NCBI GenBank assembly: GCA_948468385.1
Contig: CAOKHZ010000004.1
Location: forward strand, 1 to 64,000
Origin: an uncultured Faecalicatena sp.
GTDB lineage: Bacteria; Bacillota; Clostridia; Lachnospirales; Lachnospiraceae
Direction of reading: 5' to 3'
Length of the DNA stretch: 64,000 bases
Shown here: piece by piece, positions 1 through 64,000 of the stretch
Layout: each line of letters starts with the position of its first letter
How positions within the stretch are numbered: the first letter of the stretch is position 1
Translations under genes and position numbers: made by a program
The notes under the pieces: generated by a model
The model's database searches: none
The model's input: the letters and a program-made list of their open reading frames with translations, nothing else
What the model was told of the DNA's origin: nothing

Positions 1-261
1 GCCGCCACCAACTTGCAGCACCGTGTTTTCCCCGATTTTCCCTGCGTAAGGCGTAAGTATATCTATTACTGCTTTTCTCGCCTCCGGGTTTCCGCATTCA
101 ATCATAAACGGGATATCATAAATGTGTATCTTATTGTTTCCATGGACTTTGTCGCAAGTTTCTTCACGCAGCGCATCCAGCGCACTTCTTTCTTCGTCCT
201 TAAGCGTTATGCCGCATCTTTTTTCCATCTGCTCCACTGTTAAATTTCCAAGTAAAATCAT
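1..261 (-). CDS. Phage hypothetical protein, 3' end cut by the window edge
   Basis: An open leftward frame begins with ATG at 261, reads MILLGNLTVEQMEKRCG and continues past base 1 without a stop, giving 87 visible residues. It lies 13 bp downstream of the primase-helicase stop and belongs to the same operon. The visible part is a mixed-charge soluble sequence with no membrane segment. I do not recognise the family. The missing 3' end prevents any functional call. Confidence 0.6.
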   Translation of the reverse strand, partial: MILLGNLTVEQMEKRCGITLKDEERSALDALREETCDKVHGNNKIHIYDIPFMIECGNPEARKAVIDILTPYAGKIGENTVLQVGGG

Positions 262-274
262 AATCCGCCTCCTT

Positions 275-2929
275 TTATTCAAATGGCAGCTCCGCATCCT
301 CATCCAGCTGCATCCACTCACCCTGCTTTGGTTCTTCAGGTGATGAAAGTCCCTGCGCCTTCTCCAGAAAAAATTCAACAAACCTTTGCACTCTTCCCTG
401 AAATCGGCTGGTCACAGTATAGGTTTCTCCACTGTGATCCTTCCGCTGGACAGCTGTAATGAATCCCTTGTCCGCCATATATTTCTTCGTTTTTCTCTCG
501 TTGTAACCTTCCCTTTTCAGGGCATTGTTCAGGATAGACGGATAGATATATGCCACCTTCCCGTCCTCGGACATCGTCCCGAAGCAAGTGCCGACCGTAT
601 CGCTCCCAAAATATGCCTGATTGGAAAGCACCCAGTCTGTTACGAACTGCACGGCATTCTCGTTTACATCCCCTGCGGCGGCAGACATCTGCTCCTCCAT
701 GATCTTCCTTGCCATCTCGCAAGCCTTGCCCCATGAATCCGGGCTGATTGAAAGACCCTGCTTTTTATCCCCGGCCGGGACGCCCCTTCCATGGAATAGC
801 CATTCATCCACCATGGCATCCGCCAGCGCAATTACCGCCACGCTTGCCACATGGCTTCCTGCCTTTCCGCTCCCGACCGATTTCACAAAATCCTGCATCC
901 TGACATACCATTCCCGGATACTGTCCTCTTCTATCCTTATCAGGCATTTTATAAACTCCGGGCCGGCATGGCCGAAGTCCGCCGCCACGTCCTGATACAT
1001 CTGCGCCGCCTCTGCCTCGTTCTCAAAGGGACCGCAGTAGATTTCCAGCACACGGGTATTTACCCCGGTCTGCGAGGTGTTCGTGGAAAGCGGCTCTTCC
1101 CCGGTTGCCAGCGCAATGGTGCGCCATGTATGGACGGTCTGGATGCCGCCCGTCTTCGCCCCACGGAGTTTCCCGATGCCGGACGCTATCATGTAGATGG
1201 TCTTTTCTATGCCCTGCTGGTTGTTCCCGGCAAGCTGCCGCTCGTCTATCCCCATGGGGAGGTCTGAAAAGAAAGACGCCGTCCTTTCCAGCCCCACCTG
1301 GGTGGCATTGAAATTCATCATCAGCCTGTCGGAATCCCCCCACGCTGACAAAGCAGCCTTAAGGGCTGCCGTTTTTCCGCTTCTGGACCCTCCCCAGTTG
1401 TACACGAAGAAAATCCTCTGCCGTATGATCCGCAGGAGCGGAGCCGCAAAAGCCGCCGCCAGTATAAAGCGGAATTTATATTTTTCCCGGTGTGGACGCA
1501 TGGTGGCGAGCCATCCTTCCATGCTCCCGATCTGGCAGTATGCAGAAGCCATTCCTTTCTGTGATGGATCTATGTCAATAAAAATGTCGCTTCCCACCCC
1601 CGGTATAAAACGGTTTCCCGGCTGCCATCCATATGTGGACGTGGAATCCGTCCGGGTAATAATATCAATATTGTCTGCCTCCAGCGCAGAGAGGAAACGC
1701 ACCACTTGTTTCGCATTCTCCGAAGTGACCGTGCATCCCAGATCCGCCAGCGCAGTAATCCCACGGCTTGTAAATACCGTGCTTCTTGGGAATGAGCATT
1801 CGATCCATTCCCCGTCCCGGAGGAATGCCACCTCTATTTTTTCATCCCCTGAATCAAGGCTCTTAAGCCGCCTCGTCAGTATGATCGGAGTCCTGCAGAC
1901 AAGTTTCGGCTCATAGCTTTTCTCGTCAATCCTGCCGATTCCTTTCTCTGAATACATCCATCCATCCGGGATGCGCAGGTTTACTGGTGCGCCCTTGATT
2001 GCTTCCGGGATTATTTCCGGCTCGTCAAGGTCAATCGCCTCTGCCTTTTTCACAAGCCCCATGATGCGCTTGCTTCCCTCTTCCTTGCCGAACCGGGCAA
2101 ATACGTCAGATGGGTCCTTGCACTTTTCAATATCGCCGCAGGAGAAACGGTACAGCTCCCCGGCAAAACCGCACTCACGGAATCCGGCCAGAACCTTTTT
2201 CATGAATGTTTCGCCGCCGCCGTCCTTTTCCTGATGGATATATATTTTCAGGTCACGCAGTTTTATAGCGTGTTCCGCTTTAAACATGGACGCTCCGGGA
2301 GAACCGACCGCTGGAAGCCCCATATACCAGAGGCTCTGTGAATCGCTCTCTCCTTCCACCAGTATCACTGCATCGCCTTTCCTGATCTGCGGCAGTCTCC
2401 ACTCGCCATACAGCCCTATCTTCCCTGCGCTTCCCCATTTCCACTTGAACTGCTTCCTTGCATACCGCTTTCTGGTTGCGCCCTCGCTGCCATCCTCATT
2501 GAAGTATGGGATTTTCAGGTAAGTTGTACCGTCCCGGTCTTTCCCGGTCATAACCCTGCACTGCTCCTTCAGCCATGCCTCCGGCAGTTTCTTCTCAAAG
2601 GAATACTGTGCCAGGGAATAGGAGCGGCTCTGCGGCCGCTCGTCCTCCTGCTCCCTGCCGTACTGCTTCAGGATGTCCTTATATGCCTCCGTGGTGTCCG
2701 TCTCATGAATCTTGGCATAAAAGTCCAGAAAGTTTCCGCTGATATCCTCTGAAAAGCAGTGCCATTTCCCGGTCTTTAAGTCGACTGAAAAACTGTTGTT
2801 TGTATCGCTGTGGAAAGGGCAAAGCCCGGTCATGTGGCCGTTGACGATTCTTGCCTTTTTGATGTACGCCTTATATTCGGTTGTATAATCTACGAAATCG
2901 TCAATATTGACCTCTGACCCGTTCCTCAT
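275..2929 (-). CDS. Phage primase-helicase (CHC2 zinc finger, Toprim, DUF927 ATPase)
   Basis: This is a large replication protein of about 884 residues. Near the N-terminus is a CHC2-type zinc motif (CPFH around residue 37, WHCF around 57), as in DnaG-family primases. A Toprim-like VEGESD follows around residue 192. The C-terminal half has a Walker A loop (GGSRSGKT, around residue 515) in a DUF927-like superfamily 3/RecA-like helicase context. It probably primes and unwinds phage DNA at replication initiation. I chose the ATG at 2929 because GGAGG lies 9 bases upstream; an ATG at 2956 is also possible. The start overlaps the end of the upstream gene by 29 bp, implying translational coupling. 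Domain assignment is by motif, not alignment. Confidence 0.85.
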   Translation of the reverse strand: MRNGSEVNIDDFVDYTTEYKAYIKKARIVNGHMTGLCPFHSDTNNSFSVDLKTGKWHCFSEDISGNFLDFYAKIHETDTTEAYKDILKQYGREQEDERPQSRSYSLAQYSFEKKLPEAWLKEQCRVMTGKDRDGTTYLKIPYFNEDGSEGATRKRYARKQFKWKWGSAGKIGLYGEWRLPQIRKGDAVILVEGESDSQSLWYMGLPAVGSPGASMFKAEHAIKLRDLKIYIHQEKDGGGETFMKKVLAGFRECGFAGELYRFSCGDIEKCKDPSDVFARFGKEEGSKRIMGLVKKAEAIDLDEPEIIPEAIKGAPVNLRIPDGWMYSEKGIGRIDEKSYEPKLVCRTPIILTRRLKSLDSGDEKIEVAFLRDGEWIECSFPRSTVFTSRGITALADLGCTVTSENAKQVVRFLSALEADNIDIITRTDSTSTYGWQPGNRFIPGVGSDIFIDIDPSQKGMASAYCQIGSMEGWLATMRPHREKYKFRFILAAAFAAPLLRIIRQRIFFVYNWGGSRSGKTAALKAALSAWGDSDRLMMNFNATQVGLERTASFFSDLPMGIDERQLAGNNQQGIEKTIYMIASGIGKLRGAKTGGIQTVHTWRTIALATGEEPLSTNTSQTGVNTRVLEIYCGPFENEAEAAQMYQDVAADFGHAGPEFIKCLIRIEEDSIREWYVRMQDFVKSVGSGKAGSHVASVAVIALADAMVDEWLFHGRGVPAGDKKQGLSISPDSWGKACEMARKIMEEQMSAAAGDVNENAVQFVTDWVLSNQAYFGSDTVGTCFGTMSEDGKVAYIYPSILNNALKREGYNERKTKKYMADKGFITAVQRKDHSGETYTVTSRFQGRVQRFVEFFLEKAQGLSSPEEPKQGEWMQLDEDAELPFE

Positions 2930-3587
2930 TCGCCGCAGCCTCCGTTTCCTCGACATACTTTGCAGCCGACTCCCTGGTGAAATCCAGCCGTTCTGGCTTC
3001 AGGCCAAGGTGCAGCACCGCATAATCAATGTCTGCCCTCATGCCCTCTGAAATCCTGCCGTCAATGACCGCCAGAACTACCCGGTCGCACTGATCCATGG
3101 CAATATGCCCTGCCTCGATCCCGAAGTCCCTCTCAAATCCATGGTCAAGCATGAACATGGGAAAATAAAGGTGCGGCAGGATTGGGATGTCCCCCGTCCT
3201 TAAGAATTCGTTCCTGGCGAGACTTCTTGCGAATCGGTTGTTGAACACCAGCCACTCATCACCCTCGGCGTGGTGCTGGCTGATGATGAACACCTTCTGT
3301 GATGCCCTCGGATGCATATTCCCACCCTCGTCTGCAGCGCAAAGCCCAGCGTAATGGTAAGGCTCGTCCTCATTATCCCTGCTGAACGTATGAAAAAGCC
3401 TCTGCTGCCCTATGTAATGCTGTGAAAATGCCAGTGGGTTCTGCAGAATATTTTTTGTATCGTCAATCTCTCCATCCATAATCCCAAGGATGTCCGTAAT
3501 GACACGCTGGTCGCACTCATCGCCCCGGCGCAGCACGTTTTCATCCGTGCCGCCCGGAAACATGTCCCTTGTAATCCGTCTTCCCAT
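2901..3587 (-). CDS. Phage protein with nucleoside 2-deoxyribosyltransferase-like (DUF4406/DUF7768-type) domain
   Basis: The 228-residue protein has an N-terminal segment of unknown type. A C-terminal half carries hallmarks of the DUF4406/DUF7768 group: VFIISQHH, then ARSLARNEFLRTGDIPILPH, then CDRVVLAVIDGRISEGM and AD.DYA. In that family the GxxSxGM-like turn and upstream acidic residues bind nucleoside or nucleotide. Phage members are thought to act on nucleotides, but function is mostly untested. It lies between ssb and the primase gene, consistent with a role in phage DNA or nucleotide metabolism. An alternative is a purely structural Rossmann-like replication accessory. Confidence 0.6.
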   Translation of the reverse strand: MGRRITRDMFPGGTDENVLRRGDECDQRVITDILGIMDGEIDDTKNILQNPLAFSQHYIGQQRLFHTFSRDNEDEPYHYAGLCAADEGGNMHPRASQKVFIISQHHAEGDEWLVFNNRFARSLARNEFLRTGDIPILPHLYFPMFMLDHGFERDFGIEAGHIAMDQCDRVVLAVIDGRISEGMRADIDYAVLHLGLKPERLDFTRESAAKYVEETEAAANEERVRGQY

Positions 3588-3601
3588 ACCGTCACTCCTT
3601 T

Positions 3602-4033
3602 CTAATTGAACGGAAGCTCTTCATCGATCCCGTCCGGGATGTTCATAAATCCATCGTCACCCGTTGTTGGCGGCGTGTTCCTGCCGCCCCCGTTCCCTCC
3701 GCTGCTGCCGGAGGATGAATTCTTGCTTTCCACGAATTCCACCTCTTCAGCGACAACATCCGTGGTATACACCTTCTGGCCGTCCCGGTTCGTATAACTC
3801 CCGGTCTGGATGCGCCCGACAATCCCTATCCGCATACCCTTGTGGAAATACTTGTCTATAAACTCCGCCGTCTTCCCCCACGCAATGCAGGAAGGGAAAT
3901 CTGCCGTCACCTCATCACCATCCCTCTTGAAACGGCGATCCACCGCCAGATTAAAACGCACATAGCTGGAATTCTGCGTTGCAGAAAGCTCCGGGTCTTT
4001 CGTAAGCCGGCCGACTAAAATTATTTTATTCAT
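3602..4033 (-). CDS. ssb: Single-stranded DNA-binding protein
   Basis: The 143-residue protein begins MNKIILVGRLTKDPEL, the standard start of bacterial and phage SSB. It continues through an OB fold (FNLAVDRRFKR, IAWGKTAEFIDKYFHKGM, IGIVGRIQTGSY) to about residue 105. A Gly/Ser-rich linker follows, and the acidic tip ends DEELPFN, resembling the DDDIPF partner-docking tail of cellular SSB. It coats ssDNA during phage replication and recombination. Its start overlaps the end of the upstream AAA ATPase gene by 8 bp, so the two are probably co-translated, fitting an SSB/annealase pair. Confidence 0.95.
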   Translation of the reverse strand: MNKIILVGRLTKDPELSATQNSSYVRFNLAVDRRFKRDGDEVTADFPSCIAWGKTAEFIDKYFHKGMRIGIVGRIQTGSYTNRDGQKVYTTDVVAEEVEFVESKNSSSGSSGGNGGGRNTPPTTGDDGFMNIPDGIDEELPFN

Positions 4034-4967
4034 TTTTGCCCTCCTTTAACGGCTCTACAGCCTCCAATGCCCTCAGACATTCATTTGCATCCGCAAGCCC
4101 CACAATCTTCGCAGGGTTTCCTTTTGGCTCGTACTGCTTCAGCACCCTCATCAGCTCCTTATTCTTCTGGCCGCCCAGCTCCTTGCACTTTTTGATGATG
4201 GCATCCTTGGTCTCCGCCAGCTTCTCAGCCTCCACTTCGTCCGTTGTCTTCCGCTGTTTTGCCGGAGCGTCCCCCTTGATTGACCACTCATAGAGTTTCT
4301 CGCCGGATTTCTCCGTCAGCACTTCATTCAGTTCAAAAAGATGCGTGTTGTCCTTTTCCGCATGGGCAAGGTGGGAATCCTGATCCAGCATGAAAGCCAC
4401 GGTGTACTCATACTGGATATCCTTATCCTGCTGCGCACCCATTCCGACCTTTTTAGGCACTTGCTTTCCGCTCTTTTCCTCCATGATGTACTCATCTTTT
4501 CCCCGTGCGGTTGCCACCACATGGATCGGGGAGAAAAGGATCTTCTCCATGAGTTTCCTATGCTTCGGCTTCCATTTTCCCCATGCCTGGAAGCTGGTCA
4601 TCCTCGGCTCGTTATTCACCTGTTCATTGACCCACGTCCATACATGGGTAAGGGAATCCACAATCAGCACCTTATAGCCGCTGGAAATCGCAAGGTTGAC
4701 CGCCTCCATATAGGTATCAATGGAAAATTCCTCAAGGTCTATAAGGTCATACTGGAATTCATCTGCATAGTAATTGTTCCTGGTCCCTTCTGAACCGATG
4801 TATGCAATCTTGCTTCCCCCTGCCCCGACTGCCCCGATTTTCTCTGCGATCCCAGTTGCCACACGGAGCGCAGAGTAGCTTTTGCCGCTTCCGCTGGGAC
4901 CGGTAATCACTGCCTTGATATATACCTGGTCACGCTTCGCTGTCTTAAATTCCATCTTCTTAGCCAT
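4026..4967 (-). CDS. Phage AAA ATPase, Sak4/RecA-like recombination protein
   Basis: The 313-residue protein has a Walker A motif (TGPSGSGKSYSALR, residues about 22-35) and a Walker B-like strand (YKVLIVDSLTHVW, about 97-109). A conserved HVVATARGKDEYI follows. This arrangement fits the phage AAA_24 group, which includes Sak4-type single-strand annealing ATPases. The C-terminal third is Lys/Glu-rich and helical. Position directly upstream of ssb, with an 8-bp overlap, is typical of Sak4-SSB pairs that anneal ssDNA. A role in general phage DNA replication cannot be excluded. Confidence 0.8.
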   Translation of the reverse strand: MAKKMEFKTAKRDQVYIKAVITGPSGSGKSYSALRVATGIAEKIGAVGAGGSKIAYIGSEGTRNNYYADEFQYDLIDLEEFSIDTYMEAVNLAISSGYKVLIVDSLTHVWTWVNEQVNNEPRMTSFQAWGKWKPKHRKLMEKILFSPIHVVATARGKDEYIMEEKSGKQVPKKVGMGAQQDKDIQYEYTVAFMLDQDSHLAHAEKDNTHLFELNEVLTEKSGEKLYEWSIKGDAPAKQRKTTDEVEAEKLAETKDAIIKKCKELGGQKNKELMRVLKQYEPKGNPAKIVGLADANECLRALEAVEPLKEGKNE

Positions 4968-4969
4968 GT

Positions 4970-5428
4970 CTATTCCTCCTCATTCTCCGGCTCTGAAAAC
5001 CCGTCTTCATCCATCTTTTCCGCATATTCTTCCAGCGGAGTGCGGAAACTCCCTGCCCCTTCATAAAGGTCATCGCCGATCCGTTTCGCCCAAGCCGCCA
5101 TGGTGACCGCCGCCACGATGGTATCCGCAAGCGCATTGGATATGCTCTCCGCCCTTTCAATTGCCCGGATATCATCATCCGATGAAAGGTTTGTCAGGAA
5201 ATTTTTCATTCCGTCACCGACCGCCTTCGTCTGGAGGTTCAGGACGCACATCGCTTCCGCAAGGATGCCGTACCCCTCGTGACGGTTCTTGACCACTCCG
5301 GGCTTTTGCGCCTTTACGATGTCATGCGCAAAATCGATCATGATATTCGTGTTCTCTTCCAGACTTCTTTCTGAAGAGAGGCGGCAGTCCAGCTGGTACT
5401 GCCCGTTTTCATCTGTCTCTTTATACAT
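4970..5428 (-). CDS. Phage hypothetical protein in recombination operon
   Basis: A 152-residue acidic protein begins MYKETDENGQYQLDCRL. The middle (residues about 55-110) is predicted helical and rich in Ala (ISNALADTIVAAVTMAAWAKRIG). The tail is strongly acidic, ending ENEEE. No catalytic motif or membrane segment is evident. It sits between the Gp157-like gene (8-bp overlap) and the Sak4-like ATPase (2-bp gap), so it is surely co-expressed with the recombination genes. I do not recognise the family. A role as a partner or inhibitor of host functions is only a guess. Confidence 0.6.
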   Translation of the reverse strand: MYKETDENGQYQLDCRLSSERSLEENTNIMIDFAHDIVKAQKPGVVKNRHEGYGILAEAMCVLNLQTKAVGDGMKNFLTNLSSDDDIRAIERAESISNALADTIVAAVTMAAWAKRIGDDLYEGAGSFRTPLEEYAEKMDEDGFSEPENEEE

Positions 5429-5900
5429 TCTTTCCCCTCCTCTTAAATGCTTCTTTCAGCTTGTCCTGCTTATCGCTGGCTTTTTTTGTCCGGCTTACGA
5501 TAATCTCATCATAGACATTCAGGATTTCACGGACTTCGTCCGGGATGCCTTCATCGCTCTCCGCAACTTCCTTCATGGTGGAATTGAGCGTCCTCCAGTC
5601 CACGGTTTCCTTTACGATTTCCCCGAATCCGTTCTCCTTCAGGATTTCAATTTTGTCCAGCCCTTCCGCTTCCAAGTCCTCCTGCTCCCGGAAACTGTAT
5701 TTGCCCTGGACTTTCGGCGAGTAAACGAAGCCGTCATTGGATGCACTGTCCTCCCCGATCTCCGTGATCGCCTCCGCAAGGTCAATCTGGATCTGCTTGT
5801 ATTCCTCCTCCGCAGCGGTTTTTTCCTTTGCCAGACGCTCTTTCCTTGCCCGGATTTCTTCATACTTCTCAATCAGCTCTTTTACTTTTCCCTGTGCCAT
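5421..5900 (-). CDS. Phage coiled-coil protein, Gp157-like
   Basis: A 159-residue protein opens with a long charged coiled-coil helix (MAQGKVKELIEKYEEIRARK to about residue 50). A mixed domain follows containing PKVQGKYSFREQ and VDWRTLNSTMKEV. The layout and its position between helicase and ATPase genes resemble the Siphovirus Gp157 family of early phage proteins. That family has been linked to phage resistance or recombination, but its biochemistry is unclear. The match rests on architecture and context only, so the family call is tentative. The end overlaps the next gene by 8 bp. Confidence 0.55.
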   Translation of the reverse strand: MAQGKVKELIEKYEEIRARKERLAKEKTAAEEEYKQIQIDLAEAITEIGEDSASNDGFVYSPKVQGKYSFREQEDLEAEGLDKIEILKENGFGEIVKETVDWRTLNSTMKEVAESDEGIPDEVREILNVYDEIIVSRTKKASDKQDKLKEAFKRRGKNV

Positions 5901-5911
5901 TTTTATCCTCC

Positions 5912-7276
5912 TTATTTGAAAAATTCCTTCCAGTTATCCACAATCTTTGTTGCCAAGTCCTCTTTTTTCCGCAGGGCTTTCGTGATCTTCTCGTCCACGC
6001 TGTCCTGAACCACAAGGTCTATATAGGTACATACATTTCTCTGCCCAATCCTATGAATCCGGGAAAGACTCTGCTCATATGTTGCATAGTTGTAATTTTT
6101 GCTGTAATAGACGCAAGTGTCTGCCGCTGTAAGCGTAATGCCCGTCCCGGCAGTATCAATCTGCCCGATGAACAGTACGGTATCCGCATCCGTCTGGAAC
6201 TGCTTCACGATGCCGCCACGGTCTTCCTTCTTAATCGCCCCATAGATGCTGACCGCTTTCTTCCCCTTTGGCAGCGTCTTTTCTGCCAGCTTTATAATTG
6301 CCTCAACCTCTGCGATAAACCTTGCAAATACGACCAGCTTTTTTCCTGCTTCCACAACATAGTCCTCTATGATATCCTTCAGGGCATCCAGCTTCGCCGT
6401 ACTTACCAGTTCCGGCTTGTCCGAGTCATCCTTTACGAGGAATCCCCCGGTCAGTTGCTGCAGCCGCAGGAGGCGTGTCAGGACTGTCGTTGCCGATATC
6501 TGTCCTCCGCTTTCCAGCTCCGCCACAGAATCCCTTTTCAGCGTGTCGTACAGCTTGCGCTCCTTCGCCGACATTTCAATGTTTCGGACTTCAAACGTCT
6601 GCTCCGGGAGGTCAATTGCCTCTTCCTTCGTAATCCTGAATGCAATAGAATGTTCCTTTGCTATCAGCCCGTCCAGATCCCGGTAACGCACAATCTGCTT
6701 GTTGTTGAAGCCGCCCATCTGGCAGTAGTGGTTTTTGAATGCCCAGAACTGCTCACCGAATACGGACGCATCCAGAAAACGGTACTGCGACCAGATGTCA
6801 ATGGCATTATTCTGAACCGGGGTCCCGGAAAGGATAATTTTATATCTTGCAAGATCCCCCAGCTTATGGATCGCCTTGGACTGCTTGCTGTCATGCGTCT
6901 TGATGCGCTGGCTCTCATCGCAGATGATCATGTCCGCATCGTACTTCTGGAGGGCTTCGAAAATATCATCCCTCCACACGGATTCATAATTTATGACCGC
7001 CGCCTTCAGCTTCGGGTACCGGTAACGCTCCAAGTCTGAAATCGCCCGGAGGCGTTTCCTTTTATCGCCAAGGAGTGTCTGCACTGTAAAGGGGAAATCT
7101 GCAAATTCCTCCAGCTCCTTCGGCCAGACAGCCACCACGGAAGTCGGTGCAATGATAAGGACTTTTTTTATATATCCGCCCTTGTAAGCCGCCCCTGCTA
7201 TCGCTATCGCTGTTAAAGTTTTTCCGCACCCCATTTCAAATAGGAGTGCGAATCCTTTATTAATATTCGCTTCCAT
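5912..7276 (-). CDS. SNF2/DEAD-like phage helicase, lacking its N-terminal Q-motif region
   Basis: The 454-residue superfamily 2 ATPase has Walker A FEMGCGKTLTAIAIAG at residues about 13-28, DEAH-type box ICDESQRIK, motif III SGTPVQNN, and C-terminal motifs VLFIGQIDTAGTGITL and SRIHRIGQ (motif VI). It would translocate on dsDNA or remodel protein-DNA complexes in phage replication. The protein starts almost at the Walker A loop, whereas relatives carry about 100 residues upstream with a Q-like motif. That missing piece appears to be the separate 123-residue gene at 10836-11207 (PVKPNLYAHQTRAANMAL). The start ATG lies 7 bp past the upstream stop. Reading further upstream reaches only a short frame before a stop. 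Confidence 0.88.
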   Translation of the reverse strand: MEANINKGFALLFEMGCGKTLTAIAIAGAAYKGGYIKKVLIIAPTSVVAVWPKELEEFADFPFTVQTLLGDKRKRLRAISDLERYRYPKLKAAVINYESVWRDDIFEALQKYDADMIICDESQRIKTHDSKQSKAIHKLGDLARYKIILSGTPVQNNAIDIWSQYRFLDASVFGEQFWAFKNHYCQMGGFNNKQIVRYRDLDGLIAKEHSIAFRITKEEAIDLPEQTFEVRNIEMSAKERKLYDTLKRDSVAELESGGQISATTVLTRLLRLQQLTGGFLVKDDSDKPELVSTAKLDALKDIIEDYVVEAGKKLVVFARFIAEVEAIIKLAEKTLPKGKKAVSIYGAIKKEDRGGIVKQFQTDADTVLFIGQIDTAGTGITLTAADTCVYYSKNYNYATYEQSLSRIHRIGQRNVCTYIDLVVQDSVDEKITKALRKKEDLATKIVDNWKEFFK

Positions 7277-7283
7277 CCATCCC

Positions 7284-7937
7284 TCATTTTCCTTTCTTCT
7301 TTTCCTGCCGCACGATATAGACGCATTTGTCTATGCGGTAAGTGTCATAAATATCTGTCTCATTTTTTGACCGCCTTGCGGCATTTATCGTTGACAGTTT
7401 TTTCTTTGCTTCCATACTCGTATCGTACTCGAAGCACATATTCTTGCGGGTTGACTGCATGAACGCTTCAATAGCGATCCGCTCATCGCTTTTCTGTCCA
7501 TGCTTCGTTTCTTTCTTTGGCGGCAGTTTCACATTGTAATGCAGCTGCATACCGTCATCACTCCTTCCTTTTGGGAATACATAGTTTATAAAGTTCCTGT
7601 TTTCATCGGTCACAGTGTCCGCAATGGTAAGCCCGTCCGTTCCCGGAATCTCTGCATCAAGACTCGCCGCATGAATGCGCCGTCCCTGCTTTTCCATCTC
7701 GTGTCCTATGGCTGACCGCATATTCTGATATGCGATTGTCCTGAAAGCCCATCGGTGGAGGTCTGGACGGGAAAACCAGAGCTGCACTGCCCGGATGAAA
7801 CGGAAAATGACAACGTCATACCATTCATCTTCAGGAAGCCGCCGCATCTGCAGATACTCCTTTACCATGTGGTGGTTTTCTGTTATAAACGAGCGTTCCT
7901 CTATGCTGAGTTCCGTGTCCGTTATGCCCCCCCCCAC
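7284..7937 (-). CDS. Phage sigma-70 region-2-like protein with a G9 tract at its start
   Basis: Residues about 8-110 resemble sigma-70 family region 2: LSIEERSFITENHHMVKEYL, DVVIFRFIRAVQLWFSRPDL, WAFRTIAYQNMRSAI, then SLDA and DGLTIADTV. The remaining half has no recognisable region-4 HTH, so it may bind core polymerase or DNA without normal promoter recognition. As sequenced, the long frame must begin at a GTG inside a run of nine G (7927-7935). The better start signals, TTG 7966 or ATG 7954 downstream of GGAGGTGGAGG, are in another frame and meet TAA right after the tract. One added G would join them. The gene may therefore be switched off, or the base count may be a sequencing error. Confidence 0.6.
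   Translation of the reverse strand: MGGGITDTELSIEERSFITENHHMVKEYLQMRRLPEDEWYDVVIFRFIRAVQLWFSRPDLHRWAFRTIAYQNMRSAIGHEMEKQGRRIHAASLDAEIPGTDGLTIADTVTDENRNFINYVFPKGRSDDGMQLHYNVKLPPKKETKHGQKSDERIAIEAFMQSTRKNMCFEYDTSMEAKKKLSTINAARRSKNETDIYDTYRIDKCVYIVRQEKKKGK
7927..7935 (-). repeat. G9 homopolymer at start of sigma-like gene
   Basis: Nine consecutive C on the plus strand are nine G in the coding sense, placed at the 5' end of the sigma-like gene. With nine G, translation from ATG 7954 gives MDASGAWGGA and stops. With ten it would read through into the 217-residue frame. Such tracts change length by slipped-strand replication and are known switches in phase-variable genes. Confidence 0.75.
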
Positions 7938-7982
7938 GCCCCGGAAGCGTCCATTTCTTTCCCCAATGCCTCCACCTCCCCG

Positions 7983-8744
7983 CTACTTCCGGCTTAACTG
8001 CTCTGGGAGCGTCCTGCCGGAATAATTAGAAAATCCCTGCTCCAGATAGGTGACTTTTTTCAGCTTCCTGCCTGAAACTCCATACTTTGCAGGATAACCG
8101 AAAATGTTTATGTACCCTGCCAGATCATCTCTCTCCGCTTCCATGGCTTTTGCCACTTCAAACAATGCCCTGCAGTCATCAATGGCACGGTGGGAATTCT
8201 CCACCTTCGCCCCTAATCCGTACTGTTCGATGGCATTCTCCAGCCTATGCGGATATTTATGCCGATCCCGGTAAACCGTCAGCGTGTCAAGGTAGTCCGC
8301 ATCATTGAATACCAGAAGCCATCCGGGATTTTTCGTCCGATATCTCAGTATGGCATAGCACATGAACATAAGGTCAAATTGTGCGTTGTGCGCCACCAGC
8401 AGGACGGCTCCGTTATCAAATAAATCTCTCGGCTCCATCATTCTGATAAATTTTCGGACAGCATCCTCTTCAGGAATCCCTTCTGTGGCAAGCTGTAAGT
8501 CTGTAATCCCGGTCAGCTGGATGATTTCGTCTGACAGTTCCGGCTTAGTGTGAAGATGGATGAAATCGTCAAAGCTTTCTTCGCTTCCATCTTTTCCTAT
8601 ACAGACCGCCGCCAGCTCTATAATCTGGTCATCCTTATCGGAATCAAAGCCCGTGGTCTCGGTGTCGAAAAATACGATCCTGTCGTATTTTTTAAATAAT
8701 GATTCAAACACTTCTTTCTCCTTTCTCTTGGTTGAATGATTCAT
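7983..8744 (-). CDS. DEDDh 3'-5' exonuclease (DNA polymerase III epsilon-like)
   Basis: The 253-residue protein carries the three Exo motifs of the DnaQ superfamily: FFDTETTGF (Exo I, residues about 25-33), LLVAHNAQFDLMF (Exo II) and the ENSHRAIDDCRALFE block (Exo III with His, DEDDh subtype). It would degrade single-stranded or mismatched 3' ends, perhaps in phage recombination or editing. Its start overlaps the end of the methyltransferase gene by 4 bp (ATGA), indicating translational coupling. It is part of the 3.5-kb block that separates the two helicase fragments. Confidence 0.88.
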   Translation of the reverse strand: MNHSTKRKEKEVFESLFKKYDRIVFFDTETTGFDSDKDDQIIELAAVCIGKDGSEESFDDFIHLHTKPELSDEIIQLTGITDLQLATEGIPEEDAVRKFIRMMEPRDLFDNGAVLLVAHNAQFDLMFMCYAILRYRTKNPGWLLVFNDADYLDTLTVYRDRHKYPHRLENAIEQYGLGAKVENSHRAIDDCRALFEVAKAMEAERDDLAGYINIFGYPAKYGVSGRKLKKVTYLEQGFSNYSGRTLPEQLSRK

Positions 8745-10531
8745 TGCTCCTTGTGGGAATCCCCCGAATTTATCTGAAGGGCGATGCCCTCAAATACATA
8801 AAGTACGCATGGCAATGCGATGCCATTTCCCCACATTTTATAAAGCTCTGTATCAGATGCCGGGTTCTTCATCCAACGCCTGACTGCTTTTTCATCTTTG
8901 GGACGTTTAACCCCTTTCGCCCTGCCGATCAATGCCCACCACTCCGCCCACGCATCCTGCCAGAACTGGACTTCTTTTTTCCCCGGCTCTTCATCGCCAA
9001 TCCCATCCGTCCAATCGTCCGGGAACCCCTGCAACCGCCCACATTCCAGCGGCGTAAACCTCCGAACCACATATTCCACATCCTCATTCGGCACCATAAC
9101 CGCCTGTTGGTCATGCATACAGTTCAATGTCCCTGCCTTTTCATCCAGCGAAAGGCTGTTTGCCTGTCCATTTCCAATAGAATAAGGCTGCGCAACACTC
9201 CCCGGAAAAAGCTCCGCCGTAAGGGTCTGCGCAACATCCTCATGCACAGTCACATAGTCCCTTCCGATGGCATAAGCCACGGCGTGACGATCCCTTGCCG
9301 TCAGCGTAAAAGATACATCCTCGCTGATCCCTTTCCCGTTCGGCCCGTTCTGCTCTTCCCTGCCGATCATATTGCCCTGAATAGCGTAAGCAGGACGTTT
9401 CTCATCTACTATCACGATTCCACCTTGGTTGCATGTGGGATTTCCACCCTTACAGTCAAGTGTCCGGCTCGTTTTCGCTTCATAAAATCCACTGTCAGGA
9501 TTCCCTGACTTCATAGCATTGCTGTCCATTGAGCAGATACCGTATGCCGTGGATCTGCTTTCCATCAACAGCGGCACATTATTTCCGCCAGTACCCATTT
9601 TCCCGGTCAGCGTTGGGCATATATTATCCTTTGCAATACCCACCCGGCAGTCCTGTGAATGGTTTTCCAGCGCAATCACCTCCTTTGTTACTGGCACGAA
9701 TACCGTCTGGTCGTTATGACAGGAGAGCGTCCCGGACTTATCCTCCTGCACCAGCGGCCCCTTGCCTCCTCCCTCGCATCCGCACCTGACTCTCATTGTT
9801 TTAGGTCTTGCTGTACCCCCCCCCATGCCTGATACTCCAGTGCGGCTTTCAGTTTCTCCGGGAGTTTCTTTCCCCGTTTCTCCGCCCTCCGCAATATTCC
9901 GAGACAAGCCTTCTCGCTTAAATAATATTTCTCCTGCGGATTCTCCTCCAAAATCTGCAACAAGGAAGATTCTCTTTCTTCGCTGGGGGATTCCCCAGTA
10001 TTGGGCATCCAGCACCCTCCAGGCCACACTGTAGCCGTTTCCCAAGATACCTCCTGCTGGCTTCCATTTTCCTTTCGGAGGTTGAGGAATAGAAACTCCC
10101 GGTTCTGCGATCCCTGCGATTTCTTCGAGGACGCAGCGGAAGTCTTCTCCTTTGTTGCTGGAGAATGCTCCGGGGACGTTTTCCCATACCATGAACCTTG
10201 GTTTCCCATGCTTTTTTCTCATCTCCTTCACAATCCTGATATAGTCCATGAAAAGGACTGACCGCTCCCCTTTAAGCCCCTGCCGCCGTCCGGCAATGCT
10301 CATGTCCTGGCACGGAGAACCGCCGCTTATAATATCCACCGGGGGAATCTTCGCCCCGTCCACCATCCCGATGTCCCCGATATGTTCCATGTCCGGGAAT
10401 CTGGCCTTTGTCACCTTGATGGGGAACGGCTCTATTTCAGAAGCCCATATGGAACTGATGCCGCACATCCTTGCCGCCAGCTCAAAGCCGCCGCTGCCGG
10501 AAAACAATGCGCCATGTGTTATCTCCTGCAT
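8741..10531 (-). CDS. dcm: Phage C5-cytosine DNA methyltransferase with repetitive variable region
   Basis: Conserved blocks are in order: motif I GALFSGSGGFELAARM, motif IV SGGSPCQDMSIAG with the catalytic Cys, motif VI VWENVPGAFSS, motif IX-like RRFTPLECGRLQGFPDDW, and motif X YKMWGNGIALPC. At 596 residues it is longer than simple Dcm (about 330-470). The excess lies between motifs VIII and IX as at least six degenerate units built on a TL core (GTLSCHND, PTLTGKMGTGG, RTLDCKGG, FTLTARDRHA, QTLTAELFPG, GTLNCMHD). The start is ATG 10531, which follows GGGG-rich ribosome-binding sequence and overlaps the zinc-ribbon gene by 13 bp. No cognate endonuclease is seen, so self-protection against host restriction is likely. 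A G9 tract lies inside the gene. Confidence 0.92.
   Translation of the reverse strand: MQEITHGALFSGSGGFELAARMCGISSIWASEIEPFPIKVTKARFPDMEHIGDIGMVDGAKIPPVDIISGGSPCQDMSIAGRRQGLKGERSVLFMDYIRIVKEMRKKHGKPRFMVWENVPGAFSSNKGEDFRCVLEEIAGIAEPGVSIPQPPKGKWKPAGGILGNGYSVAWRVLDAQYWGIPQRRKRIFLVADFGGESAGEILFKREGLSRNIAEGGETGKETPGETESRTGVSGMGGGTARPKTMRVRCGCEGGGKGPLVQEDKSGTLSCHNDQTVFVPVTKEVIALENHSQDCRVGIAKDNICPTLTGKMGTGGNNVPLLMESRSTAYGICSMDSNAMKSGNPDSGFYEAKTSRTLDCKGGNPTCNQGGIVIVDEKRPAYAIQGNMIGREEQNGPNGKGISEDVSFTLTARDRHAVAYAIGRDYVTVHEDVAQTLTAELFPGSVAQPYSIGNGQANSLSLDEKAGTLNCMHDQQAVMVPNEDVEYVVRRFTPLECGRLQGFPDDWTDGIGDEEPGKKEVQFWQDAWAEWWALIGRAKGVKRPKDEKAVRRWMKNPASDTELYKMWGNGIALPCVLYVFEGIALQINSGDSHKEQ
9816..9824 (-). 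repeat. G9 homopolymer inside the dcm coding region
   Basis: A run of nine G in the coding sense encodes part of GMGGGT within the variable region. The present length keeps the methyltransferase frame open. Gain or loss of one base would truncate the protein before motifs IX and X. This is the pattern of contingency loci that switch DNA methyltransferases. Confidence 0.75.
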
Positions 10532-10836
10532 CGCCCCTTTCCCCCTTTCCGCTGGCTTCCATCCCAGCCCATCTTCTTTCCGCACCAGTGGCAGTGCGTG
10601 TGGTTGTATTGAACCCTCTTTCCGCATTTCGGGCAGAGCCATACGTTATTTCTCCTGACCGGCCTGTCCTCATAGCAAAAAGTTGTCATCATATCGCTGT
10701 ACTGCTCCGCAAGGTCATGGTAATCCTGCAACGTACTTTCCAGCTCCTCTGCCGCATTCTCCTGCAGCCTTTCCTTGGTCACACCAAACTTTACCAGCAC
10801 CTCGCTGATCCGCAGTTCCCATTGTCCTGCTGCCAT
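10519..10836 (-). CDS. Small phage protein with helical N-terminus and zinc ribbon
   Basis: The 105-residue protein has a helical N-terminal half (ISEVLVKFGVTKERLQENAAEELESTL). A double-CxxC zinc ribbon follows, CPKCGKRV then CHWCGKKM (residues about 69-88), and the tail is basic (QRKGGKGRCRR). It probably binds nucleic acid. Its start ATG overlaps the stop of the upstream helicase-fragment gene (TAATG), and its end overlaps the dcm start by 13 bp, so it is tightly coupled to both. A similar ribbon-plus-basic-tail layout occurs in small phage regulators, but I cannot name a family. Confidence 0.65.
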   Translation of the reverse strand: MAAGQWELRISEVLVKFGVTKERLQENAAEELESTLQDYHDLAEQYSDMMTTFCYEDRPVRRNNVWLCPKCGKRVQYNHTHCHWCGKKMGWDGSQRKGGKGRCRR

Positions 10837-11207
10837 TAATTCCCCACCCCCTGTCTCGGAGGTTCTACCATACCGAATACCATAAGGGCCATATTTGCCG
10901 CCCTCGTCTGGTGTGCGTAAAGGTTCGGCTTTACCGGGTACTCCACCATCGGCTTAAGCTCCCCTGCCGGACGTGTGCGCTCCCGATCCACCGCTTCCTG
11001 AATATATGCCAGCCTCTCCATCTCTTTTTTCGCCGCAGGGATTAAGCCGCCATTATGGTACAGCTTATCCAGAAGCTGGAGGGAGATCCGGCCATACCAC
11101 CAGCCTTTCTGCTTGTCCTTGGACATCATCTTCCACGTCTTTATGACAGCCTCCTCTTCCCTGCTTGCCTTGACGAATATGTATCCGCCGTCTACCTTCA
11201 TCATCAT
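10836..11207 (-). CDS. N-terminal fragment of split SNF2 helicase (Q-motif region)
   Basis: This 123-residue protein begins MMMKVDGGYIFVKAS and ends with PVKPNLYAHQTRAANMAL followed by MVFGMVEPPRQGVGN. The LYAHQ..AANMAL segment looks like the Q-type motif found just upstream of the Walker A motif in phage SNF2 helicases. The helicase at 5912-7276 lacks exactly this part. I infer that one ancestral helicase gene is now two genes separated by zinc-ribbon, dcm, exonuclease and sigma-like genes. Whether the two polypeptides reassemble is unknown. An independent small helicase-like cofactor is the alternative. Confidence 0.6.
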   Translation of the reverse strand: MMMKVDGGYIFVKASREEEAVIKTWKMMSKDKQKGWWYGRISLQLLDKLYHNGGLIPAAKKEMERLAYIQEAVDRERTRPAGELKPMVEYPVKPNLYAHQTRAANMALMVFGMVEPPRQGVGN

Positions 11208-11216
11208 TTCCTGCAG

Positions 11217-11903
11217 TCACTCCTTATCTGTATAAAAAATATGGTTGCCGTGCCGGAAGAGGCGTTTCAGGTTGTCCTGATGCCATGTCGACTTGCTTTC
11301 ACTCTCAAAATACAACGCCCCCTGGCTTTCATCCCAGTGGTCATACATCATCAGCCCCAGCGCATCCCAGCATCCCTCATCCGGCTTTAATCTGTCATAC
11401 CGCCCATTCTCATATGCCGTAAACTGCCGTTCCTGCGTTATGACTTCCTCAATGCTGTCCGGGAACTTATCGCTCCACACCCGGTTCAAGACCACAAGCA
11501 TTACCAGAGCCTTGCCCTCTACGTCCTCACCTTCGGCTTCAGCCATGGCGATCCGGGCAAGCATCTCCGATTCATCCGCATCCCAATCCATGCTTGCTAT
11601 TGCGGTCTGGTATTCTTCCGTGGGCTGTACTATTTGACGCTCCTGAATAGGTTTATCCGCCTGTCCGCTTCCTACTGCGTCCATGACAGCCTTTGGAGTT
11701 CCTGCGGATGAAGAATTCATCCCGTATACAATCCCTGCCACGACCAGCCCACCAATCCCCACTGCAATCCATTTATAAAGCCGCCGCCTTCTGCGCCTTC
11801 TCCGTCTTGCCCGGATATCGTTTCTCCTGCGCCCTCGCTTCCCTGCTTCTCCTGAGAACTGATAAACAGCATTCCGTGAACCTTTTCTCATATCCATCTT
11901 CAT
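11217..11903 (-). CDS. Membrane-anchored SleB-type cell-wall hydrolase
   Basis: The 228-residue protein has a very basic cytoplasmic head including nine consecutive Arg (residues about 34-42). One transmembrane segment follows (WIAVGIGGLVVAGIVYGM), then a linker and a Hydrolase_2/SleB-like domain. The domain begins LARIAMAEAEGEDVEGKALVMLVVLNRVW, whose Glu residues are typical of the catalytic site, and ends FESESKSTWHQDNLKRLFRHGNHIFY. SleB enzymes cleave peptidoglycan, often spore cortex. Placement in an early phage operon rather than with lysis genes is unusual. It could be a late-read lysis factor or modify the host envelope. Confidence 0.8.
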   Translation of the reverse strand: MKMDMRKGSRNAVYQFSGEAGKRGRRRNDIRARRRRRRRRRLYKWIAVGIGGLVVAGIVYGMNSSSAGTPKAVMDAVGSGQADKPIQERQIVQPTEEYQTAIASMDWDADESEMLARIAMAEAEGEDVEGKALVMLVVLNRVWSDKFPDSIEEVITQERQFTAYENGRYDRLKPDEGCWDALGLMMYDHWDESQGALYFESESKSTWHQDNLKRLFRHGNHIFYTDKE

Positions 11904-11947
11904 ACACCACCTTCACTTTCACTTCTCCCTGCATTCATGCCACCTCC

Positions 11948-12133
11948 TTATTTCAGGTATTTTTCTATCTTTTCAAATGCAATTACCATCTGCCGACTGC
12001 CATAAGTAAGGCTCAGGGTCTTTCCGTGCCTATCATTCGTGATTATTGCTATCCCTTGGACGGTTCTTGGTCCCATTGCAGTATCAATGAGCATTTCTAC
12101 TGGCACTCGCTTATTTACAATCTCTTTTTTCAT
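11948..12133 (-). CDS. Small phage protein of unknown function
   Basis: A 61-residue protein starts at ATG 12133, five bases after a GGAGG site; the longer frame from 12148 lacks this signal. The sequence (MKKEIVNKRVPVEMLIDTAM and onward) is a mix of short strands ending in a basic helix FEKIEKYLK. No cysteine pairs, signal or membrane segment are visible. It is the first gene after the structured gene-free stretch at 12160-12562. I do not recognise it; small DNA- or protein-binding early phage factors commonly look like this. Confidence 0.6.
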   Translation of the reverse strand: MKKEIVNKRVPVEMLIDTAMGPRTVQGIAIITNDRHGKTLSLTYGSRQMVIAFEKIEKYLK

Positions 12134-12159
12134 GTCTGCCTCCAACAAATCTTAATTCT

Positions 12160-12562
12160 GCAGTTGCCATCCCGGCAGGGTACTTTTATGCTTTCTAGGC
12201 TTCTTGGGTCCCGGAGTTTTGAGAGAGTTCTCCACGCTGTGGAAGAGAACCCTTTCTAAGCGTATGCTCCCTGAGTATTCTTTGGGGTAGCCCTTATGCC
12301 CTGCCCTGTTGAGTGCGGATCGCTCCGCCACCAGATTCCTACTGCCGCCGCAGGTCCCGGCGCATCTGGTGTCTCACACCCTGCGAATCGCCTCCGAACC
12401 GAGATTTTTTTACGTGGGTCTGCCGTTCTCCACCCCACTTACGACACTTCCTGAACAGGGACAGTCCATGCCGGGCGGACTTATTGCATCGGCTCCGCCA
12501 GACCAGCGTTTTTATACGAGGACGCTGCTCCCCTCGGCATTTCCTATTCAGTTTTTAAACTG
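12160..12562 (-). ncRNA. Candidate large structured RNA in the phage early operon
   Basis: About 400 bases separate two small genes with no credible reading frame, yet the leftward transcript can form many helices. Paired plus-strand intervals are 12559-12564/12460-12465, 12535-12540/12468-12473, 12522-12527/12504-12509 and 12494-12499/12474-12479, which nest as a multibranched domain. A loop at 12517-12521 can pair with 12532-12536 as a pseudoknot. Further helices are 12364-12371/12329-12336 and 12227-12232/12245-12250. A 5-bp stem at 12315-12328 closes a GCGA (GNRA) tetraloop only on the minus strand, which supports that strand. An alternative hairpin at 12368-12380 competes with one helix. 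The block GGGCATAAGGGCTACCCC reminds me of HEARO/omega RNA, but this is from memory and unverified. Confidence 0.6.
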
Positions 12563-12563
12563 T

Positions 12564-12740
12564 CTAATTTTCTATAAGCTGTTTTTCCTTTCGCTGGGAA
12601 TCCAGCTGCTTTTGAAGTTTCATTCCCTCCAGCACCGCATAAGCAATCCTCTGTTCTTCCTCGCTAAGTAAACGAAAACCGAATAAAAGCGCACATCCTT
12701 CTTTCTGATAATTTTCTGTTTTTTGATTTTTTATTGACAT
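12564..12740 (-). CDS. Small phage early protein
   Basis: A 58-residue protein starts at ATG 12740 after GGGAGGTGTAAGC; upstream in-frame starts fall in the promoter. It begins MSIKNQKTENYQKEGCALLF and contains LLSEEEQRIAYAVLEGMKLQK, an amphipathic helix, with a basic tail. It is the first gene expressed from the leftward promoter of the repressor switch, the position of cro or an antirepressor. It lacks an obvious HTH, so the role is open. Confidence 0.65.
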   Translation of the reverse strand: MSIKNQKTENYQKEGCALLFGFRLLSEEEQRIAYAVLEGMKLQKQLDSQRKEKQLIEN

Positions 12741-12762
12741 GCTTACACCTCCCTTTGCGAAT

Positions 12763-12791
12763 ATATTAACTCGCATTGTGAGTTTTGTCAA
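12763..12791 (-). promoter_or_regulatory. Leftward early phage promoter with operator in the spacer
   Basis: On the minus strand, TTGACA (plus 12786-12791) and TAATAT (12763-12768) are separated by 17 bp. The spacer contains the operator ACTCGCATTGTGAGT (12769-12783), so a bound repressor would block polymerase. It drives the early operon starting at 12740. Confidence 0.8.
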
Positions 12792-12810
12792 CGTGAAAAT
12801 TATATAAATA

Positions 12811-12839
12811 TTGACAATGCGAGTTTTCGGGTATATACT
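12811..12839 (+). promoter_or_regulatory. Rightward repressor promoter with second operator copy
   Basis: TTGACA (12811-12816) and TATACT (12834-12839) are spaced by 17 bp. ATTGACAATGCGAGT (12810-12824) is an inverted second copy of the operator at 12769-12783, matching it at 13 of 15 positions. Transcription would begin about 12846, just before the AAAGGAGG site of the repressor gene, leaving almost no leader. Confidence 0.8.
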
Positions 12840-12859
12840 TGTCGCAAAGGAGGTGCGTC

Positions 12860-13489
12860 ATGGATAAGGAAAAAATAGGAGAAAGAATAAAGTTTGTCAG
12901 AAAAGAGCTTGGTTTGACGCAAGATGAATTCGGTTCCGAAATCGGTGTCAAAGGGAATACAGTGACTGGATATGAAAGAGGGAGCAGAAATCCCTCCGAT
13001 TCTGTCATTAATATGATTTGTCTTGTTTTTGAAGTTAATCAAACCTGGCTACGCACTGGGGAAGGTGATGATGTATTCATACATAAATCCCCAAAACTAG
13101 GCTCGCTTAATGAACTTTATTCAGATTTTGATTGCAATGCTCTCGAAAGAAGCTTTCTGGATTCCTATTTCAATTTAAAAAAACGGGAACGATATGCATT
13201 TTGTGCAATGCTCAAGAAAATGTTTCCTGCTTTATCAGAAGTAATTGGTTCAGATCCACTTGTTCCGACATGGCAAGATTCGGAAAAAACGGAAAAACAA
13301 TCCGTTCAAATCGACATTGCTGAACTTCTGCAAAAACCTGTGTCAGAAATGACAGATGCCGAGGTTCAGGCATTAAAAGAAGAAATTGATCGTGAAATTG
13401 ATGAAGAAAAAGAAGCGGCGGAAAAATCATCGGATTCCTCTACCGCTACTGGAAAAGGAAATGTAAAAAAGGAAAGTGAGGCGAGTTAA
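12860..13489 (+). CDS. Xre-family phage repressor
   Basis: The 209-residue protein has an N-terminal Cro/CI-type HTH: MDKEKIGERIKFVRKELGLT, QDEFGSEIGVKGNTVTGYERG, NPSDSVINMICLVFEVNQTWLRTGEG. The middle is a helical linker and the tail is Glu/Lys/Ser-rich. The start is ATG 12860 following AAAGGAGG. No LexA-like Ser-Lys peptidase motif is evident in the C-terminal part, so induction may not be by self-cleavage. It almost certainly binds the two inverted operators in the adjacent divergent promoters and maintains lysogeny. Its stop overlaps the next start (TAATG). Confidence 0.9.
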   Translation: MDKEKIGERIKFVRKELGLTQDEFGSEIGVKGNTVTGYERGSRNPSDSVINMICLVFEVNQTWLRTGEGDDVFIHKSPKLGSLNELYSDFDCNALERSFLDSYFNLKKRERYAFCAMLKKMFPALSEVIGSDPLVPTWQDSEKTEKQSVQIDIAELLQKPVSEMTDAEVQALKEEIDREIDEEKEAAEKSSDSSTATGKGNVKKESEAS

Positions 13490-14235
13490 TGGGATTATTG
13501 AAAAGTTTGATAAATGCATTTTCTTCACAGCAACAAGTTCCTATATCGGAAGAATCAGAAGATTTAAGATACTGGAAAGATCCGAGTACTGATCCTGTGA
13601 TGAAGTCTAATGAAGAACGGATGCGATATCACGACAATTTGAATTACATGGTTTTTCATGGAAGTGGCATTTTTTCCAAAACCGGGAAAAGGAGAACTAT
13701 AAAGCCATTTGACGCTTTTTCATACGATGAAGCAATTGCCGCTCTCGTGGAGAAAGGGTTCGTTGCTAATTCCATACAGATTGAACGATGCTGCCCTGAA
13801 CCTCCGACTGAGGCACAGCTTACTTCTATGCGAGACCATGATGATTATATTCCTTCTGATATATGCAAACATGATGCCAGCTGTATCATTAGCAGATATA
13901 TAGATCGGGATGATTTTGCAGGGAAAGCATTGCTAGATTTTGCTACAAAGCAAAAAATACCTACATCATACTACATAGGCAAAGAAGCTCTTATGTCATA
14001 CTTATGGAGAACTTTAGAAAACGAACGCCGAATTGCGCTGTATATGCTATGTGTGAAAAAGAAAGAATCTGGTAGATGGGAATTTGGTAATTTTGAAAAA
14101 TATGCGTCTGAAGCCATACGGCTACTGAAAAATGAAACTTTTATGAATTCCTTTAAACGTATCTGCGAGATTGTTGACCCAGAAGATATCAGCAGAAAGA
14201 CAAACTGCTATAAGATGGTTTTGGCATTAATATAA
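13489..14235 (+). CDS. Unknown lysogeny-module protein
   Basis: The 248-residue protein is co-translated with the repressor (TAATG overlap). A central block, PPTEAQLTSMRDHDDYIPSD followed by HDASCIISRYI, resembles a short motif (T..Q...L....P.D....EAS.LI) repeated in various phage and mobile-element proteins, whose role is not clear to me. The rest is helical with many charged residues and no membrane segment. Low G+C relative to the phage operon suggests a different origin or rapid evolution. It may be an immunity or superinfection-exclusion factor given the lysogenic location, but nothing in the sequence proves it. Confidence 0.6.
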   Translation: MGLLKSLINAFSSQQQVPISEESEDLRYWKDPSTDPVMKSNEERMRYHDNLNYMVFHGSGIFSKTGKRRTIKPFDAFSYDEAIAALVEKGFVANSIQIERCCPEPPTEAQLTSMRDHDDYIPSDICKHDASCIISRYIDRDDFAGKALLDFATKQKIPTSYYIGKEALMSYLWRTLENERRIALYMLCVKKKESGRWEFGNFEKYASEAIRLLKNETFMNSFKRICEIVDPEDISRKTNCYKMVLALI

Positions 14236-14241
14236 AAATAA

Positions 14242-14343
14242 CCGCCAGCCCTCCGGCAAGAGGATCTGGCGGCAGATTCCTTCGGAGTGACCGAAAAAGA
14301 ATCATTCAACCCACGAATATTCTAACACCTTTTGGTCACTTCG
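14242..14343. promoter_or_regulatory. Two inverted repeats before the recombinase gene
   Basis: CCGCCAG (14242-14248) pairs with CTGGCGG (14266-14272). Downstream, CGGAGTGACC (14283-14292) pairs with GGTCACTTCG (14334-14343) with one G-T wobble. The first could weakly terminate transcription from the preceding gene but has no T tract. The second ends just before the recombinase ribosome-binding site and may be a recombinase or directionality-factor site, or a translational control hairpin. Confidence 0.45.
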
Positions 14344-14363
14344 GCAAGAGAAAGGTGGTCTAT

Positions 14364-15935
14364 ATGCATTTTGCAATTTACGGACGGAAGTCCGTCTATT
14401 CAGATAAATCCGATTCAATTAATAACCAGACCCGGATGTGCAGGGAGTACATCAGCTTCAAATTTCCAGGACGAGCCGAAAGCATCACCGAATACACGGA
14501 TGAAGGACTGACCGGGGCCAATACAAACCGCCCCCAGCTTAAGGCAATGTTAAAAGATATTACGGACGGCCTGCTGGATGTCCTTGTGGTTTACCAGCTT
14601 GACCGCCTGTCCAGGGATGTCCGGGATTTTGCCAATATCTATGCCTCGCTGGAAGAGCGGCACGTCATGTTCGTTTCCATTAAAGAGAATATTGACACTG
14701 CAACGCCGATCGGAAAAGCTATGATGTACGTTACGATGGTTTTTGCGCAGATGGAGCGTGAAACCATCGCCGCAAGGGTTACTGACAATATGCTGGGGCT
14801 TGCCAAGAAAGGACTGTGGTCTGGCGGCACGACCCCTGCAGGGTATACTTCGGAGCGGATTGATATCGGCGGCAAGAAGCACGTTGCCCTCGTCCCTGAT
14901 CCTGAAGGCACGGAATGGGTACGGTGGCTGTTCGACACATTTTTAGAAAATAATTACTCCCTGGCCCGTATGGTCACAGCTTTTAAGAAACAGGGAATCA
15001 AAGCCCCTGGCGGCGGCTTTTTCGCTTCCGGCCAGCTCCACCGAATACTTACCATGCCTTACTGCGTGGAAGCCACCCCGGAAGTCTACGATTATTACAC
15101 AGAGATTGGTTGTCAGATTGACCCCGATTCCCCCAGGGAACGCTGGGACGGCAAGCATGGTGTCATGACGTATGGACGCCATTCCGTCAACGCAAAAAAA
15201 GTTTCTGTGCAGCCAAAGGAAGAATGGACGGTCTGCATTGGTTTCCATGACCCCATCATCCCGGCAGATAAGTGGCTGGCTGTTCAGGAACGGCTCCGCA
15301 GTAACACATTCAGTAAAAAACAGAAATACGATATGCCTCTCCTTAAAGGAGTCCTCCGCTGCGCCAAATGCGGATGCCTTATGAAGGTTTACAGAAAAAA
15401 AACAAAAAGCGGCATCTCGTCCGCCTACTCTTGCACCAGCCGAGCCATCTATGGAAAGGAACGGTGTGATATGAGCCAGGTCATCTGCAAGCGGCTGGAT
15501 GAAAAGGCAATGGGTATCTTCAGGAAGATAGATGCGGACCCGGCAGCAGTCCTGCAGTACGTTGGAGAGCCGGAGCATGAGGCTCAAACAGAATGGAAAG
15601 ACTACGCTTCGCAGATTGCCCCATATCAAGCGAAAATCGCCCGTCTGACGGATTTTCTTTCCGAAGTGGAGGAATCCTCTGCAGCGAAGCATATCGTAGC
15701 ACAAATCGAAGAACTGGACGCAAATATCGAAGCCCTGAAAAGGGAAGCGTCCCTGCAGGAGGTTGAAAAGCGCAGGACGGTTAATGTGAAGCAAAGCGCA
15801 GAACAAAAGGCTGCGGAAGTGCGGCGGCTGATGCATGGGCTGTCCGGCTTTACAGCGGAGGAGCGGAATGAAATCATAAGGGGAGTGGTTCGTGAAATGA
15901 CATGGGACGGCGAGACCCTTTTTCTTCGGCTGTAA
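14364..15935 (+). CDS. Large serine recombinase (integrase)
   Basis: The 523-residue protein begins MHFAIYGRKSVYSDKSDSIN, the resolvase-type catalytic N-terminus with the nucleophilic Ser in the GRKS turn, followed by YQLDRLSRDVRDF. It continues through the recombinase domain to a zinc ribbon, CAKCGCLMKVY with downstream C..R....CD, then a coiled coil (residues about 410-480) and a C-terminal tail. Large serine integrases need no host factor for attP x attB integration. I chose ATG 14364 because AAAGGTGG sits 5 bases upstream. The gene ends about 20 bp before the chromosomal junction, the usual arrangement for the element's own integrase. Confidence 0.95.
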   Translation: MHFAIYGRKSVYSDKSDSINNQTRMCREYISFKFPGRAESITEYTDEGLTGANTNRPQLKAMLKDITDGLLDVLVVYQLDRLSRDVRDFANIYASLEERHVMFVSIKENIDTATPIGKAMMYVTMVFAQMERETIAARVTDNMLGLAKKGLWSGGTTPAGYTSERIDIGGKKHVALVPDPEGTEWVRWLFDTFLENNYSLARMVTAFKKQGIKAPGGGFFASGQLHRILTMPYCVEATPEVYDYYTEIGCQIDPDSPRERWDGKHGVMTYGRHSVNAKKVSVQPKEEWTVCIGFHDPIIPADKWLAVQERLRSNTFSKKQKYDMPLLKGVLRCAKCGCLMKVYRKKTKSGISSAYSCTSRAIYGKERCDMSQVICKRLDEKAMGIFRKIDADPAAVLQYVGEPEHEAQTEWKDYASQIAPYQAKIARLTDFLSEVEESSAAKHIVAQIEELDANIEALKREASLQEVEKRRTVNVKQSAEQKAAEVRRLMHGLSGFTAEERNEIIRGVVREMTWDGETLFLRL

Positions 15936-16725
15936 AAACTCCTTTTTTTATCACTAATGGTTTGCCGGTCGTCGTGTTCGCGCCATACAAGTAGGCCGTC
16001 AAAAACAGTGCGCAAAGTCCCGCCATCGTTCCCATCACCGTATACACGATCAACCTGTACTTCTGCACCGGAACCCCAGAGTAATATGCCGCCTGCCTGT
16101 TCGTTCCGATGGCGTACATGCTACGGCCAAAGGTCGTCTTTGCCAGAACCACCGTAAAGATGACGGCAAAAATCACTAATACGAAGAATACATACGGTAC
16201 CAAGCCGCCAACCCTGCCGCTGATGGCACGGAAACCTTCCGTGTGCTGCAAGGAAACGGATCCCCCGCTGCCAAGCGTGATTTCCGCAATTCCGCGAAAC
16301 ACGATTTGCGTTCCCAATGTCACAATCATCGGAGGCAGTTCCGTGAATTTCGTAAGGATGATGCCATTTAACAATCCACAAGCGGTTCCAACCGCCAATG
16401 CCGTAAACACCACGACGATGAACGGCACTCCCGTATTGCAGACCATGCAGGCCACCGTGGCGGACAAGCAGACCGTTGCCCCGACGGAGATGTCAATCTC
16501 CCCCATCACCAACAAATAGGCCATCGGCAACATCAAAAACATTTCCGCCAAATACCTTGGCATCTCGCGCAACACGTTGCTGGCCTGATAATTGGGAGAA
16601 ATACCCTGGCCGAAGATATTGATAAATATGAACAAGACGACCAGCATGCTTTCCCAACAGAGGAGCGTCTTTTTCACCGATTTTTCTGGAACATGCGCAA
16701 TTGTCCTTCCTGATTTTCCAGCCAT
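15874..16725 (-). pseudogene. Sugar ABC transporter permease (RbsC/LsrD-like), truncated by element insertion
   Basis: From ATG 16725 the protein shows the RbsC-type permease pattern: several membrane helices, the MGEIDISVGATVCLSATVAC signature, and EITLGSGG. FGRSMYAIGTNRQAAYYSGV marks the loop that contacts the ATPase. Authentic sequence ends at about residue 255 with TTTGKP. The last 27 residues come from element DNA, so the usual C-terminal 60-80 residues with the final helices are missing. The transporter subunit is probably non-functional while the element is integrated. Excision would restore it. The lost 3' end, and perhaps a substrate-binding protein gene, should lie beyond the left end of the element. 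Confidence 0.85.
15936..15966. other. Right attachment junction (attR or attL) in a permease gene
   Basis: The recombinase stop is at 15933-15935. The leftward permease frame keeps family-like sequence up to GANTTTGKP (coding bases down to about 15959), then diverges into a random tail. The crossover therefore falls roughly at 15950-15966. Serine integrases use a 2-bp core, which cannot be fixed without the other end. Confidence 0.65.
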
Positions 16726-16727
16726 GA

Positions 16728-17720
16728 TTACAACTCCCTTCTTTCCAGATTTTGTTTGTTCATCATTCTTTGGGTGATGACGTTCAGTATGATGACGGCC
16801 AAAATGATGATGCCTTTTACCGTGTTTTGTGCCAACGCGTCAATTCCCACCAACGGGAGTGCCTTGGCGATGACTGCCAGCACCAAGGCGCCAAGGAGCG
16901 CGCCTCCGACGCTTCCGCGTCCGCCCGACATGCTGACGCCGCCAATGACGCAAGCCGCGATGACGTCCATTTCCTTTGCATACTGCATGTTCGGCTGTGC
17001 CGACGCGTAAATGGAAACCGACAACGCCCCGCACAGTCCAGCCAGCGCGCCCATCACGGCATACACCCTAAGCTCGACGTTCGCCACGTTGATGCCGGAA
17101 ATCTGCGCCGCCTCGCGGTTGCTTCCAACCGCGTAAATCGTTCTCCCGAACTTTGTCCATTTCATCACGATGAAGAACAAGATATAACAAAATACCATAA
17201 TCCAAACCACGATGCTAAATCCCGCAACCTTAATCTGGGCAAAGTCCTTGAATGAACCAAGCGCGTCCGCGCCCGCCCACTCGCTGTTACTGACCATGTA
17301 GGCCAGACCGCGGAATATGTACATGAAGCCCATCGTCGCGATGATAGGGGCCACCTTTCCCCTGGAAATCGCCAGCCCGACCAACGCCCCACAAAGCGTT
17401 CCCATGCCGATGGCAATCAAAAACAGCAAAAACGTGTTCTCGACAACGTGGTATTTTAACAACATGCCCACCGTCATGCCCGTAAACCCAAGCGTGGATG
17501 CAATGGAAATGTCGATTCCTCCAATCAGTAGGACGCACAGCATGCCAAGTGCCATAATCATGATAATCGTGTTGTTCATCAGCATGTCGGCGATGGACTG
17601 CAAGGAAAGAAACGACGGGCTTCTCAAGGAAACCAGCGCACAAAGGACGATTAGCACGATGACCAAGCTCGCCTCCCGGGATCCGGTAAGCATTTTTATG
17701 ATTGATTTTTTCTCTTTCAT
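16728..17720 (-). CDS. Sugar ABC transporter permease (RbsC family)
   Basis: This 330-residue integral membrane protein starts at ATG 17720, overlapping the ATPase stop by 4 bp. It contains the family signature GGIDISIASTLGFTGMTVGM, the FGRTIYAVGSNREAAQISGI cytoplasmic loop and the C-terminal MDVIAACVIGGVSMSGGRGS. These are conserved among ribose, rhamnose and autoinducer-2 permeases. Two different permease genes after one ATPase gene is the layout of RhaTPQ rhamnose and LsrACD importers. Rhamnose is attractive because the neighbouring microcompartment processes deoxysugar products. That substrate assignment is inference. Confidence 0.9.
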   Translation of the reverse strand: MKEKKSIIKMLTGSREASLVIVLIVLCALVSLRSPSFLSLQSIADMLMNNTIIMIMALGMLCVLLIGGIDISIASTLGFTGMTVGMLLKYHVVENTFLLFLIAIGMGTLCGALVGLAISRGKVAPIIATMGFMYIFRGLAYMVSNSEWAGADALGSFKDFAQIKVAGFSIVVWIMVFCYILFFIVMKWTKFGRTIYAVGSNREAAQISGINVANVELRVYAVMGALAGLCGALSVSIYASAQPNMQYAKEMDVIAACVIGGVSMSGGRGSVGGALLGALVLAVIAKALPLVGIDALAQNTVKGIIILAVIILNVITQRMMNKQNLERREL

Positions 17721-19225
17721 CTTCCCTCTTCCTCCCGCTTCGATTTTTCCATGGCAAGTTCCAATATCTTCTCCTGCGTCGCCTCGCCCCGCTTCAACTC
17801 TCCGGTCACTTTTCCATTGCACATCACGACCACGCGATCACTCATGCCAAGAATCTCCGGCATCTCGGAAGAAATCAGGATGATGCCGTAACCTTGTTTC
17901 GCCAAGTCTCCCATGATTTGGTAAATCTCGGCCTTTGCCCCGACATCGACACCCTTTGTCGGCTCGTCCATGATGACCACCTTCATCTTCTGTCCCAACG
18001 CCTTCGCGACCACGACCTTCTGCTGGTTTCCACCGGACAACGAGGATGCCGGATCAAAAATCGTCACCGCCTTCGTGTCCACGCTCTCTAACAAGTCCTT
18101 GGACACTTCGCGCTCCTTCTTGTCATCCGTAAATCCCATCCTGGCATATTTTCCCATTGTTGGCAACGTCACGTTGCGCCCCAGCCCCCAACTCAAAATC
18201 AATCCCGTCCTTTGGCGATCCTCCGGCAGGAGGATGATGCCAAGGTTCATGGCATCGGCCGGTTTCTTCACATGAATTTCTTTTCCCTCCAATAAGACCT
18301 TGCCCGCGTTCGCCCGCGTGATGCCGCAGACGCTTTCGACCACTTCCGTACGCCCGGCCCCGACCAGTCCGGTCAGACCCACGATTTCCCCCGCGTGTAC
18401 GCTAAAAGTGACATCCTTATAAAATCCCGTTCTGGACAATCCCTCTATTTTCAATAATTCTGCCCCGATCTGCACCTCCGGCTTCGGGAACAAGTCCTTG
18501 ATTTCACGTCCCACCATCGCCTTGATCAGGTCGGCGTTCGTGATGCCGTCCACGTCATATGTCCCGATGTACTGGGAATCTCGAAATACCGTGACACGCG
18601 TCGCCAACCGATACATGTCTTCGAAACGGTGCGAAATAAAGATGATGGAAACCTCTTCCTCCCGAAGCTTATCCACGATGCGGTACAGCTTTTCCGACTC
18701 GTTGTTGGTCAGTGCCGCCGTGGGTTCGTCGAGGATGATGATTCTCGCGTTGGTGGACAACGCCTTGGCAATCTCCACCATCTGCTGCTGCGCCACGGAA
18801 AGCGTGCCCATCTCCGCGGTCGACTTGAAATCCGCGTCCAACTGGGCAAGCAACTTGTCTGCCTCCTCGTTCATCTGCTTCCACTGCATGATGCCGTTTT
18901 TCTTTATTTCGTGTCCCATGAAAATGTTCTCGGCAACGCTCAGGTCAGGATAGGACGTCGGATGCTGGTACACCGCCGCGATGCCGGCGGCCTGCGCGTC
19001 CTTCGGCCCTTTGAAATCCACCTTCTCCCCGTTTAGGAACATTTCTCCTTCTTCCGCCTTATGTACGCCCGTGATGACTTTGATAAAGGTCGATTTCCCT
19101 GCACCGTTTTCCCCCATCAGGGCGTGCACCTCGCCTTTTTTCAATTGGAACGATACATTATTCAGTGCTTTCACGCCGGGAAAAATCTTCGTAATGCCCT
19201 TTAATTCCAGAATATACTCAGACAC
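17717..19225 (-). CDS. Sugar ABC transporter ATPase with two nucleotide-binding domains (RbsA/RhaT-like)
   Basis: The 502-residue protein has an N-terminal ABC domain with Walker A GENGAGKST, signature LSVAQQQMVEIAKAL, Walker B IIILDEPTAAL. A second domain has a degenerate P-loop GLVGAGRTEV, signature LSGGNQQKVVVAKAL and VVIMDEPTKGVDVGA. This tandem, with an atypical second P-loop, is the hallmark of the RbsA/MglA group. HRFEDMYRLATRVTVFRDSQ is reminiscent of rhamnose and AI-2 importers. It energises the two RbsC-type permeases downstream, one of which is disrupted. No substrate-binding protein is in view. Confidence 0.92.
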   Translation of the reverse strand: MSEYILELKGITKIFPGVKALNNVSFQLKKGEVHALMGENGAGKSTFIKVITGVHKAEEGEMFLNGEKVDFKGPKDAQAAGIAAVYQHPTSYPDLSVAENIFMGHEIKKNGIMQWKQMNEEADKLLAQLDADFKSTAEMGTLSVAQQQMVEIAKALSTNARIIILDEPTAALTNNESEKLYRIVDKLREEEVSIIFISHRFEDMYRLATRVTVFRDSQYIGTYDVDGITNADLIKAMVGREIKDLFPKPEVQIGAELLKIEGLSRTGFYKDVTFSVHAGEIVGLTGLVGAGRTEVVESVCGITRANAGKVLLEGKEIHVKKPADAMNLGIILLPEDRQRTGLILSWGLGRNVTLPTMGKYARMGFTDDKKEREVSKDLLESVDTKAVTIFDPASSLSGGNQQKVVVAKALGQKMKVVIMDEPTKGVDVGAKAEIYQIMGDLAKQGYGIILISSEMPEILGMSDRVVVMCNGKVTGELKRGEATQEKILELAMEKSKREEEGR

Positions 19226-19276
19226 TTTTTTCCCCTCCTTTTCTTTTCTGGAACCATTTTACCAATTTCTTCATTT

Positions 19277-19313
19277 TTTCGAAACGGTAAAATCTTTCGA
19301 TAAAGGGTAAAAT
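19277..19313. promoter_or_regulatory. Direct repeats between ABC operon and two-component genes
   Basis: TTTCGAAACGGTAAAAT (19277-19293) and TTTCGATAAAGGGTAAAAT (19295-19313) are direct repeats. Their GGTAAAAT ends are spaced exactly 20 bp, two helical turns. AraC-type response regulators typically bind such direct repeats, so this is the likely site at which the adjacent regulator controls the divergent transporter operon. Confidence 0.55.
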
Positions 19314-19413
19314 ATTTCTCTCTTTTCATGGGACAAACCATGTGCTTGTCTTTTCAAATGGATTCTGTTACAATATTTCCAACAAAATCCAACGAAACGG
19401 TGGTATTTTTATT

Positions 19414-20982
19414 ATGAAGCTCTTGATTGTGGACGATGAAACCCTTACCCGCGAGGGTCTTGTTTCTTCCATTGACTGGAAATCCCTGGGGATTACAGAA
19501 ATTTTTCAGGCGGACGACGGGTTAAACGGCCTGCAGATTGCCAGACGGCAAAAGCCGGACATCATTTTGTCCGACGTGCGCATGCCCCGCATGGACGGCA
19601 TACATATGGCCCGGGAAATAGAATCTTTCCTGCCGGATGCCACGATTATCTTTATGAGCGGCTATTCCGACAAAGAATATTTAAAGGCGGCCATCAAGTT
19701 AAAGGCCATCGACTACGTGGAAAAGCCGCTTGACCCGGAGGAAATATACGAAGCCGTGAAAAACGCCTTATTCCGTCTGGAACAGACCATGCGCACCCGC
19801 AGGAATGAAAACCTTTACTCACTGGAGACGTCCTCTCACCTGGCATTGTTGCTCACGATGCCATACAAGGAGCACGAAGGGCAAATCGCGTCCTTGACGG
19901 ATGAGTTACATGTCCCCTCGGCTTCTGACGGATGTTACGTCACCTATATTGTGAAATTAAATTCCACGGACTCCAACCCGCTCAAGATGCAGGAATTTTA
20001 TGCCGGTTTCCAAAAATTTGTCTCGCGCTACCACCTTCGTGCCTTTTATATCCGTTCGCACGTATTGTACCATGTCTTCCACCTGATGGGAAGCCACGCG
20101 CCCTCGACGGTCACGCTTTCGGACGTGGAAACGTTTTTGGCCGAATTTTTTCAAAATCTGGGGGAATATTATATCAGCCACGGTGAACTTGTGTCGGGCA
20201 TTTCCCATGTATACCAATCCTACGCGTCGGCCGTCGTTTATATGCAAAGCTGCTTTTTCTTCGCGCCCGGGACCCGGCTAAACGGCGAACTGATTGCGGA
20301 CTGTAAAAGGGAGCTTCCAAAGGATCTGTCTTCCGAAAACTTGTTACATGACTTTTCCAACCTCCTCATGGAAAAAGGCGAGGAGGACTGCGAACGTTTC
20401 CTTTCTTCCCTGCACGGTGCCTTTTCAAAGAACACGACCCTTTTACCGAACCATATTAAAGACACGTACTACAAACTTTTCAACACGCTGAACGGTTGTC
20501 GGCAAAAACGGCTGCTTTCCACCGACACGCTTTCTTTCGAGAAGGAGGAAAACGTCATGGACGCGTTGGAGCGATGCTTTTCTTTTGACGAGTTACACCG
20601 ACTGCTTACGGAAAAGACGCGTCTGTTTTTTCACGCGCTCACGAATTATGACCCGGAGGATTCTACCATTTTCAAAATCAAGGAGTACGTCTCCATGCAT
20701 TATGCAAAGGACACCCTCTCCATCAAGGAAATCAGCGAGCACGTCTATCTGTCCGCGTCCTATGTCTGTACATATTTTAAGGCGCAGACCGGGCAGACGC
20801 TGAACCAGTACCTGACGGAATACCGCATGGAACGCGCGATGCAGCTTTTGGCGGACAAGCGTTACCAGATTACGGAGATTTCCTCACGGGTCGGCTATCA
20901 TGATGACAATTATTTCAGTAAAAGCTTTCGAAAGTTTACCGGCCTTTCCCCGTCCAAGTACCGGGAGAAGATATTAGGATAG
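19414..20982 (+). CDS. YesN-type response regulator with AraC DNA-binding domain
   Basis: The 522-residue protein starts at ATG 19414 (MKLLIVDDETLTREGLVSSI). Its receiver domain has the phospho-acceptor Asp in DIILSDVRMPRMDG and the conserved Lys in YVEKPLDPEE. A long, poorly conserved middle region follows. The C-terminus has two HTH motifs of the AraC family (LSIKEISEHVYLSASYVCTY and ITEISSRVGYHDDNYFSKSF, then FTGLSPSKYR). Such regulators pair with YesM-type kinases to activate sugar transporters. The partner kinase is immediately downstream and the likely target operon is divergent. Confidence 0.93.
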   Translation: MKLLIVDDETLTREGLVSSIDWKSLGITEIFQADDGLNGLQIARRQKPDIILSDVRMPRMDGIHMAREIESFLPDATIIFMSGYSDKEYLKAAIKLKAIDYVEKPLDPEEIYEAVKNALFRLEQTMRTRRNENLYSLETSSHLALLLTMPYKEHEGQIASLTDELHVPSASDGCYVTYIVKLNSTDSNPLKMQEFYAGFQKFVSRYHLRAFYIRSHVLYHVFHLMGSHAPSTVTLSDVETFLAEFFQNLGEYYISHGELVSGISHVYQSYASAVVYMQSCFFFAPGTRLNGELIADCKRELPKDLSSENLLHDFSNLLMEKGEEDCERFLSSLHGAFSKNTTLLPNHIKDTYYKLFNTLNGCRQKRLLSTDTLSFEKEENVMDALERCFSFDELHRLLTEKTRLFFHALTNYDPEDSTIFKIKEYVSMHYAKDTLSIKEISEHVYLSASYVCTYFKAQTGQTLNQYLTEYRMERAMQLLADKRYQITEISSRVGYHDDNYFSKSFRKFTGLSPSKYREKILG

Positions 20983-21050
20983 TGGCGACGTGAAAGGAGA
21001 TTGCTATTCACGAGGCCGTGGCCGTGATCGTAACAACGAAAGGAGAAACC

Positions 21051-22853
21051 ATGTTTCAGCGAATCATTACCTTGTATAAAAGTCTGCGCATCCAGACCAA
21101 GCTGACCATCACCCACCTGGTTATCGCCACCATACCGATGATTGTGCTGGGCATTTTTCTCTACACGCACCTTTACAACATGGTCGTCTCCGACACCATC
21201 GGCAAGGAACAGACGGCTTCCATGCAGACGACTCCCCTGATCGAGGAAGCCGTCTCGGGCGTCCTTGACGCGCATCACCAGGTCACGCAGCACCCTTTCT
21301 TCCGCTCGGTGACCAACCGTTACCGAACGGAGGACTTAGACGAGCTTGTCACTTTGGAAGCCGCCCTGGATTTTTGTGACGCGCTCGACTCCCTGATTGA
21401 CAAGACCCTTGTTACCGACGTGAAATTATACCTCGACCTCCCGCAGACCGAAAATCTATTTACGTTACCGCCGCCCCGCGACTATTTCCTTCCCATTGAC
21501 GATGCCTACGGAACTTACTGGTACGGCATTTTCAGCGGCAACATAACGGCCTCCTCCTTGTTTTGTCCCAGTTTCTACCTCAGCAAGAACGAACTGGAGC
21601 AAAATGGGGACATGGCGTACATTTCAAGGGGGACGATGACGTATGACGGCGAACTGGTGCCTTATTATGCCGCCGTCTATTTTTCCCAAAGCTATTTTGA
21701 CCAGATACTGAAAGAAAATTTGAGTTCCGGCAGCAACGTCGCCTACATCATCAACAGCCGGGACAGTATCGTCGCGACCTCCAACACGGCTCTTTCCGGC
21801 ACTTACCATTTCAGCTATGACGTCGTGCAGGAATCGTTCATGTCCTCCAACAACTTTATTTCCAGGAACATCGTGGGTGAGGATGTATATGCGGGATTTT
21901 ACAGTTTAAAGAACACCGACTGGTACATGGTCGTGGCCATCCCTTCCCGCCCGCTGATCATGCGCAGCGGCCTCGTCGTGTTCGGCTTCGCTTGCGCCTA
22001 TGTCGCTTGCATCATCGCGGCACTTCTTATCGCCACGCTTCTCTCGCGTTCCTTTACCGGCCGGCTCTCCGCCGTCATCAACCAAATGGCACAATCAAGA
22101 AGCGCCTTGCCTGTCGCCCTGCCAGACTCCGACACGCAGGACGAAATCGGCGACCTGATTAGCAGCTACAATTACATGAGCCACATGATTAACAAACTGG
22201 TCTCAGAGCAGGCACAGGCGGCGGAAGACCTTAGAAATGCCGAGTTCAACACGTTGCAGGCACAGATGAACCCACATTTCCTATATAATACCATGGACAT
22301 GATCAACTGGCTGGCACAGCAAGGCCGCACAAACGAGGTCACGACGGTCGTCCAGAAGCTTTCCCGCTTCTACAAGCTGACCTTAAGCCGCAAGCAAAGT
22401 TTAAGCACCATCGCCGACGAACTGGAACACGTGTCGATTTACGTGGATTTACAAAACATGCGCTTTCACGACATGATTGATTTCATTGTTGATGTCCCCG
22501 ACATGCTGATGGATTACTCGATTCCCAAACTGACTTTCCAGCCAATCGTGGAAAACTCGATTCAACATGGGATTTTGGAAAAAGATGAAAAGCAAGGAAC
22601 TATCGTATTGACCGGATGGATTGACCAAGAGACCATCGTCCTTTTAATATCTGACGACGGGGTAGGAATCTCGGAAGATGTCCTTGAACATCTGTTAGAT
22701 GAATCACAACTTCCCACTCGTGGGAACGGAAGTCAGATTGCCGTATATAACACGCATCGCCGACTACAGTTGTTTTACGGATCCGAATATGGCCTAAAAT
22801 ACAAAAGTACGCCGGGAGAAGGTACGGAAGTGGAAATCCATATCCCGATGTAA
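21051..22853 (+). CDS. YesM-type sensor histidine kinase
   Basis: The 600-residue protein starts at ATG 21051 after AAAGGAGA. It has a transmembrane helix near residue 25 and an extracellular sensor region of about 250 residues. A second helix follows (SGLVVFGFACAYVACIIAAL), then a HAMP-like linker. The His_kinase domain shows QMNPHFLYNTMDMINWL with the phospho-acceptor His. The ATPase domain has QPIVENSIQHG and ISDDGVGIS. It presumably senses an extracellular sugar or a binding-protein complex and phosphorylates the regulator upstream. Confidence 0.93.
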   Translation: MFQRIITLYKSLRIQTKLTITHLVIATIPMIVLGIFLYTHLYNMVVSDTIGKEQTASMQTTPLIEEAVSGVLDAHHQVTQHPFFRSVTNRYRTEDLDELVTLEAALDFCDALDSLIDKTLVTDVKLYLDLPQTENLFTLPPPRDYFLPIDDAYGTYWYGIFSGNITASSLFCPSFYLSKNELEQNGDMAYISRGTMTYDGELVPYYAAVYFSQSYFDQILKENLSSGSNVAYIINSRDSIVATSNTALSGTYHFSYDVVQESFMSSNNFISRNIVGEDVYAGFYSLKNTDWYMVVAIPSRPLIMRSGLVVFGFACAYVACIIAALLIATLLSRSFTGRLSAVINQMAQSRSALPVALPDSDTQDEIGDLISSYNYMSHMINKLVSEQAQAAEDLRNAEFNTLQAQMNPHFLYNTMDMINWLAQQGRTNEVTTVVQKLSRFYKLTLSRKQSLSTIADELEHVSIYVDLQNMRFHDMIDFIVDVPDMLMDYSIPKLTFQPIVENSIQHGILEKDEKQGTIVLTGWIDQETIVLLISDDGVGISEDVLEHLLDESQLPTRGNGSQIAVYNTHRRLQLFYGSEYGLKYKSTPGEGTEVEIHIPM

Positions 22854-23007
22854 TTTCTCCCCGACACATTTATTATATTTATTATATTTATTACGATTCA
22901 CAGTCACTTCACCACATACGCACTCGTCCTGCCTTACGGCACTCCAGTCTCGCTCCTTACGGAGCCAGCTCCCTATGCGCATGAAGTAACTGAATTCATC
23001 CATATAA

Positions 23008-23058
23008 AAATGAACAAGTGGTTCCTGCAAGCAAGCTTGCAAACCGCTTGTTCATTTC
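23008..23058 (-). terminator. Rho-independent terminator of the microcompartment operon
   Basis: AAATGAACAAGTGGTT (23008-23023) pairs with AACCGCTTGTTCATTT (23042-23057) over 16 bp with one wobble, and an inner GCAAGC/GCTTGC stem lies between them. Leftward transcripts would then read TTTTTATATG, a U tract. It lies 27 bp past the alcohol dehydrogenase stop and may also stop rightward transcription from the kinase gene. Confidence 0.85.
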
Positions 23059-23084
23059 TATTTGACTGTGAATTGTCACATTTG

Positions 23085-24230
23085 TTACCACAAATCCTTA
23101 TAAATCTGCACGACTTCCACCTTGCGCGGCACGCGCGGGTTCGTCTCCGTACAAGCGTCTGACAACGCCGCGTCCGCCATACGGTCAATGGCTCCGAAGT
23201 ATTCCTCCTCAGAAATCGTCCCCATCTGTGAAATCGACAGCGGGATGTCCATCTCCTTCAGCATGAACTGCACCCAGTTTACCAGCGAACGCACGGTCAT
23301 AATCTCGTTGTAGCTACTAAGCCCGAGAATCTGCGCGACAGTGGCATAACGTTTCACCGCCGGCAGATATTCGCTACGACTCTTGCTGTGCTTGTTAATG
23401 TCACTATTGTACTCGATGATGTGCGGCAACAACATCGCGTTCGCCCGCCCGTGCGGAATATGGAACGTCGCTCCCAGCTGGTGAGCCATGCCATGGTTTA
23501 ATCCCAACGAAGCCGAGTTAAATGCCAACCCCGCCAGACAAGAGGCCGAATGCATCTTCTGCCTCGCATGCGTGTCATTGCCGTCGAGGTACGCCCTCAG
23601 CAAAAAGACACCGCACAGCTCGATGGCCTTCTCGGCCAGAGCCGTTGCAAAATCATTGCGGTCAATACTTACGCAGGCCTCCAACGCATGGGTGAACACG
23701 TCCATTCCGGTATCCGCCGTCACGGCCGGCGGCACGCTCTTTACCAGTTCCGCATCCAGGATGGCCTCGTCCGGTGTCAGGTTCGGGGACACGAGCGGAT
23801 ATTTCATCTGCGCCTTCGGCTCGGAAACGACCGCGAACGAAGTGACTTCCGACCCGGTTCCGCTCGTCGTCGGAATCGCGATTAACCCGACCTCCCCATA
23901 ATTGTCCACGCGCAACGCGAATTCGCGGATGGACTTCGAGGAATCGATGGCCGAACCGCCGCCGACCGCGATAATCGCGTCCGGCTTGTACGCCAGCATC
24001 ACCTTGACCCCTTGCGAAATCTTCTCAATCGGCGGATCCGGCACGACGTCCTTAAACACCTCAAATTCCTTGTTCCCTTTTTTCAGCGGATCTGTAACCA
24101 ACGAGAACATCTTGCTCTGCGCCATGAACGGATCCGTGATAATGAGCACCTTTCGGTACGGTATCTCCGCCAACCGATCCAGTGCCTGGTCGCCAAAATA
24201 AATTTTTGTCTTAATCTCAAAACTTTTCAT
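23085..24230 (-). CDS. pduQ: Iron-containing alcohol dehydrogenase (PduQ/FucO-like)
   Basis: The 381-residue protein has the group III Fe-alcohol dehydrogenase pattern: the VGGGSAIDSSK nucleotide loop, AIPTTSGTGSEVTSF, and the metal-binding Asp in DTGMDVFTHALEA. The His residues are in LNHGMAHQLGATFHIPHGRANA. It is the last gene of the microcompartment operon, followed by the terminator at 23008. By context it reduces propionaldehyde to 1-propanol and regenerates NAD+ inside the shell. FucO-type lactaldehyde reductase activity is an alternative that sequence cannot rule out. No obvious N-terminal encapsulation helix is seen. Confidence 0.88.
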   Translation of the reverse strand: MKSFEIKTKIYFGDQALDRLAEIPYRKVLIITDPFMAQSKMFSLVTDPLKKGNKEFEVFKDVVPDPPIEKISQGVKVMLAYKPDAIIAVGGGSAIDSSKSIREFALRVDNYGEVGLIAIPTTSGTGSEVTSFAVVSEPKAQMKYPLVSPNLTPDEAILDAELVKSVPPAVTADTGMDVFTHALEACVSIDRNDFATALAEKAIELCGVFLLRAYLDGNDTHARQKMHSASCLAGLAFNSASLGLNHGMAHQLGATFHIPHGRANAMLLPHIIEYNSDINKHSKSRSEYLPAVKRYATVAQILGLSSYNEIMTVRSLVNWVQFMLKEMDIPLSISQMGTISEEEYFGAIDRMADAALSDACTETNPRVPRKVEVVQIYKDLW

Positions 24231-24248
24231 GTGACTTCCCTCGATGTT

Positions 24249-24281
24249 AAATCAGTGTCTAATCAATGTCCAATCTATGTT
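24249..24281. repeat. Three tandem 11-bp repeats upstream of pduQ
   Basis: AAATCAGTGTC, TAATCAATGTC and CAATCTATGTT follow one another without spacing between the deoR-type gene and pduQ. A period near one helical turn would place identical contacts on one face of DNA. They could be an operator for the neighbouring regulator or a site for an internal promoter. Confidence 0.4.
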
Positions 24282-24315
24282 GAAACATTATCAAATTCAA
24301 TTTAAATTTCCGTTC

Positions 24316-25080
24316 CTACTCTGGATAAATGCACTCCACGCCTGATTCCTCGAATTTTTTCAGCCACTCTTCACCCGGGCGCTCGTCCGTCACGACGGCG
24401 GTAATGTCTTCCAAAGTCCCGACCGTGATGAACGCGCTCTTGCCGAACTTGCTGGAATCCACCGCCAGAATCCGTTCCCTGGCCGCTTTCAGCATGGTCC
24501 GCTTGTTATTGGCATGTAACTCGTCCGAATCCATGAATCCCGCGTCCAAGTCAAATCCCTTGCAGGAAATCAACGCCTTGTCCACATGATAGGAACGTAT
24601 CATCCGATCCGTCTGCGGCCCCACGAGGGCAAACGAGCCGTCCCGCGACACCCCGCCCGTCGAAATCACGGTCACGCCAGGAACGTCCAAAAGCTCCATC
24701 ACGATTTCAATCGAATTCGTGATGACGATCAGATTCTTTTTTTCCTTCAATGCCTTCGCAATGTACACCGCGGTGGAACTGGCATCCAGGATGACGTTCT
24801 CCCCGTCCTTGACGCGGGAGGCAATCATCTCCGCCATTCTCTGCTTGCCAATGACATTGCGATTTTTACGCACGTTGAACGGCAGGTCGATGTTCGAGTT
24901 CTCGTTTATCACGGCACCGCCATAGCTTTTAATGGCATAGCCGTCCACCACAAGTTTTTCCAAGTCTCTGCGAATCGTCTCCTCGGAAACGTCGTAGAAC
25001 TGGCTGAGCTCGCTTACCACCACCCGCCGCTCCGTCTGCAGCTTTTCCAGGATTTCATTTCGTCGTTCAATTGCCAGCAT
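24316..25080 (-). CDS. DeoR-family transcriptional regulator
   Basis: The 254-residue protein begins MLAIERRNEILEKLQTERRV and has the DeoR HTH SELSQFYDVSEETIRRDLEKL. The effector domain is typical: IVITNSIEIV, TVISTGGV and ALISCKGFD with the DeoRC sugar-phosphate pocket, and KRTMLKAARERI. DeoR proteins usually respond to phosphorylated sugars. A ligand such as fuculose- or rhamnulose-phosphate would fit, since the operon contains the aldolase for such compounds. It is embedded near the end of the operon it probably controls, giving autoregulation. Confidence 0.9.
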   Translation of the reverse strand: MLAIERRNEILEKLQTERRVVVSELSQFYDVSEETIRRDLEKLVVDGYAIKSYGGAVINENSNIDLPFNVRKNRNVIGKQRMAEMIASRVKDGENVILDASSTAVYIAKALKEKKNLIVITNSIEIVMELLDVPGVTVISTGGVSRDGSFALVGPQTDRMIRSYHVDKALISCKGFDLDAGFMDSDELHANNKRTMLKAARERILAVDSSKFGKSAFITVGTLEDITAVVTDERPGEEWLKKFEESGVECIYPE

Positions 25081-25106
25081 CCCATTTCCTCCCGGATTGT
25101 TTTACC

Positions 25107-25655
25107 TTATAGAATTGCGTTGCGTATCTGCACGTCCGGATGCGCAATGACGGAGGAATCCAAATACATCCCGTCCCTTGCCACCACGCTCTTCGCCCGT
25201 TCAATCGCCGCCTCTACCGCGGCCACTTCACCCGTCAGCATCAGATAAGATTTTCCGCACATTCCCCTGGCGACACGCAACTCCACCAAGTCGACAATCG
25301 CCGTCTTGGCCGCCTCGTCCGCCGCCACGATAATCGACGTGGCATCATACGTCTCCATGATTCCCAACGCCGAGACTTCCTCAATCGCCGTCGCGCCATA
25401 GATAGCCGGGAAAATGGACTCGTGCGGGTTGCCAAGCACGAAGCTGTTAATCAGGTGCATCCCATGCAGCGTCTTCGCGGTCTCCACCGCCGCGTTGACC
25501 GCGCTCAAGTCTCCTGAAATAATTACGATATACTTGCCGGGACATACGGTCTGTGCTTCAATGATGCTGACTTCAGAGGTCTTGACCATGGCATCGGCCG
25601 CCACGACACCTGCTGAAACAGTTTTGTATTCTACCATTCCAATTGCCTTACTCAT
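25107..25655 (-). CDS. pduT: Trimeric shell protein with Fe-S site (PduT-like)
   Basis: The 182-residue protein consists of two fused BMC domains: MSKAIGMVEYKTVSAGVVAA onward and, from about residue 95, LGIMETYDATSIIVAADEAA onward. In the first, AQTVCPGKY places a Cys at the position that in PduT binds a [4Fe-4S] cluster on the trimer axis. Such shell proteins are thought to pass electrons across the shell. It overlaps the PduS-like flavoprotein gene by 4 bp, matching the known functional pairing of PduS and PduT. Confidence 0.93.
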   Translation of the reverse strand: MSKAIGMVEYKTVSAGVVAADAMVKTSEVSIIEAQTVCPGKYIVIISGDLSAVNAAVETAKTLHGMHLINSFVLGNPHESIFPAIYGATAIEEVSALGIMETYDATSIIVAADEAAKTAIVDLVELRVARGMCGKSYLMLTGEVAAVEAAIERAKSVVARDGMYLDSSVIAHPDVQIRNAIL

Positions 25656-26995
25656 TTACCTGCACGTCCTTCCTGCTTTTCTATGATAATATACTTATCC
25701 GTCACTTCGCTTACGTTTCCGTCAATGGAAGCATGGATGCCGACGCTTAATCCCTTCGCCGGTTCTGCTATCATCTGTCCTGCCGTCACACTGTCCCCGG
25801 CCTTTACAATTGCCGATGCCGGAGCCCCAATGTGCTGGCTTAACATGATTTTTACTTTCTTTACCGGTACCGTCGTCTCGTCAAGTGGCGCCTCCTTGTT
25901 ATACTTCGTCAAGTCCAGCCTCGCCATCAGCCGTTCCATCGGAACCTTGCGGTACTCGCGTTCCTCTCCTACCGGCTTTGGCACTACCTGAGGCGGTTTA
26001 AGACCATTGCTTCTAAGCCCAGCCTTGTACTCCGCCATCAATGAACGCGGAGCGAGCCCCTGCATGCAAGAGTACATCTCACACAATCCGCAGGATGAGC
26101 AGAAGAACGTATTAACGAAAATATCCGGCTCCTGCACGTCCTTGCAAGTCGCCGCGCGCATGAACAAATGCGGCTGAATCGGATGGCCGAGACGATTTCT
26201 CGGGCACAAGTCCGTACACATCGAGCACTGGCAGCAACATGCCGCCGCGCGCTTTAAATCAATGGACGTCTTTTTCCGCTTCTTCTGCACGATCAAATGA
26301 TCCTCGGGAAGCACCAACACCGCGTTGGTCGTCTTCGTCACCGGCTGCGAACCACTGCCAATGAAGCCCATCATCGGCCCGCCGATGAAGTATACCGGGT
26401 TCCTGGTCGTCGCCGCGCCGGCCAGACGCACCGTCTCCTCGATGCTCGTCCCTATCGGCACGCGCACGGTCACGGGATGCTCCACCTCCGCCACCACGGA
26501 TACCAATTTATCCACCACCGGGACGTTCTGGTTCATGGCGCGGTATACGTTGTAGACGGTCTCCACGTTGAACACGGCCACCCCGCATTCAATCGGCAGC
26601 CCGCCCGGCCTTACCACCTTTTTCGTCACTTCATAAATCAAAACCACTTCGTCGCCTGCCGGATACACTTCATCGAGAAGTCCCAAACGTACCTCCGGAT
26701 ATGCGCCGATTACCGCGTTCAGCGCGTCAATGGTCTTCGTATATGCTTTCTTGATGCCGATAATGACTTCCTTCGCGCCAACCGCCTCTCCAATCAAATG
26801 AAACGTGTCGACAATTTCTTGCGCGTATTTTTCCAACAATTGTCTATGTAATCTCAGAAGTGGCTCACACTCCGCACAATTCAAGATAATCGTGTCCGCG
26901 TTCTCATTCAGCTTGGCATAGGTCGGAAATCCCGCTCCTCCGGCACCGACGACCCCGCCTTGCTGCATGATCTGGCTTAATTCTTTCATGTCCAT
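25652..26995 (-). CDS. pduS: PduS-like flavin/Fe-S electron-transfer protein (RnfC family)
   Basis: The 447-residue protein starts MDMKELSQIMQQGGVVGAGG and has the RnfC-type flavin/NADH region (AGFPTYAKLNENAD, LNCAECEPLL). Two 4Fe-4S motifs follow, CCQCSMCTDLCPRN (around residue 256) and CSSCGLCEMYSC. The C-terminal part resembles a SLBB/barrel-sandwich segment (IGAPASAIVKAGDSV). In B12-dependent compartments PduS reduces cobalamin. Here the diol dehydratase is a glycyl radical enzyme, so it more likely recycles NADH or reduces an Fe-S partner through the PduT shell protein. Confidence 0.93.
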   Translation of the reverse strand: MDMKELSQIMQQGGVVGAGGAGFPTYAKLNENADTIILNCAECEPLLRLHRQLLEKYAQEIVDTFHLIGEAVGAKEVIIGIKKAYTKTIDALNAVIGAYPEVRLGLLDEVYPAGDEVVLIYEVTKKVVRPGGLPIECGVAVFNVETVYNVYRAMNQNVPVVDKLVSVVAEVEHPVTVRVPIGTSIEETVRLAGAATTRNPVYFIGGPMMGFIGSGSQPVTKTTNAVLVLPEDHLIVQKKRKKTSIDLKRAAACCCQCSMCTDLCPRNRLGHPIQPHLFMRAATCKDVQEPDIFVNTFFCSSCGLCEMYSCMQGLAPRSLMAEYKAGLRSNGLKPPQVVPKPVGEEREYRKVPMERLMARLDLTKYNKEAPLDETTVPVKKVKIMLSQHIGAPASAIVKAGDSVTAGQMIAEPAKGLSVGIHASIDGNVSEVTDKYIIIEKQEGRAGK

Positions 26996-27001
26996 AATCT
27001 T

Positions 27002-27268
27002 TTACTCCAGTCCTGTCCCGTCGTCAATAATTCCAACAATTGCGGCGTCAATCGGCGCGTCCTTCATGCCGGTTCCGATCCTGGCCGCACTCCCCTGCGC
27101 CACCAGCACGTATTCCCCGATTCCGGCACCAATCTTGTCAATCGCGATAATCTGCTTCGCGCCGTTTTGCATATGCTCTAATACGTCCACAATCATAAAT
27201 TTATTGCCGACCAGGTTGTCGCTTTTTCGTGTTGAAACAACACTTCCTGTCACTTTTCCTATGAGCAT
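27002..27268 (-). CDS. pduN: Pentameric vertex protein (PduN/EutN/CcmL family)
   Basis: The 88-residue protein has the BMC-P signature: MLIGKVTGSVVSTRKSDNL, KFMIVDVL, DKIGAGIGEYVLVAQGSAAR and DAAIVGIID. Pentamers cap the vertices of the icosahedral shell. It is the only vertex gene in the operon. The start overlaps the end of the pduL gene by 10 bp. The length is typical for the family. Confidence 0.95.
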   Translation of the reverse strand: MLIGKVTGSVVSTRKSDNLVGNKFMIVDVLEHMQNGAKQIIAIDKIGAGIGEYVLVAQGSAARIGTGMKDAPIDAAIVGIIDDGTGLE

Positions 27269-27912
27269 GGCATAATCCTCACGGTATCACCTGTCGCGAT
27301 TTTTGCTGCGTTAGCCTCGTCGGTGTCAATGTGCATCTCCAGAGTGAAACTATCATCCACGCGAATCTGTACATGGTTAAACACCGTTCCGCGCTCGTTG
27401 TCCGCCTTCACGGACACGATGTCACCATCATGCACGCCGGCGGCAGACGCGTCCTTTGGCGCCATGTGGATATGTCTCTTGGCTATGATGCATCCTTCTT
27501 TCAAATAGATGACGCCTTTAGGACCCACCACCGCAATCGGAGCCGAACCGGCAATGTTGCCTGACTCCCGAATCGGAGCCTTTACGCCAAGGCGAATGGC
27601 ATCCGTCGCAGAAACCTCCACCTGCGACTTACTCCTGACCGGCCCTAATATCCTGACATTTTCAATGGCACGCAACTTGATTCCCACGATTGTCACGGTC
27701 TCGTTGGATGCATATTGCCCGCCCATCAATTCCTTTTTCTTCGTGAGCTGGTAACCTTCTCCAAACAAGGCCTCCACATGCTCCTGCGTTAAGTGGACGT
27801 GCCTTGCCGACACGCCGACCGGAACCATGTATCCGCCATTTTCGGAACCTTTTTGCTTTTCAATTGTTTCCAATACCAGTTTGGTAATCATTGCAATGTC
27901 TTTATTTTCCAT
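27259..27912 (-). CDS. pduL: Microcompartment phosphotransacylase PduL
   Basis: The 217-residue protein has an amphipathic N-terminal helix (MENKDIAMITKLVLETIEKQ) typical of encapsulation peptides. The two PduL barrels follow: VGVSARHVHLTQEHVEALFG with zinc-binding His residues, and later CIIAKRHIHMAPKDASAAGV with another zinc His pair. It converts propionyl-CoA and phosphate to propionyl-phosphate and regenerates CoA inside the shell. No propionate or acetate kinase gene is in the window, so the last ATP-forming step must be encoded elsewhere. Confidence 0.95.
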   Translation of the reverse strand: MENKDIAMITKLVLETIEKQKGSENGGYMVPVGVSARHVHLTQEHVEALFGEGYQLTKKKELMGGQYASNETVTIVGIKLRAIENVRILGPVRSKSQVEVSATDAIRLGVKAPIRESGNIAGSAPIAVVGPKGVIYLKEGCIIAKRHIHMAPKDASAAGVHDGDIVSVKADNERGTVFNHVQIRVDDSFTLEMHIDTDEANAAKIATGDTVRIMPCS

Positions 27913-27974
27913 GATGATTCTCCTTACTTTCCTGCGGGCGGCTCATCCCCGCCCGCGCAAGTCCTCTACAAATC

Positions 27975-28517
27975 TTATTCGATTGCCGGAAGAATCTTCT
28001 CCACGTCCGTGTGCGGTCTCGGGATGACATGGGTCGCTACCAACTCACCAAGTCTGCCTGCGGCCTCCGCGCCGGACTCTACCGCGGATTTTACCGCGCC
28101 TACGTCGCCGCGCACCATGACCGTTACCAAACCGGAACCAATCTTCTCGGTTCCAACCAATACGACGTTCGCCGCCTTGAGCATGGTGTCCGCCGCCTCA
28201 ATTGATGCTACCAAACCTCTTGTTTCAACCATTCCTAACGCTTCCTGTGACATTTTCTTTTCCTCCTTCGGGATTTGATTTATAATTTCTGTCTGCTCCG
28301 TTTTCATCACGGTTTCTGCCGCCTTCTGCCCGCTTTCTGCCTGTGCGGCCTTTTGCGCGCTTTGGCGCACTCTCTGGACGGTTTTGGCCGGAGCCTTGGC
28401 CGCCTGGGCCTTCGTTGCTTTTTTCATGGATGCAGCCGTGCTTTTCTTCGCCGTGTCTGCTGCCTCGGGAACACTCTTTTTCCGTCCCCGGCCCGTCGGC
28501 TTTTTCTCTTCTGCCAT
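27975..28517 (-). CDS. Hexameric shell protein with 88-residue Ala/Lys-rich N-terminal extension and internal start
   Basis: The C-terminal 92 residues are a standard BMC-H domain ([20 protein letters not shown] to [15 protein letters not shown]), nearly identical in core to the 91-residue protein at 28832-29107. The first 88 residues are low-complexity and basic ([37 protein letters not shown]). The full-length start (ATG 28517) has GGGAGG. The internal ATG at 28252 follows a strong AAGGAGG spaced 8 bases. Two products, long and short, are therefore likely, like PduB and PduB' in Salmonella, where the extension tethers cargo. The extension may bind enzymes or nucleic acid. Confidence 0.88.
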
Positions 28518-28531
28518 GGCACTGCCTCCCT

Positions 28532-28816
28532 TTAGCTTACTCTGTTGTTGCTACTATTGATGATTTTTAAAATCTCTTCGTGCGGGTTGGGAATGACCAC
28601 GTATGCGGCCGGTTTCTTAATTCCGCCGGTCGCCGCGGCCTCAATGGCCTCCGTCACCGCGGACACGTCGCCGCGGACGATGACCGTCACAAGCCTTCCA
28701 CCCAGCTTTTTCTCCCATGTGACGAGTTCCACGCCGGAGGTCTTGCACATAATGTCAATGGCCACCACCGCCGCCGTCACGCTCGGGATTTCAAAAAATC
28801 CATACGCCTGTCCCAT
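28532..28816 (-). CDS. Hexameric shell protein (BMC-H), divergent
   Basis: The 94-residue protein is a single BMC domain, [20 protein letters not shown], with central [20 protein letters not shown] and [11 protein letters not shown] near the end. It differs from the PduA/PduJ-like neighbours in the pore-lining region ([11 protein letters not shown]) and by two Cys-bearing or basic positions. A different pore could admit other metabolites or interact with cargo. Position between two PduA-like genes suggests a mixed shell facet. Confidence 0.92.
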
Positions 28817-28831
28817 GAGGCACTACCTCCC

Positions 28832-29107
28832 TTAAACGGTCGGGAGAATCTTCTCCACGTCGTTGTGCGGTCTCGGAATGACATGGGTCGCAACCAACTC
28901 GCCGAGTCTGCCTGCCGCGTCCGCGCCCGTCTCAACCGCAGCCTTTACGGCTCCAACGTCGCCGCGTACCATGACCGTTACAAGACCGGAACCAATCTTC
29001 TCCGTTCCCACCAAGGTAACCTCCGCAGCCTTCGTCATCGCGTCAGCCGCCTCGATTGCAGCCGTAAGTCCTCTCGTTTCAACCATTCCCAATGCTAACT
29101 GTGCCAT
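28832..29107 (-). CDS. pduA: Hexameric shell protein (PduA/PduJ-like BMC-H)
   Basis: The 91-residue protein begins [20 protein letters not shown] and ends [16 protein letters not shown], with the [20 protein letters not shown] strand-turn typical of PduA and PduJ. These form the main facets and transport pores for 1,2-propanediol and related small molecules. It shares almost the whole domain with the C-terminal part of the protein at 27975-28517, pointing to gene duplication within the operon. Confidence 0.94.
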
Positions 29108-29120
29108 TTTCTTATCCTCC

Positions 29121-29465
29121 CTAAACTTCTTTTATAAATTTTTTATTTGGTTTTCCTTTATCCAAGCCGCTTAGCTTCAACATCTTTTCCGTATCCTCGG
29201 TCGGTCTCGCGATTTCGTATTCATTCACAACTCCCGCAAGCTCGTTCGCCCGCGTCCGCGCCGCTTCCAAGGCAGCCGTCACATCCGCGACGTCCCCGCG
29301 AAACTTAATCATCACGATGACCGGTACGGGCAATGCGTCCGCATTCGCCGGTTTGTTCTTGTCGAAAGTTTCAAGCCTGACATTTCCTGCCTTACACCCG
29401 GCATCCGCCGCCGCAAACGCGGTCGCCAGCCCGAACACCTCCAACATGCCTACCGCTTCTCCCAT
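29121..29465 (-). CDS. Hexameric shell protein (BMC-H) with inserted loop and basic tail
   Basis: The 114-residue protein opens [20 protein letters not shown] and has an extended loop, [20 protein letters not shown], that is longer than in PduA. The C-terminal tail beyond the BMC fold is basic ([15 protein letters not shown]). A Cys at about residue 24 lies in AADAGCKAG. It is the first shell gene after the Zn-alcohol dehydrogenase gene. The extra loop and tail may give a special pore or cargo contact. Confidence 0.9.
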
Positions 29466-29553
29466 AACATTTCTCCTTCCAGGGATTGCTTTCTCATCTT
29501 TGCCACGCCTTTGAAGGGAATTCTGTGGGCGAATTTACACGCCGCACCGCCGC

Positions 29554-30765
29554 TTACTTATTTACGATGGCAATCTTTAAGCCTTCCTGCTTCAGGTTCG
29601 TCACATGCGCCTCGTTAATCTGCTCTAACGGGAATTCATGCGTAATCAAATCATCCATCGGAAGCCCGATCGCTTTGGCCCTCTTCAAGAAATCAAAGGT
29701 GGTCGCGTAATCTCTCAGCGTATATACCCAGGAGCCGACCGTCGTGATTTCCTTGGAACAAATGTCGAAGTGCGGGTTAATCGTCGCGTCTCCGCCATTA
29801 ATGAAAAATCCAAGTTCGCAAAGGCCGCCGCCGTTACGGATGAACTTGTAGATATTCGCATGTGCGACCGGTGAACCGGTACACTGGAATGCGAAATCCG
29901 CCAAATATCCGCCGAACGCATCCTTCACCGCGCCCGAGAGCGCCTCGATTCCCTTGTGCTCCATAAAGTTTACGGACTTCTCCGCGCCCATCTTCTTGGC
30001 AAAATCAAGTCTCTGCTGGTTGCCGTCTACCGCCACGATATTTTCGATACCCATCGTGCGCAAAACCGCGATACAGATCAATCCAATCGGTCCGCAGCCT
30101 TGTACGACCACGCGGCTGTTGAATCTCAAAATGCCCGTCGTCTTCGCCCTCTCCACCGCGTGAATCAACACTGCGCATGGCTCAATCAAAATACGGGACT
30201 TCAAATCCAGATCGCTTACGTTGAAAATCGTGGAGCCTTCCCTTACCAGTATGTATTCGGAAAACCAGCCATTCAAATGGATGTCATCATCCGGCAAAAG
30301 TCCGTATACATCCGCTCCGCCGACGTTCTTCTTATTTAAGTCAAACATCTCGATATCCGGATCGTCTTTAAAAATCATGCAAGTCACTACCTTGTCGCCG
30401 ACCTTCAACGGCTTTCCGGCACTGTCCTTTGTCACGTTCTTACCCATCTTGACAATCTCTCCGGTTCCCTCATGTCCTAGGGCAACCGGAATCAAGCCAA
30501 ATGGATCACGTTTGAATTCGTGTGCGTCCGTTCCGCAGACACCGCAACCCTCTACCTTGACCAAAACGTCCCCGTCCCCAACTTCCGGCATCGGAAATTC
30601 TTTGATATCGTAATGTTCCAATGCGGTCAGCATGGCAACCTTCGCCGTCTTCGGAATCGCCTGGCTCTCCGTCCTGGCCGCTGCCGGAGCCGCCGCCTGT
30701 GAGCCAAGCATCTGCTCTAATACTTGCTTTACAACGGCTTCCACGTTCGTAGAATTCATTTCCAT
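29554..30765 (-). CDS. Zn-dependent alcohol dehydrogenase with encapsulation peptide
   Basis: The 403-residue medium-chain dehydrogenase carries an N-terminal amphipathic helix (NVEAVVKQVLEQMLGS) and an Ala-rich linker before the catalytic domain, the usual form of a microcompartment targeting peptide. The enzyme has the zinc-binding GCGVCGTDAHEF and GHEGTGEI segments and the Rossmann turn VQGCGPIGLICIAVL. It lacks an obvious structural-zinc Cys cluster. It may reduce lactaldehyde to 1,2-propanediol or oxidise and reduce C3 alcohols in the lumen, complementing the Fe-alcohol dehydrogenase. Substrate is not decided by sequence. Confidence 0.87.
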   Translation of the reverse strand: MEMNSTNVEAVVKQVLEQMLGSQAAAPAAARTESQAIPKTAKVAMLTALEHYDIKEFPMPEVGDGDVLVKVEGCGVCGTDAHEFKRDPFGLIPVALGHEGTGEIVKMGKNVTKDSAGKPLKVGDKVVTCMIFKDDPDIEMFDLNKKNVGGADVYGLLPDDDIHLNGWFSEYILVREGSTIFNVSDLDLKSRILIEPCAVLIHAVERAKTTGILRFNSRVVVQGCGPIGLICIAVLRTMGIENIVAVDGNQQRLDFAKKMGAEKSVNFMEHKGIEALSGAVKDAFGGYLADFAFQCTGSPVAHANIYKFIRNGGGLCELGFFINGGDATINPHFDICSKEITTVGSWVYTLRDYATTFDFLKRAKAIGLPMDDLITHEFPLEQINEAHVTNLKQEGLKIAIVNK

Positions 30766-30837
30766 TGTTATAATCCTCCCATATTACTATACTATTACCG
30801 CCGTGCCAGCTCGATTCCGCTTCGCTTCATCTCGCTG

Positions 30838-30909
30838 ATGGCGTGCGCCATATGCTTCCCTCGTAAAAATTGTGTCCTGGCATGCAAGCATGCCCGTCAC
30901 AATTTTACG
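30838..30909. other. Two intercistronic hairpins between aldehyde and alcohol dehydrogenase genes
   Basis: In the 159-bp gap, ATGGCG/CGCCAT (around 30838-30851) forms one hairpin. CGTAAAAATTGTG (30862-30874) pairs with CACAATTTTACG (30898-30909) around an inner GGCATGC/GCATGCC stem. No T tract follows on either strand, so this is more likely an mRNA processing or stability element setting enzyme-to-shell ratios than a terminator. Confidence 0.5.
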
Positions 30910-30924
30910 ATGTAAGCGCACGGC

Positions 30925-32313
30925 TTATCGTATGCACAGGCTTTCGGTCATCACGCAGCGCCTTCTCTTCGTGAAGGTGCTCGCGCTCGTCAAGCCCTCG
31001 CCGGTACGGCTGGCAATCGTAAATGTACAGAAGCCTTCACCGCCAAAACCGAGTGCCGCGTATGACGGTCCGTTTTTCACCAAAATCGCCGTATCGATTG
31101 CTTTTGCATACTTCGTGATGTTGTCTATGTTCTTGGAATGGATATGCGCGGAATGGCGATTTCCATGCTCCAACCACACCGCCTGCTCTACCGCGTCATC
31201 AAAGTCCTTAGCCCGAACGACGCCCAAAATCGGCATCATCAACTCCTCGGCAATCAACGGATGCTCCTTCGGTCCTTCGAACGTGATACAACGGATATTG
31301 TCCGGCACCGTCACGCCAATCATGGAAAGCAAGGTCTTGGCATCCCTGCCGACACATTTACGGTTCAGCCGTCCGTCTTTTAAGACGACCGCCGTCAGCT
31401 TATCCTGCTCCTCCTTCGAGGCCAGATAGCACCCTTGCTCGTTCACCATGTAGTGCATCAACTCATCCACTACGGAATCTACCGCCACAATTTCCTTTTC
31501 CGCGATACACGGCAGGTTGTTGTCAAACGTACATCCGTTGACAATGTCCTGCGCCGCCTTGCGGATATCCGCGGTCTCATCCACCAGTGCCGGCGGATTG
31601 CCCGCTCCCGCGCCGATGCCCCTTCTTCCCGAGGAAAGAACCGCCGTCACGACTCCCGGTCCCCCGGTCGCGGCAATCAGCTGAATCGCCTTGTGCTTCA
31701 TCATGACATTGCTGCTCTCCAGGGTCGGCTTTTCGACCGTACAAGCGATATTGTCCGGACCTCCCGCCTCAAGCGATGCTTCATTCAGCAAGTTGATGGC
31801 ATAAATGGACGTCTTGATGGCCGCCGGATGCGGATTAAACACGACCGTGTTGCCGCCCGCCAACATCCCGATGGTGTTACAGAGTACGGTCTCGCTCGGA
31901 TTCGTACACGGGGTGATTGCCCCGATGACACCGAACGGCCCCATCTCGATCAAGGTCAGTCCCTTGTCTCCCGACCAGGCGGTAGTCGTGATATCCTCCG
32001 TACCCGGAGTCTTTTCCGCCACCAGCTGGTGCTTCAAAATCTTATGTCCGACATTTCCCATGCCGGTTTCTTGTACTCCCATCCGTGCAAGAATCTCCGC
32101 ATGTTCTTTGATTTTTGTACGAATGTTGGAAATAATCTGTTCTCTTTGATCCATGGACATCCGGCATACGATTTTCTGCGCCTTCTGTGCCGCCGCAATG
32201 GCATCGTTCATATCCTTGAACACGCCGTGACCGCCGGTGACGTCCGCTGAAATCTGCAGCTTCGCCATTACTTCCTGCACGATGTCCTGAACCATCTGTT
32301 CATTTACAGACAC
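30925..32313 (-). CDS. pduP: CoA-acylating propionaldehyde dehydrogenase (PduP)
   Basis: The 462-residue enzyme starts at GTG 32313, seven bases after AAAGGAGA; an upstream ATG would overlap the preceding gene and lacks such a site. It opens with an encapsulation helix (EQMVQDIVQEVMAKLQ). It contains the aldehyde dehydrogenase motifs GPFGVIGAITPCTNPSET and, with the catalytic Cys, FDNNLPCIAEKE. It oxidises propionaldehyde to propionyl-CoA with NAD+ inside the shell. It works together with PduL and the alcohol dehydrogenases to balance NAD and CoA. Confidence 0.93.
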   Translation of the reverse strand: MSVNEQMVQDIVQEVMAKLQISADVTGGHGVFKDMNDAIAAAQKAQKIVCRMSMDQREQIISNIRTKIKEHAEILARMGVQETGMGNVGHKILKHQLVAEKTPGTEDITTTAWSGDKGLTLIEMGPFGVIGAITPCTNPSETVLCNTIGMLAGGNTVVFNPHPAAIKTSIYAINLLNEASLEAGGPDNIACTVEKPTLESSNVMMKHKAIQLIAATGGPGVVTAVLSSGRRGIGAGAGNPPALVDETADIRKAAQDIVNGCTFDNNLPCIAEKEIVAVDSVVDELMHYMVNEQGCYLASKEEQDKLTAVVLKDGRLNRKCVGRDAKTLLSMIGVTVPDNIRCITFEGPKEHPLIAEELMMPILGVVRAKDFDDAVEQAVWLEHGNRHSAHIHSKNIDNITKYAKAIDTAILVKNGPSYAALGFGGEGFCTFTIASRTGEGLTSASTFTKRRRCVMTESLCIR

Positions 32314-32317
32314 GATG

Positions 32318-32782
32318 TTATCTCCTTTCAAAACACTCTTTTCCATAGGCCGCAAGATGGGTATCCTCATCGGCACTTCCCCCGCTTACGCCTATCGCCC
32401 CGACTATCCGTCCATCTACCTCGAGCGTTTCCCCGCCGCCGAAAATCACGATTTTTCCTCCGTTCGTGAACTGGATGCCATACAACGACTCTCCCGGCTG
32501 GCTTAGCACTCCTAGCTTCTTCGTGGACATCTTGAGACTGGCCGAGGTAAATGACTTGTTTAACGCGATATCGAAACTTGCGATATAGGCTCCGTCCATG
32601 CTCTGCACCGACACCGGCCGCCCGGACGCGTCCGCCACGGCGACCACGACGGATAATCCCATCCTCGCCGCCTCTTGTCGTACCTTCTCAATCAATGAGT
32701 TGGCTGCGGCCAAGGTCATTTTCCCGCCCTTGCGTTCATCCAACACCGCACGCACGATTTTCGCAATTTCTCTTTCGTTCAT
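32318..32782 (-). CDS. GlcG/HbpS-like protein (PduO C-terminal type) with encapsulation helix
   Basis: The 154-residue protein has an amphipathic N-terminus (NEREIAKIVRAVLDERKGG) followed by the GlcG/HbpS fold: LAAANSLIEKVRQEAARMGL, VVAVADASGRPVSVQSMDGA, and the glycine-rich IVGAIGVSGGSADEDTHLA. In PduO this domain follows the cobalamin adenosyltransferase and can bind haem. Here it stands alone with no adenosyltransferase, consistent with a B12-free pathway. Its role in microcompartments is unsettled. It is adjacent to pduP and the aldolase. Confidence 0.85.
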   Translation of the reverse strand: MNEREIAKIVRAVLDERKGGKMTLAAANSLIEKVRQEAARMGLSVVVAVADASGRPVSVQSMDGAYIASFDIALNKSFTSASLKMSTKKLGVLSQPGESLYGIQFTNGGKIVIFGGGETLEVDGRIVGAIGVSGGSADEDTHLAAYGKECFERR

Positions 32783-32786
32783 CGCC

Positions 32787-33599
32787 TTACAGTCCCAACT
32801 GCTCCATGACTTTCTTGGTAATGGACGCTACCAGGTCGGCATCGTCAGCCGCCACCGGCGCGGCCGTGCTCTTGCCACAAGAACCGCTACAAGAATGACA
32901 ACTCGGCTTTCCTGCTTTCGCGTTCGGGCAAAGGTTCGCCGGATGCTTGCCCTTCATACCAAATTGTCTTCTGATCTCATACAAATCCTCAACCTGCTGC
33001 GGGGAGAACGTCTGCGGCTCGCCAAGCATCTTAGACTGATAAAGCAACTGTGCATAGAACTCGACGGATTCCATCTTGTGGTACGCGTTTAACAGAGAGT
33101 CGGAATAGGAAAGCGCCCCGTGGTTCTCGAGCAAAACGGCATCAAAGTACTGAAGGTACTCGCTTACCGCGTCCGGAATCTCCATCGTGGACGGACGGCC
33201 ATACTTGGCAATTGGAACGCACCCTAACGCGATGACGGCCTCCGGCATGATTGGCTCCGTCAGCGGAATGCCGCAGATGGCAAACGTCGTCGCATACAAC
33301 GGATGTGCATGCACGACCGCGTTCACGTCCGGCCTTTCCTTATATACACGCATGTGCATCTTGATTTCGGATGACGGCTTGAAGCCCTTGTTGGCCTGAA
33401 TCACGTTGCCGTTCTCGTCCACCTTGCAAATATACTCCGGTGTCATGAATCCTTTGCTGACACCGGTCGGCGTGCACAAAAACTCATGGTCGTTCAGTTT
33501 TACGGAAAAGTTTCCGTCATTTGCCGCAACCATGCCGCGCATATACACGCGCTTACCGATTTCACACATTTCTTTTTTGATTTCGTACTCGTTTTGCAT
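32787..33599 (-). CDS. fucA: Class II aldolase (fuculose/rhamnulose-phosphate aldolase) with C-terminal encapsulation peptide
   Basis: The 270-residue protein starts at ATG 33599 (AGGAGG upstream). It has the zinc-binding VVHAHPLYATTFA and ENHGAL histidines and the phosphate-site TPTGVSKGF of L-fuculose-1-phosphate and rhamnulose-1-phosphate aldolases. It would cleave the sugar phosphate to DHAP and L-lactaldehyde. After the catalytic domain comes an odd Cys cluster (SCHSCSGSCGK) and then an Ala-rich linker with an amphipathic helix (DLVASITKKVMEQLGL), a C-terminal targeting peptide. This gene identifies the locus as the fucose/rhamnose type of glycyl-radical microcompartment. Confidence 0.93.
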   Translation of the reverse strand: MQNEYEIKKEMCEIGKRVYMRGMVAANDGNFSVKLNDHEFLCTPTGVSKGFMTPEYICKVDENGNVIQANKGFKPSSEIKMHMRVYKERPDVNAVVHAHPLYATTFAICGIPLTEPIMPEAVIALGCVPIAKYGRPSTMEIPDAVSEYLQYFDAVLLENHGALSYSDSLLNAYHKMESVEFYAQLLYQSKMLGEPQTFSPQQVEDLYEIRRQFGMKGKHPANLCPNAKAGKPSCHSCSGSCGKSTAAPVAADDADLVASITKKVMEQLGL

Positions 33600-33723
33600 C
33601 TTCTCTTCCTCCTGGATATTGCAAAATTTTGTTCTCGGTTCGGCATCATGGCCTTTTCGCCCCTTTTTGCCCAAAACCTTTTAGTTATACTCGCGTCAGA
33701 TTAATCTGACGCTCAATATACCT

Positions 33724-34197
33724 TTATGATGGCACCTCTTCGTCATTCTTCTCCCACGGCAGGACATCTCCTTCTTCCTTCAGGTGCGTCAGAATCTCGG
33801 GAATCCCCTCATATGTCTTGGAATCCACATGGAAAATCTTTTTGCACCCCGCCAGCCTTAGCCACCGCTCGGCGCGTGAAACGTCCGCCTTCTCATCATG
33901 AATCTTGGTGACAATTCCGATGACTTCCCGGTTGCACATCGCCGTGCAGCACGGCGGATACAGCGAATATGGTTCGGTCGCCGACAAGAGCAACCCGACC
34001 ACGTCCGCCTCATAAGAATACAACGCCAACGCGTAGCCCAAATGCTTCGTCTGCGCGTATTCTCCCGGCGTGTCGATAATGACGTCGAAGTGATTCACAT
34101 ACTGTGTCTTGTGATACTGGATTTTTTCTCCTTTTAGCGCCTGGGTCAGCGTCGTCTTGCCACACTCACTCCTGCCCATCAATACTATTTTTCTCAT
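33724..34197 (-). CDS. pduV: PduV/EutP-like small GTPase
   Basis: The 157-residue protein has a Walker A loop at its very start, MRKIVLMGRSECGKTTLTQA. A DTPGEYAQ switch follows and later the TKIHDE guanine-specificity-like segment. EutP/PduV proteins are associated with microcompartments and have been linked to positioning or filament movement, though function is not firmly known. The start is ATG 34197; it follows the PduU-type gene by 4 bp. Confidence 0.88.
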   Translation of the reverse strand: MRKIVLMGRSECGKTTLTQALKGEKIQYHKTQYVNHFDVIIDTPGEYAQTKHLGYALALYSYEADVVGLLLSATEPYSLYPPCCTAMCNREVIGIVTKIHDEKADVSRAERWLRLAGCKKIFHVDSKTYEGIPEILTHLKEEGDVLPWEKNDEEVPS

Positions 34198-34201
34198 ACC
34201 G

Positions 34202-34564
34202 TCAGGTCCTTGTGATCTCACACACGGAGAATCCCATCTTGTCCTTCACATATTCGAGCACCGCCCTCGTGGCGGCCTCGACCTCGGAAATGGAACCGGT
34301 CACGATCAGCGTCCCGCTGAAGCGGTCTACGAATCCAAGTTCGATTCCCGCCGACTTGATGGCGATGTCCGCCGCGATGATGGCGGTTTCTGCCGGGCTG
34401 ATGGTCAGTACTCCGATGGCCGACTTACTGTACTCCACCCTCGGGTCAAGCCCCAGCTTTTCATACAGCGTGATGTCCGGACTGGCAATCAAGTGAGCAA
34501 TGGTAATCTCTTTGCCCGGCACCAGTTCCTGCACGATACGGCTCGGCATCAATTCCTCTCCCAC
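34202..34564 (-). CDS. pduU: Circularly permuted shell protein (PduU/EutS-like)
   Basis: The 120-residue protein begins with a short beta segment (SRIVQELVPGKEITIAHLIA) and then SAIGVLTISPAETAIIAADI, with FVDRFSGTLIVTGSISEVEA later. This order is that of permuted BMC-H proteins PduU and EutS, whose N-terminal strands form a beta barrel plugging the pore. It lies between the activase and pduV genes, the standard neighbour of PduV, with which PduU interacts in Salmonella. Confidence 0.9.
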   Translation of the reverse strand: MGEELMPSRIVQELVPGKEITIAHLIASPDITLYEKLGLDPRVEYSKSAIGVLTISPAETAIIAADIAIKSAGIELGFVDRFSGTLIVTGSISEVEAATRAVLEYVKDKMGFSVCEITRT

Positions 34565-34570
34565 TTGTCA

Positions 34571-35365
34571 TCACCCTCCTATCTGGCACTCCACGCCGGA
34601 AACTTCTTTTGCGACTTTGAGTAATTCCCTCATTTTTTCATTGGTCGGCGGCTCTACGTCTCCCATCAGGTATTCTCTCCCGAGGCCGGTATATTTATCC
34701 TGCCCGAGTCTGTGATACGGTAACAAATGCAGCCGTTTCACATTTCCAAGCTTTTTCGTGTATGCCGCGATGTCTCGAATCTCCTCCGGCGTATCATTAA
34801 ATCCCGGAATGACCGGTACGCGGATGCTAAGCTCCGTCATGTGGGAATTGGCAATCTTCGCCGCGTTTTCGAGCATCAATTCGTTTGACCTGCCGGTAAA
34901 CTCTTTGTGTTTCACGGGATTCATGTGCTTGATATCCAGCAAATACTGATCCAGATACGGGAGAACGCTCTCTATCGTCTCCCATTTCGCACATCCCATG
35001 CTCTCCATCGACGTGTTGATCCCCTGATCCTTCGCCGCCCGAAGAAGTGCCTGCGCAAACTGCGGCTGGCATAGGCTCTCGCCGCCCGAAAGCGTCATGC
35101 CGCCCCCGGTTCTGCGATAATACGGCCTGTCCTTCTCGACCGTCTCCATCACCTCGGCCACCGTCACGTCACGTCCGATCACCTTCGGCTTTCCCTGAAC
35201 CATCATCGTCTGGATGGCGTATTCCTGGGATTCTGGATTGCAGCACCACCGGCACCTTAACACGCAGCCTTTCAAAAACACGATGGTGCGGATGCCGTTT
35301 CCGTCATGGATGGAATACCTCTGAATGTCAAAGATACGTCCCTTTGTGTTCAAATATTCTTCCAT
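34571..35365 (-). CDS. Glycyl radical enzyme activase (radical SAM)
   Basis: The 264-residue protein starts at ATG 35365, which follows the dehydratase stop by one base. It contains the radical SAM CxxxCxxC motif in GCVLRCRWCCNPES, the GGxMTLSGGE motif (TGGGMTLSGGESLCQPQF) and YLLDIKHMNP. It abstracts hydrogen from the C-terminal Gly of its partner to make the glycyl radical. It lacks the Cys-rich two-cluster ferredoxin insert that many GRE activases have after the CxxxCxxC loop, so it is the short pyruvate-formate-lyase-activase-like form. Confidence 0.93.
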   Translation of the reverse strand: MEEYLNTKGRIFDIQRYSIHDGNGIRTIVFLKGCVLRCRWCCNPESQEYAIQTMMVQGKPKVIGRDVTVAEVMETVEKDRPYYRRTGGGMTLSGGESLCQPQFAQALLRAAKDQGINTSMESMGCAKWETIESVLPYLDQYLLDIKHMNPVKHKEFTGRSNELMLENAAKIANSHMTELSIRVPVIPGFNDTPEEIRDIAAYTKKLGNVKRLHLLPYHRLGQDKYTGLGREYLMGDVEPPTNEKMRELLKVAKEVSGVECQIGG

Positions 35366-35366
35366 A

Positions 35367-37898
35367 TTAAAAGCCCTGCTCCGTCCTGCGGATGATGTCG
35401 TCCTGCAAGGACTTGGACAATGTCGTAAACAATGCACTGTATCCTGCCACACGTACGACCAAGTGCCGGTACTGTTCCGGATGTGCCTGCGCGTCCAAAA
35501 GCGTCTCACGATCCACGACGTTAAACTGCATGTGACTTCCCTTCTGGTCAAAGTAGGAACGAATCAATCCGACAAAATTCTCCAGCCCATCCTTGCCGCT
35601 AAGTGCCGACGGATGGAACTTCTGGTTAAACAACGTTCCGTTGGATGCAATGTAATGATCCAACTTGGAAACCGAATTGGCCGCCGCGGTCGGGCCGTTC
35701 ACATCCTTTCCGGATGTCGGGGAAACCCCGTCCGCCACCGGCGTGTGAGCCAGTCTTCCGTCCGGCGTCGCTCCGGTCTGCTCTCCTAGCGGAACATTTG
35801 CCGATACCGGATAAAGTCCGGCCTGGAAGCGTCCGCCCCTCGGATTGTAATAACGCTCCACCGGCTTCGTATAAGTATAGGCCGCCTCTCTGGCAAACTC
35901 GTCAATCTCGTCCACGTCGTTGCCGAACTTCGGCACGTTCTCGATCAATTCCAGAATCCGTTCGCCCTCGGCCTTCACCTTCGGCGACTCGCTCGCTTCC
36001 TTTACGGATTTGAAAATCGCCGCGATTTCATCCTCACCGACCGTGCGTCCGCCCTCCTGCATTGCCTTGGCAATCTCGGTTACCATGTAGGCCGCGTCCT
36101 CTGCCGCCAGACCCTTGCCATAATTCAAGGCCAGTATGCCCTTGAGCTCCTTCATGGACACTTTCTTCTCTTCATAAACCAGCTTCTTGACCGCATACAG
36201 CGAATCCGTCACGTTGGCAATGCCGAATCCCTGAGGACCGCTGAAGTTGTAAACGGCCCCGCCTTCCTCGAAGGTCTTGCCCGACTTCATGCAGTCGTCC
36301 ACCATCGCCGACAAAAACGGCAACGGACACCTCTCCGCGTGAGCCATGTCTATCGCGTTGTCCGCGTTGACCATCAGCTTGATGGCGTACTCCATCTGAA
36401 TCTTGTAAGCACGGTAGAACTCCTCGAAGGTCGCCATGTTTTCCACGTCCCCGGTCTGCGGTCCCACCTGCGCGCCCTTGTCCATGCCGTTGGAAAATAC
36501 CAGTTCCAGCGGACGGCACATATTGAAGAACGCCGCATCGTGCCAGCCACAAGTCTTTCCCGCCTTCTGCGGCTCCACGCAGCCGATGATGTTGTACTCG
36601 CGCGCGTCCGCAAGCGTCAGCCCGCGGCTCATCAAGGACGGAATGATAACTTCGTCATTATAATACGCCGGCAATCCGATACCCGTACGGGTCAATTCGG
36701 CCGCCTTGATCAAGAACTCATGCGGCGAGCCGTTCCACACACGGATGGAGAACGACGGCTGCGGCAAGAACACGTGGTGGCAGGCCTGGATGCACATGAA
36801 GGACAAATCATTCGTCACGTCGATGCCCTCCGCATTCTGTCCTCCCGCAATCAGGTTCTGAAACAAGCCATAACCGGCAAACCCTTCCGCCGACGCGGCG
36901 TCACGGCATTTGCTGATGTCGTTCATCTTGACCCAGATGCAGTCCATAAGCTCTTGCGCGAACTCCCTCGTAATCTTCCCGGCATCCATGTCCTTCTTAT
37001 AATAAGGGTACATGTACTGGTCAAATCGTCCTGGTGAAATCGAATGTCCGCTGGACTCAATCTGTAAAAGCTGCTGTACGAACCAGAAAGACTGGCATGC
37101 CTCGTAAAAGCTCGTCGCTCCCTTTTCCGGGACGTTGGCGCAATTCTGCGCGATTTGCAAAAGTTCCCGCTTCCTCGCCGAATCCGTGCACTTCTCCGCT
37201 TCCTCAAGTGCAAGCTTGGCATAACGCCTCGCATAGGTAATCGCCGCGTCACAACTCATCATCATGGCCTTTAAGAGCCTTGACTTCTTCTGGTAATTGG
37301 CATCCGTAATACTGCATTTCGCCAACTCTTCCTCGGCCTTTGCCTTGATTCCGCCAAAGCCAATCTCCAGCACTTCCCAGTACTTGACCGTCACATGGCC
37401 GACACCGTTATAAAAATAATTGCCCGGCGTGAACATGTTGTGCTCAATGGCAAGCAACGTCTCCGATTCCATGTAGGAGGTTGCCAATTCGCTGCTCGTC
37501 TTCCCCTTCCAATACGCATCCGCCGCAAGGAGTTCCTTCTTGGCCTGCTCGGAAATGTGGAACGGGTCGGCGCTTCGCGTCTCCAAAGTCTCGAACTCGC
37601 TCTCTAGCCACTCGTAAGAGAACTCCGGATACGTCTGGCAACTGTGCGGTGCAATCGTCGTGCTGCCGACAATCAACTCCAACGGCCGAATCACAATCGG
37701 GATGTTCTCCAAAATGTGCTTAAACGCCTTCGCCCTGCGGATGACCATCGGCTCGTTCTCCGTCTGCTTGTACGACTCGGTAATCAAAACCGCGCGGGCG
37801 GACTCGACTTCCGGGGTCTTCTCAAACAGATGCGCCACCAGCTTCGGAATCCGGTCTGACTTTGGAATGTCCGTACTGTCATAGGTGTATAATCCCAT
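35367..37898 (-). CDS. Glycyl radical diol dehydratase (B12-independent 1,2-propanediol dehydratase)
   Basis: The 843-residue enzyme starts at ATG 37898 after GGAAGGAGAC; a longer frame would run through the leader. The active-site thiyl Cys lies in YNIIGCVEPQ with the Glu base two residues later. The C-terminal glycyl-radical loop is VVRVAGYSALF. GCVEP and the neighbouring aldolase, PduP and PduL genes point to dehydration of 1,2-propanediol to propionaldehyde rather than choline cleavage or glycerol dehydration. The enzyme is inactivated by oxygen, so strict anaerobiosis is implied. It is the first gene of the operon. Confidence 0.92.
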   Translation of the reverse strand: MGLYTYDSTDIPKSDRIPKLVAHLFEKTPEVESARAVLITESYKQTENEPMVIRRAKAFKHILENIPIVIRPLELIVGSTTIAPHSCQTYPEFSYEWLESEFETLETRSADPFHISEQAKKELLAADAYWKGKTSSELATSYMESETLLAIEHNMFTPGNYFYNGVGHVTVKYWEVLEIGFGGIKAKAEEELAKCSITDANYQKKSRLLKAMMMSCDAAITYARRYAKLALEEAEKCTDSARKRELLQIAQNCANVPEKGATSFYEACQSFWFVQQLLQIESSGHSISPGRFDQYMYPYYKKDMDAGKITREFAQELMDCIWVKMNDISKCRDAASAEGFAGYGLFQNLIAGGQNAEGIDVTNDLSFMCIQACHHVFLPQPSFSIRVWNGSPHEFLIKAAELTRTGIGLPAYYNDEVIIPSLMSRGLTLADAREYNIIGCVEPQKAGKTCGWHDAAFFNMCRPLELVFSNGMDKGAQVGPQTGDVENMATFEEFYRAYKIQMEYAIKLMVNADNAIDMAHAERCPLPFLSAMVDDCMKSGKTFEEGGAVYNFSGPQGFGIANVTDSLYAVKKLVYEEKKVSMKELKGILALNYGKGLAAEDAAYMVTEIAKAMQEGGRTVGEDEIAAIFKSVKEASESPKVKAEGERILELIENVPKFGNDVDEIDEFAREAAYTYTKPVERYYNPRGGRFQAGLYPVSANVPLGEQTGATPDGRLAHTPVADGVSPTSGKDVNGPTAAANSVSKLDHYIASNGTLFNQKFHPSALSGKDGLENFVGLIRSYFDQKGSHMQFNVVDRETLLDAQAHPEQYRHLVVRVAGYSALFTTLSKSLQDDIIRRTEQGF

Positions 37899-37916
37899 CT
37901 TCTTTGTCTCCTTCCT

Positions 37917-37942
37917 ATATGTGCATGCCTTTATGCACATAT
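37917..37942. other. Hairpin in the dehydratase mRNA leader
   Basis: ATATGTGCAT (37917-37926) and ATGCACATAT (37933-37942) form a 10-bp stem with a 6-base loop, 18 bp before the GGAAGGAGAC site. It lies in the about 150-nt leader of the microcompartment operon and may modulate translation or mRNA stability. Confidence 0.5.
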
Positions 37943-38050
37943 GAATTCCCCGGTGAGTCGGTGCAGCCTGCCCTCCCCATTTCACGAAAGGAATGCACTT
38001 TATGTACCGCCAAATGATGTCTGATAATCCCATCTCACCTAGTTGTTGCT

Positions 38051-38079
38051 ATTATACCGCAGATACGTCTCGAAGTCAA
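38051..38079 (-). promoter_or_regulatory. Promoter of the microcompartment operon
   Basis: On the minus strand TTGACT (plus 38074-38079) and TATAAT (38051-38056) are spaced by 17 bp, a near-consensus vegetative promoter. Transcription would start near 38045 and give a leader of about 150 nt. A palindrome at 38099-38134 lies just upstream of the -35. Confidence 0.8.
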
Positions 38080-38098
38080 CAAGATGCAACATATTTTT

Positions 38099-38134
38099 TG
38101 TGGTTTTTTCAAATAAATGCCACAAAAAACCACA
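38099..38134. promoter_or_regulatory. Inverted repeat upstream of the microcompartment promoter
   Basis: TGTGGTTTTTT (38099-38109) and AAAAAACCACA (38124-38134) are perfect inverted repeats with a 14-bp spacer, about 20 bp upstream of the -35. A dimeric activator, perhaps the DeoR-type regulator or another sugar sensor, could bind here. The A-tracts may also bend DNA. Confidence 0.5.
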
Positions 38135-38221
38135 TTTTTGATGTTGGTTTTTGTTGTCGTTCGCATTTCATCGATTTTGCCCGGGATTTCCGTCTGATTC
38201 CCCGCAATTTCACTTTTTTAG

Positions 38222-38250
38222 TTGACAAATGTAAAAATACATAGCATACT
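38222..38250 (+). promoter_or_regulatory. Promoter for the PHP-domain gene
   Basis: TTGACA (38222-38227) and CATACT (38245-38250) are spaced by 17 bp. Transcription would begin near 38257 and carry the structured repeat at 38270-38394 in the 5' untranslated region. Confidence 0.65.
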
Positions 38251-38269
38251 TAAACCATCACGATGCAGA

Positions 38270-38394
38270 CAAAGAGTTTCGCTTGCGAAACTCTCGCGCC
38301 GGAGCGCGGCTGCGCCAGCAGCCATTTTCCTTAGGCGCGGAGTGCGCATCCCCCGGAGGGTTTTGTATCATAGGGAACGAAGTTTCCTATGATA
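38270..38394. repeat. Structured 125-bp repeat, copy 1
   Basis: This copy begins CAAAGAG and contains a hairpin AGAGTTTCGC/GCGAAACTCT, then GCGCCGGAGCGC, GGCTGC/GCAGCC, a GCGC/GCGC stem and ATCATAGGGAAC/GTTTCCTATGAT. It matches copy 2 at 39161-39285 in length and nearly all positions outside the first stem. It ends 20 bp before the start codon of the PHP gene, so it is a leader element when transcribed rightward. Confidence 0.85.
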
Positions 38395-38414
38395 CAAGAA
38401 AGGTTGGACACGCC

Positions 38415-39137
38415 ATGAGACAGATAGAATTTGACATTCACACCCACACGATTGCCAGCGGACACGCCACCACCGCCACGATTACCGATATGGCAAAGGC
38501 GGCCGTGGCAAAGGATTTAAAGTTACTCGGTATTTCTGACCACGGCCCGGCGACCGTCGGCGGCGGGCGCGCGTCATACTTTCGCTCCCTCCACCTGGCA
38601 CAAAAAAACCGCCTCGGGGTCGAGATGCTTTATGGCGCGGAAGCCAATATTTTAGATAGGGACGGGCATCTGGATTTGGAGGACGACATACTGGCCACGC
38701 TCGATTACGTCATTGCCAGCATGCACCGGCCGGTCATTAGCCCCGGCACCGCAGAAGAAAACACGCGTGCCTACGTCGGGGCCATGAAAAATCCGCACGT
38801 AAGCATTCTCGGGCATTGCGACGATGTCAAATTTCCCGTTGACTATGAAAGCATCGTCAAGGCGGCGATGGAATACCACGTATTACTCGAAATTAACGAA
38901 AGCTCGTTGAGGCCGGACGGCTATCGCGGCGACACCCGTTTCAACAATTTGATGATTTTGAACTTGTGCAAACACTTTCAATATCCGATCCTACTCTCGA
39001 GCGACAGCCATGGACCAGAACGGGTAGGAGATTTCACGTATTCGCTGGAATTGTTGAAAAAGACGGAATTTCCAGACTCGCTGGTACTAAACCACTCTGC
39101 AAAGGAATTAAATGCCTGGATTGCAAAGTCCAAGTAA
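38415..39137 (+). CDS. PHP-domain metal-dependent phosphoesterase
   Basis: The 240-residue protein starts at ATG 38415 (MRQIEFDIHTHTIASGHATT); the open frame upstream merely runs through the structured repeat. PHP motifs are present: DIHTHT, LGISDHGP, YGAEANIL, ILGHCDD and the C-terminal SSDSHGPERVG, giving the usual trinuclear metal site. It resembles YcdX-type phosphatases or PolX-like PHP domains acting on phosphomonoesters. The exact substrate is unknown. Structured repeats flank the gene on both sides, possibly making it a small mobile or separately regulated unit. Confidence 0.88.
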   Translation: MRQIEFDIHTHTIASGHATTATITDMAKAAVAKDLKLLGISDHGPATVGGGRASYFRSLHLAQKNRLGVEMLYGAEANILDRDGHLDLEDDILATLDYVIASMHRPVISPGTAEENTRAYVGAMKNPHVSILGHCDDVKFPVDYESIVKAAMEYHVLLEINESSLRPDGYRGDTRFNNLMILNLCKHFQYPILLSSDSHGPERVGDFTYSLELLKKTEFPDSLVLNHSAKELNAWIAKSK

Positions 39138-39160
39138 CAAGTCCTCGCTTGTTGCTGTAA

Positions 39161-39285
39161 CAAAGAGTCCGGCAAGCCGGACTCTCGCGCCGGAGCGCGG
39201 CTGCGCCAGCAGCCATTTTCCTTAGGCGCGAAGCGCGCATCCCTCGGAGGGTTTTATATCATAGGGAACGAAGTTTCCTATGATA
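39161..39285. repeat. Structured 125-bp repeat, copy 2
   Basis: Copy 2 follows the PHP gene by 23 bp in the same orientation as copy 1. The first stem is AGAGTCCGGC/GCCGGACTCT: both arms differ from copy 1 in a compensatory way, while the rest is almost identical. ATCATAGGGAAC/GTTTCCTATGAT closes the unit. Further hairpins follow at 39288-39313. Confidence 0.85.
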
Positions 39286-39287
39286 AT

Positions 39288-39313
39288 CGAGTAGGGGGGT
39301 TTTTCCCTACTCG
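39288..39313. other. Hairpin cluster after repeat copy 2
   Basis: CGAGTAGGG (39288-39296) pairs with CCCTACTCG (39305-39313). Next, GGGACA and TGTCCC enclose a GCTGC/GCAGC stem (about 39320-39357). The stretch 39138-39434 contains no gene, only these successive hairpins and the terminator at 39374-39405; it may end the PHP transcript. Confidence 0.6.
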
Positions 39314-39373
39314 CGCGCCGGGACAAGCTGCGTAAGCAGCATATACCTTTCTGTCCCGTGTGCATAAAAAATT

Positions 39374-39405
39374 CGGACATCGGCCAATGAAATGGCTGAT
39401 GTCCG
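39374..39405 (-). terminator. Terminator of the JAB-domain operon
   Basis: CGGACATCGGCC (39374-39385) pairs with GGCTGATGTCCG (39394-39405), 12 bp with one G-T wobble. On the minus strand it is followed by AATTTTTTATG, a U tract. It lies 30 bp past the small protein stop. Confidence 0.8.
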
Positions 39406-39434
39406 GATAATCTTTATAAAAATAACACTATCAC

Positions 39435-39605
39435 TTAAAAGTTAAAAACAATATTGTTTTTATTCATTTTCGCCGCTTTCTTTGACCTTTCTGTTGTCTT
39501 GATTTCTCTTAACATCCTCATCTTTTCCTCTTCAAGCTCAGAAACAGACATTTCCTTATATTTTTCAGGAATCACCAAAATGTCATTTTCATATGCCACC
39601 ATCAT
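39435..39605 (-). CDS. Small 56-residue protein coupled to the JAB-domain gene
   Basis: A short frame starts at ATG 39605, six bases after a perfect AAGGAGG that lies inside the end of the JAB gene, and overlaps that gene by 17 bp. The protein (MMVAYENDILVIPEKYKEMS then a charged helix ELEEEKMRMLREIKTT) ends NNIVFNF. Strong translation signals and coupling argue it is real. It could be a partner, inhibitor or substrate of the JAB protein. Base composition is as A+T-rich as its neighbour. Confidence 0.72.
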   Translation of the reverse strand: MMVAYENDILVIPEKYKEMSVSELEEEKMRMLREIKTTERSKKAAKMNKNNIVFNF

Positions 39606-40176
39606 CTGTTACCTCCTTAAAATTAACATCAAAGCTTTTTTGAATTTCAAACAAGGCCATAATCTGTGCTTTATCTTCATTATAACCACTTTTCAAATAT
39701 CCTTCAACCACCAATTTATAGTAATTTTCGTTAACCCACTCATTCGCACTATACATATACACTCTTCCATCATGGCATACTACAACACCAATCACATATT
39801 CGTGTTCAAAATTTGAATTCAAATCATCAATACTTGGAGGGAAACTATCTGGATGGTTATGTATTGTAAGCAGATTATCATACTTCCTTATCACTTTTTC
39901 AGTCATATTCGAATACACTATCTTCTTTTCAACCATTACATTTGTCTCTTTTGCAACAACGCTTATCGAATCCAAATCTATCCAATACATGTCCTCATAT
40001 TTCGTACCCGAACGATGAATTAAAATGTCTTTCGCAATTTTATATAAAGTTCTGCTTAATTCTACATTATTCGAGATAAAGTCAAATTTTCTCTTGTATT
40101 CACCACCAGCAATATAAGTGTGATTAATAACAGTTTCTTTATCTCTGCCTTTCCTCTGTTCTTCTAATTCTAACAT
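39589..40176 (-). CDS. JAB/JAMM-domain protein
   Basis: The 195-residue protein starts at ATG 40176 with GAGG eight bases upstream; the longer frame from 40254 passes through the groESL terminator. It carries TIHNHPDSFPPSIDDL (residues about 104-119), a JAMM-type HxH..PS..D metal motif with one residue fewer in the loop than RadC. JAB proteins are zinc peptidases or isopeptidases in ubiquitin-like systems, or DNA-repair associated (RadC). The gene is markedly A+T-rich compared with groEL and the PHP gene, suggesting transfer. Together with the coupled small protein it could be a defence or toxin-type pair, unproven. Confidence 0.78.
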   Translation of the reverse strand: MLELEEQRKGRDKETVINHTYIAGGEYKRKFDFISNNVELSRTLYKIAKDILIHRSGTKYEDMYWIDLDSISVVAKETNVMVEKKIVYSNMTEKVIRKYDNLLTIHNHPDSFPPSIDDLNSNFEHEYVIGVVVCHDGRVYMYSANEWVNENYYKLVVEGYLKSGYNEDKAQIMALFEIQKSFDVNFKEVTDDGGI

Positions 40177-40219
40177 GTGACCATCCTCTATCAGCTCATT
40201 TTCAACCAACATGCAAAAA

Positions 40220-40243
40220 GAAGCCACTCGCATGAGCGACTTC
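40220..40243 (-). terminator. groESL terminator
   Basis: GAAGCCACTC (40220-40229) and GAGCGACTTC (40234-40243) pair with two wobbles, and the leftward transcript then reads TTCTTTTTGC. It lies about 70 bp past the groEL stop. Confidence 0.85.
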
Positions 40244-40310
40244 TTTTTTATCAATTATTTTCAATTTCTAATATCACGAATCAATTTGCCCTGATGTCGC
40301 GGGATATGTC

Positions 40311-41975
<1,665 letters not shown>

Positions 41976-42085
41976 TTATCAATCATCCGCTTACCGGCAG
42001 GATCCCCACCGATAATTCCTCTACTGATACGCCTCTACCGATAACGCCTTCACCATCAAAACCCCGCTGACGGTTCTCCCATCGA

Positions 42086-42373
42086 TTATTCTTCCACGAT
42101 TGCCAAAATGTCGCCCTGCTTCACCACGATATACTCCTCGCCGTCAAGTTCTACGTTCGTCCCGGCATACTTGGAATAAATCACCTTGTCACCGGCCTTG
42201 ACCTGCATCGTCACGTCCTTTCCATCTATCACTCCGCCTGGTCCAACGGCGATGACTTCCGCCTCCTGCGGCTTCTCTTTTGCCTGCCCCGGAAGGACAA
42301 TCCCTGACTTCGTCGTCTCTTCTGCCTCTAACTGCCTTAATACAATCTTATCACCCAATGGTACTAATTTCAT
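42086..42373 (-). CDS. groES: Co-chaperonin GroES
   Basis: The 95-residue protein starts at ATG 42373 after AAAGGAGG. It reads MKLVPLGDKIVLRQLEAEET, then TKSGIVLPGQAKEKPQ (the mobile loop that docks to GroEL), and DKVIYSKYAGTNVELDGEEY. A 152-bp spacer with no gene separates it from groEL. Confidence 0.98.
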   Translation of the reverse strand: MKLVPLGDKIVLRQLEAEETTKSGIVLPGQAKEKPQEAEVIAVGPGGVIDGKDVTMQVKAGDKVIYSKYAGTNVELDGEEYIVVKQGDILAIVEE

Positions 42374-42402
42374 TACGATTCCTCCTTTATTTTTAAGCTT
42401 TG

Positions 42403-42429
42403 TTAGCACTCATTTCCTTTGAGTGCTAA
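42403..42429. promoter_or_regulatory. CIRCE operator (HrcA site)
   Basis: TTAGCACTC (42403-42411), a 9-bp spacer and GAGTGCTAA (42421-42429) match the CIRCE consensus exactly. HrcA binds it and releases on heat or folding stress. It lies 30 bp upstream of the groES start, so it also sits in the 5' end of the mRNA. Confidence 0.97.
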
Positions 42430-42541
42430 ACACTAGATATAAAATAGCACTCTGCCGACCATTTGTCAACAGAGTTTGTTATTTTTTATAATTAGTTTAT
42501 AACTTCGTTACGATTCACGGAGACACCCCATGGCGTGATAG

Positions 42542-42856
42542 TTATAACTTTTCCTTTTCCGCCACGCTATAAAAACCGTCCTCTATCCGAAACACCAACA
42601 TGTTGCCTTCTTCCGACTGAAACCGCTCCTTTACGACGCCCGTACAGTACAACACCTCCTTTTTCGTCGAAATATGGCACCCATACCTCGCGTCCAAGGA
42701 AATCACCGTCAAATCATTTTCCTTCAATTTCAAGTAAATATAATCATCCTCGACATCGTATCTATAAACTTTGCAGTGACGTATCGTGTTGTCAAAAATC
42801 GCGTCCGCAGAAATGATTTTCACCATCTGCAGACTCACCGGGCTTCCCTCGTACAT
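42542..42856 (-). CDS. Hypothetical protein downstream of codY
   Basis: The 104-residue protein begins MYEGSPVSLQMVKIISADAI and is rich in beta-strand sequence: CKVYRYDVEDDYIYLKLKE, LDARYGCHISTKKEVLYCTG, then a conserved-looking VVKERFQSEEGNMLVFRIED. The strand pattern with an ERxxS..GN-type turn recalls N-terminal PilZ-associated (YcgR-like) domains, but there is no RxxxR/DxSxxG PilZ motif. It is in tandem with codY (15-bp gap). Function unknown; a link to cell-surface or flagellar control is a guess from context in related bacteria. Confidence 0.65.
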   Translation of the reverse strand: MYEGSPVSLQMVKIISADAIFDNTIRHCKVYRYDVEDDYIYLKLKENDLTVISLDARYGCHISTKKEVLYCTGVVKERFQSEEGNMLVFRIEDGFYSVAEKEKL

Positions 42857-42871
42857 ACCTGAACTCTCCTT

Positions 42872-43648
42872 TTATTCCTCTCTTTTTAGCTTATCCAGTT
42901 CCGCAAACACGTAATCATTCAAAACCTTTATATATGTACCCTTCATGCCCGAAGAGCGTGATTCAATCACCCCGGCACTCTCGAACTTGCGCAGCGCGTT
43001 CACGATCACGGAACGGGTAATTCCCACGCGGTCGGCAATCTTGCTGGCTACGAGAATCCCCTCCGTCCCTTCCAACTCCTCGAATATATGCACGATGGCC
43101 TCAAGCTCCGAAAACGACAACGTGCTGATGGCCGACTGCACAATGTGCTCCTTGCGGGATTCTTCCGCGCTCTCCTCATTTACCGAACGCAACATCTCCA
43201 AGCCGACCACGGCCGTCCCATACTCGCTCAATATGATATCATCAATCTCAAACATGTTCTGCTGACGATAGATGAACAACGTTCCCAGCCTTTCACCGGC
43301 GATGTCAATCGGCGTGATTATCGCCTGATACCCTTTCACCATGTCGGCGGAAAATCCAAGCGTCTCAAGGTTGACGTTCTCTTTCGTGGACAAGACGCTT
43401 AATAAGCGCTCGTTCAGCATCTTGTCCACATGACCGCCGACATTCTCCGTAAGCAATTCGTCAAGCTTCCTCACCCTGACGCTTCTTCCCACACCAAGAA
43501 CCTTCCCCTTTTTGCTGATTACCAGCACGTTCGACTCCAATATTTCTGTCAGCACGGCGCAGATATCATTAAATACCACTTTGCTGGAATTATTGTTATG
43601 CAGCAATTTGTTAATCTTTCTTGTTTTATCTAATAACTGTACACTCAT
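42872..43648 (-). CDS. codY: GTP- and branched-chain-amino-acid-sensing regulator CodY
   Basis: The 258-residue protein begins MSVQLLDKTRKINKLLHNNN, has the GAF ligand domain (EILESNVLVISKKGKVLGVG and onward) and the C-terminal winged helix ASKIADRVGITRSVIVNALR followed by KFESAGVIESRSSGMKGTYI. CodY represses stationary-phase and nutrient genes when GTP and branched-chain amino acids are plentiful. Gene order topA-codY is typical of Clostridia. Length is standard. Confidence 0.97.
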   Translation of the reverse strand: MSVQLLDKTRKINKLLHNNNSSKVVFNDICAVLTEILESNVLVISKKGKVLGVGRSVRVRKLDELLTENVGGHVDKMLNERLLSVLSTKENVNLETLGFSADMVKGYQAIITPIDIAGERLGTLFIYRQQNMFEIDDIILSEYGTAVVGLEMLRSVNEESAEESRKEHIVQSAISTLSFSELEAIVHIFEELEGTEGILVASKIADRVGITRSVIVNALRKFESAGVIESRSSGMKGTYIKVLNDYVFAELDKLKREE

Positions 43649-43767
43649 TACTTTCCTCCGCTTTCAAATTGCACACACAATTACTTTAAATTTGTCAATT
43701 TATCTTATATTATCACACAATTCGAGAAATGGCAATTCAAAAATTCAATCCTACGACCTTTCCAAAA

Positions 43768-45849
43768 TCACTGCTCCTTCTTTTTCTTGATGGTATCGAC
43801 ATAGCCACAAGTCTCGTCCGCACAGACCAGCTTGTTTCCCCTTTCCAGCATATAGCCGCCGCACTGCGGGCATTTTTCCTTGGAAGGCCTCTGCCAAGAC
43901 ATGAAATCGCACTCCGGATTGTTTTCACATCCATAGTACCTTCTTCCCTTCTTCGTCTTGCGAATCACCAGTTCCTTTCCACATTTCGGACAAGAAATCC
44001 CTATCTTCTCCAGATACGGTTTGGTATTGCGGCATTCCGGGAATCCCGGACAAGCAAGGAATTTCCCATGCGGCCCGTATTTAATGACCATGTTGCGCCC
44101 GCACTCTTCGCAGATGACGTCGGTCACCTCGTCCGCAATTTTCACGCTCTCCAGTTCCCTCTCGGCAACCTGCACCGCCTCCTCCAAATCGGGATAAAAA
44201 TTACGCACGACTTCCTTCCACTCCACGCGCCCCTCCGCGATCATGTCCAACAGCCCTTCCATGTTCGCCGTAAAATTGACGTTCACGATGCTCTGGAACG
44301 ACTGCTTCATGATATGGTTGACCACCTCGCCAATCTCCGTGATATATAGGTTCTTGCCCTCCTTCGTAACATACCGGCGGGCCAAAATCGTAGAAATCGT
44401 CGGAGCATAAGTGCTCGGACGGCCGATTCCCAGTTCCTCCAGGGTCTTCACGAGAGAAGCCTCCGTATAATGGGCCGGCGGCTGCGTGAAATGCTGTTTC
44501 GCCTCCAAATCCTTTTTCGTCAGCTTGGAATCCTTCCGAAGCCCGTGCACAAGCACGTTACTCTCTTCTTTCTCCTCGTCCGCTTCCGTATAGACGCTTC
44601 GAAAGCCCTCGAACGCCACTTTCGAAGTTGCCACCGTGAACATATATTTTCCCGCGCCAATCTTTACCGACGTCGTCTCATATTTGGCTGCCTGCATCCG
44701 GCTGGCCGTAAAACGTTTCCAAATCAACTGGTAAAGTCGAAACTGATCCCTGCTTAGGGAGTCCTTGAGCATCGCCGGCGTCCTGGTGATGTCAGACGGG
44801 CGAATCGCCTCGTGCGCGTCCTGAATCTTTTGCTCGTTTTTCTTCACGCCGCTCGACGTGGCGACGTACTCCGCGCCATAAACCTTCGCTACATACTCCC
44901 TCGCAGCCGCGTCCGCCTCTACGGAAATGCGGGTGGAGTCCGTACGCAGATAAGTAATGATGCCGACCGTCCCATTCCCCTTGATATCGATTCCCTCATA
45001 TAACTGCTGGGCGATGCGCATCGTCTTCTGAGTGCTGAAATTAAGTGCCTTTGCCGCCTCTTGTTGCAAAGTACTGGTCGTAAACGGCAAGGGCGCCTTG
45101 CGAAGACGCTCGCCATTTTTGATATCCTTTATTTGAAATTCTGCCTGCTCGACCTCTTTTAAAATCTCGTCCAATTCCTTCTGCGAAGAAATTGTCATCT
45201 TTTTCTTGTCCGTCCCGTGGAACTTGGCAGTAAGCGGGCGCTTCTCCCCTTCCACTTGCAAGACCGCATCAAGGCTCCAATATTCCTCTGGTATAAAGGC
45301 GTTAATCTCCTCCTCGCGATCCGCTACGATTCGCAGTGCCACGGACTGCACGCGCCCGGCACTCAACCCCCGCTTCACCTTCGCCCACAAAAGGGGGCTG
45401 ATGCGATATCCTATCATACGGTCAAGTTCCCGTCTGGCCTGCTGCGCGTCCACCAAATCCATGTCAATCTCGCGGGGAGCCTTCAACGAATCTTTTACGG
45501 CTTTCTTGGTAATCTCGTTGAAAGTGATACGACGCATCTTCTTGTCATCCAGCTTCAGCGCCTCAGCCAAGTGCCATGAAATCGCCTCCCCTTCACGATC
45601 AGGGTCAGTCGCCAGATACACTTTGTCCGCCTTCTTGGCCTCCTTGCGCAACCCCGCGAGGACGTCGCCCTTTCCCCGAATCGTGATATACTTCGGTTCG
45701 TAATCGTGTTCCACGTCAATTCCCAAATTACTCTTCGGGAAATCACGGACGTGCCCGTTCGACGCGGCAACCGTATAATTACTGCCAAGAAACTTCTTAA
45801 TCGTCTTTACTTTTGCGGGTGACTCCACGATCACCAAATAATGTGCCAT
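43768..45849 (-). CDS. topA: DNA topoisomerase I
   Basis: The 693-residue type IA topoisomerase starts MAHYLVIVESPAKVKTIKKF, contains the Toprim ATDPDREGEAISWHL, and the active-site Tyr in GIITYLRTDSTRIS. At the C-terminus are three Cys4-type zinc ribbons (CEECGRNM...C.GFPEC; CPKCGKEL...CENNPEC; CPQCGGYM...CADETC). It relaxes negative supercoils. It follows dprA and comM in what appears to be one core operon. Confidence 0.98.
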   Translation of the reverse strand: MAHYLVIVESPAKVKTIKKFLGSNYTVAASNGHVRDFPKSNLGIDVEHDYEPKYITIRGKGDVLAGLRKEAKKADKVYLATDPDREGEAISWHLAEALKLDDKKMRRITFNEITKKAVKDSLKAPREIDMDLVDAQQARRELDRMIGYRISPLLWAKVKRGLSAGRVQSVALRIVADREEEINAFIPEEYWSLDAVLQVEGEKRPLTAKFHGTDKKKMTISSQKELDEILKEVEQAEFQIKDIKNGERLRKAPLPFTTSTLQQEAAKALNFSTQKTMRIAQQLYEGIDIKGNGTVGIITYLRTDSTRISVEADAAAREYVAKVYGAEYVATSSGVKKNEQKIQDAHEAIRPSDITRTPAMLKDSLSRDQFRLYQLIWKRFTASRMQAAKYETTSVKIGAGKYMFTVATSKVAFEGFRSVYTEADEEKEESNVLVHGLRKDSKLTKKDLEAKQHFTQPPAHYTEASLVKTLEELGIGRPSTYAPTISTILARRYVTKEGKNLYITEIGEVVNHIMKQSFQSIVNVNFTANMEGLLDMIAEGRVEWKEVVRNFYPDLEEAVQVAERELESVKIADEVTDVICEECGRNMVIKYGPHGKFLACPGFPECRNTKPYLEKIGISCPKCGKELVIRKTKKGRRYYGCENNPECDFMSWQRPSKEKCPQCGGYMLERGNKLVCADETCGYVDTIKKKKEQ

Positions 45850-45881
45850 ATTTCTACCCCTCCAAAACCAGTTTCAATATG

Positions 45882-46973
45882 CTAACTTCTCACATAGTAA
45901 TTTTTCGATATCTGCCGGATATGCCCCTCTATCTCCAACGCCGCCAGACTTCCCAGCACCTCCTTCGCCGGAAGATGCGTTTCCTCAATCAAATCGTTTA
46001 CACTTTTGGGTTGCAAACAAACAGAACTATACACCATATTTTCTCCTGTTTCAAGCACTTTTTCAGTTTCAGGGTTTTTTTGTGAAATTTTCCCAGAAAC
46101 CGTTTTTCCATAAAATTCCAGTTCCTCCAACAGCAGTTCCGGGGACAAAAGAATCCCCGCCCCTTGCGCAATCAGCCGGTTACATCCACCACTTAACTCG
46201 CTGTCAATCATTCCCGGCAAGGCGTATACGTCCTTCCCTTGTTCCAGAGCAAAGTCCGCCGTAATCAGGGAACCGCTTTTTTCCTTTGCCTCCATCACCA
46301 GCACCACGTCCGACAACCCGCTGATAATCCGGTTTCTGCGGGGAAAATGAAATCCCTGCGGAGGGGTTCCCGGCGGAAATTCTGACAAAATCCCCCCGCC
46401 GCAGGCCAAAATGTCTTCATATAGTCCGATATGTTCCCTCGGATAACAAACATCGACGCCATTTCCCATCACGGCAAACGTCTTTCCCTTCCCCAAAAGC
46501 GCCCCCCGATGCCCCATCCCGTCAATTCCTCGCGCCAGGCCGCTGATAATTTGCACGCCGCACTCGGAAAGCCGTCTTGCAAACTCACACGCATGTTTTT
46601 CCCCATATGGCGTGCACCTCCTCGCCCCCACGACGGCGGCACCGCACGAACACTCCTCCGGCATTTCCCCCTTGACGTAAAGCGCATAAGGTTTGTCCGA
46701 AAGCTGCCCAAGCCTCTTAGGATACTTTTCGTCAAAAACGAGGACAAGACGTATGCCCTGCCTGCATAACTTTTCATAGCGTGCATGGACGTCCCAACTT
46801 TTTTGTGCCTGCTTTATTGTATGGCAGTCCTTTTCATTTAAGAACGAAAGTCGTTCCAATTCCGTTTCTTCTATATAATAAGCCGCTTTCGCCGATTTCA
46901 TGTGCTGCCGCAGCAAATATTTTTTCCGACCAGACAATTTTTCCATCGCCGCCAACCAGTATTCATACTCCAT
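45882..46973 (-). CDS. dprA: DNA-processing protein DprA
   Basis: The 363-residue protein has the Rossmann-like DNA-binding core AAVVGARRCTPYGEKHACEF, GLARGIDGMGHRGALLGKGK, and NRIISGLSDVVLVMEAKEKS with ALPGMIDSELSGGCNRLIA. The N-terminus has a SAM-like helical segment and the C-terminus a winged-helix-like VNDLIEETHLPAKEVLGSLA. DprA loads RecA on incoming ssDNA during transformation. It lies between comM (3-bp gap) and topA. Natural competence itself is not shown. Confidence 0.96.
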   Translation of the reverse strand: MEYEYWLAAMEKLSGRKKYLLRQHMKSAKAAYYIEETELERLSFLNEKDCHTIKQAQKSWDVHARYEKLCRQGIRLVLVFDEKYPKRLGQLSDKPYALYVKGEMPEECSCGAAVVGARRCTPYGEKHACEFARRLSECGVQIISGLARGIDGMGHRGALLGKGKTFAVMGNGVDVCYPREHIGLYEDILACGGGILSEFPPGTPPQGFHFPRRNRIISGLSDVVLVMEAKEKSGSLITADFALEQGKDVYALPGMIDSELSGGCNRLIAQGAGILLSPELLLEELEFYGKTVSGKISQKNPETEKVLETGENMVYSSVCLQPKSVNDLIEETHLPAKEVLGSLAALEIEGHIRQISKNYYVRS

Positions 46974-46976
46974 CTC

Positions 46977-48518
46977 CTATCGCCCCCAATACTTTTTATC
47001 AAGCGTCCGATAGCCTATCGCCTCCCGAAGATGGACGACTCCGATTCGCTCCGCCCCGTCCAAATCCGCGATGGTACGGGCCACCTTGAGAATCTTATGG
47101 TACGTGCGAGCCGTCAGGGCAAGGCTAGAAAACGCCTGCCGCATCATTCGCTCTTCCTCCTCCCCTAACACGCAATACCGCTCGATTTCCTTCGTTTCAA
47201 GCATGGCATTGGACATAATTTTGCTGCCGTCGTAACGAACGTTCTGGATTTCCCTCGCCCTGCAAACCCGCTCGCGAATGGCGGCCGAACTCTCCTCCAC
47301 GGCCTTCCCCGACAAGGATTCATATTCCACCTTGGGTGCCTCCACGCAGATGTCCATGCGATCTAAGAACGGCTGGCTCAACTTGCTTAAATAATGCTGT
47401 ATCTGCCCCGGCGTGCAAGTGCAACGGTTCATGTCCGGATAGCAGCCGCACGGGCAAGGATTCATCGCGCCCACCAGCATGAAATTGGCCGGAAACTGAT
47501 ACGTGCCGTGCGCACGGGCAATGTGCACCTGCCCATCCTCCAACGGCTGTCTCAAGACTTCCAGCACACTCTTGGAAAATTCCGGCAATTCGTCCAAAAA
47601 GAGGACGCCCGCGTGGGCAAGACTGATCTCCCCGGGCGCGGGAATCGCGCCCCCTCCAACCAACGCGGCCCTGCTGGCCGTATGGTGGACGCTGCGAAAA
47701 GGACGTTTTCGAATCAAAGGACGCTCACTGTCAATCATCCCCAAAACACTGTACACTTTCGTAACCTCCATGCTCTCCTCGCGCGTCATCGGCGGAAATA
47801 TAGTCGGAATCCGTTTGGCCGTCATTGATTTCCCACTTCCCGGCGGCCCGACAAGCAACAAATTGTGACCGCCTGCCACCGCCACCTCCGTTGCGCGCTT
47901 TACCGCCCCCTGGCCGCAAATGTCGCCATAGTCTGGCATCGCCACGTCCTCGCCCTCCTCTTCGTACGCGTCATGGTATCGCTCCGGCTCTATGGCATAA
48001 TTTCCATTCAAATACTCCACCGTGTCCCGCAAAGTCTCCACCCCGATTACCGACACGCCCTCCACGAGCGCGCCCTCCGGCGCATTTTCCTTGGGGACAA
48101 GGCATTTCCCGATTCCGTTCTCTTTCGCCTCCAAAAGAATCGGCAAAATCCCCGGCACTTTTCGCACGCGCCCGTCCAACCCCAGTTCCCCTATGACCAA
48201 CATGCCGCCAACATCCTTTTGCCGGATTTTTCCTAAAGAGACAAGTATCGCCACCGCAATTGGCAGGTCAAATGCCGCCCCCCTCTTCTTCACGTTTGCC
48301 GGGGACAAATTAATCACGGTCTTTTTGGCCGGAAAATCCAGTCCCGAGTTGCGGATTGCCGTGCGCACCCGCTCTGCCGCCTCCTTCACTTCCGACGAGA
48401 GATATCCCACCATGCTAAACGACGGAAGCCCGTTACTTACGTCCGCCTCCACACGCACGGGCTCCACTTTCAGCCCGACGATTGACGCGGATAATACCGT
48501 GCTAAAACTCACTTGCAT
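46977..48518 (-). CDS. comM: YifB/ComM-type AAA+ ATPase (Mg-chelatase-like)
   Basis: The 513-residue protein starts at ATG 48518 (MQVSFSTVLSASIVGLKVEP). It has a Lon-like N-terminal domain and the AAA+ core with Walker A LLVGPPGSGKSMTAKRI and Walker B LFLDELPEFSKSVLEVLRQP. An AMNPCPCGCYPD segment with CTCTPGQIQHY is typical of YifB/ComM. ComM in Vibrio and Haemophilus is a helicase promoting branch migration during transformation. Adjacent dprA supports a DNA-uptake or recombination role. Confidence 0.95.
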   Translation of the reverse strand: MQVSFSTVLSASIVGLKVEPVRVEADVSNGLPSFSMVGYLSSEVKEAAERVRTAIRNSGLDFPAKKTVINLSPANVKKRGAAFDLPIAVAILVSLGKIRQKDVGGMLVIGELGLDGRVRKVPGILPILLEAKENGIGKCLVPKENAPEGALVEGVSVIGVETLRDTVEYLNGNYAIEPERYHDAYEEEGEDVAMPDYGDICGQGAVKRATEVAVAGGHNLLLVGPPGSGKSMTAKRIPTIFPPMTREESMEVTKVYSVLGMIDSERPLIRKRPFRSVHHTASRAALVGGGAIPAPGEISLAHAGVLFLDELPEFSKSVLEVLRQPLEDGQVHIARAHGTYQFPANFMLVGAMNPCPCGCYPDMNRCTCTPGQIQHYLSKLSQPFLDRMDICVEAPKVEYESLSGKAVEESSAAIRERVCRAREIQNVRYDGSKIMSNAMLETKEIERYCVLGEEEERMMRQAFSSLALTARTYHKILKVARTIADLDGAERIGVVHLREAIGYRTLDKKYWGR

Positions 48519-48789
48519 CCTTCCTTTCCATAAAAATTTTGTCAAAATCAAAATAATGGATAAAAGTTGATTGCCTCGTACAATGCACTCTCACATTCGC
48601 CCTAGATTCACTTTGAAATCCTTGCTGCCAATGCCAGACGCATCGGCGAACCAGATGTCTGTATCTTAGCCGATTCCGTCACAAAAGTCAATTGGACATT
48701 TCTCGATTGCCATATTTTGTGAATGTTTACCAAATACCTTGTACCCAAAAAGAAATAAAATCGGAAAAGCACGAAATCTGTCCCTTTCT

Positions 48790-48797
48790 CATACACT
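48790..48797 (+). promoter_or_regulatory. SigmaE-like -10 element upstream of sigK
   Basis: CATACACT matches the sigmaE-type -10 (CATACANT). It lies about 28 bp before the TTG start of sigK, consistent with mother-cell transcription by the preceding sporulation sigma factor. No strong -35 is obvious. The remaining 48519-48789 interval holds no gene or clear element. Confidence 0.5.
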
Positions 48798-48824
48798 ATA
48801 TCAAATGTCTTTCGAGGTGCAAGT

Positions 48825-49451
48825 TTGAAATCCTTTCCTCCTCCTCTATCCCCTTCGGAAGAAAAGTATTACATCCAAAAATACACCGAAGGAGATTTGC
48901 AGGCAAAGCATGTCCTGATTGAACGAAATCTCCGGCTGGTCGCACATGTCATAAAAAAATACCAGTATCTGGAAGAAGATTCCGAAGACCTGATTTCAAT
49001 CGGCACGATTGGGCTAATCAAGGCCGTAGTCACTTTCAATTCTGCAAAAGGGAACCGACTTGCCGCATATGCTTCCAAATGCATCGACAACGAAATTCTC
49101 ATGTACCTGCGTGCAAAAAAGAAAAGCAGCAAAGAAGTCTCGCTCTACGAGCCAATCGGCACGGATTGCGAGGGCAACGAAATCAAGCTCTATGACATTA
49201 TCGAAACGGAAGAAGTCGATGTGGCGGAGAAACTATTTCTACGGGAAAATATTCAGAAACTTTATGAAAAAGTGGAAACCGAGCTTTCAAAACGAGAAAA
49301 ACTGGTATTAAAAATGAGATACGGCCTATACAACGGGGAAGAATATACGCAGCGGGAGATTGCCAGGCAACTTGGAATCTCCCGCTCCTATGTCTCACGT
49401 ATCGAAAAAAGTGCCGTGGAAAAGTTGCGGGCGTTCTTTTATACGCAGTGA
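48825..49451 (+). CDS. sigK: Sporulation sigma factor SigK
   Basis: The 208-residue sigma-70 family protein has region 2 (IERNLRLVAHVIKKYQYLEE, DLISIGTIGLIKAVVTF) and region 4 (KLVLKMRYGLYNGEEYTQRE after a short linker, then IARQLGISRSYVSRIEKSAV), in close agreement with Bacillus SigK. The start is TTG 48825 preceded by GAGGTG. The sequence begins MKSFPPPLSPSEEKYY and lacks the roughly 20-residue inhibitory pro-sequence of Bacillus. It may therefore need no SpoIVFB cleavage, as in Clostridioides difficile. The gene is uninterrupted by a skin element. Confidence 0.95.
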   Translation: MKSFPPPLSPSEEKYYIQKYTEGDLQAKHVLIERNLRLVAHVIKKYQYLEEDSEDLISIGTIGLIKAVVTFNSAKGNRLAAYASKCIDNEILMYLRAKKKSSKEVSLYEPIGTDCEGNEIKLYDIIETEEVDVAEKLFLRENIQKLYEKVETELSKREKLVLKMRYGLYNGEEYTQREIARQLGISRSYVSRIEKSAVEKLRAFFYTQ

Positions 49452-49508
49452 GATTTGCGCCAGCCACGCCGCAAAACGATAAAATTCCTTGCGCGGTTGC
49501 GCAATCCA

Positions 49509-49548
49509 TTTAAGCTGAGAGGGCAGATGTTCTACCCCTCAGCTTAAA
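49509..49548. terminator. Bidirectional terminator between sigK and sulfatase gene
   Basis: TTTAAGCTGAG (49509-49519) and CTCAGCTTAAA (49538-49548) form a perfect 11-bp stem; rightward RNA continues CGCCCTCTTTTC. It separates convergent genes. Confidence 0.8.
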
Positions 49549-49575
49549 CGCCCTCTTTTCTCATAATATTTTCTT

Positions 49576-51093
49576 TTATTCTAACGGTCTCGGAACCTCT
49601 GGTTCAAAACAAAACGTTCCATCTTTATATCCGGCTTCTACTTCTGCCATTGTCAAGCTCTTTGTATAATCCTCTCCTTCGGGCGATATTAATCCCAAAT
49701 CTCTTTTTGCCCTCAATGATACTTCTTCTGGATCCACGAACTCACGCAATTTCTTTTCAAACCATGTGATCACTTCCTGATATTTTGCTTTGCCAGCCAA
49801 ATCATCCAGTTCGAACGGATCCTTCTGCATGTCAAACAATGTAGGGACGTCATCCACATAATACGTATATTTGTATCTTTCATTCGTCAACATGTACCAA
49901 TCTTTACGGAAAAAATTACCATGGTATTCCGAAAACACCACTTCGCGCCCCACGTCTTTTTGTGTCACGACCTTCTTCCAACTAATCCCATCCCGGTCAG
50001 CTTCCGTTTCCAACCCTGCACAATCCAATATTGTCGGATATAAGTCTATCAAGCTAACCGGCATGTCCACCTTGTTTCCCTTGGGGATGTCCGGGCCTGA
50101 AAATATAAGCGGAACCCCGACCGAGCCCTCATAGGAGCACTGCTTGTAAAAAATCCCGTGTTCTCCCAGTGACTCTCCATGATCCGATGTATATATAATG
50201 TAGGTATCTTCCAACATCCCCTCCGCTTCCAAGGTGTCCAATATTTTTCCAATCATTTCATCCATGCAGGTAACCATGCCATAATATGCCGCCAACGTTC
50301 TTTTGATGTCATCTTCCGACAAATCAACCAAATTTTGTGCCCTTTGAAAATTCTGAATCTCCAGATGAAGCCTCGGGTTCAATGGAATCTGAAAATCAAC
50401 GGGCATTTCCAGTTTCTCTTTGTCATACATTTTCAAATACCGCTCCGGCACCGTAAACGGCCAGTGCGGATATAAAAGTCCAACGTACAATGCCCATGGT
50501 TCATCTTTATCCTTTCCCTTTTCCCTCAAATATTCACAAGCCCATTCCGTCACAATCCTATCATGATCATAAAAGCCCAACTCATCATCATGGCCATTTT
50601 TTCCATCAGTCACAATCTCTTTCCGAATTCCAGAATGAATGATATGTTCTCTTTTATCTTTTCTCACATATCCATTCAACCTTGACAAAAGTGGGGACGT
50701 CCTCGGATATACCTCATAAGCGCCCCTTTTTTCAATTATTCTATAATTCGTAAATCCCCCATCCTGATACTCTCCGCAAAAATCCATTTTTCCAAGCATG
50801 GTGGAAGGAATTCCTGCACCGTCCAGTCTCCTTGGCCAGGTCATCTCACCCCGGTCCAACGGCACGCCTATAAACCAATTATCAATCTGATTGACATATT
50901 TTCCCGTAATAAAGCTCATCCGGCTTGGCGTACACACCGGACAAGTACAATATGCCCTTGTAAAAACCGTTCCCCTTTTTGCCAGTCTGTCCAGATTTGG
51001 CGTTTTCACGCAAGAATGCCCTAAATAGGAACAGACATGCGGATGATGTTCATCGCTACAAATCACTAAAATATTCGGTTGCTTCATTGTCAT
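49576..51093 (-). CDS. Type I (formylglycine) sulfatase
   Basis: The 505-residue protein starts at ATG 51093, whose sequence overlaps the permease stop (TAATG). It has the metal-binding VICSDEHHPH near the start and the CxPxR activation motif in CPVCTPSRMSFITGKY. Cys is oxidised by an anaerobic sulfatase-maturating enzyme to formylglycine; no such enzyme gene is in the window. YTSDHGESLGEH provides further metal ligands. No signal peptide is evident, so it is probably cytoplasmic, acting on an imported sulfated sugar or related ester. It is co-transcribed with the ABC importer. Confidence 0.93.
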   Translation of the reverse strand: MTMKQPNILVICSDEHHPHVCSYLGHSCVKTPNLDRLAKRGTVFTRAYCTCPVCTPSRMSFITGKYVNQIDNWFIGVPLDRGEMTWPRRLDGAGIPSTMLGKMDFCGEYQDGGFTNYRIIEKRGAYEVYPRTSPLLSRLNGYVRKDKREHIIHSGIRKEIVTDGKNGHDDELGFYDHDRIVTEWACEYLREKGKDKDEPWALYVGLLYPHWPFTVPERYLKMYDKEKLEMPVDFQIPLNPRLHLEIQNFQRAQNLVDLSEDDIKRTLAAYYGMVTCMDEMIGKILDTLEAEGMLEDTYIIYTSDHGESLGEHGIFYKQCSYEGSVGVPLIFSGPDIPKGNKVDMPVSLIDLYPTILDCAGLETEADRDGISWKKVVTQKDVGREVVFSEYHGNFFRKDWYMLTNERYKYTYYVDDVPTLFDMQKDPFELDDLAGKAKYQEVITWFEKKLREFVDPEEVSLRAKRDLGLISPEGEDYTKSLTMAEVEAGYKDGTFCFEPEVPRPLE

Positions 51094-51962
51094 TATCCTT
51101 TCACTCCTGATGATATGATTCCACTGACGTAATACTTTTGCAAACATAAAAACAAAATCGCTACCGGAAGAATGATCAACGTTGTCGCCGCCATTACATA
51201 TCCCCAATTCGTCACAAATTCCGTGCTGAAATTGCTCAGTGCCAATTGAACCGTTCTCATTTCATCTTTATTGGTCAAAATCAGTGGCCACGTATACTGA
51301 TTCCATGTCGTCACCGCCTTCAAAAGTCCCAATGTGACCAGGGTGGGCTTGCTCAAAGGCAAATAAATGTTCCAAAACACACGAAACCTGGAGCACCCGT
51401 CCAGCACTGCCGCCTCATCCAGAGATTTTGGCAATGTCATGAAAAACTGCCGGCACAGAAACACGCCAAACGGATGTGCCACAAACGGAATAATCAAACC
51501 TGCATAGGTATTTAGAAGTCCCGTTCCGCCAACTCCAAAAATATCATTCCCCCCTGCCAGCGGAAATGTTTTCAATTCCAAAAAGACCGGGATCATAATG
51601 ACCTGCTCCGGAATCATGAGTGCGACCAGGGAAAACGCAAACAACAAATCACGTCCCGGAAATTTCAATCTCGTAAATGCATACGCCGCCATTGAATTTA
51701 AAAACAAGCTTGCCAAAACCGTGACCGCGGTGATAAAAATGCTATTTGCAAAATATCTCGCCCAGTTTCCCGTCGACATGGCCCCAATAAAATTATCCAG
51801 AGAAAACTCTTTTGGGAACAAACTGAAATACGGTTGCTGCAGTTCCGCCGGACTTTTGAACGCCGTCAACAACATAATCAAAAAAGGAAACAAAAATATC
51901 ATCGCCAATACCGCCATGACAACGTATAATGCCATTTTCTTAATTTTCATTTTATTTTTCAT
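51093..51962 (-). CDS. Sugar ABC transporter permease (MalG-like)
   Basis: The 289-residue protein starts at ATG 51962 after AGGAGA. It has six hydrophobic helices and the inner-membrane loop LPKSLDEAAVLDGCSRFRVF, the EAA motif that docks to the ATPase. It also has the CUT1-family ending YYVSGIISSGVKG. It pairs with the permease upstream. An ATPase gene is absent here; CUT1 systems often share an MsmK-type ATPase encoded elsewhere. Confidence 0.93.
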   Translation of the reverse strand: MKNKMKIKKMALYVVMAVLAMIFLFPFLIMLLTAFKSPAELQQPYFSLFPKEFSLDNFIGAMSTGNWARYFANSIFITAVTVLASLFLNSMAAYAFTRLKFPGRDLLFAFSLVALMIPEQVIMIPVFLELKTFPLAGGNDIFGVGGTGLLNTYAGLIIPFVAHPFGVFLCRQFFMTLPKSLDEAAVLDGCSRFRVFWNIYLPLSKPTLVTLGLLKAVTTWNQYTWPLILTNKDEMRTVQLALSNFSTEFVTNWGYVMAATTLIILPVAILFLCLQKYYVSGIISSGVKG

Positions 51963-51972
51963 CGCTTTCTCC

Positions 51973-52857
51973 TCACATTTCAACGCCGCTTCCTCGTTTG
52001 CTAAACCGAAATGCAAAAAACACAAACACGCCCATCAACAGCATCAGCAATACGGATTCTGCAGACGCATATCCCATTTGATATTTTAAAAACGCCCGCG
52101 TATAAATCTGATGCACGATGGTAGTCGTCGCGTTCATCGGTCCGCCACCAGTCATGACATTTACCTGTTCAAACATATTGAAACTGTTAATCATTCCCGT
52201 GATAAACAAGAAAAACGTCGTTGGAGAAATCAAAGGAAATGTAACTTTCCAAAACACCTGCCACTTATTTGCTCCGTCCACGATTGCCGCCTCATAATAA
52301 CTCTCGTCAACGCCTTGCAGTCCTGCAAGATTGACCAGCATATTGTAGCCGACCCCCTTCCATATCCCCATGACAATAATGGCAGGTAGTGCCCACCGTG
52401 AATCTGCGAGCCAATTTATTGAATTGATCCCAAATATTTTCAAAATGTAATTAAAAAAACCTTTTGTCGGATCCAACATCCAGATCCAAATAATCGAGAC
52501 CCCCACCATAGAAGCAACGTATGGCAAAAAATAGGCCGCCCGAAAGGCATTCGATTTTACCAGCTTGGAATTGACCAACAGTGCAAGGGCCAATCCTATC
52601 ACCATAACGCCAAAGTGCGCAAATAACACATAAATCAAAGTATTAAATAACGCTTTTATAAAATACTGGTCTTGAAAGATTTGAACATAATTTGCAAATC
52701 CTATAAAATTAGGTTCTTCAAAAATTTTTCGATCCGTAAAGCCATTCCAGATTGTCTGCAAAACCGGTACCAGATATATAAAAAGAAAAACCATATAAAA
52801 CGGTGCGATCATCAAATATCCCAATACGGCTTGCCGAAAACCAACTTTTACCTTCAT
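51973..52857 (-). CDS. Sugar ABC transporter permease (MalF-like)
   Basis: The 294-residue membrane protein (ATG 52857, with 52863 as alternative) has N-terminal helices (YLMIAPFYMVFLFIYLVPVL) and the EAA loop QGVDESYYEAAIVDGANKWQ. GGPMNATTTIVHQIYTRAF follows, typical of CUT1 MalF partners. It forms the translocation pore with the MalG-like subunit. It is encoded just after the binding-protein gene. Confidence 0.93.
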   Translation of the reverse strand: MKVKVGFRQAVLGYLMIAPFYMVFLFIYLVPVLQTIWNGFTDRKIFEEPNFIGFANYVQIFQDQYFIKALFNTLIYVLFAHFGVMVIGLALALLVNSKLVKSNAFRAAYFLPYVASMVGVSIIWIWMLDPTKGFFNYILKIFGINSINWLADSRWALPAIIVMGIWKGVGYNMLVNLAGLQGVDESYYEAAIVDGANKWQVFWKVTFPLISPTTFFLFITGMINSFNMFEQVNVMTGGGPMNATTTIVHQIYTRAFLKYQMGYASAESVLLMLLMGVFVFFAFRFSKRGSGVEM

Positions 52858-52908
52858 GCCCATTTCCTCCTGCCATCTAGGCGAGGGGGGAGTATCCTCC
52901 CCCGCCCG

Positions 52909-54219
52909 TCAATTCAACTGTGCGTCTGTCTTTATTAAATTTTCCGCGTCATTTAACGCTTCCTCCACGCTCTTTTCCCCATAGAGAACCTCTTGTTGCG
53001 CATTTCGCACGGCCTCTCCATAGGATGTCATCCAATCCGTTTTGGGAAATGGCACGCCTACGGCAATAGATTCGCTTGCCGGAACGTTTACCTTTTCATT
53101 TAAAAGTTTGTATTCCTCGTTCAAAGACTTATACGCAGGAGCAACATTCGCATTCTCCATCCGATTCCTATTTGCCTCTTCTGTCATCAAATAGGAAATC
53201 ACGTCCCAAGCCGCATCTTTATCTTTTGATGCCGCGTTGATCGAAAAGAGGCGGAAGCCACACCAAGTCGAATCTTCCCCGTCATCTGCCGGAACATAAG
53301 AACAAATCCCAATCTCATCCTTCAGGGAAGGATCGTTTGCAATCATTGCCGAGATTTCTTCCGTAGTAATATACGCCATTGCCGACTCCGACGTTTGGAA
53401 TGAACGGAGGGTCTGGGCACCCGGTGCCGGATTATACAAAATGGAATACGGCATAATATCTGCAAAATATTGCAACGTCCTTATCCCTGCCGCATCCGCA
53501 ATCTCAGGCAGGTTCGTCTTCGGATCATATAGACGGCTCCCCGCTTGTCTTGCCATCAACGTAAACAACCTGAAATCCGCCGGTTCCAGAGAAAAACCGC
53601 CTCGAACCACTGTATCCCCATCTTTTACCACCAGCTTCTTGGCATATTCCATCATCTCGTTCCAATCCTTCGGCGGTTTTTCTGGATCAAGCCCGGCTTC
53701 CCGGAAAAAATCCTTTCTCCATACAAACACGCACGGTGTCGGCGCATATGCAAGCCCATATGTTTTCCCATCGTCCAACATCTTACCCGCTTCCAAATAA
53801 TTTTCAATTATCTCCCCTTTATTTTCCCATGCATCCAGATAATCGTCCAACGCAAGATACTGCTCCATATGTGCCCGTATTGAAATCTGGTCCACTCCCG
53901 TTTCAACAATGTCCGGAGCTGTTCCGCCGGCAAAAGCAGAATTAAACTTCGTCGCAAAATCTCCAAGGGGCACAAATTCAATAGAAACCTCGGCCATTCC
54001 ATCCTCTTTTTCATTATAGGCATCGATGTCCGCCTTTAACGCCTTGCATATTGCATCCGTTTCAGTTCCCCTGATCCAAAATACCAATTTCGTCTTTCCG
54101 CTTTCTTCCGACCCTTGTTCGCCATCTGACGCCTGCTTTCCGCACCCGCTTACCATTCCGGCTATGGTTCCGACCAATAAAATCGCCGTCAAACATGCGG
54201 CAAGTACCCTTTTTTTCAT
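52909..54219 (-). CDS. Sugar-binding lipoprotein of ABC transporter
   Basis: The 436-residue protein starts at ATG 54219 with a lipoprotein signal peptide (MKKRVLAACLTAILLVGTIA) ending in a lipobox with GMVSGCGK. The rest is a family-1 extracellular sugar-binding fold: LVFWIRGTETDAICKALK, FNSAFAGGTAPDIVE. It captures the substrate, presumably a fructo-oligosaccharide or difructose anhydride judging by the adjacent GH91 and GH32 genes, and delivers it to the two permeases. Confidence 0.93.
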   Translation of the reverse strand: MKKRVLAACLTAILLVGTIAGMVSGCGKQASDGEQGSEESGKTKLVFWIRGTETDAICKALKADIDAYNEKEDGMAEVSIEFVPLGDFATKFNSAFAGGTAPDIVETGVDQISIRAHMEQYLALDDYLDAWENKGEIIENYLEAGKMLDDGKTYGLAYAPTPCVFVWRKDFFREAGLDPEKPPKDWNEMMEYAKKLVVKDGDTVVRGGFSLEPADFRLFTLMARQAGSRLYDPKTNLPEIADAAGIRTLQYFADIMPYSILYNPAPGAQTLRSFQTSESAMAYITTEEISAMIANDPSLKDEIGICSYVPADDGEDSTWCGFRLFSINAASKDKDAAWDVISYLMTEEANRNRMENANVAPAYKSLNEEYKLLNEKVNVPASESIAVGVPFPKTDWMTSYGEAVRNAQQEVLYGEKSVEEALNDAENLIKTDAQLN

Positions 54220-54300
54220 TTCTGTTCCTCCTTTGTTATTTAGTATCTCGAAATCTCTTGTCATTCATGTACCTGACTTATCGATTTCTCTTATGCTCAT

Positions 54301-54329
54301 ATTATATATTATGAATTCTTTTATGTCAA
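54301..54329 (-). promoter_or_regulatory. Promoter of the binding-protein operon
   Basis: Minus-strand TTGACA (plus 54324-54329) and TATAAT (54301-54306) have a 17-bp spacer. TGTCAACCGATTTCA overlaps the -35 and is a weakly palindromic CG-centred site of the kind LacI regulators use; the LacI gene diverges from here. Confidence 0.75.
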
Positions 54330-54440
54330 CCGATTTCATAATAATGTTTCATTTTTTTCATATATATATCTTTCTATTTTGAAAAACGTATGCTATACTT
54401 ATAAAAATACTAGAAACACATACCTTTCAGGAGGAACGAC

Positions 54441-55451
54441 ATGGACAAAGTAAAGTTTACTGATATTTCAAAAAAGTGCGGCGTATCACCCACGACAATT
54501 TCGCGCTATTTCAATCACCCTGAACTTTTATCGCAAAACACAAGAAATGCCATTGAGCGTGCCATTCAAGAACTAAACTATACTCAGAACAACCTTGCCC
54601 GCATGCTTAGTACCGGACAATCCAACCTTGTAGGAGTTATTTTTCCCCACCTGCACTTAAGTTTTTATACAGAAATTTTAAACCAACTGGTAAAACATGG
54701 GCAGCAGAAAGGGTGGCATTTCATCGTCTATACGTCTCCAAAGACCAGGGATGAAGAATTGCATCTTATTAATGACTTATTAGCGTATCAAATCAAAGGA
54801 TTAATCCTCCTTAGCCACGTCCTATCTCCCGAAGATATCGAGTCCCTTCCCGTTCCCGTCATTTCCATTGAACGCATCGGAGGACGATTCAAGCAAATCA
54901 ATAATGATAATTTCACGGGCGGAAAGCTCGCGGGCAACCTCCTGATTCGCAATAATTGTGATGTATTTCTCCACATTAACAATGATTATCAGGAAGATTG
55001 GCCTTCCTTCAAGCGAATTCTTGGATTTGAGCTGGCCGTAAAGGGACTTCCTTATGAAATGTATATTGAAAACGATTTCACAGACCCATATTCGCCTGCC
55101 GCCTCTCTGTCCATGGAACAACTGCTTAATAAAATCACGAAAAAATATGGCCGCAAAAAGATTGGCGTATTTTGTTCCAATGACGATATTGCCCGTTTAT
55201 TTGAGCGATACTGCATACGAAGCAGCATTAAGATTCCGCAAAACATTGAATTGATCGGGTATGACAATTCCACCGTATCCGAATACGCCGTTTACCCCAT
55301 CACTTCCATTGCGCAGAACATTCCTATGATGGCCCAAATCGCCATAGAGTCTTTAGAAAATTACATTCCTTGCGAAAGCATTGTCCCGGCAACGCTAATC
55401 GAAAGAGATTCCACCTCTCGACCAGACTGCGAAGAAACCTCCAGACCATAA
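54441..55451 (+). CDS. LacI-family regulator of the importer operon
   Basis: The 336-residue protein has the LacI HTH at its start (KFTDISKKCGVSPTTISRYF) and hinge NNLARMLSTGQSNLVGVIFP. The ligand domain contains PVISIERIGGRFKQINNDNF and ELIGYDNSTVSEYAVYPI. It is divergent from the transporter operon and probably represses it until sugar is present. GGAGG precedes the ATG. A bidirectional terminator follows. Confidence 0.92.
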   Translation: MDKVKFTDISKKCGVSPTTISRYFNHPELLSQNTRNAIERAIQELNYTQNNLARMLSTGQSNLVGVIFPHLHLSFYTEILNQLVKHGQQKGWHFIVYTSPKTRDEELHLINDLLAYQIKGLILLSHVLSPEDIESLPVPVISIERIGGRFKQINNDNFTGGKLAGNLLIRNNCDVFLHINNDYQEDWPSFKRILGFELAVKGLPYEMYIENDFTDPYSPAASLSMEQLLNKITKKYGRKKIGVFCSNDDIARLFERYCIRSSIKIPQNIELIGYDNSTVSEYAVYPITSIAQNIPMMAQIAIESLENYIPCESIVPATLIERDSTSRPDCEETSRP

Positions 55452-55468
55452 ATCGGTTTGGAGGTTTC
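55434..55468. terminator. Bidirectional terminator between lacI-type and GH91 genes
   Basis: GAAACCTCCA (55434-55443) pairs with TGGAGGTTTC (55459-55468), followed by TTCTTCTATTCC. It overlaps the last codons of the LacI gene and serves the convergent GH91 gene also. Confidence 0.75.
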
Positions 55469-55487
55469 TTCTATTCCCCTTCTTGTT

Positions 55488-56837
55488 TTATACTGTCGGA
55501 GTGGCTCGAAAGGCATTCTCCGTCCTATCCATGACTACTTCCGCCTCACTCCCGGAATCAAGAACCGTATTCTGTCTCGCTTCCTTTTCTATCAACACCG
55601 TCGTCACTTTAAGCGGTGCCAGGCTGTCACTTGCAAGAAGCGCTTCGACCTGGGCAGAATAGCACCCCTCATCTTCTTTTTCCCTCTTTACCGATGTTTC
55701 TGCCATGGCAACAATATGGTTCGAAGAAATGAAATTCCCTACACCTGAAACGACATGTATGATAACCGGCACGGTTCCTTTCGGCTTGATGTCATCTTTT
55801 TTGACCGTTTCAGAAATATGATTCGCCATGATGGAATTATAGTTCCCGCTAACATTCAGAATTCCATACCCGTCATCCTGGCCGTTATCACACGCCAGCA
55901 TCGGCTTCCATGGTTCATAATCACGGAAAAAATGATTTGACGCAATCATATTGTCCGAGCACTTTCCGCAAAACACTAACATGCCAGGATAAAAGGAATG
56001 AAATCTATTGCCCGTAATTGTAGACCTCATCACATTCTCAAAGTGAACGCTGCTCATTCCGCGAGGGAAGATATTGTTCGTTGCAATTAACAGTCCCCCG
56101 AAATTTTGCGCATAAATAGAATACCCTTTATAACCTGCCCCCATCAGGTTGTCCGTAATCTTGGAAGCTTGTCCCCATCCCCTCAACTCTATGCAGCTTC
56201 CACATTCTGCTATAAAATTGTCATGTATTGCCAGCGCGTCCGCGTGATAAATGACAATTCCATGCTCTAAATACACAAACCCCATCCCCGTAATACGAAA
56301 GGAATCTTGTGCGCTCTCAACATAAATCCCCGTTTTTCCGTTTTTATACGTATTTTCCCCGCTCGTCTTTTTAGTTCCGTCATCTACAAAATGCAGCCCG
56401 TCAATACAAAAATTTTCAAATTCCACCGAGCTGATGCGCGGCTCACCATCCCTTTTCACATAAAACGCGGCACCACTGCGTTCCTCTTCATCAGACGCCG
56501 CGGGCAAATCCACCAGAATGCGACTGCCGCCGGGCCATATTTCATGCCAGTTCTCCAATTCATCCTCCGGCGTATTAAAGCGAATACTAGACGATGTGAA
56601 GCCATGGCCTGAACCCATGATTTTTAAATAACTAATATCTATGACGACTTGTGTGGCCAAACGGTAGTCGCCAACGGGCAAGTAAATAACCGCCCCTGGT
56701 TTTCCTCCCTCATTTTCATCAGAATCTGTCTGTCTGATTTTAATATCCGCAATTATACTATTCATTACGGCCCCGATATCCTGATACGGATCTCCAGTCT
56801 TCCATTTTGTCACATCATAAAAATTTCTTCCGTCCAT
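55488..56837 (-). CDS. GH91 family inulin fructotransferase or difructose-anhydride hydrolase
   Basis: The 449-residue right-handed beta-helix protein starts at ATG 56837 (AGGAGG upstream). It matches, to my recognition, the GH91 family: NFYDVTKWKTGDPYQDIGAV, VVIDISYLKIMGSGHGFTSS, WPGGSRILVDLPAASDEEER, CGSCIELRGWGQASKITDNL, FPRGMSSVHFENVMRSTITG. GH91 enzymes make difructose anhydrides from inulin or hydrolyse difructose anhydride III to inulobiose. Secreted fructotransferases carry a signal peptide; this one has none, so it is probably cytoplasmic and acts on an imported substrate, favouring the hydrolase. It is co-transcribed with the GH32 gene. Confidence 0.85.
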   Translation of the reverse strand: MDGRNFYDVTKWKTGDPYQDIGAVMNSIIADIKIRQTDSDENEGGKPGAVIYLPVGDYRLATQVVIDISYLKIMGSGHGFTSSSIRFNTPEDELENWHEIWPGGSRILVDLPAASDEEERSGAAFYVKRDGEPRISSVEFENFCIDGLHFVDDGTKKTSGENTYKNGKTGIYVESAQDSFRITGMGFVYLEHGIVIYHADALAIHDNFIAECGSCIELRGWGQASKITDNLMGAGYKGYSIYAQNFGGLLIATNNIFPRGMSSVHFENVMRSTITGNRFHSFYPGMLVFCGKCSDNMIASNHFFRDYEPWKPMLACDNGQDDGYGILNVSGNYNSIMANHISETVKKDDIKPKGTVPVIIHVVSGVGNFISSNHIVAMAETSVKREKEDEGCYSAQVEALLASDSLAPLKVTTVLIEKEARQNTVLDSGSEAEVVMDRTENAFRATPTV

Positions 56838-56868
56838 AAAAGCTCCTCCTAACACTATACTCGGCTTG

Positions 56869-58356
56869 CTAAAAACGATTCACGTCTTTTAACCCGCACG
56901 TTTTCATCTCCTTGATAAATACAGTACCTCCATATGCCCGAATTTTCAACTGGTTCTGTTCATCTGCCGCAAATATATTATTTGAATGATTATTCCGATA
57001 TCGGTCCGTAAAGATTTCCAATGAGCTCTGATCTGAAAAAACGTGCACGTCCAACACCTTTTTCCCTTTCAAATACATCACGCTTCTTGAAACACCACTG
57101 CTCCATCCATCCGCATTCGTCCTATCCACCCGTAATTCGGCATTTTTGAAATCAAATATACACGCCGTCTTTTTTCCGTTTCCGCAACGCAAATCCAACT
57201 CCAGCTTATCTGCATTCGTTTTCACAAGGTCTATTTCCATCATCAATTCAAAACTAACGCCATCTCCTGCCGTGATCCCTATATCTTCTTCCATCACGGC
57301 CAATTCTCCTTTGCTTTGCAAGTCTTTTCTTAACGTTGCCATCTCCTCGACGGGAAGAAATTGCAATGTGTCATCTTCAAGCATGCGCACTTCCCGTGGA
57401 ATATTAAAAAACCCGCACCAACCCTCCTTATATGTCGGTCCCCAGTCTTTCCACTGAGGCATCCATTCCCACTCATTGGACCATCCGACCACAATCCGCC
57501 TTCCATCCGGTGCTTGAAAAGATTGAGGCGCATAAAAATCCAACCCCCAGTCCATCTCACCGCTTACATGATAATCAAATTTCCCGGTATCATAATCAAA
57601 GTCTCCCACAAAATATACGGCCGTATGATCCCCCGCATTCATTGGCGAAAATGAAAGAACGTACTTTTCCCCCAACGGATAAAAATCCGGACATTCCCAC
57701 ATGCTCCCCCATTCTCCCCTGCTCTCCGCCAGTACATTGAAAAACTCCCATTGTAACATGTCCTTCGAACGATATAACAGTGCCTGCCCCCGATTGCCCC
57801 GACTCGCCCCGCACACCAAATAGTAAGTATCTTCATGTTTCCAAACCTTAGGATCCCGGAACTGATCTTTCGCCACACCTTCCGGGGCAGTCAAAACCGG
57901 ATTTTTTTCATATTTTTTGAAGTGTATCCCATCTTCGCTATATGCGATACATTGTGTTTGTTCAAATCCATCCCCTTCATTCGTCGATGCCGTAAATACC
58001 AAATATAACCTGCCGCCACATTCAATTGCGCTTCCCGAAAAACAACCGCCATGCAAATGATTGTCATACGCCTCACTAGGCGCGAGCGCAAGCGGAAGAT
58101 ATTCCCAGTGCAGCATGTCCTCACTCACCGCATGCCCCCAATGCATCCATTCCCAAAAGCCATGATATGGATTATACTGGAAAAAAAAGTGATACTTTCC
58201 CCGAAAATAAATCAAACCGTTCGGATCATTCAACCATCCCGTTTGTGCCATAAAGTGATAATGCTGACGCATTTTTCCGTCTTTCACCTTATCCTTGCCA
58301 CATTCAATTTCCCGCTGTGCCCTCTTAATATTTTTTTCCATTATTTCATAAGACAT
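56869..58356 (-). CDS. GH32 fructosidase (beta-fructofuranosidase type)
   Basis: The 495-residue protein starts at ATG 58356 (GGAGGTG upstream). It has the nucleophile motif WLNDPNGLIYFRGKYHFFF, the RDP motif QFRDPKVWKHEDTYYLVCGA and the acid/base Glu in MWECPDFYPLGE. The C-terminal beta-sandwich follows from about residue 360. There is no signal peptide, so it works inside the cell on imported fructo-oligosaccharides, sucrose or inulobiose, releasing fructose. It is the first gene after two palindromic operators and a promoter. Confidence 0.95.
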   Translation of the reverse strand: MSYEIMEKNIKRAQREIECGKDKVKDGKMRQHYHFMAQTGWLNDPNGLIYFRGKYHFFFQYNPYHGFWEWMHWGHAVSEDMLHWEYLPLALAPSEAYDNHLHGGCFSGSAIECGGRLYLVFTASTNEGDGFEQTQCIAYSEDGIHFKKYEKNPVLTAPEGVAKDQFRDPKVWKHEDTYYLVCGASRGNRGQALLYRSKDMLQWEFFNVLAESRGEWGSMWECPDFYPLGEKYVLSFSPMNAGDHTAVYFVGDFDYDTGKFDYHVSGEMDWGLDFYAPQSFQAPDGRRIVVGWSNEWEWMPQWKDWGPTYKEGWCGFFNIPREVRMLEDDTLQFLPVEEMATLRKDLQSKGELAVMEEDIGITAGDGVSFELMMEIDLVKTNADKLELDLRCGNGKKTACIFDFKNAELRVDRTNADGWSSGVSRSVMYLKGKKVLDVHVFSDQSSLEIFTDRYRNNHSNNIFAADEQNQLKIRAYGGTVFIKEMKTCGLKDVNRF

Positions 58357-58373
58357 TTCGCACCTCCGCTTTA

Positions 58374-58430
58374 TGGAACGGGTTCCACCTTTGCGCAAAA
58401 AAAGAAAGGCTTTTTATGGAACGGGTTCCA
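58374..58430 (-). promoter_or_regulatory. Twin palindromic operators (TGGAACGGGTTCCA) before GH32 gene
   Basis: Identical 14-bp near-palindromes occur at 58374-58387 and 58417-58430, 43 bp apart (about four helical turns), each followed by CCTTTG on the plus strand. They lie downstream of the promoter at 58458-58485, so a bound LacI-type repressor would block elongation or loop DNA. The LacI encoded at 58610-59632 is the likely ligand. Confidence 0.8.
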
Positions 58431-58457
58431 CCTTTGTATAAAAAAACATATATTTTT

Positions 58458-58485
58458 ATTATATTCTTTTTTTTCCATATGTCAA
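58458..58485 (-). promoter_or_regulatory. Promoter of the GH32-GH91 operon
   Basis: On the minus strand TTGACA (plus 58480-58485) and TATAAT (58458-58463) are spaced by 16 bp, within A/T-rich sequence. The start would be near 58452, upstream of both operators. Confidence 0.75.
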
Positions 58486-58609
58486 TATTTTTTTCTAAAT
58501 AATAACTATTTTTTCTGCCCACTTATTTCTGCCCTATCTATAGGGGCTGTACGCCTGCCATCCGATAATGTGATTGTGTCAATGGGCATCCCGCCTTGCC
58601 GTAAGCAAT

Positions 58610-59632
58610 TTAAAATGGCGGGATGCCATTACAATCCGCGAAAGTTACGCCATGAATTGTAGTATCTCTCTCTTTAATATGAACTTGCAACATAACTTTC
58701 AGATTTATATACTCTTCTCCGGCAATCAATTTTCCAACTAACCTTACCGCTTCCTTCGCAAGTTCCTCTATTGGTTGAACAATGGTTGTCAATCTCGGCT
58801 CCGTAAGTTTTGTAATGAAGGTTCCGTCATAGGAGATAATCTTCACATCTTCTGGTATCCTTAAATGTCTCCGTCTTACCTCGTTCATGCATTCAATTGC
58901 CAGCCAATCCACCGCAAAAATCCCATCAAACTCCAATTGCCTTGCAAATACATCCTGAACAACCCTCTGATAATACTCCGAGTCAAACCGATTCCGCTTC
59001 AATTCATAGTCACACGTCTCTACCCCTCGCTTTTTCATCACACGGTCAAATTCATAATGCCTCTCGTGGTACGGAGAACCCACCGCCGTATCGCCTCTAA
59101 AATGCAAGACTTTTTTACATCCACTACGAATCAGTGCCTCTGCCGCCAACCGTCCCCCCTCTTCATGGTCAACCGCAACCGTTGGAATATGCTCCCCCAG
59201 ATATCGATCCAATGCCACGATGGGCTTATGAATTTTTCCATATTCCTCTACATCTAATGTATGTACCCCCGTAATCACCCCATCCACGATGTGACGATTT
59301 AACATATCAAGATATTCCAACTCGGCGTTACTTGCTTTTGCCGTATTGCACAGCATCATCTTAAATCCTGACGCATACAATTCTGTCTCCACATAATCCA
59401 CGAATTCAGCAAAAAAAGGATTTGATACGTTTGGAACAAGCACCGCGACAATTCCTGTTCTTTTATGGTACAGATTTCTAGCCAGCTCGTTCGGAGTATA
59501 ATTCAATTCATACATGGCATTTCTTATCTTTTTCCTCGTCTCCTCAGCCACATAACCACTGTCATTCAACATTCTTGACACTGTGCCGACACCGACGCCC
59601 GCTCTTTTCGCAACATCCTTAATTCCCGCCAT
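58610..59632 (-). CDS. LacI-family regulator of the fructosidase operon
   Basis: The 340-residue protein starts MAGIKDVAKRAGVGVGTVSR, a typical LacI HTH, with hinge ELARNLYHKRTGIVAVLVPN. The ligand domain shows KPIVALDRYLGEHIPTVAVD and LTTIVQPIEELAKEAVRLVG. It lies directly upstream of the GH32 operon and most likely binds the TGGAACGGGTTCCA sites. An inverted repeat GGCATCCCGCC/GGCGGGATGCC (58585-58595/58617-58627) overlaps its 3' end. Confidence 0.93.
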   Translation of the reverse strand: MAGIKDVAKRAGVGVGTVSRMLNDSGYVAEETRKKIRNAMYELNYTPNELARNLYHKRTGIVAVLVPNVSNPFFAEFVDYVETELYASGFKMMLCNTAKASNAELEYLDMLNRHIVDGVITGVHTLDVEEYGKIHKPIVALDRYLGEHIPTVAVDHEEGGRLAAEALIRSGCKKVLHFRGDTAVGSPYHERHYEFDRVMKKRGVETCDYELKRNRFDSEYYQRVVQDVFARQLEFDGIFAVDWLAIECMNEVRRRHLRIPEDVKIISYDGTFITKLTEPRLTTIVQPIEELAKEAVRLVGKLIAGEEYINLKVMLQVHIKERDTTIHGVTFADCNGIPPF

Positions 59633-59725
59633 GGCATCTCCTTCTCATTGCAATCCTCAGTCCTTCTCCACATAATCAGGGCATCCGTTTCCGAATGCCC
59701 TGATTTTGCCCCTCCGCACTTCGCA

Positions 59726-60229
59726 TCAGCCTTTTTTTCTCGTCAACTCCCGAAAGCCTTTGGCAATCCCATGCATCGCCTCCGACATCATCATGATGAC
59801 GGCTCCCGCCGCAATGAAGAAATCGGCCAGATTGTACGTGAGGCGCGTAAGCTTCTCCTTCTTCGTCTCAAATCCCACATAATCAATCACGTACCCGCGA
59901 AACCACCGGTCAAACGTGTTGCTCCACGCTCCCGCCGTCAAAAGGGAAAGCGCAACCTTTTTGCCAAACCTTCCCTTCCGAAGCAACGTGAACAACTGGT
60001 AAATGGTCAAAATCACCGCCGCGTACGCGGACGTGTACTTTACGATTTCCGGCTTTTCCTTCAGTATGTTCAGGCAAAATCCCTTGTTATATACCTTGCG
60101 CAATATCACCTTGCCGCCAAAGGCGGTACGCTCCTCGCCTTGTTTTAAATACCCTTCCATCACCGACTTCATCGTGATGTCGAGCATGGCCAAACAAGCG
60201 GTAATGCTAATCAGTACCAGAATCACCAT
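59726..60229 (-). CDS. lspA: Signal peptidase II (LspA)-like protein
   Basis: The 167-residue membrane protein has four hydrophobic stretches and the LspA motifs: NKGFCLNIL (for NxGaaF), NTFDRWFRGYVIDYVGF with the first catalytic Asp, and YNLADFFIAAG with the second. LspA cleaves prolipoprotein signal peptides after lipidation. The motifs are somewhat divergent, so it may be a paralogue rather than the housekeeping enzyme. Confidence 0.85.
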   Translation of the reverse strand: MVILVLISITACLAMLDITMKSVMEGYLKQGEERTAFGGKVILRKVYNKGFCLNILKEKPEIVKYTSAYAAVILTIYQLFTLLRKGRFGKKVALSLLTAGAWSNTFDRWFRGYVIDYVGFETKKEKLTRLTYNLADFFIAAGAVIMMMSEAMHGIAKGFRELTRKKG

Positions 60230-60272
60230 CCCTTGCTTCTCCTTCTCTTGATTTTTTGCCGCTTACTTTTCC

Positions 60273-61007
60273 TTATTCCGCTTTATTCTCCTCTTCACTC
60301 GCCGCGTCCGCCGTGTTCTTCACCGCATCCGCCGCCTCTTCTGCCACCGTTTCCACGGTCTCTTCCATCACGTCCACAACGTTCTCCGCCGCGTCTTCCA
60401 TCTTCTCGGACACCTTGTCTGCCATCTCTCCCGCCTTTTCTGCAGCTTTTTCCGCATATTCTCCCGCTTTATCCACTGCCTTTTCCGCATATTCACTGGC
60501 TTTATCTATCGCTTCTGCCGCGTACTCCCCGGCTTTTCCCGCCATCTCGTTCATGACGCTTACCGCCTTGTCGGCATACTCGCCGGCCTTCTCCTTGGCA
60601 TTTTTCAGCTTTTCCTCCATGTTGACGGACTCGGCCTTCGGCTTCTCCGGTGCTTTCTCGCCGCAATATGGGCAATAGGCCACGTCCCTCGCCACCAGCT
60701 TGCCGCAGCTAGGGCATGCGTATTCGCCCTTTACCTCGACGATTTTCTGCAGGTACTCCTCAATACTTTCCTCCCTGCTCTGGATGGCTTCGCATAAGCC
60801 GGATGCCTCCTCGCTCATGATTCCGCCTTCCTTGAACTGGTCATACACCATCTTGCCAAGCGCAATCATGTCGTTCTCGTTGCTGCGCTCCAGCGTGCGT
60901 ATCTGGCTCTTCAGCTTTTGGATCTCCATCGCCTCCCCGGCCTTGTTCGTCATCGTCTCCGCCGTCTCTCCCAATCGCTTCCCCAAATCTTCAAAAAATG
61001 TTCCCAT
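60273..61007 (-). CDS. Zinc-ribbon protein with long amphipathic repeat tail
   Basis: The 244-residue protein starts at ATG 61007 after AAAGGAG. The first 90 residues are coiled coil (KLKSQIRTLERSNENDMIAL). A zinc ribbon follows, CPSCGKLVARDVAYCPYCGE. Then about 120 residues repeat an 11-residue pattern around KAGEYADKA, EYAEKAVDKAGEYAEKA, AGEMADKVSEK, giving a long charged amphipathic helix like LEA or apolipoprotein helices, and an acidic end. Such tails often lie on membranes or protect proteins. Function unknown. Confidence 0.7.
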   Translation of the reverse strand: MGTFFEDLGKRLGETAETMTNKAGEAMEIQKLKSQIRTLERSNENDMIALGKMVYDQFKEGGIMSEEASGLCEAIQSREESIEEYLQKIVEVKGEYACPSCGKLVARDVAYCPYCGEKAPEKPKAESVNMEEKLKNAKEKAGEYADKAVSVMNEMAGKAGEYAAEAIDKASEYAEKAVDKAGEYAEKAAEKAGEMADKVSEKMEDAAENVVDVMEETVETVAEEAADAVKNTADAASEEENKAE

Positions 61008-61178
61008 AATAACGTCTCCTTTCAAAATCAGCTTCTATAATTGTTTCTATTTCTTTCCATTATACCCCTTTCTGCGAGAAGTTCAAACAATTTCTGTTTT
61101 TTTATATTCTTTATAATTTGATAATATTTATACCTCCACCGTCATATACTGTTTCAAAACATACGGAGTTTTATTTTT

Positions 61179-62897
61179 ATGCCTGAAAACACGCCCTGCC
61201 GCGAAGAAATCCTCTCCGAAGATTATCGCGACTTTGTCATCGGAGGCATCTCCTCGGACTTCCTTACAAATTTACCGCTTGACGAATATTGCACGCAAAC
61301 GGCCGACTTCGAATACAAATGCCTTTATCTTCCCGCCCTCCTGGCGGAACCCATCACCTTTGACCGTTTTCCCTATTACACGATTCCCAAATGCTATGCT
61401 CCTATAAGCCTCGAAGCACTAAACCAGACCGGCATCCTGCAAATTCAGAACTTCCCTTCGCTACAATTAAAAGGCGACGGAATCCTGATTGGTTTTTTAG
61501 ACAGCGGAATCGACTACACGCTGCCCATTTTCCGCAATCTGGACGGCACCAGCCGCATCGTCGGCATCTGGGACCAGACGATTCAGGATGGCTCTCCACC
61601 GGAACTTTTTTCTTATGGTACCGAATACTCCAAGGCGCAGCTTGACATTGCCCTGCGCGATGAAAATCCATTCGGTATCGTCCCCACCACGGACACGGAC
61701 GGGCATGGTACCTTCGTCGCCAGTCTGGCGGCTGGCAGCGGGAACGCGGGCGAGTCCTTTCTCGGGGCCGCCCCGGAATCTGCCATCGCCGTCGTAAAAT
61801 TGAAACAAGCCAAACAATACCTGCGGAACTATTATTTCATTCCAGAAAGCACGGTCTGTTACCAGGAAACCGACCTGCTCCTTGGAATAAAATATCTGAC
61901 CAACCTTGCTGCACGGCTTGCGCTCCCCCTGATCGTATGCGTCACCGTTGGAACCAGTTCGGGCGGACATATCGCAATTCTACCCTTTTCCAACAGCCTG
62001 GACTCCTACGCCGCCCGCTATAACTGCATTCCGGTCATCGGCGTGGGCAACGAAGCCGACAAGAGGCATCATTACCAAAGTGGCCTGCAAGACGCGTCCG
62101 ACACGCGTATGGTGGAAATCCGCGTCGGGGAAAACGTCACCGGCTTTACACTGGAACTTTGGACTTCCATCCCCAACCTATTGTCGGTTTCCTTGGAATC
62201 TCCGGGCGGGGAGAGCACCTCCGACATTCCGCTGCGCGTCGAAGGCAACATCAATTATTCCTTCTTGTTAGAACGAACACGTGTAAGCATCGACTATAGA
62301 ATCGTCGTGGAAAAGACCACTGCGGAATTGATTTTCTTCCGCTTCCAAGCACCGTCTACCGGCATCTGGAAAGTCCGGGTCAAACCCGTCCGCATACTGG
62401 ACGGCATGTTCCACATGTGGCTTCCCGTCACGGAATTTTTGAGCGGAGACGTATTTTTCCTGGAATCCAATCCATATTATACCATCACCAACCCGGGAAA
62501 CACCATGCGTCCCCTCGTAATGGCGTATTATGACGGCAATAACAACGCACTTTCCTTAAGCTCCGGTCGCGGCTACGAGCTTGCCGGGAAATATCATCCC
62601 GACCTCGCCGCCCCCGGCATCAACGTCCGCGGAGCACTCCCCGGAGGACGTTATGCCACCCGCTCCGGCTCCTGCATCTCCGCCGCCATCTCCGCCGGAG
62701 CCGCCGCCCTTTTACTCCAATGGGTACGCAACTACGGGGGCACGGTGGACGGCGTGCCCGCCGCCGACGCTTACCTGATCAAGGCGTTGTTCCTCATCGG
62801 CGCAGTACAGCCCGCCAATATGACCTTCCCAAACCGGGAGTGGGGATACGGCCAGCTAAATCTTTTTCAAGTGTTTGAAGAATTACGGAGACTATGA
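61179..62897 (+). CDS. Csp-like subtilase with Cys at the catalytic Ser position
   Basis: The 572-residue S8-family protein resembles clostridial germination proteases CspA/B/C. Asp108 (GFLDSGID) and His176 (TDGHGTFVAS) are intact, but the Ser motif reads TRSGSCISAAISAG, placing Cys499 where Ser is expected. The oxyanion Asn is also replaced (VGTSSGGH, Ser260). A jelly-roll-like insert lies in the middle. It may be a pseudoprotease acting as a germinant or cofactor sensor, as CspC and CspA are in Clostridioides difficile, or a cysteine variant with residual activity. Confidence 0.88.
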   Translation: MPENTPCREEILSEDYRDFVIGGISSDFLTNLPLDEYCTQTADFEYKCLYLPALLAEPITFDRFPYYTIPKCYAPISLEALNQTGILQIQNFPSLQLKGDGILIGFLDSGIDYTLPIFRNLDGTSRIVGIWDQTIQDGSPPELFSYGTEYSKAQLDIALRDENPFGIVPTTDTDGHGTFVASLAAGSGNAGESFLGAAPESAIAVVKLKQAKQYLRNYYFIPESTVCYQETDLLLGIKYLTNLAARLALPLIVCVTVGTSSGGHIAILPFSNSLDSYAARYNCIPVIGVGNEADKRHHYQSGLQDASDTRMVEIRVGENVTGFTLELWTSIPNLLSVSLESPGGESTSDIPLRVEGNINYSFLLERTRVSIDYRIVVEKTTAELIFFRFQAPSTGIWKVRVKPVRILDGMFHMWLPVTEFLSGDVFFLESNPYYTITNPGNTMRPLVMAYYDGNNNALSLSSGRGYELAGKYHPDLAAPGINVRGALPGGRYATRSGSCISAAISAGAAALLLQWVRNYGGTVDGVPAADAYLIKALFLIGAVQPANMTFPNREWGYGQLNLFQVFEELRRL

Positions 62898-62954
62898 CGC
62901 GCCCTGCCATCCGTAACTCCATCCTTCTCCGATGGCACTCGAACCGTTTTTGCA

Positions 62955-63821
62955 TCACTCCGGCCACTCACGTATCAAGCCGGCAACCTCGTCAAGGTCT
63001 ATCTGCAATTTACCATCATAAAGGGCAAGCCCCGCCTTGCCCTCCAACGGATGGATGCACGGGATGTCCCAATTGACAAAGTCGTAAGTAACCAGCAACC
63101 TTTTCTCCGGATCGACAATCCAGTACTCCCGCACTCCCGCGTCGGCATATTTTTGCAATTTTTTCGTGTAGTCCTTCTTGCGCGTGGATTTCGATATCAC
63201 CTCCAACACGAAATCCGGTGCCCCCATGATGCCCCAGCGCTTGATCTTGCCCGGATCGCACAAAATGACCAAGTCCGGTTGAACCATCGTCTTGTCATCG
63301 CAATCCAGCCGCACGTCCAACGGGGCCGACAGCGGGATGCATTCACCACCTTTTTCTCGAATAAACGCGCCAATCTGGAAAAGCAGAGCCGCCGCAATCC
63401 TCTGGTGCACGAAGTCCGGTGCCGCCATGTCATAAATCACGCCGTCAATCAGCTCCGCCCGGACGTCATGTGGCAAGGCATAATAATCATCCAAAGTATA
63501 CTCGCCCTGCTTTCGCCTTCTCCTCCCGCCATAAGAAAACGCCGCCTCTCGCACGACGTCTGCCGGCACCTCGTCCCGGTCTTTCAGATAATGAAACTGC
63601 TGCGAATCATGGTCATCCCATCTTTTCAAGCCTTCTCCCGAGCTTGCTTCCGTGCCGCCAAGCACCTTCTCGATGGCCTGCCTCGTCTTGTATCGCGGAT
63701 GTTTTGTCTCACCGTTAAAAATCTTCTGTAGCGTCCCCAACGGAACGCCGCTGCAAGCCGACAACTGCGCCATGGTATATCCCTTCTCCTGCTTCACCCG
63801 TCTCATTTCCTCTATGGTCAT
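62955..63821 (-). CDS. HTH-Uma2 fusion (PD-(D/E)XK nuclease-like)
   Basis: The 288-residue protein starts at ATG 63821 after GGAGG. Residues about 1-55 are an Xre-type HTH (EKGYTMAQLSACSGVPLGTL, QKIFNGETKHPRYKTRQAIE). The remainder is a Uma2/DUF820 domain with ELIDGVIYDMAAP, PDLVILCDPGKIKR and PDFVLEVISKSTRKKDYTKK, which contain the acidic and Lys residues of a PD-(D/E)XK fold. Uma2 proteins are widespread, mostly of unknown role. The HTH fusion suggests DNA-targeted or regulatory activity. Confidence 0.85.
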   Translation of the reverse strand: MTIEEMRRVKQEKGYTMAQLSACSGVPLGTLQKIFNGETKHPRYKTRQAIEKVLGGTEASSGEGLKRWDDHDSQQFHYLKDRDEVPADVVREAAFSYGGRRRRKQGEYTLDDYYALPHDVRAELIDGVIYDMAAPDFVHQRIAAALLFQIGAFIREKGGECIPLSAPLDVRLDCDDKTMVQPDLVILCDPGKIKRWGIMGAPDFVLEVISKSTRKKDYTKKLQKYADAGVREYWIVDPEKRLLVTYDFVNWDIPCIHPLEGKAGLALYDGKLQIDLDEVAGLIREWPE

Positions 63822-64000
63822 GAAAATCCCTCCTTCCGTCAACGTCAAAATACGGCTACTTTTCCGTGTTTTGCGGGTCTCAAGGCTATGCTTTTTATGC
63901 AGGCACAAAACGCATGCCTTAAGCTCCTGATAACATCATCATATCATAGTGCCGTCCAAATTTCAACCATTATCCACCCGTTTTTTATCCGTTTACAAAA

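Follow-up and report, generated by a model that had tools for sequence, protein, structure and literature searches.

The locus and its homologues

The window, that is, the whole stretch of 64,000 nucleotides that we analyzed, comes from an uncultured Faecalicatena sp., a gut bacterium, and holds, in a prophage, a gap of about 400 bases flanked by two small ORFs on the minus strand (12564-12743 and 11948-12133). The features in and around this gap are the following:

12860..13489, plus strand: CI-like HTH repressor, divergent from the RNA (family search)
12763..12791, minus strand: predicted early promoter, TTGACA-17-TAATAT, 10/12 (promoter scan)
12564..12743, minus strand: ORF for a hypothetical 58-aa protein, at the head of the early operon; its stop lies 9 nt upstream of the RNA
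12186..12554, minus strand: core of the RNA, 369 nt in length and with its 5' end at 12554 (block conserved among 10 sequences, plus covariation)
12545..12554, minus strand: 5' start of the RNA, AAACUGAAUA (Tn916 canT has these letters near its own start)
11948..12133, minus strand: next ORF, for a hypothetical 61-aa protein; a different gene stands at this place in the listed homologues (by eye)

The early operon of the window runs on one strand, leftward to about 275, and comprises ~12 kb of same-strand genes. Family searches identified a methyltransferase, a DnaQ-type exonuclease and a helicase among them, and an SSB and a primase-like gene were called by eye plus a weak match. Another early, hypothetical protein of 123 aa (10836-11207, minus strand) has look-alikes, judged by eye, downstream of the RNA in L004, L012, L016, L030 and L033. 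On the opposite side the repressor is followed by a 248-aa protein (13489-14235, plus strand) with no PHROGs, Pfam or PADLOC match at the thresholds used.

Through the 58-aa neighbor protein we reached a viral contig (L004), in which the same RNA block stands between other genes, and a near-copy of the window in a Lachnospiraceae genome record (L008). Patterns derived from the block led to the viral contigs L012, L016, L030, L033, L034, L038 and L042. The records L031, L032 and L035 are identical to L030 in this stretch, and four near-copies of L042 found later (L097, L098, L106 and L113) stay outside all counts, except for L097 in one P1/P2 shuffle test. The ten family sequences compared are 368-383 nt long; any two of them share 53-99% identity, and identity with the window is 58-98%. 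Distant blastn gave no match in 50,697 phage records (queries from the window, L004, L016, L033 and L020) nor in 72,556 plasmid records (window and L004), and the 61-aa neighbor protein used as bait brought no further homologues. DNA searches of 299 genomes of the bacterial family and a pattern search of 397 genomes found the own genome only; among 12 genomes of the genus the DNA search found the own genome and two short chance matches (23 and 18 nt). Searches of the open-access literature brought up no description of this RNA family; an unnamed mention is possible in subscription papers or supplementary alignments (e.g. those of the 2021 survey of human-microbiome RNAs, PMC8040213).

In nine of the ten family sequences the RNA starts at the stop of a short ORF or within 20 nt of it and is oriented like the early genes (in this count the RNA of L030 overlaps the ORF by 2 nt, and the upstream ORF of L034 is not listed). 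In L004 this short ORF is the fourth of the operon. All seven loci whose gene order was inspected (window, L004, L012, L016, L030, L033 and L034) have a divergent gene for a repressor-like HTH protein, with family-search support in the window only. Promoter-like sites precede the first ORF in three of the four loci scanned (window, L011, which is the L004 contig, and L030); upstream of the first ORF of L016 the scan found no site. None of these four loci has a coding-strand terminator adjoining the RNA, and no promoter or terminator of the RNA's own was detected in the main-family loci scanned. Judged by its position, the RNA is part of the early message.

A structured RNA with two pseudoknots

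The helices of the RNA, all on the minus strand, are listed here from the 5' end:

12505..12536: 5' H-type pseudoknot P1/P2 (hand alignment and shuffle tests)
12532-12536/12517-12521: P1, 97% paired (hand alignment)
12522-12526/12505-12509: P2, 88% paired (hand alignment)
12390..12504: P3-P6 module, basis of the covariance model R1
12475..12498: P3 (12494-12498/12475-12479), loop GCCGAUGCAAUAAG; 100% paired, 4/5 pairs with double-sided changes (MAFFT)
12442..12473: P4 (12468-12473/12442-12447), which encloses P5; 100% paired, 2/6 pairs with double-sided changes (MAFFT)
12462-12464/12451-12453: P5 hairpin (hand alignment)
12414..12438: P6 (12434-12438/12414-12418); 100% paired, 4/5 pairs with double-sided changes (MAFFT)
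12329..12385: second pseudoknot, P7 (12380-12385/12349-12354) crossing P8 (12366-12371/12329-12334) (hand alignment)
12359-12361/12344-12346: P9, within the region of the second pseudoknot (hand alignment)
12315..12328: P10 hairpin, with a GCGA loop in the window; 93% paired, 4/5 pairs with double-sided changes (hand alignment)
12223..12254: P12 hairpin near the 3' end; 95% paired, 7/8 pairs with double-sided changes (hand alignment)

Two alignments were used. In the hand alignment of eight of the ten rows (L034 was excluded as a near-copy of L033, and L012 because the placement of P10 failed), 11 helices with 57 pairs were 97% paired and 44 pairs had changed on both sides; its helix sites were chosen by eye in each sequence, with a bias toward pairing. 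The other, A2, was built by MAFFT without structure from 10 sequences, 9 of them distinct, and for this reason the fairer of the two counts is its own, which covers P3, P4 and P6 only. Their 16 pairs were paired in 144 of 144 cells (100%), and slid controls reached at most 43%. Changes on both sides affected 10 of the 16 pairs, a number reached by none of 500 shuffles. Folding energy was unremarkable (z of -1.06 for the minus strand and -1.35 for the plus strand), so that the RNA is not shown by folding energy alone and the evidence for it is the covariation. Protein coding was rejected, since across all ten sequences no frame stays open along the stretch. A conserved structured RNA of a new family on the early-operon strand is near certain, and this family, large and double-pseudoknotted, is well supported.

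In the hand alignment 9 of the 10 pairs of P1 and P2 had changed on both sides; P2 is unpaired in L012 and has only three pairs in L030 and L038. A blind search for P1/P2 was scored against dinucleotide shuffles, and its score was reached by at most 5 of 100 shuffles in 6/10 family stretches, 5/8 relatives (see below) and 1/24 other pattern hits (L012 entered the family count at two offsets, and L033 and L034 were not hit by the patterns). The single passing hit among the others was L051, itself a relative. The bare P1/P2 rule admitted 16 of these 24 other hits and only the shuffle score separates them. In a test of 19 rows P1/P2 passed at 5% in 13, L056 included, and failed in L012, L030, L038, L053, L055 and L057, all of them with zero score save L057. 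The second pseudoknot, P7/P8, was the top pick in 8/9 family rows and also, with other letters, in L051 and L052, which were not used to derive it. Per sequence its signal is weak: between 2 and 41 of 200 shuffles reach the score in the eight family rows, 102/200 in L051 and 80/200 in L052.

A previous sequence-only reading of this DNA had proposed a large multi-helix RNA on the leftward strand of a phage early operon, in a gap of about 400 bases lacking a plausible reading frame between small genes. Covariation and gene setting bear this out, and no long frame is common to the homologues. Its 8-bp helix 12364-12371/12329-12336 is real and corresponds to P8, whose six core pairs had all changed on both sides in the hand alignment, and where it suspected one pseudoknot there are two, P1/P2 and P7/P8. 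Of its GCGA hairpin at 12315-12328 (P10) the stem is kept and the loop is not, being GCAA, GUAA, AACA or longer elsewhere. Two other elements were not sustained. The letters of the window do contain the closing helix 12559-12564/12460-12465, but its 5' arm falls outside the conserved block, in the DNA before the start, which apart from L008 is unlike in the homologues, and the competing hairpin at 12368-12380 is absent, by eye, in five of the ten sequences (L012, L030, L033, L034 and L042).

Relatives and known RNA families

The covariance model R1 covers the 117-nt P3-P6 module, without the upstream pseudoknot. On 344 genomes of the order it gave eight matches at E<=0.1, one of them the own genome. 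The matches were convincing in five genomes of other Clostridia outside the model (L051-L055, with 91, 81, 58, 36 and 31 bits). Those of L056 (20.1 bits) and L057 (19.2 bits) were dropped as doubtful, though L056 passes the P1/P2 shuffle test (2/200). On 299 genomes of the phylum R1 found the own genome only. At loci picked by pattern it gave 31.3 bits in L039, 22.9-30.7 bits in a ten-member group that we call the L020 group (L017, L019, L020, L022, L023 and L025-L029) and 18.7 bits in L018, scores that by themselves are no evidence at pattern-picked loci. Actually, the coding stretches L108, L115 and L117, picked by a similar pattern, reached up to 22.1 bits, and for this reason L018 and the lower rows of the L020 group rest on the pseudoknot test.

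The remainder of the RNAs of L018, L039 and the L020 group differs, by eye, from the main family. With the module and the 5' pseudoknot in common and the remainder different, we read the pattern as a single 5' module recurring in a number of large RNAs. Members of the L020 group have, at L020:1840-2400 and in the corresponding region of the others, another conserved large RNA with this 5' module, adjoining the integrase-HTH-small ORF unit of isolate prophages; scans of L020 and L027 found no Rfam match for it. Further RNAs with the 5' pseudoknot and the GCCGAUGC loop, and with different sequence otherwise, lie at L018:1402-1517 and L039:807-920. Integrase-, HTH- and lysin-like genes were recognized by eye in the L020 group, and from the proteins we read its hosts as probable lactobacilli and the prophages as Lactobacillus-type. 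No operon follows in L019, L022, L023 and L025, where the genes beyond the RNA are convergent with it; a same-strand ORF lies downstream in L028 (104 aa) and in L039 (365 aa).

No known RNA family was recognized at the locus. Rfam 15, which the sequence-only reading had proposed as a check, gave no match at gathering thresholds over the whole 64-kb window, and a scan of 11940-12800 to E=10 gave four chance-level matches only. The ROOL model (RF03087) matched 0 of 12 records at E<=10, in a search in which the controls were silent too; the same ROOL search recovered, as a positive control, a true ROOL (L058, 358 bits) in one of 120 related genomes, on whose locus R1 gave noise-level scores only. 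GOLLD and HEARO/omega RNA, whose models are presumably present in the Rfam library, gave no match at E<=10 in all-Rfam scans, run without a positive control, of stretches of the window, L004, L020 and L030. On these scans the identities of ROOL, GOLLD and HEARO/omega RNA were rejected. Among the scanned window proteins there is no IscB-, TnpB- or Cas-type nuclease; a phage DnaQ-type exonuclease is present. The resemblance to GOLLD and ROOL that had been suggested is fair as an analogy, these RNAs being likewise phage-encoded, large and pseudoknotted, but is not accompanied by a ROOL match. Besides, ROOL often lies near tRNA islands, according to PMC12286853, whereas this RNA lies in an early operon. 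What stands of the earlier suggestions is that of a new class.

Possible functions

Antiterminator RNAs of conjugative elements offer the closest comparison. According to PMC11658703, canT of Tn916 is an RNA antiterminator that acts in cis and processively and is orientation-specific; a 452-nt piece from the interval between orf8 and xis is active. A Tn916 copy on a plasmid of L. salivarius has TGTTCTTTGAAAACTGAATA at L091:1160-1179; with the paper's coordinates laid on this fetched copy the active piece starts at L091:1166, TTGAAAACTGAATA, a mapping that is supported because the essential ATA of the paper falls on an ATA at L091:1323. The letters AAAACUGAAUA, as near the canT start, are exact in the window, L008, L012, L016 and L038 and have 1-2 mismatches in the other five family sequences. 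The start AAACUGAAUA extended by one more A is exact in five of the ten, with at most two mismatches in all ten, and the same holds for AAAACTGAATA (exact at the start of 5/10 family RNAs, <=2 mismatches in the rest), the DNA before the start being unlike. The canT region at L091:1160-1179 begins with the boxA-like TCTTTGA(A/C)AACTGAATA, and so do the ICE loci L071, L081 and L083 (two of them near-copies), the three with a boxA-like start among 30 Tn916-Xis loci of relatives. We take this boxA-like start to be the boxA of ribosomal RNA operons. The accessible text of the canT paper (PMC11658703) does not mention boxA.

Both RNAs are ~400-450 nt long, follow small regulatory genes of a mobile-element operon and carry AAAACUGAAUA near the start. 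They differ in that canT has neither an R1 match nor the P3 motif, and in that the ICE copies have the full boxA-like stretch and this RNA its second half only. The full stretch (UUCUUUG) before the start is absent here (6-9/20 mismatches); by the coordinates of the paper, the active 452-nt piece of canT is also without most of it. With filters off the best R1 score on canT was 2.6 bits, there was no match on the 30 Tn916-Xis loci, and canT membership was rejected on the lack of a match to R1, which covers the P3-P6 module only. Among ten distant relatives (L018, L019, L020, L022, L039 and L051-L055) the AAACUGAAUA start is in place in L053 alone, with 2 mismatches.

Some side observations concern these starts. 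Within L091:1180-1230 the first canT hairpin loop (UACGU) could, by eye, pair with an ACG ~20 nt downstream in a possible P1/P2-like pseudoknot. A structured-looking noncoding stretch starting CTTTGAAAACTGAATA, without R1 match, lies on the minus strand of L093 from ~1500, in a genome of the window's genus, and CTTTGAAAACTGAATA also stands just before a TPP riboswitch (Rfam match) on the minus strand of L094 at ~1500.

The plasmid pLS20 has a comparable layout (its gene table is incomplete): an HTH gene on the minus strand, an ORF on the plus strand, a 383-nt unannotated gap, which we infer to be conAn2, and a long operon. This resembles our locus with its divergent repressor-like gene, ORF, RNA and long operon, but pLS20 has neither a model match nor AAACUGAAUA. 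R1 gave no match on the gap and at best 5.8 bits nearby, on the wrong strand, and conAn2 membership was rejected for lack of this match. According to PMC8955417, conAn (ConAn1 protein plus conAn2 RNA) stands at the head of the pLS20 operon. The terminator-like sites of the phage early operons were at shuffle level, with coding-strand shares of 3/11, 1/9, 1/8 and 0/9 in the four loci scanned, in which no strong terminators were found. The position of our RNA also recalls that of nutR of phage lambda, which lies after cro. HK022 put and the Bacillus EAR RNA are antiterminators that are likewise near the operon head and far smaller than this RNA, which has no Rfam match.

We tentatively favor, at a probability that we judge somewhat below even, an RNA that acts in cis to render RNA polymerase processive and works like canT. 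RNA polymerase leaving the early promoter would transcribe the short gene and then the RNA, which would fold while being made and stay with the elongation complex. With its hold on the complex perhaps aided by Nus factors of the host and by its boxA-like start AAACUGAAUA, the RNA would make this complex resistant to termination or pausing through the ~12-kb early operon, the same action as that of canT of Tn916, conAn2 of pLS20 and the put RNA of phage HK022. In a lysogen, stray transcripts starting downstream would lack the mark. The position relative to short ORF, repressor and promoter, the inconstant next gene and the analogy with canT and pLS20 argue for antitermination. The likeness to canT is put forward as a hypothesis because R1 does not match canT or conAn, the start is missing in most of the distant relatives and no strong terminators were found in the four operons scanned; the convergent genes in some relatives also speak against it.

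It is also quite possible, and the main alternative, that the RNA acts in trans, as an ornate phage RNA cut from the early message. Like ROOL and GOLLD in current proposals, it would then form an RNA-protein particle or assemble from RNA only. Its size, the two pseudoknots, the phage setting and the 5' module shared by otherwise different RNAs would fit such a role, as would the convergent genes that the RNA faces in L019, L022, L023 and L025; there is, however, no homology to ROOL, and the main family sits inside an operon with no promoter or terminator of its own detected. A decoy or inhibitor RNA directed early in infection against a host defence or regulator seems unlikely. Early expression, judged by where the RNA lies, agrees with it, and so does a conserved core surrounded by stems and loops that change fast, but neither a defence-linked partner nor a mimic was found, and PADLOC matched only the methyltransferase, helicase and primase-like proteins of the eight window proteins scanned. 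We consider quite improbable a cis regulator of the next gene, such as a leader or a translational control: in the window the start codon of that gene lies 52 nt beyond the end of the RNA, but the next gene varies between homologues (by eye), so that the RNA is not the leader of one gene. A guide-like RNA or a HEARO/omega RNA lacking its nuclease, a proposal of the sequence-only reading, can practically be dismissed: HEARO/omega RNA agrees with this RNA in size alone, the four stretches scanned gave no such Rfam match at E<=10, and there is no IscB-like gene in the neighborhood.

The RNAs described here might, more speculatively and in our opinion doubtfully, belong to a modular superfamily of mobile-element RNAs of Bacillota, in which one 5' module, composed of an H-type pseudoknot, AGGU, a hairpin whose loop is GCCGAUGC.AUAAAGU, and P4, is combined with various 3' domains. 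Among Clostridia phages it would be a giant antiterminator riding the RNA polymerase of the early operon, in Lactobacillus-type prophages a stand-alone RNA, and the boxA-derived start would tie the main family to the canT-type RNAs of conjugative elements.

Our analysis adds to the phages of gut Clostridia a well-supported large RNA family, with two pseudoknots and a usable model, and offers a concrete connection, open to testing, with the antiterminator RNAs that conjugative elements carry. Should the shared 5' module serve as a binding platform, several large phage RNAs would be reusing a single part, and this reuse would bear on what ornate phage RNAs do.
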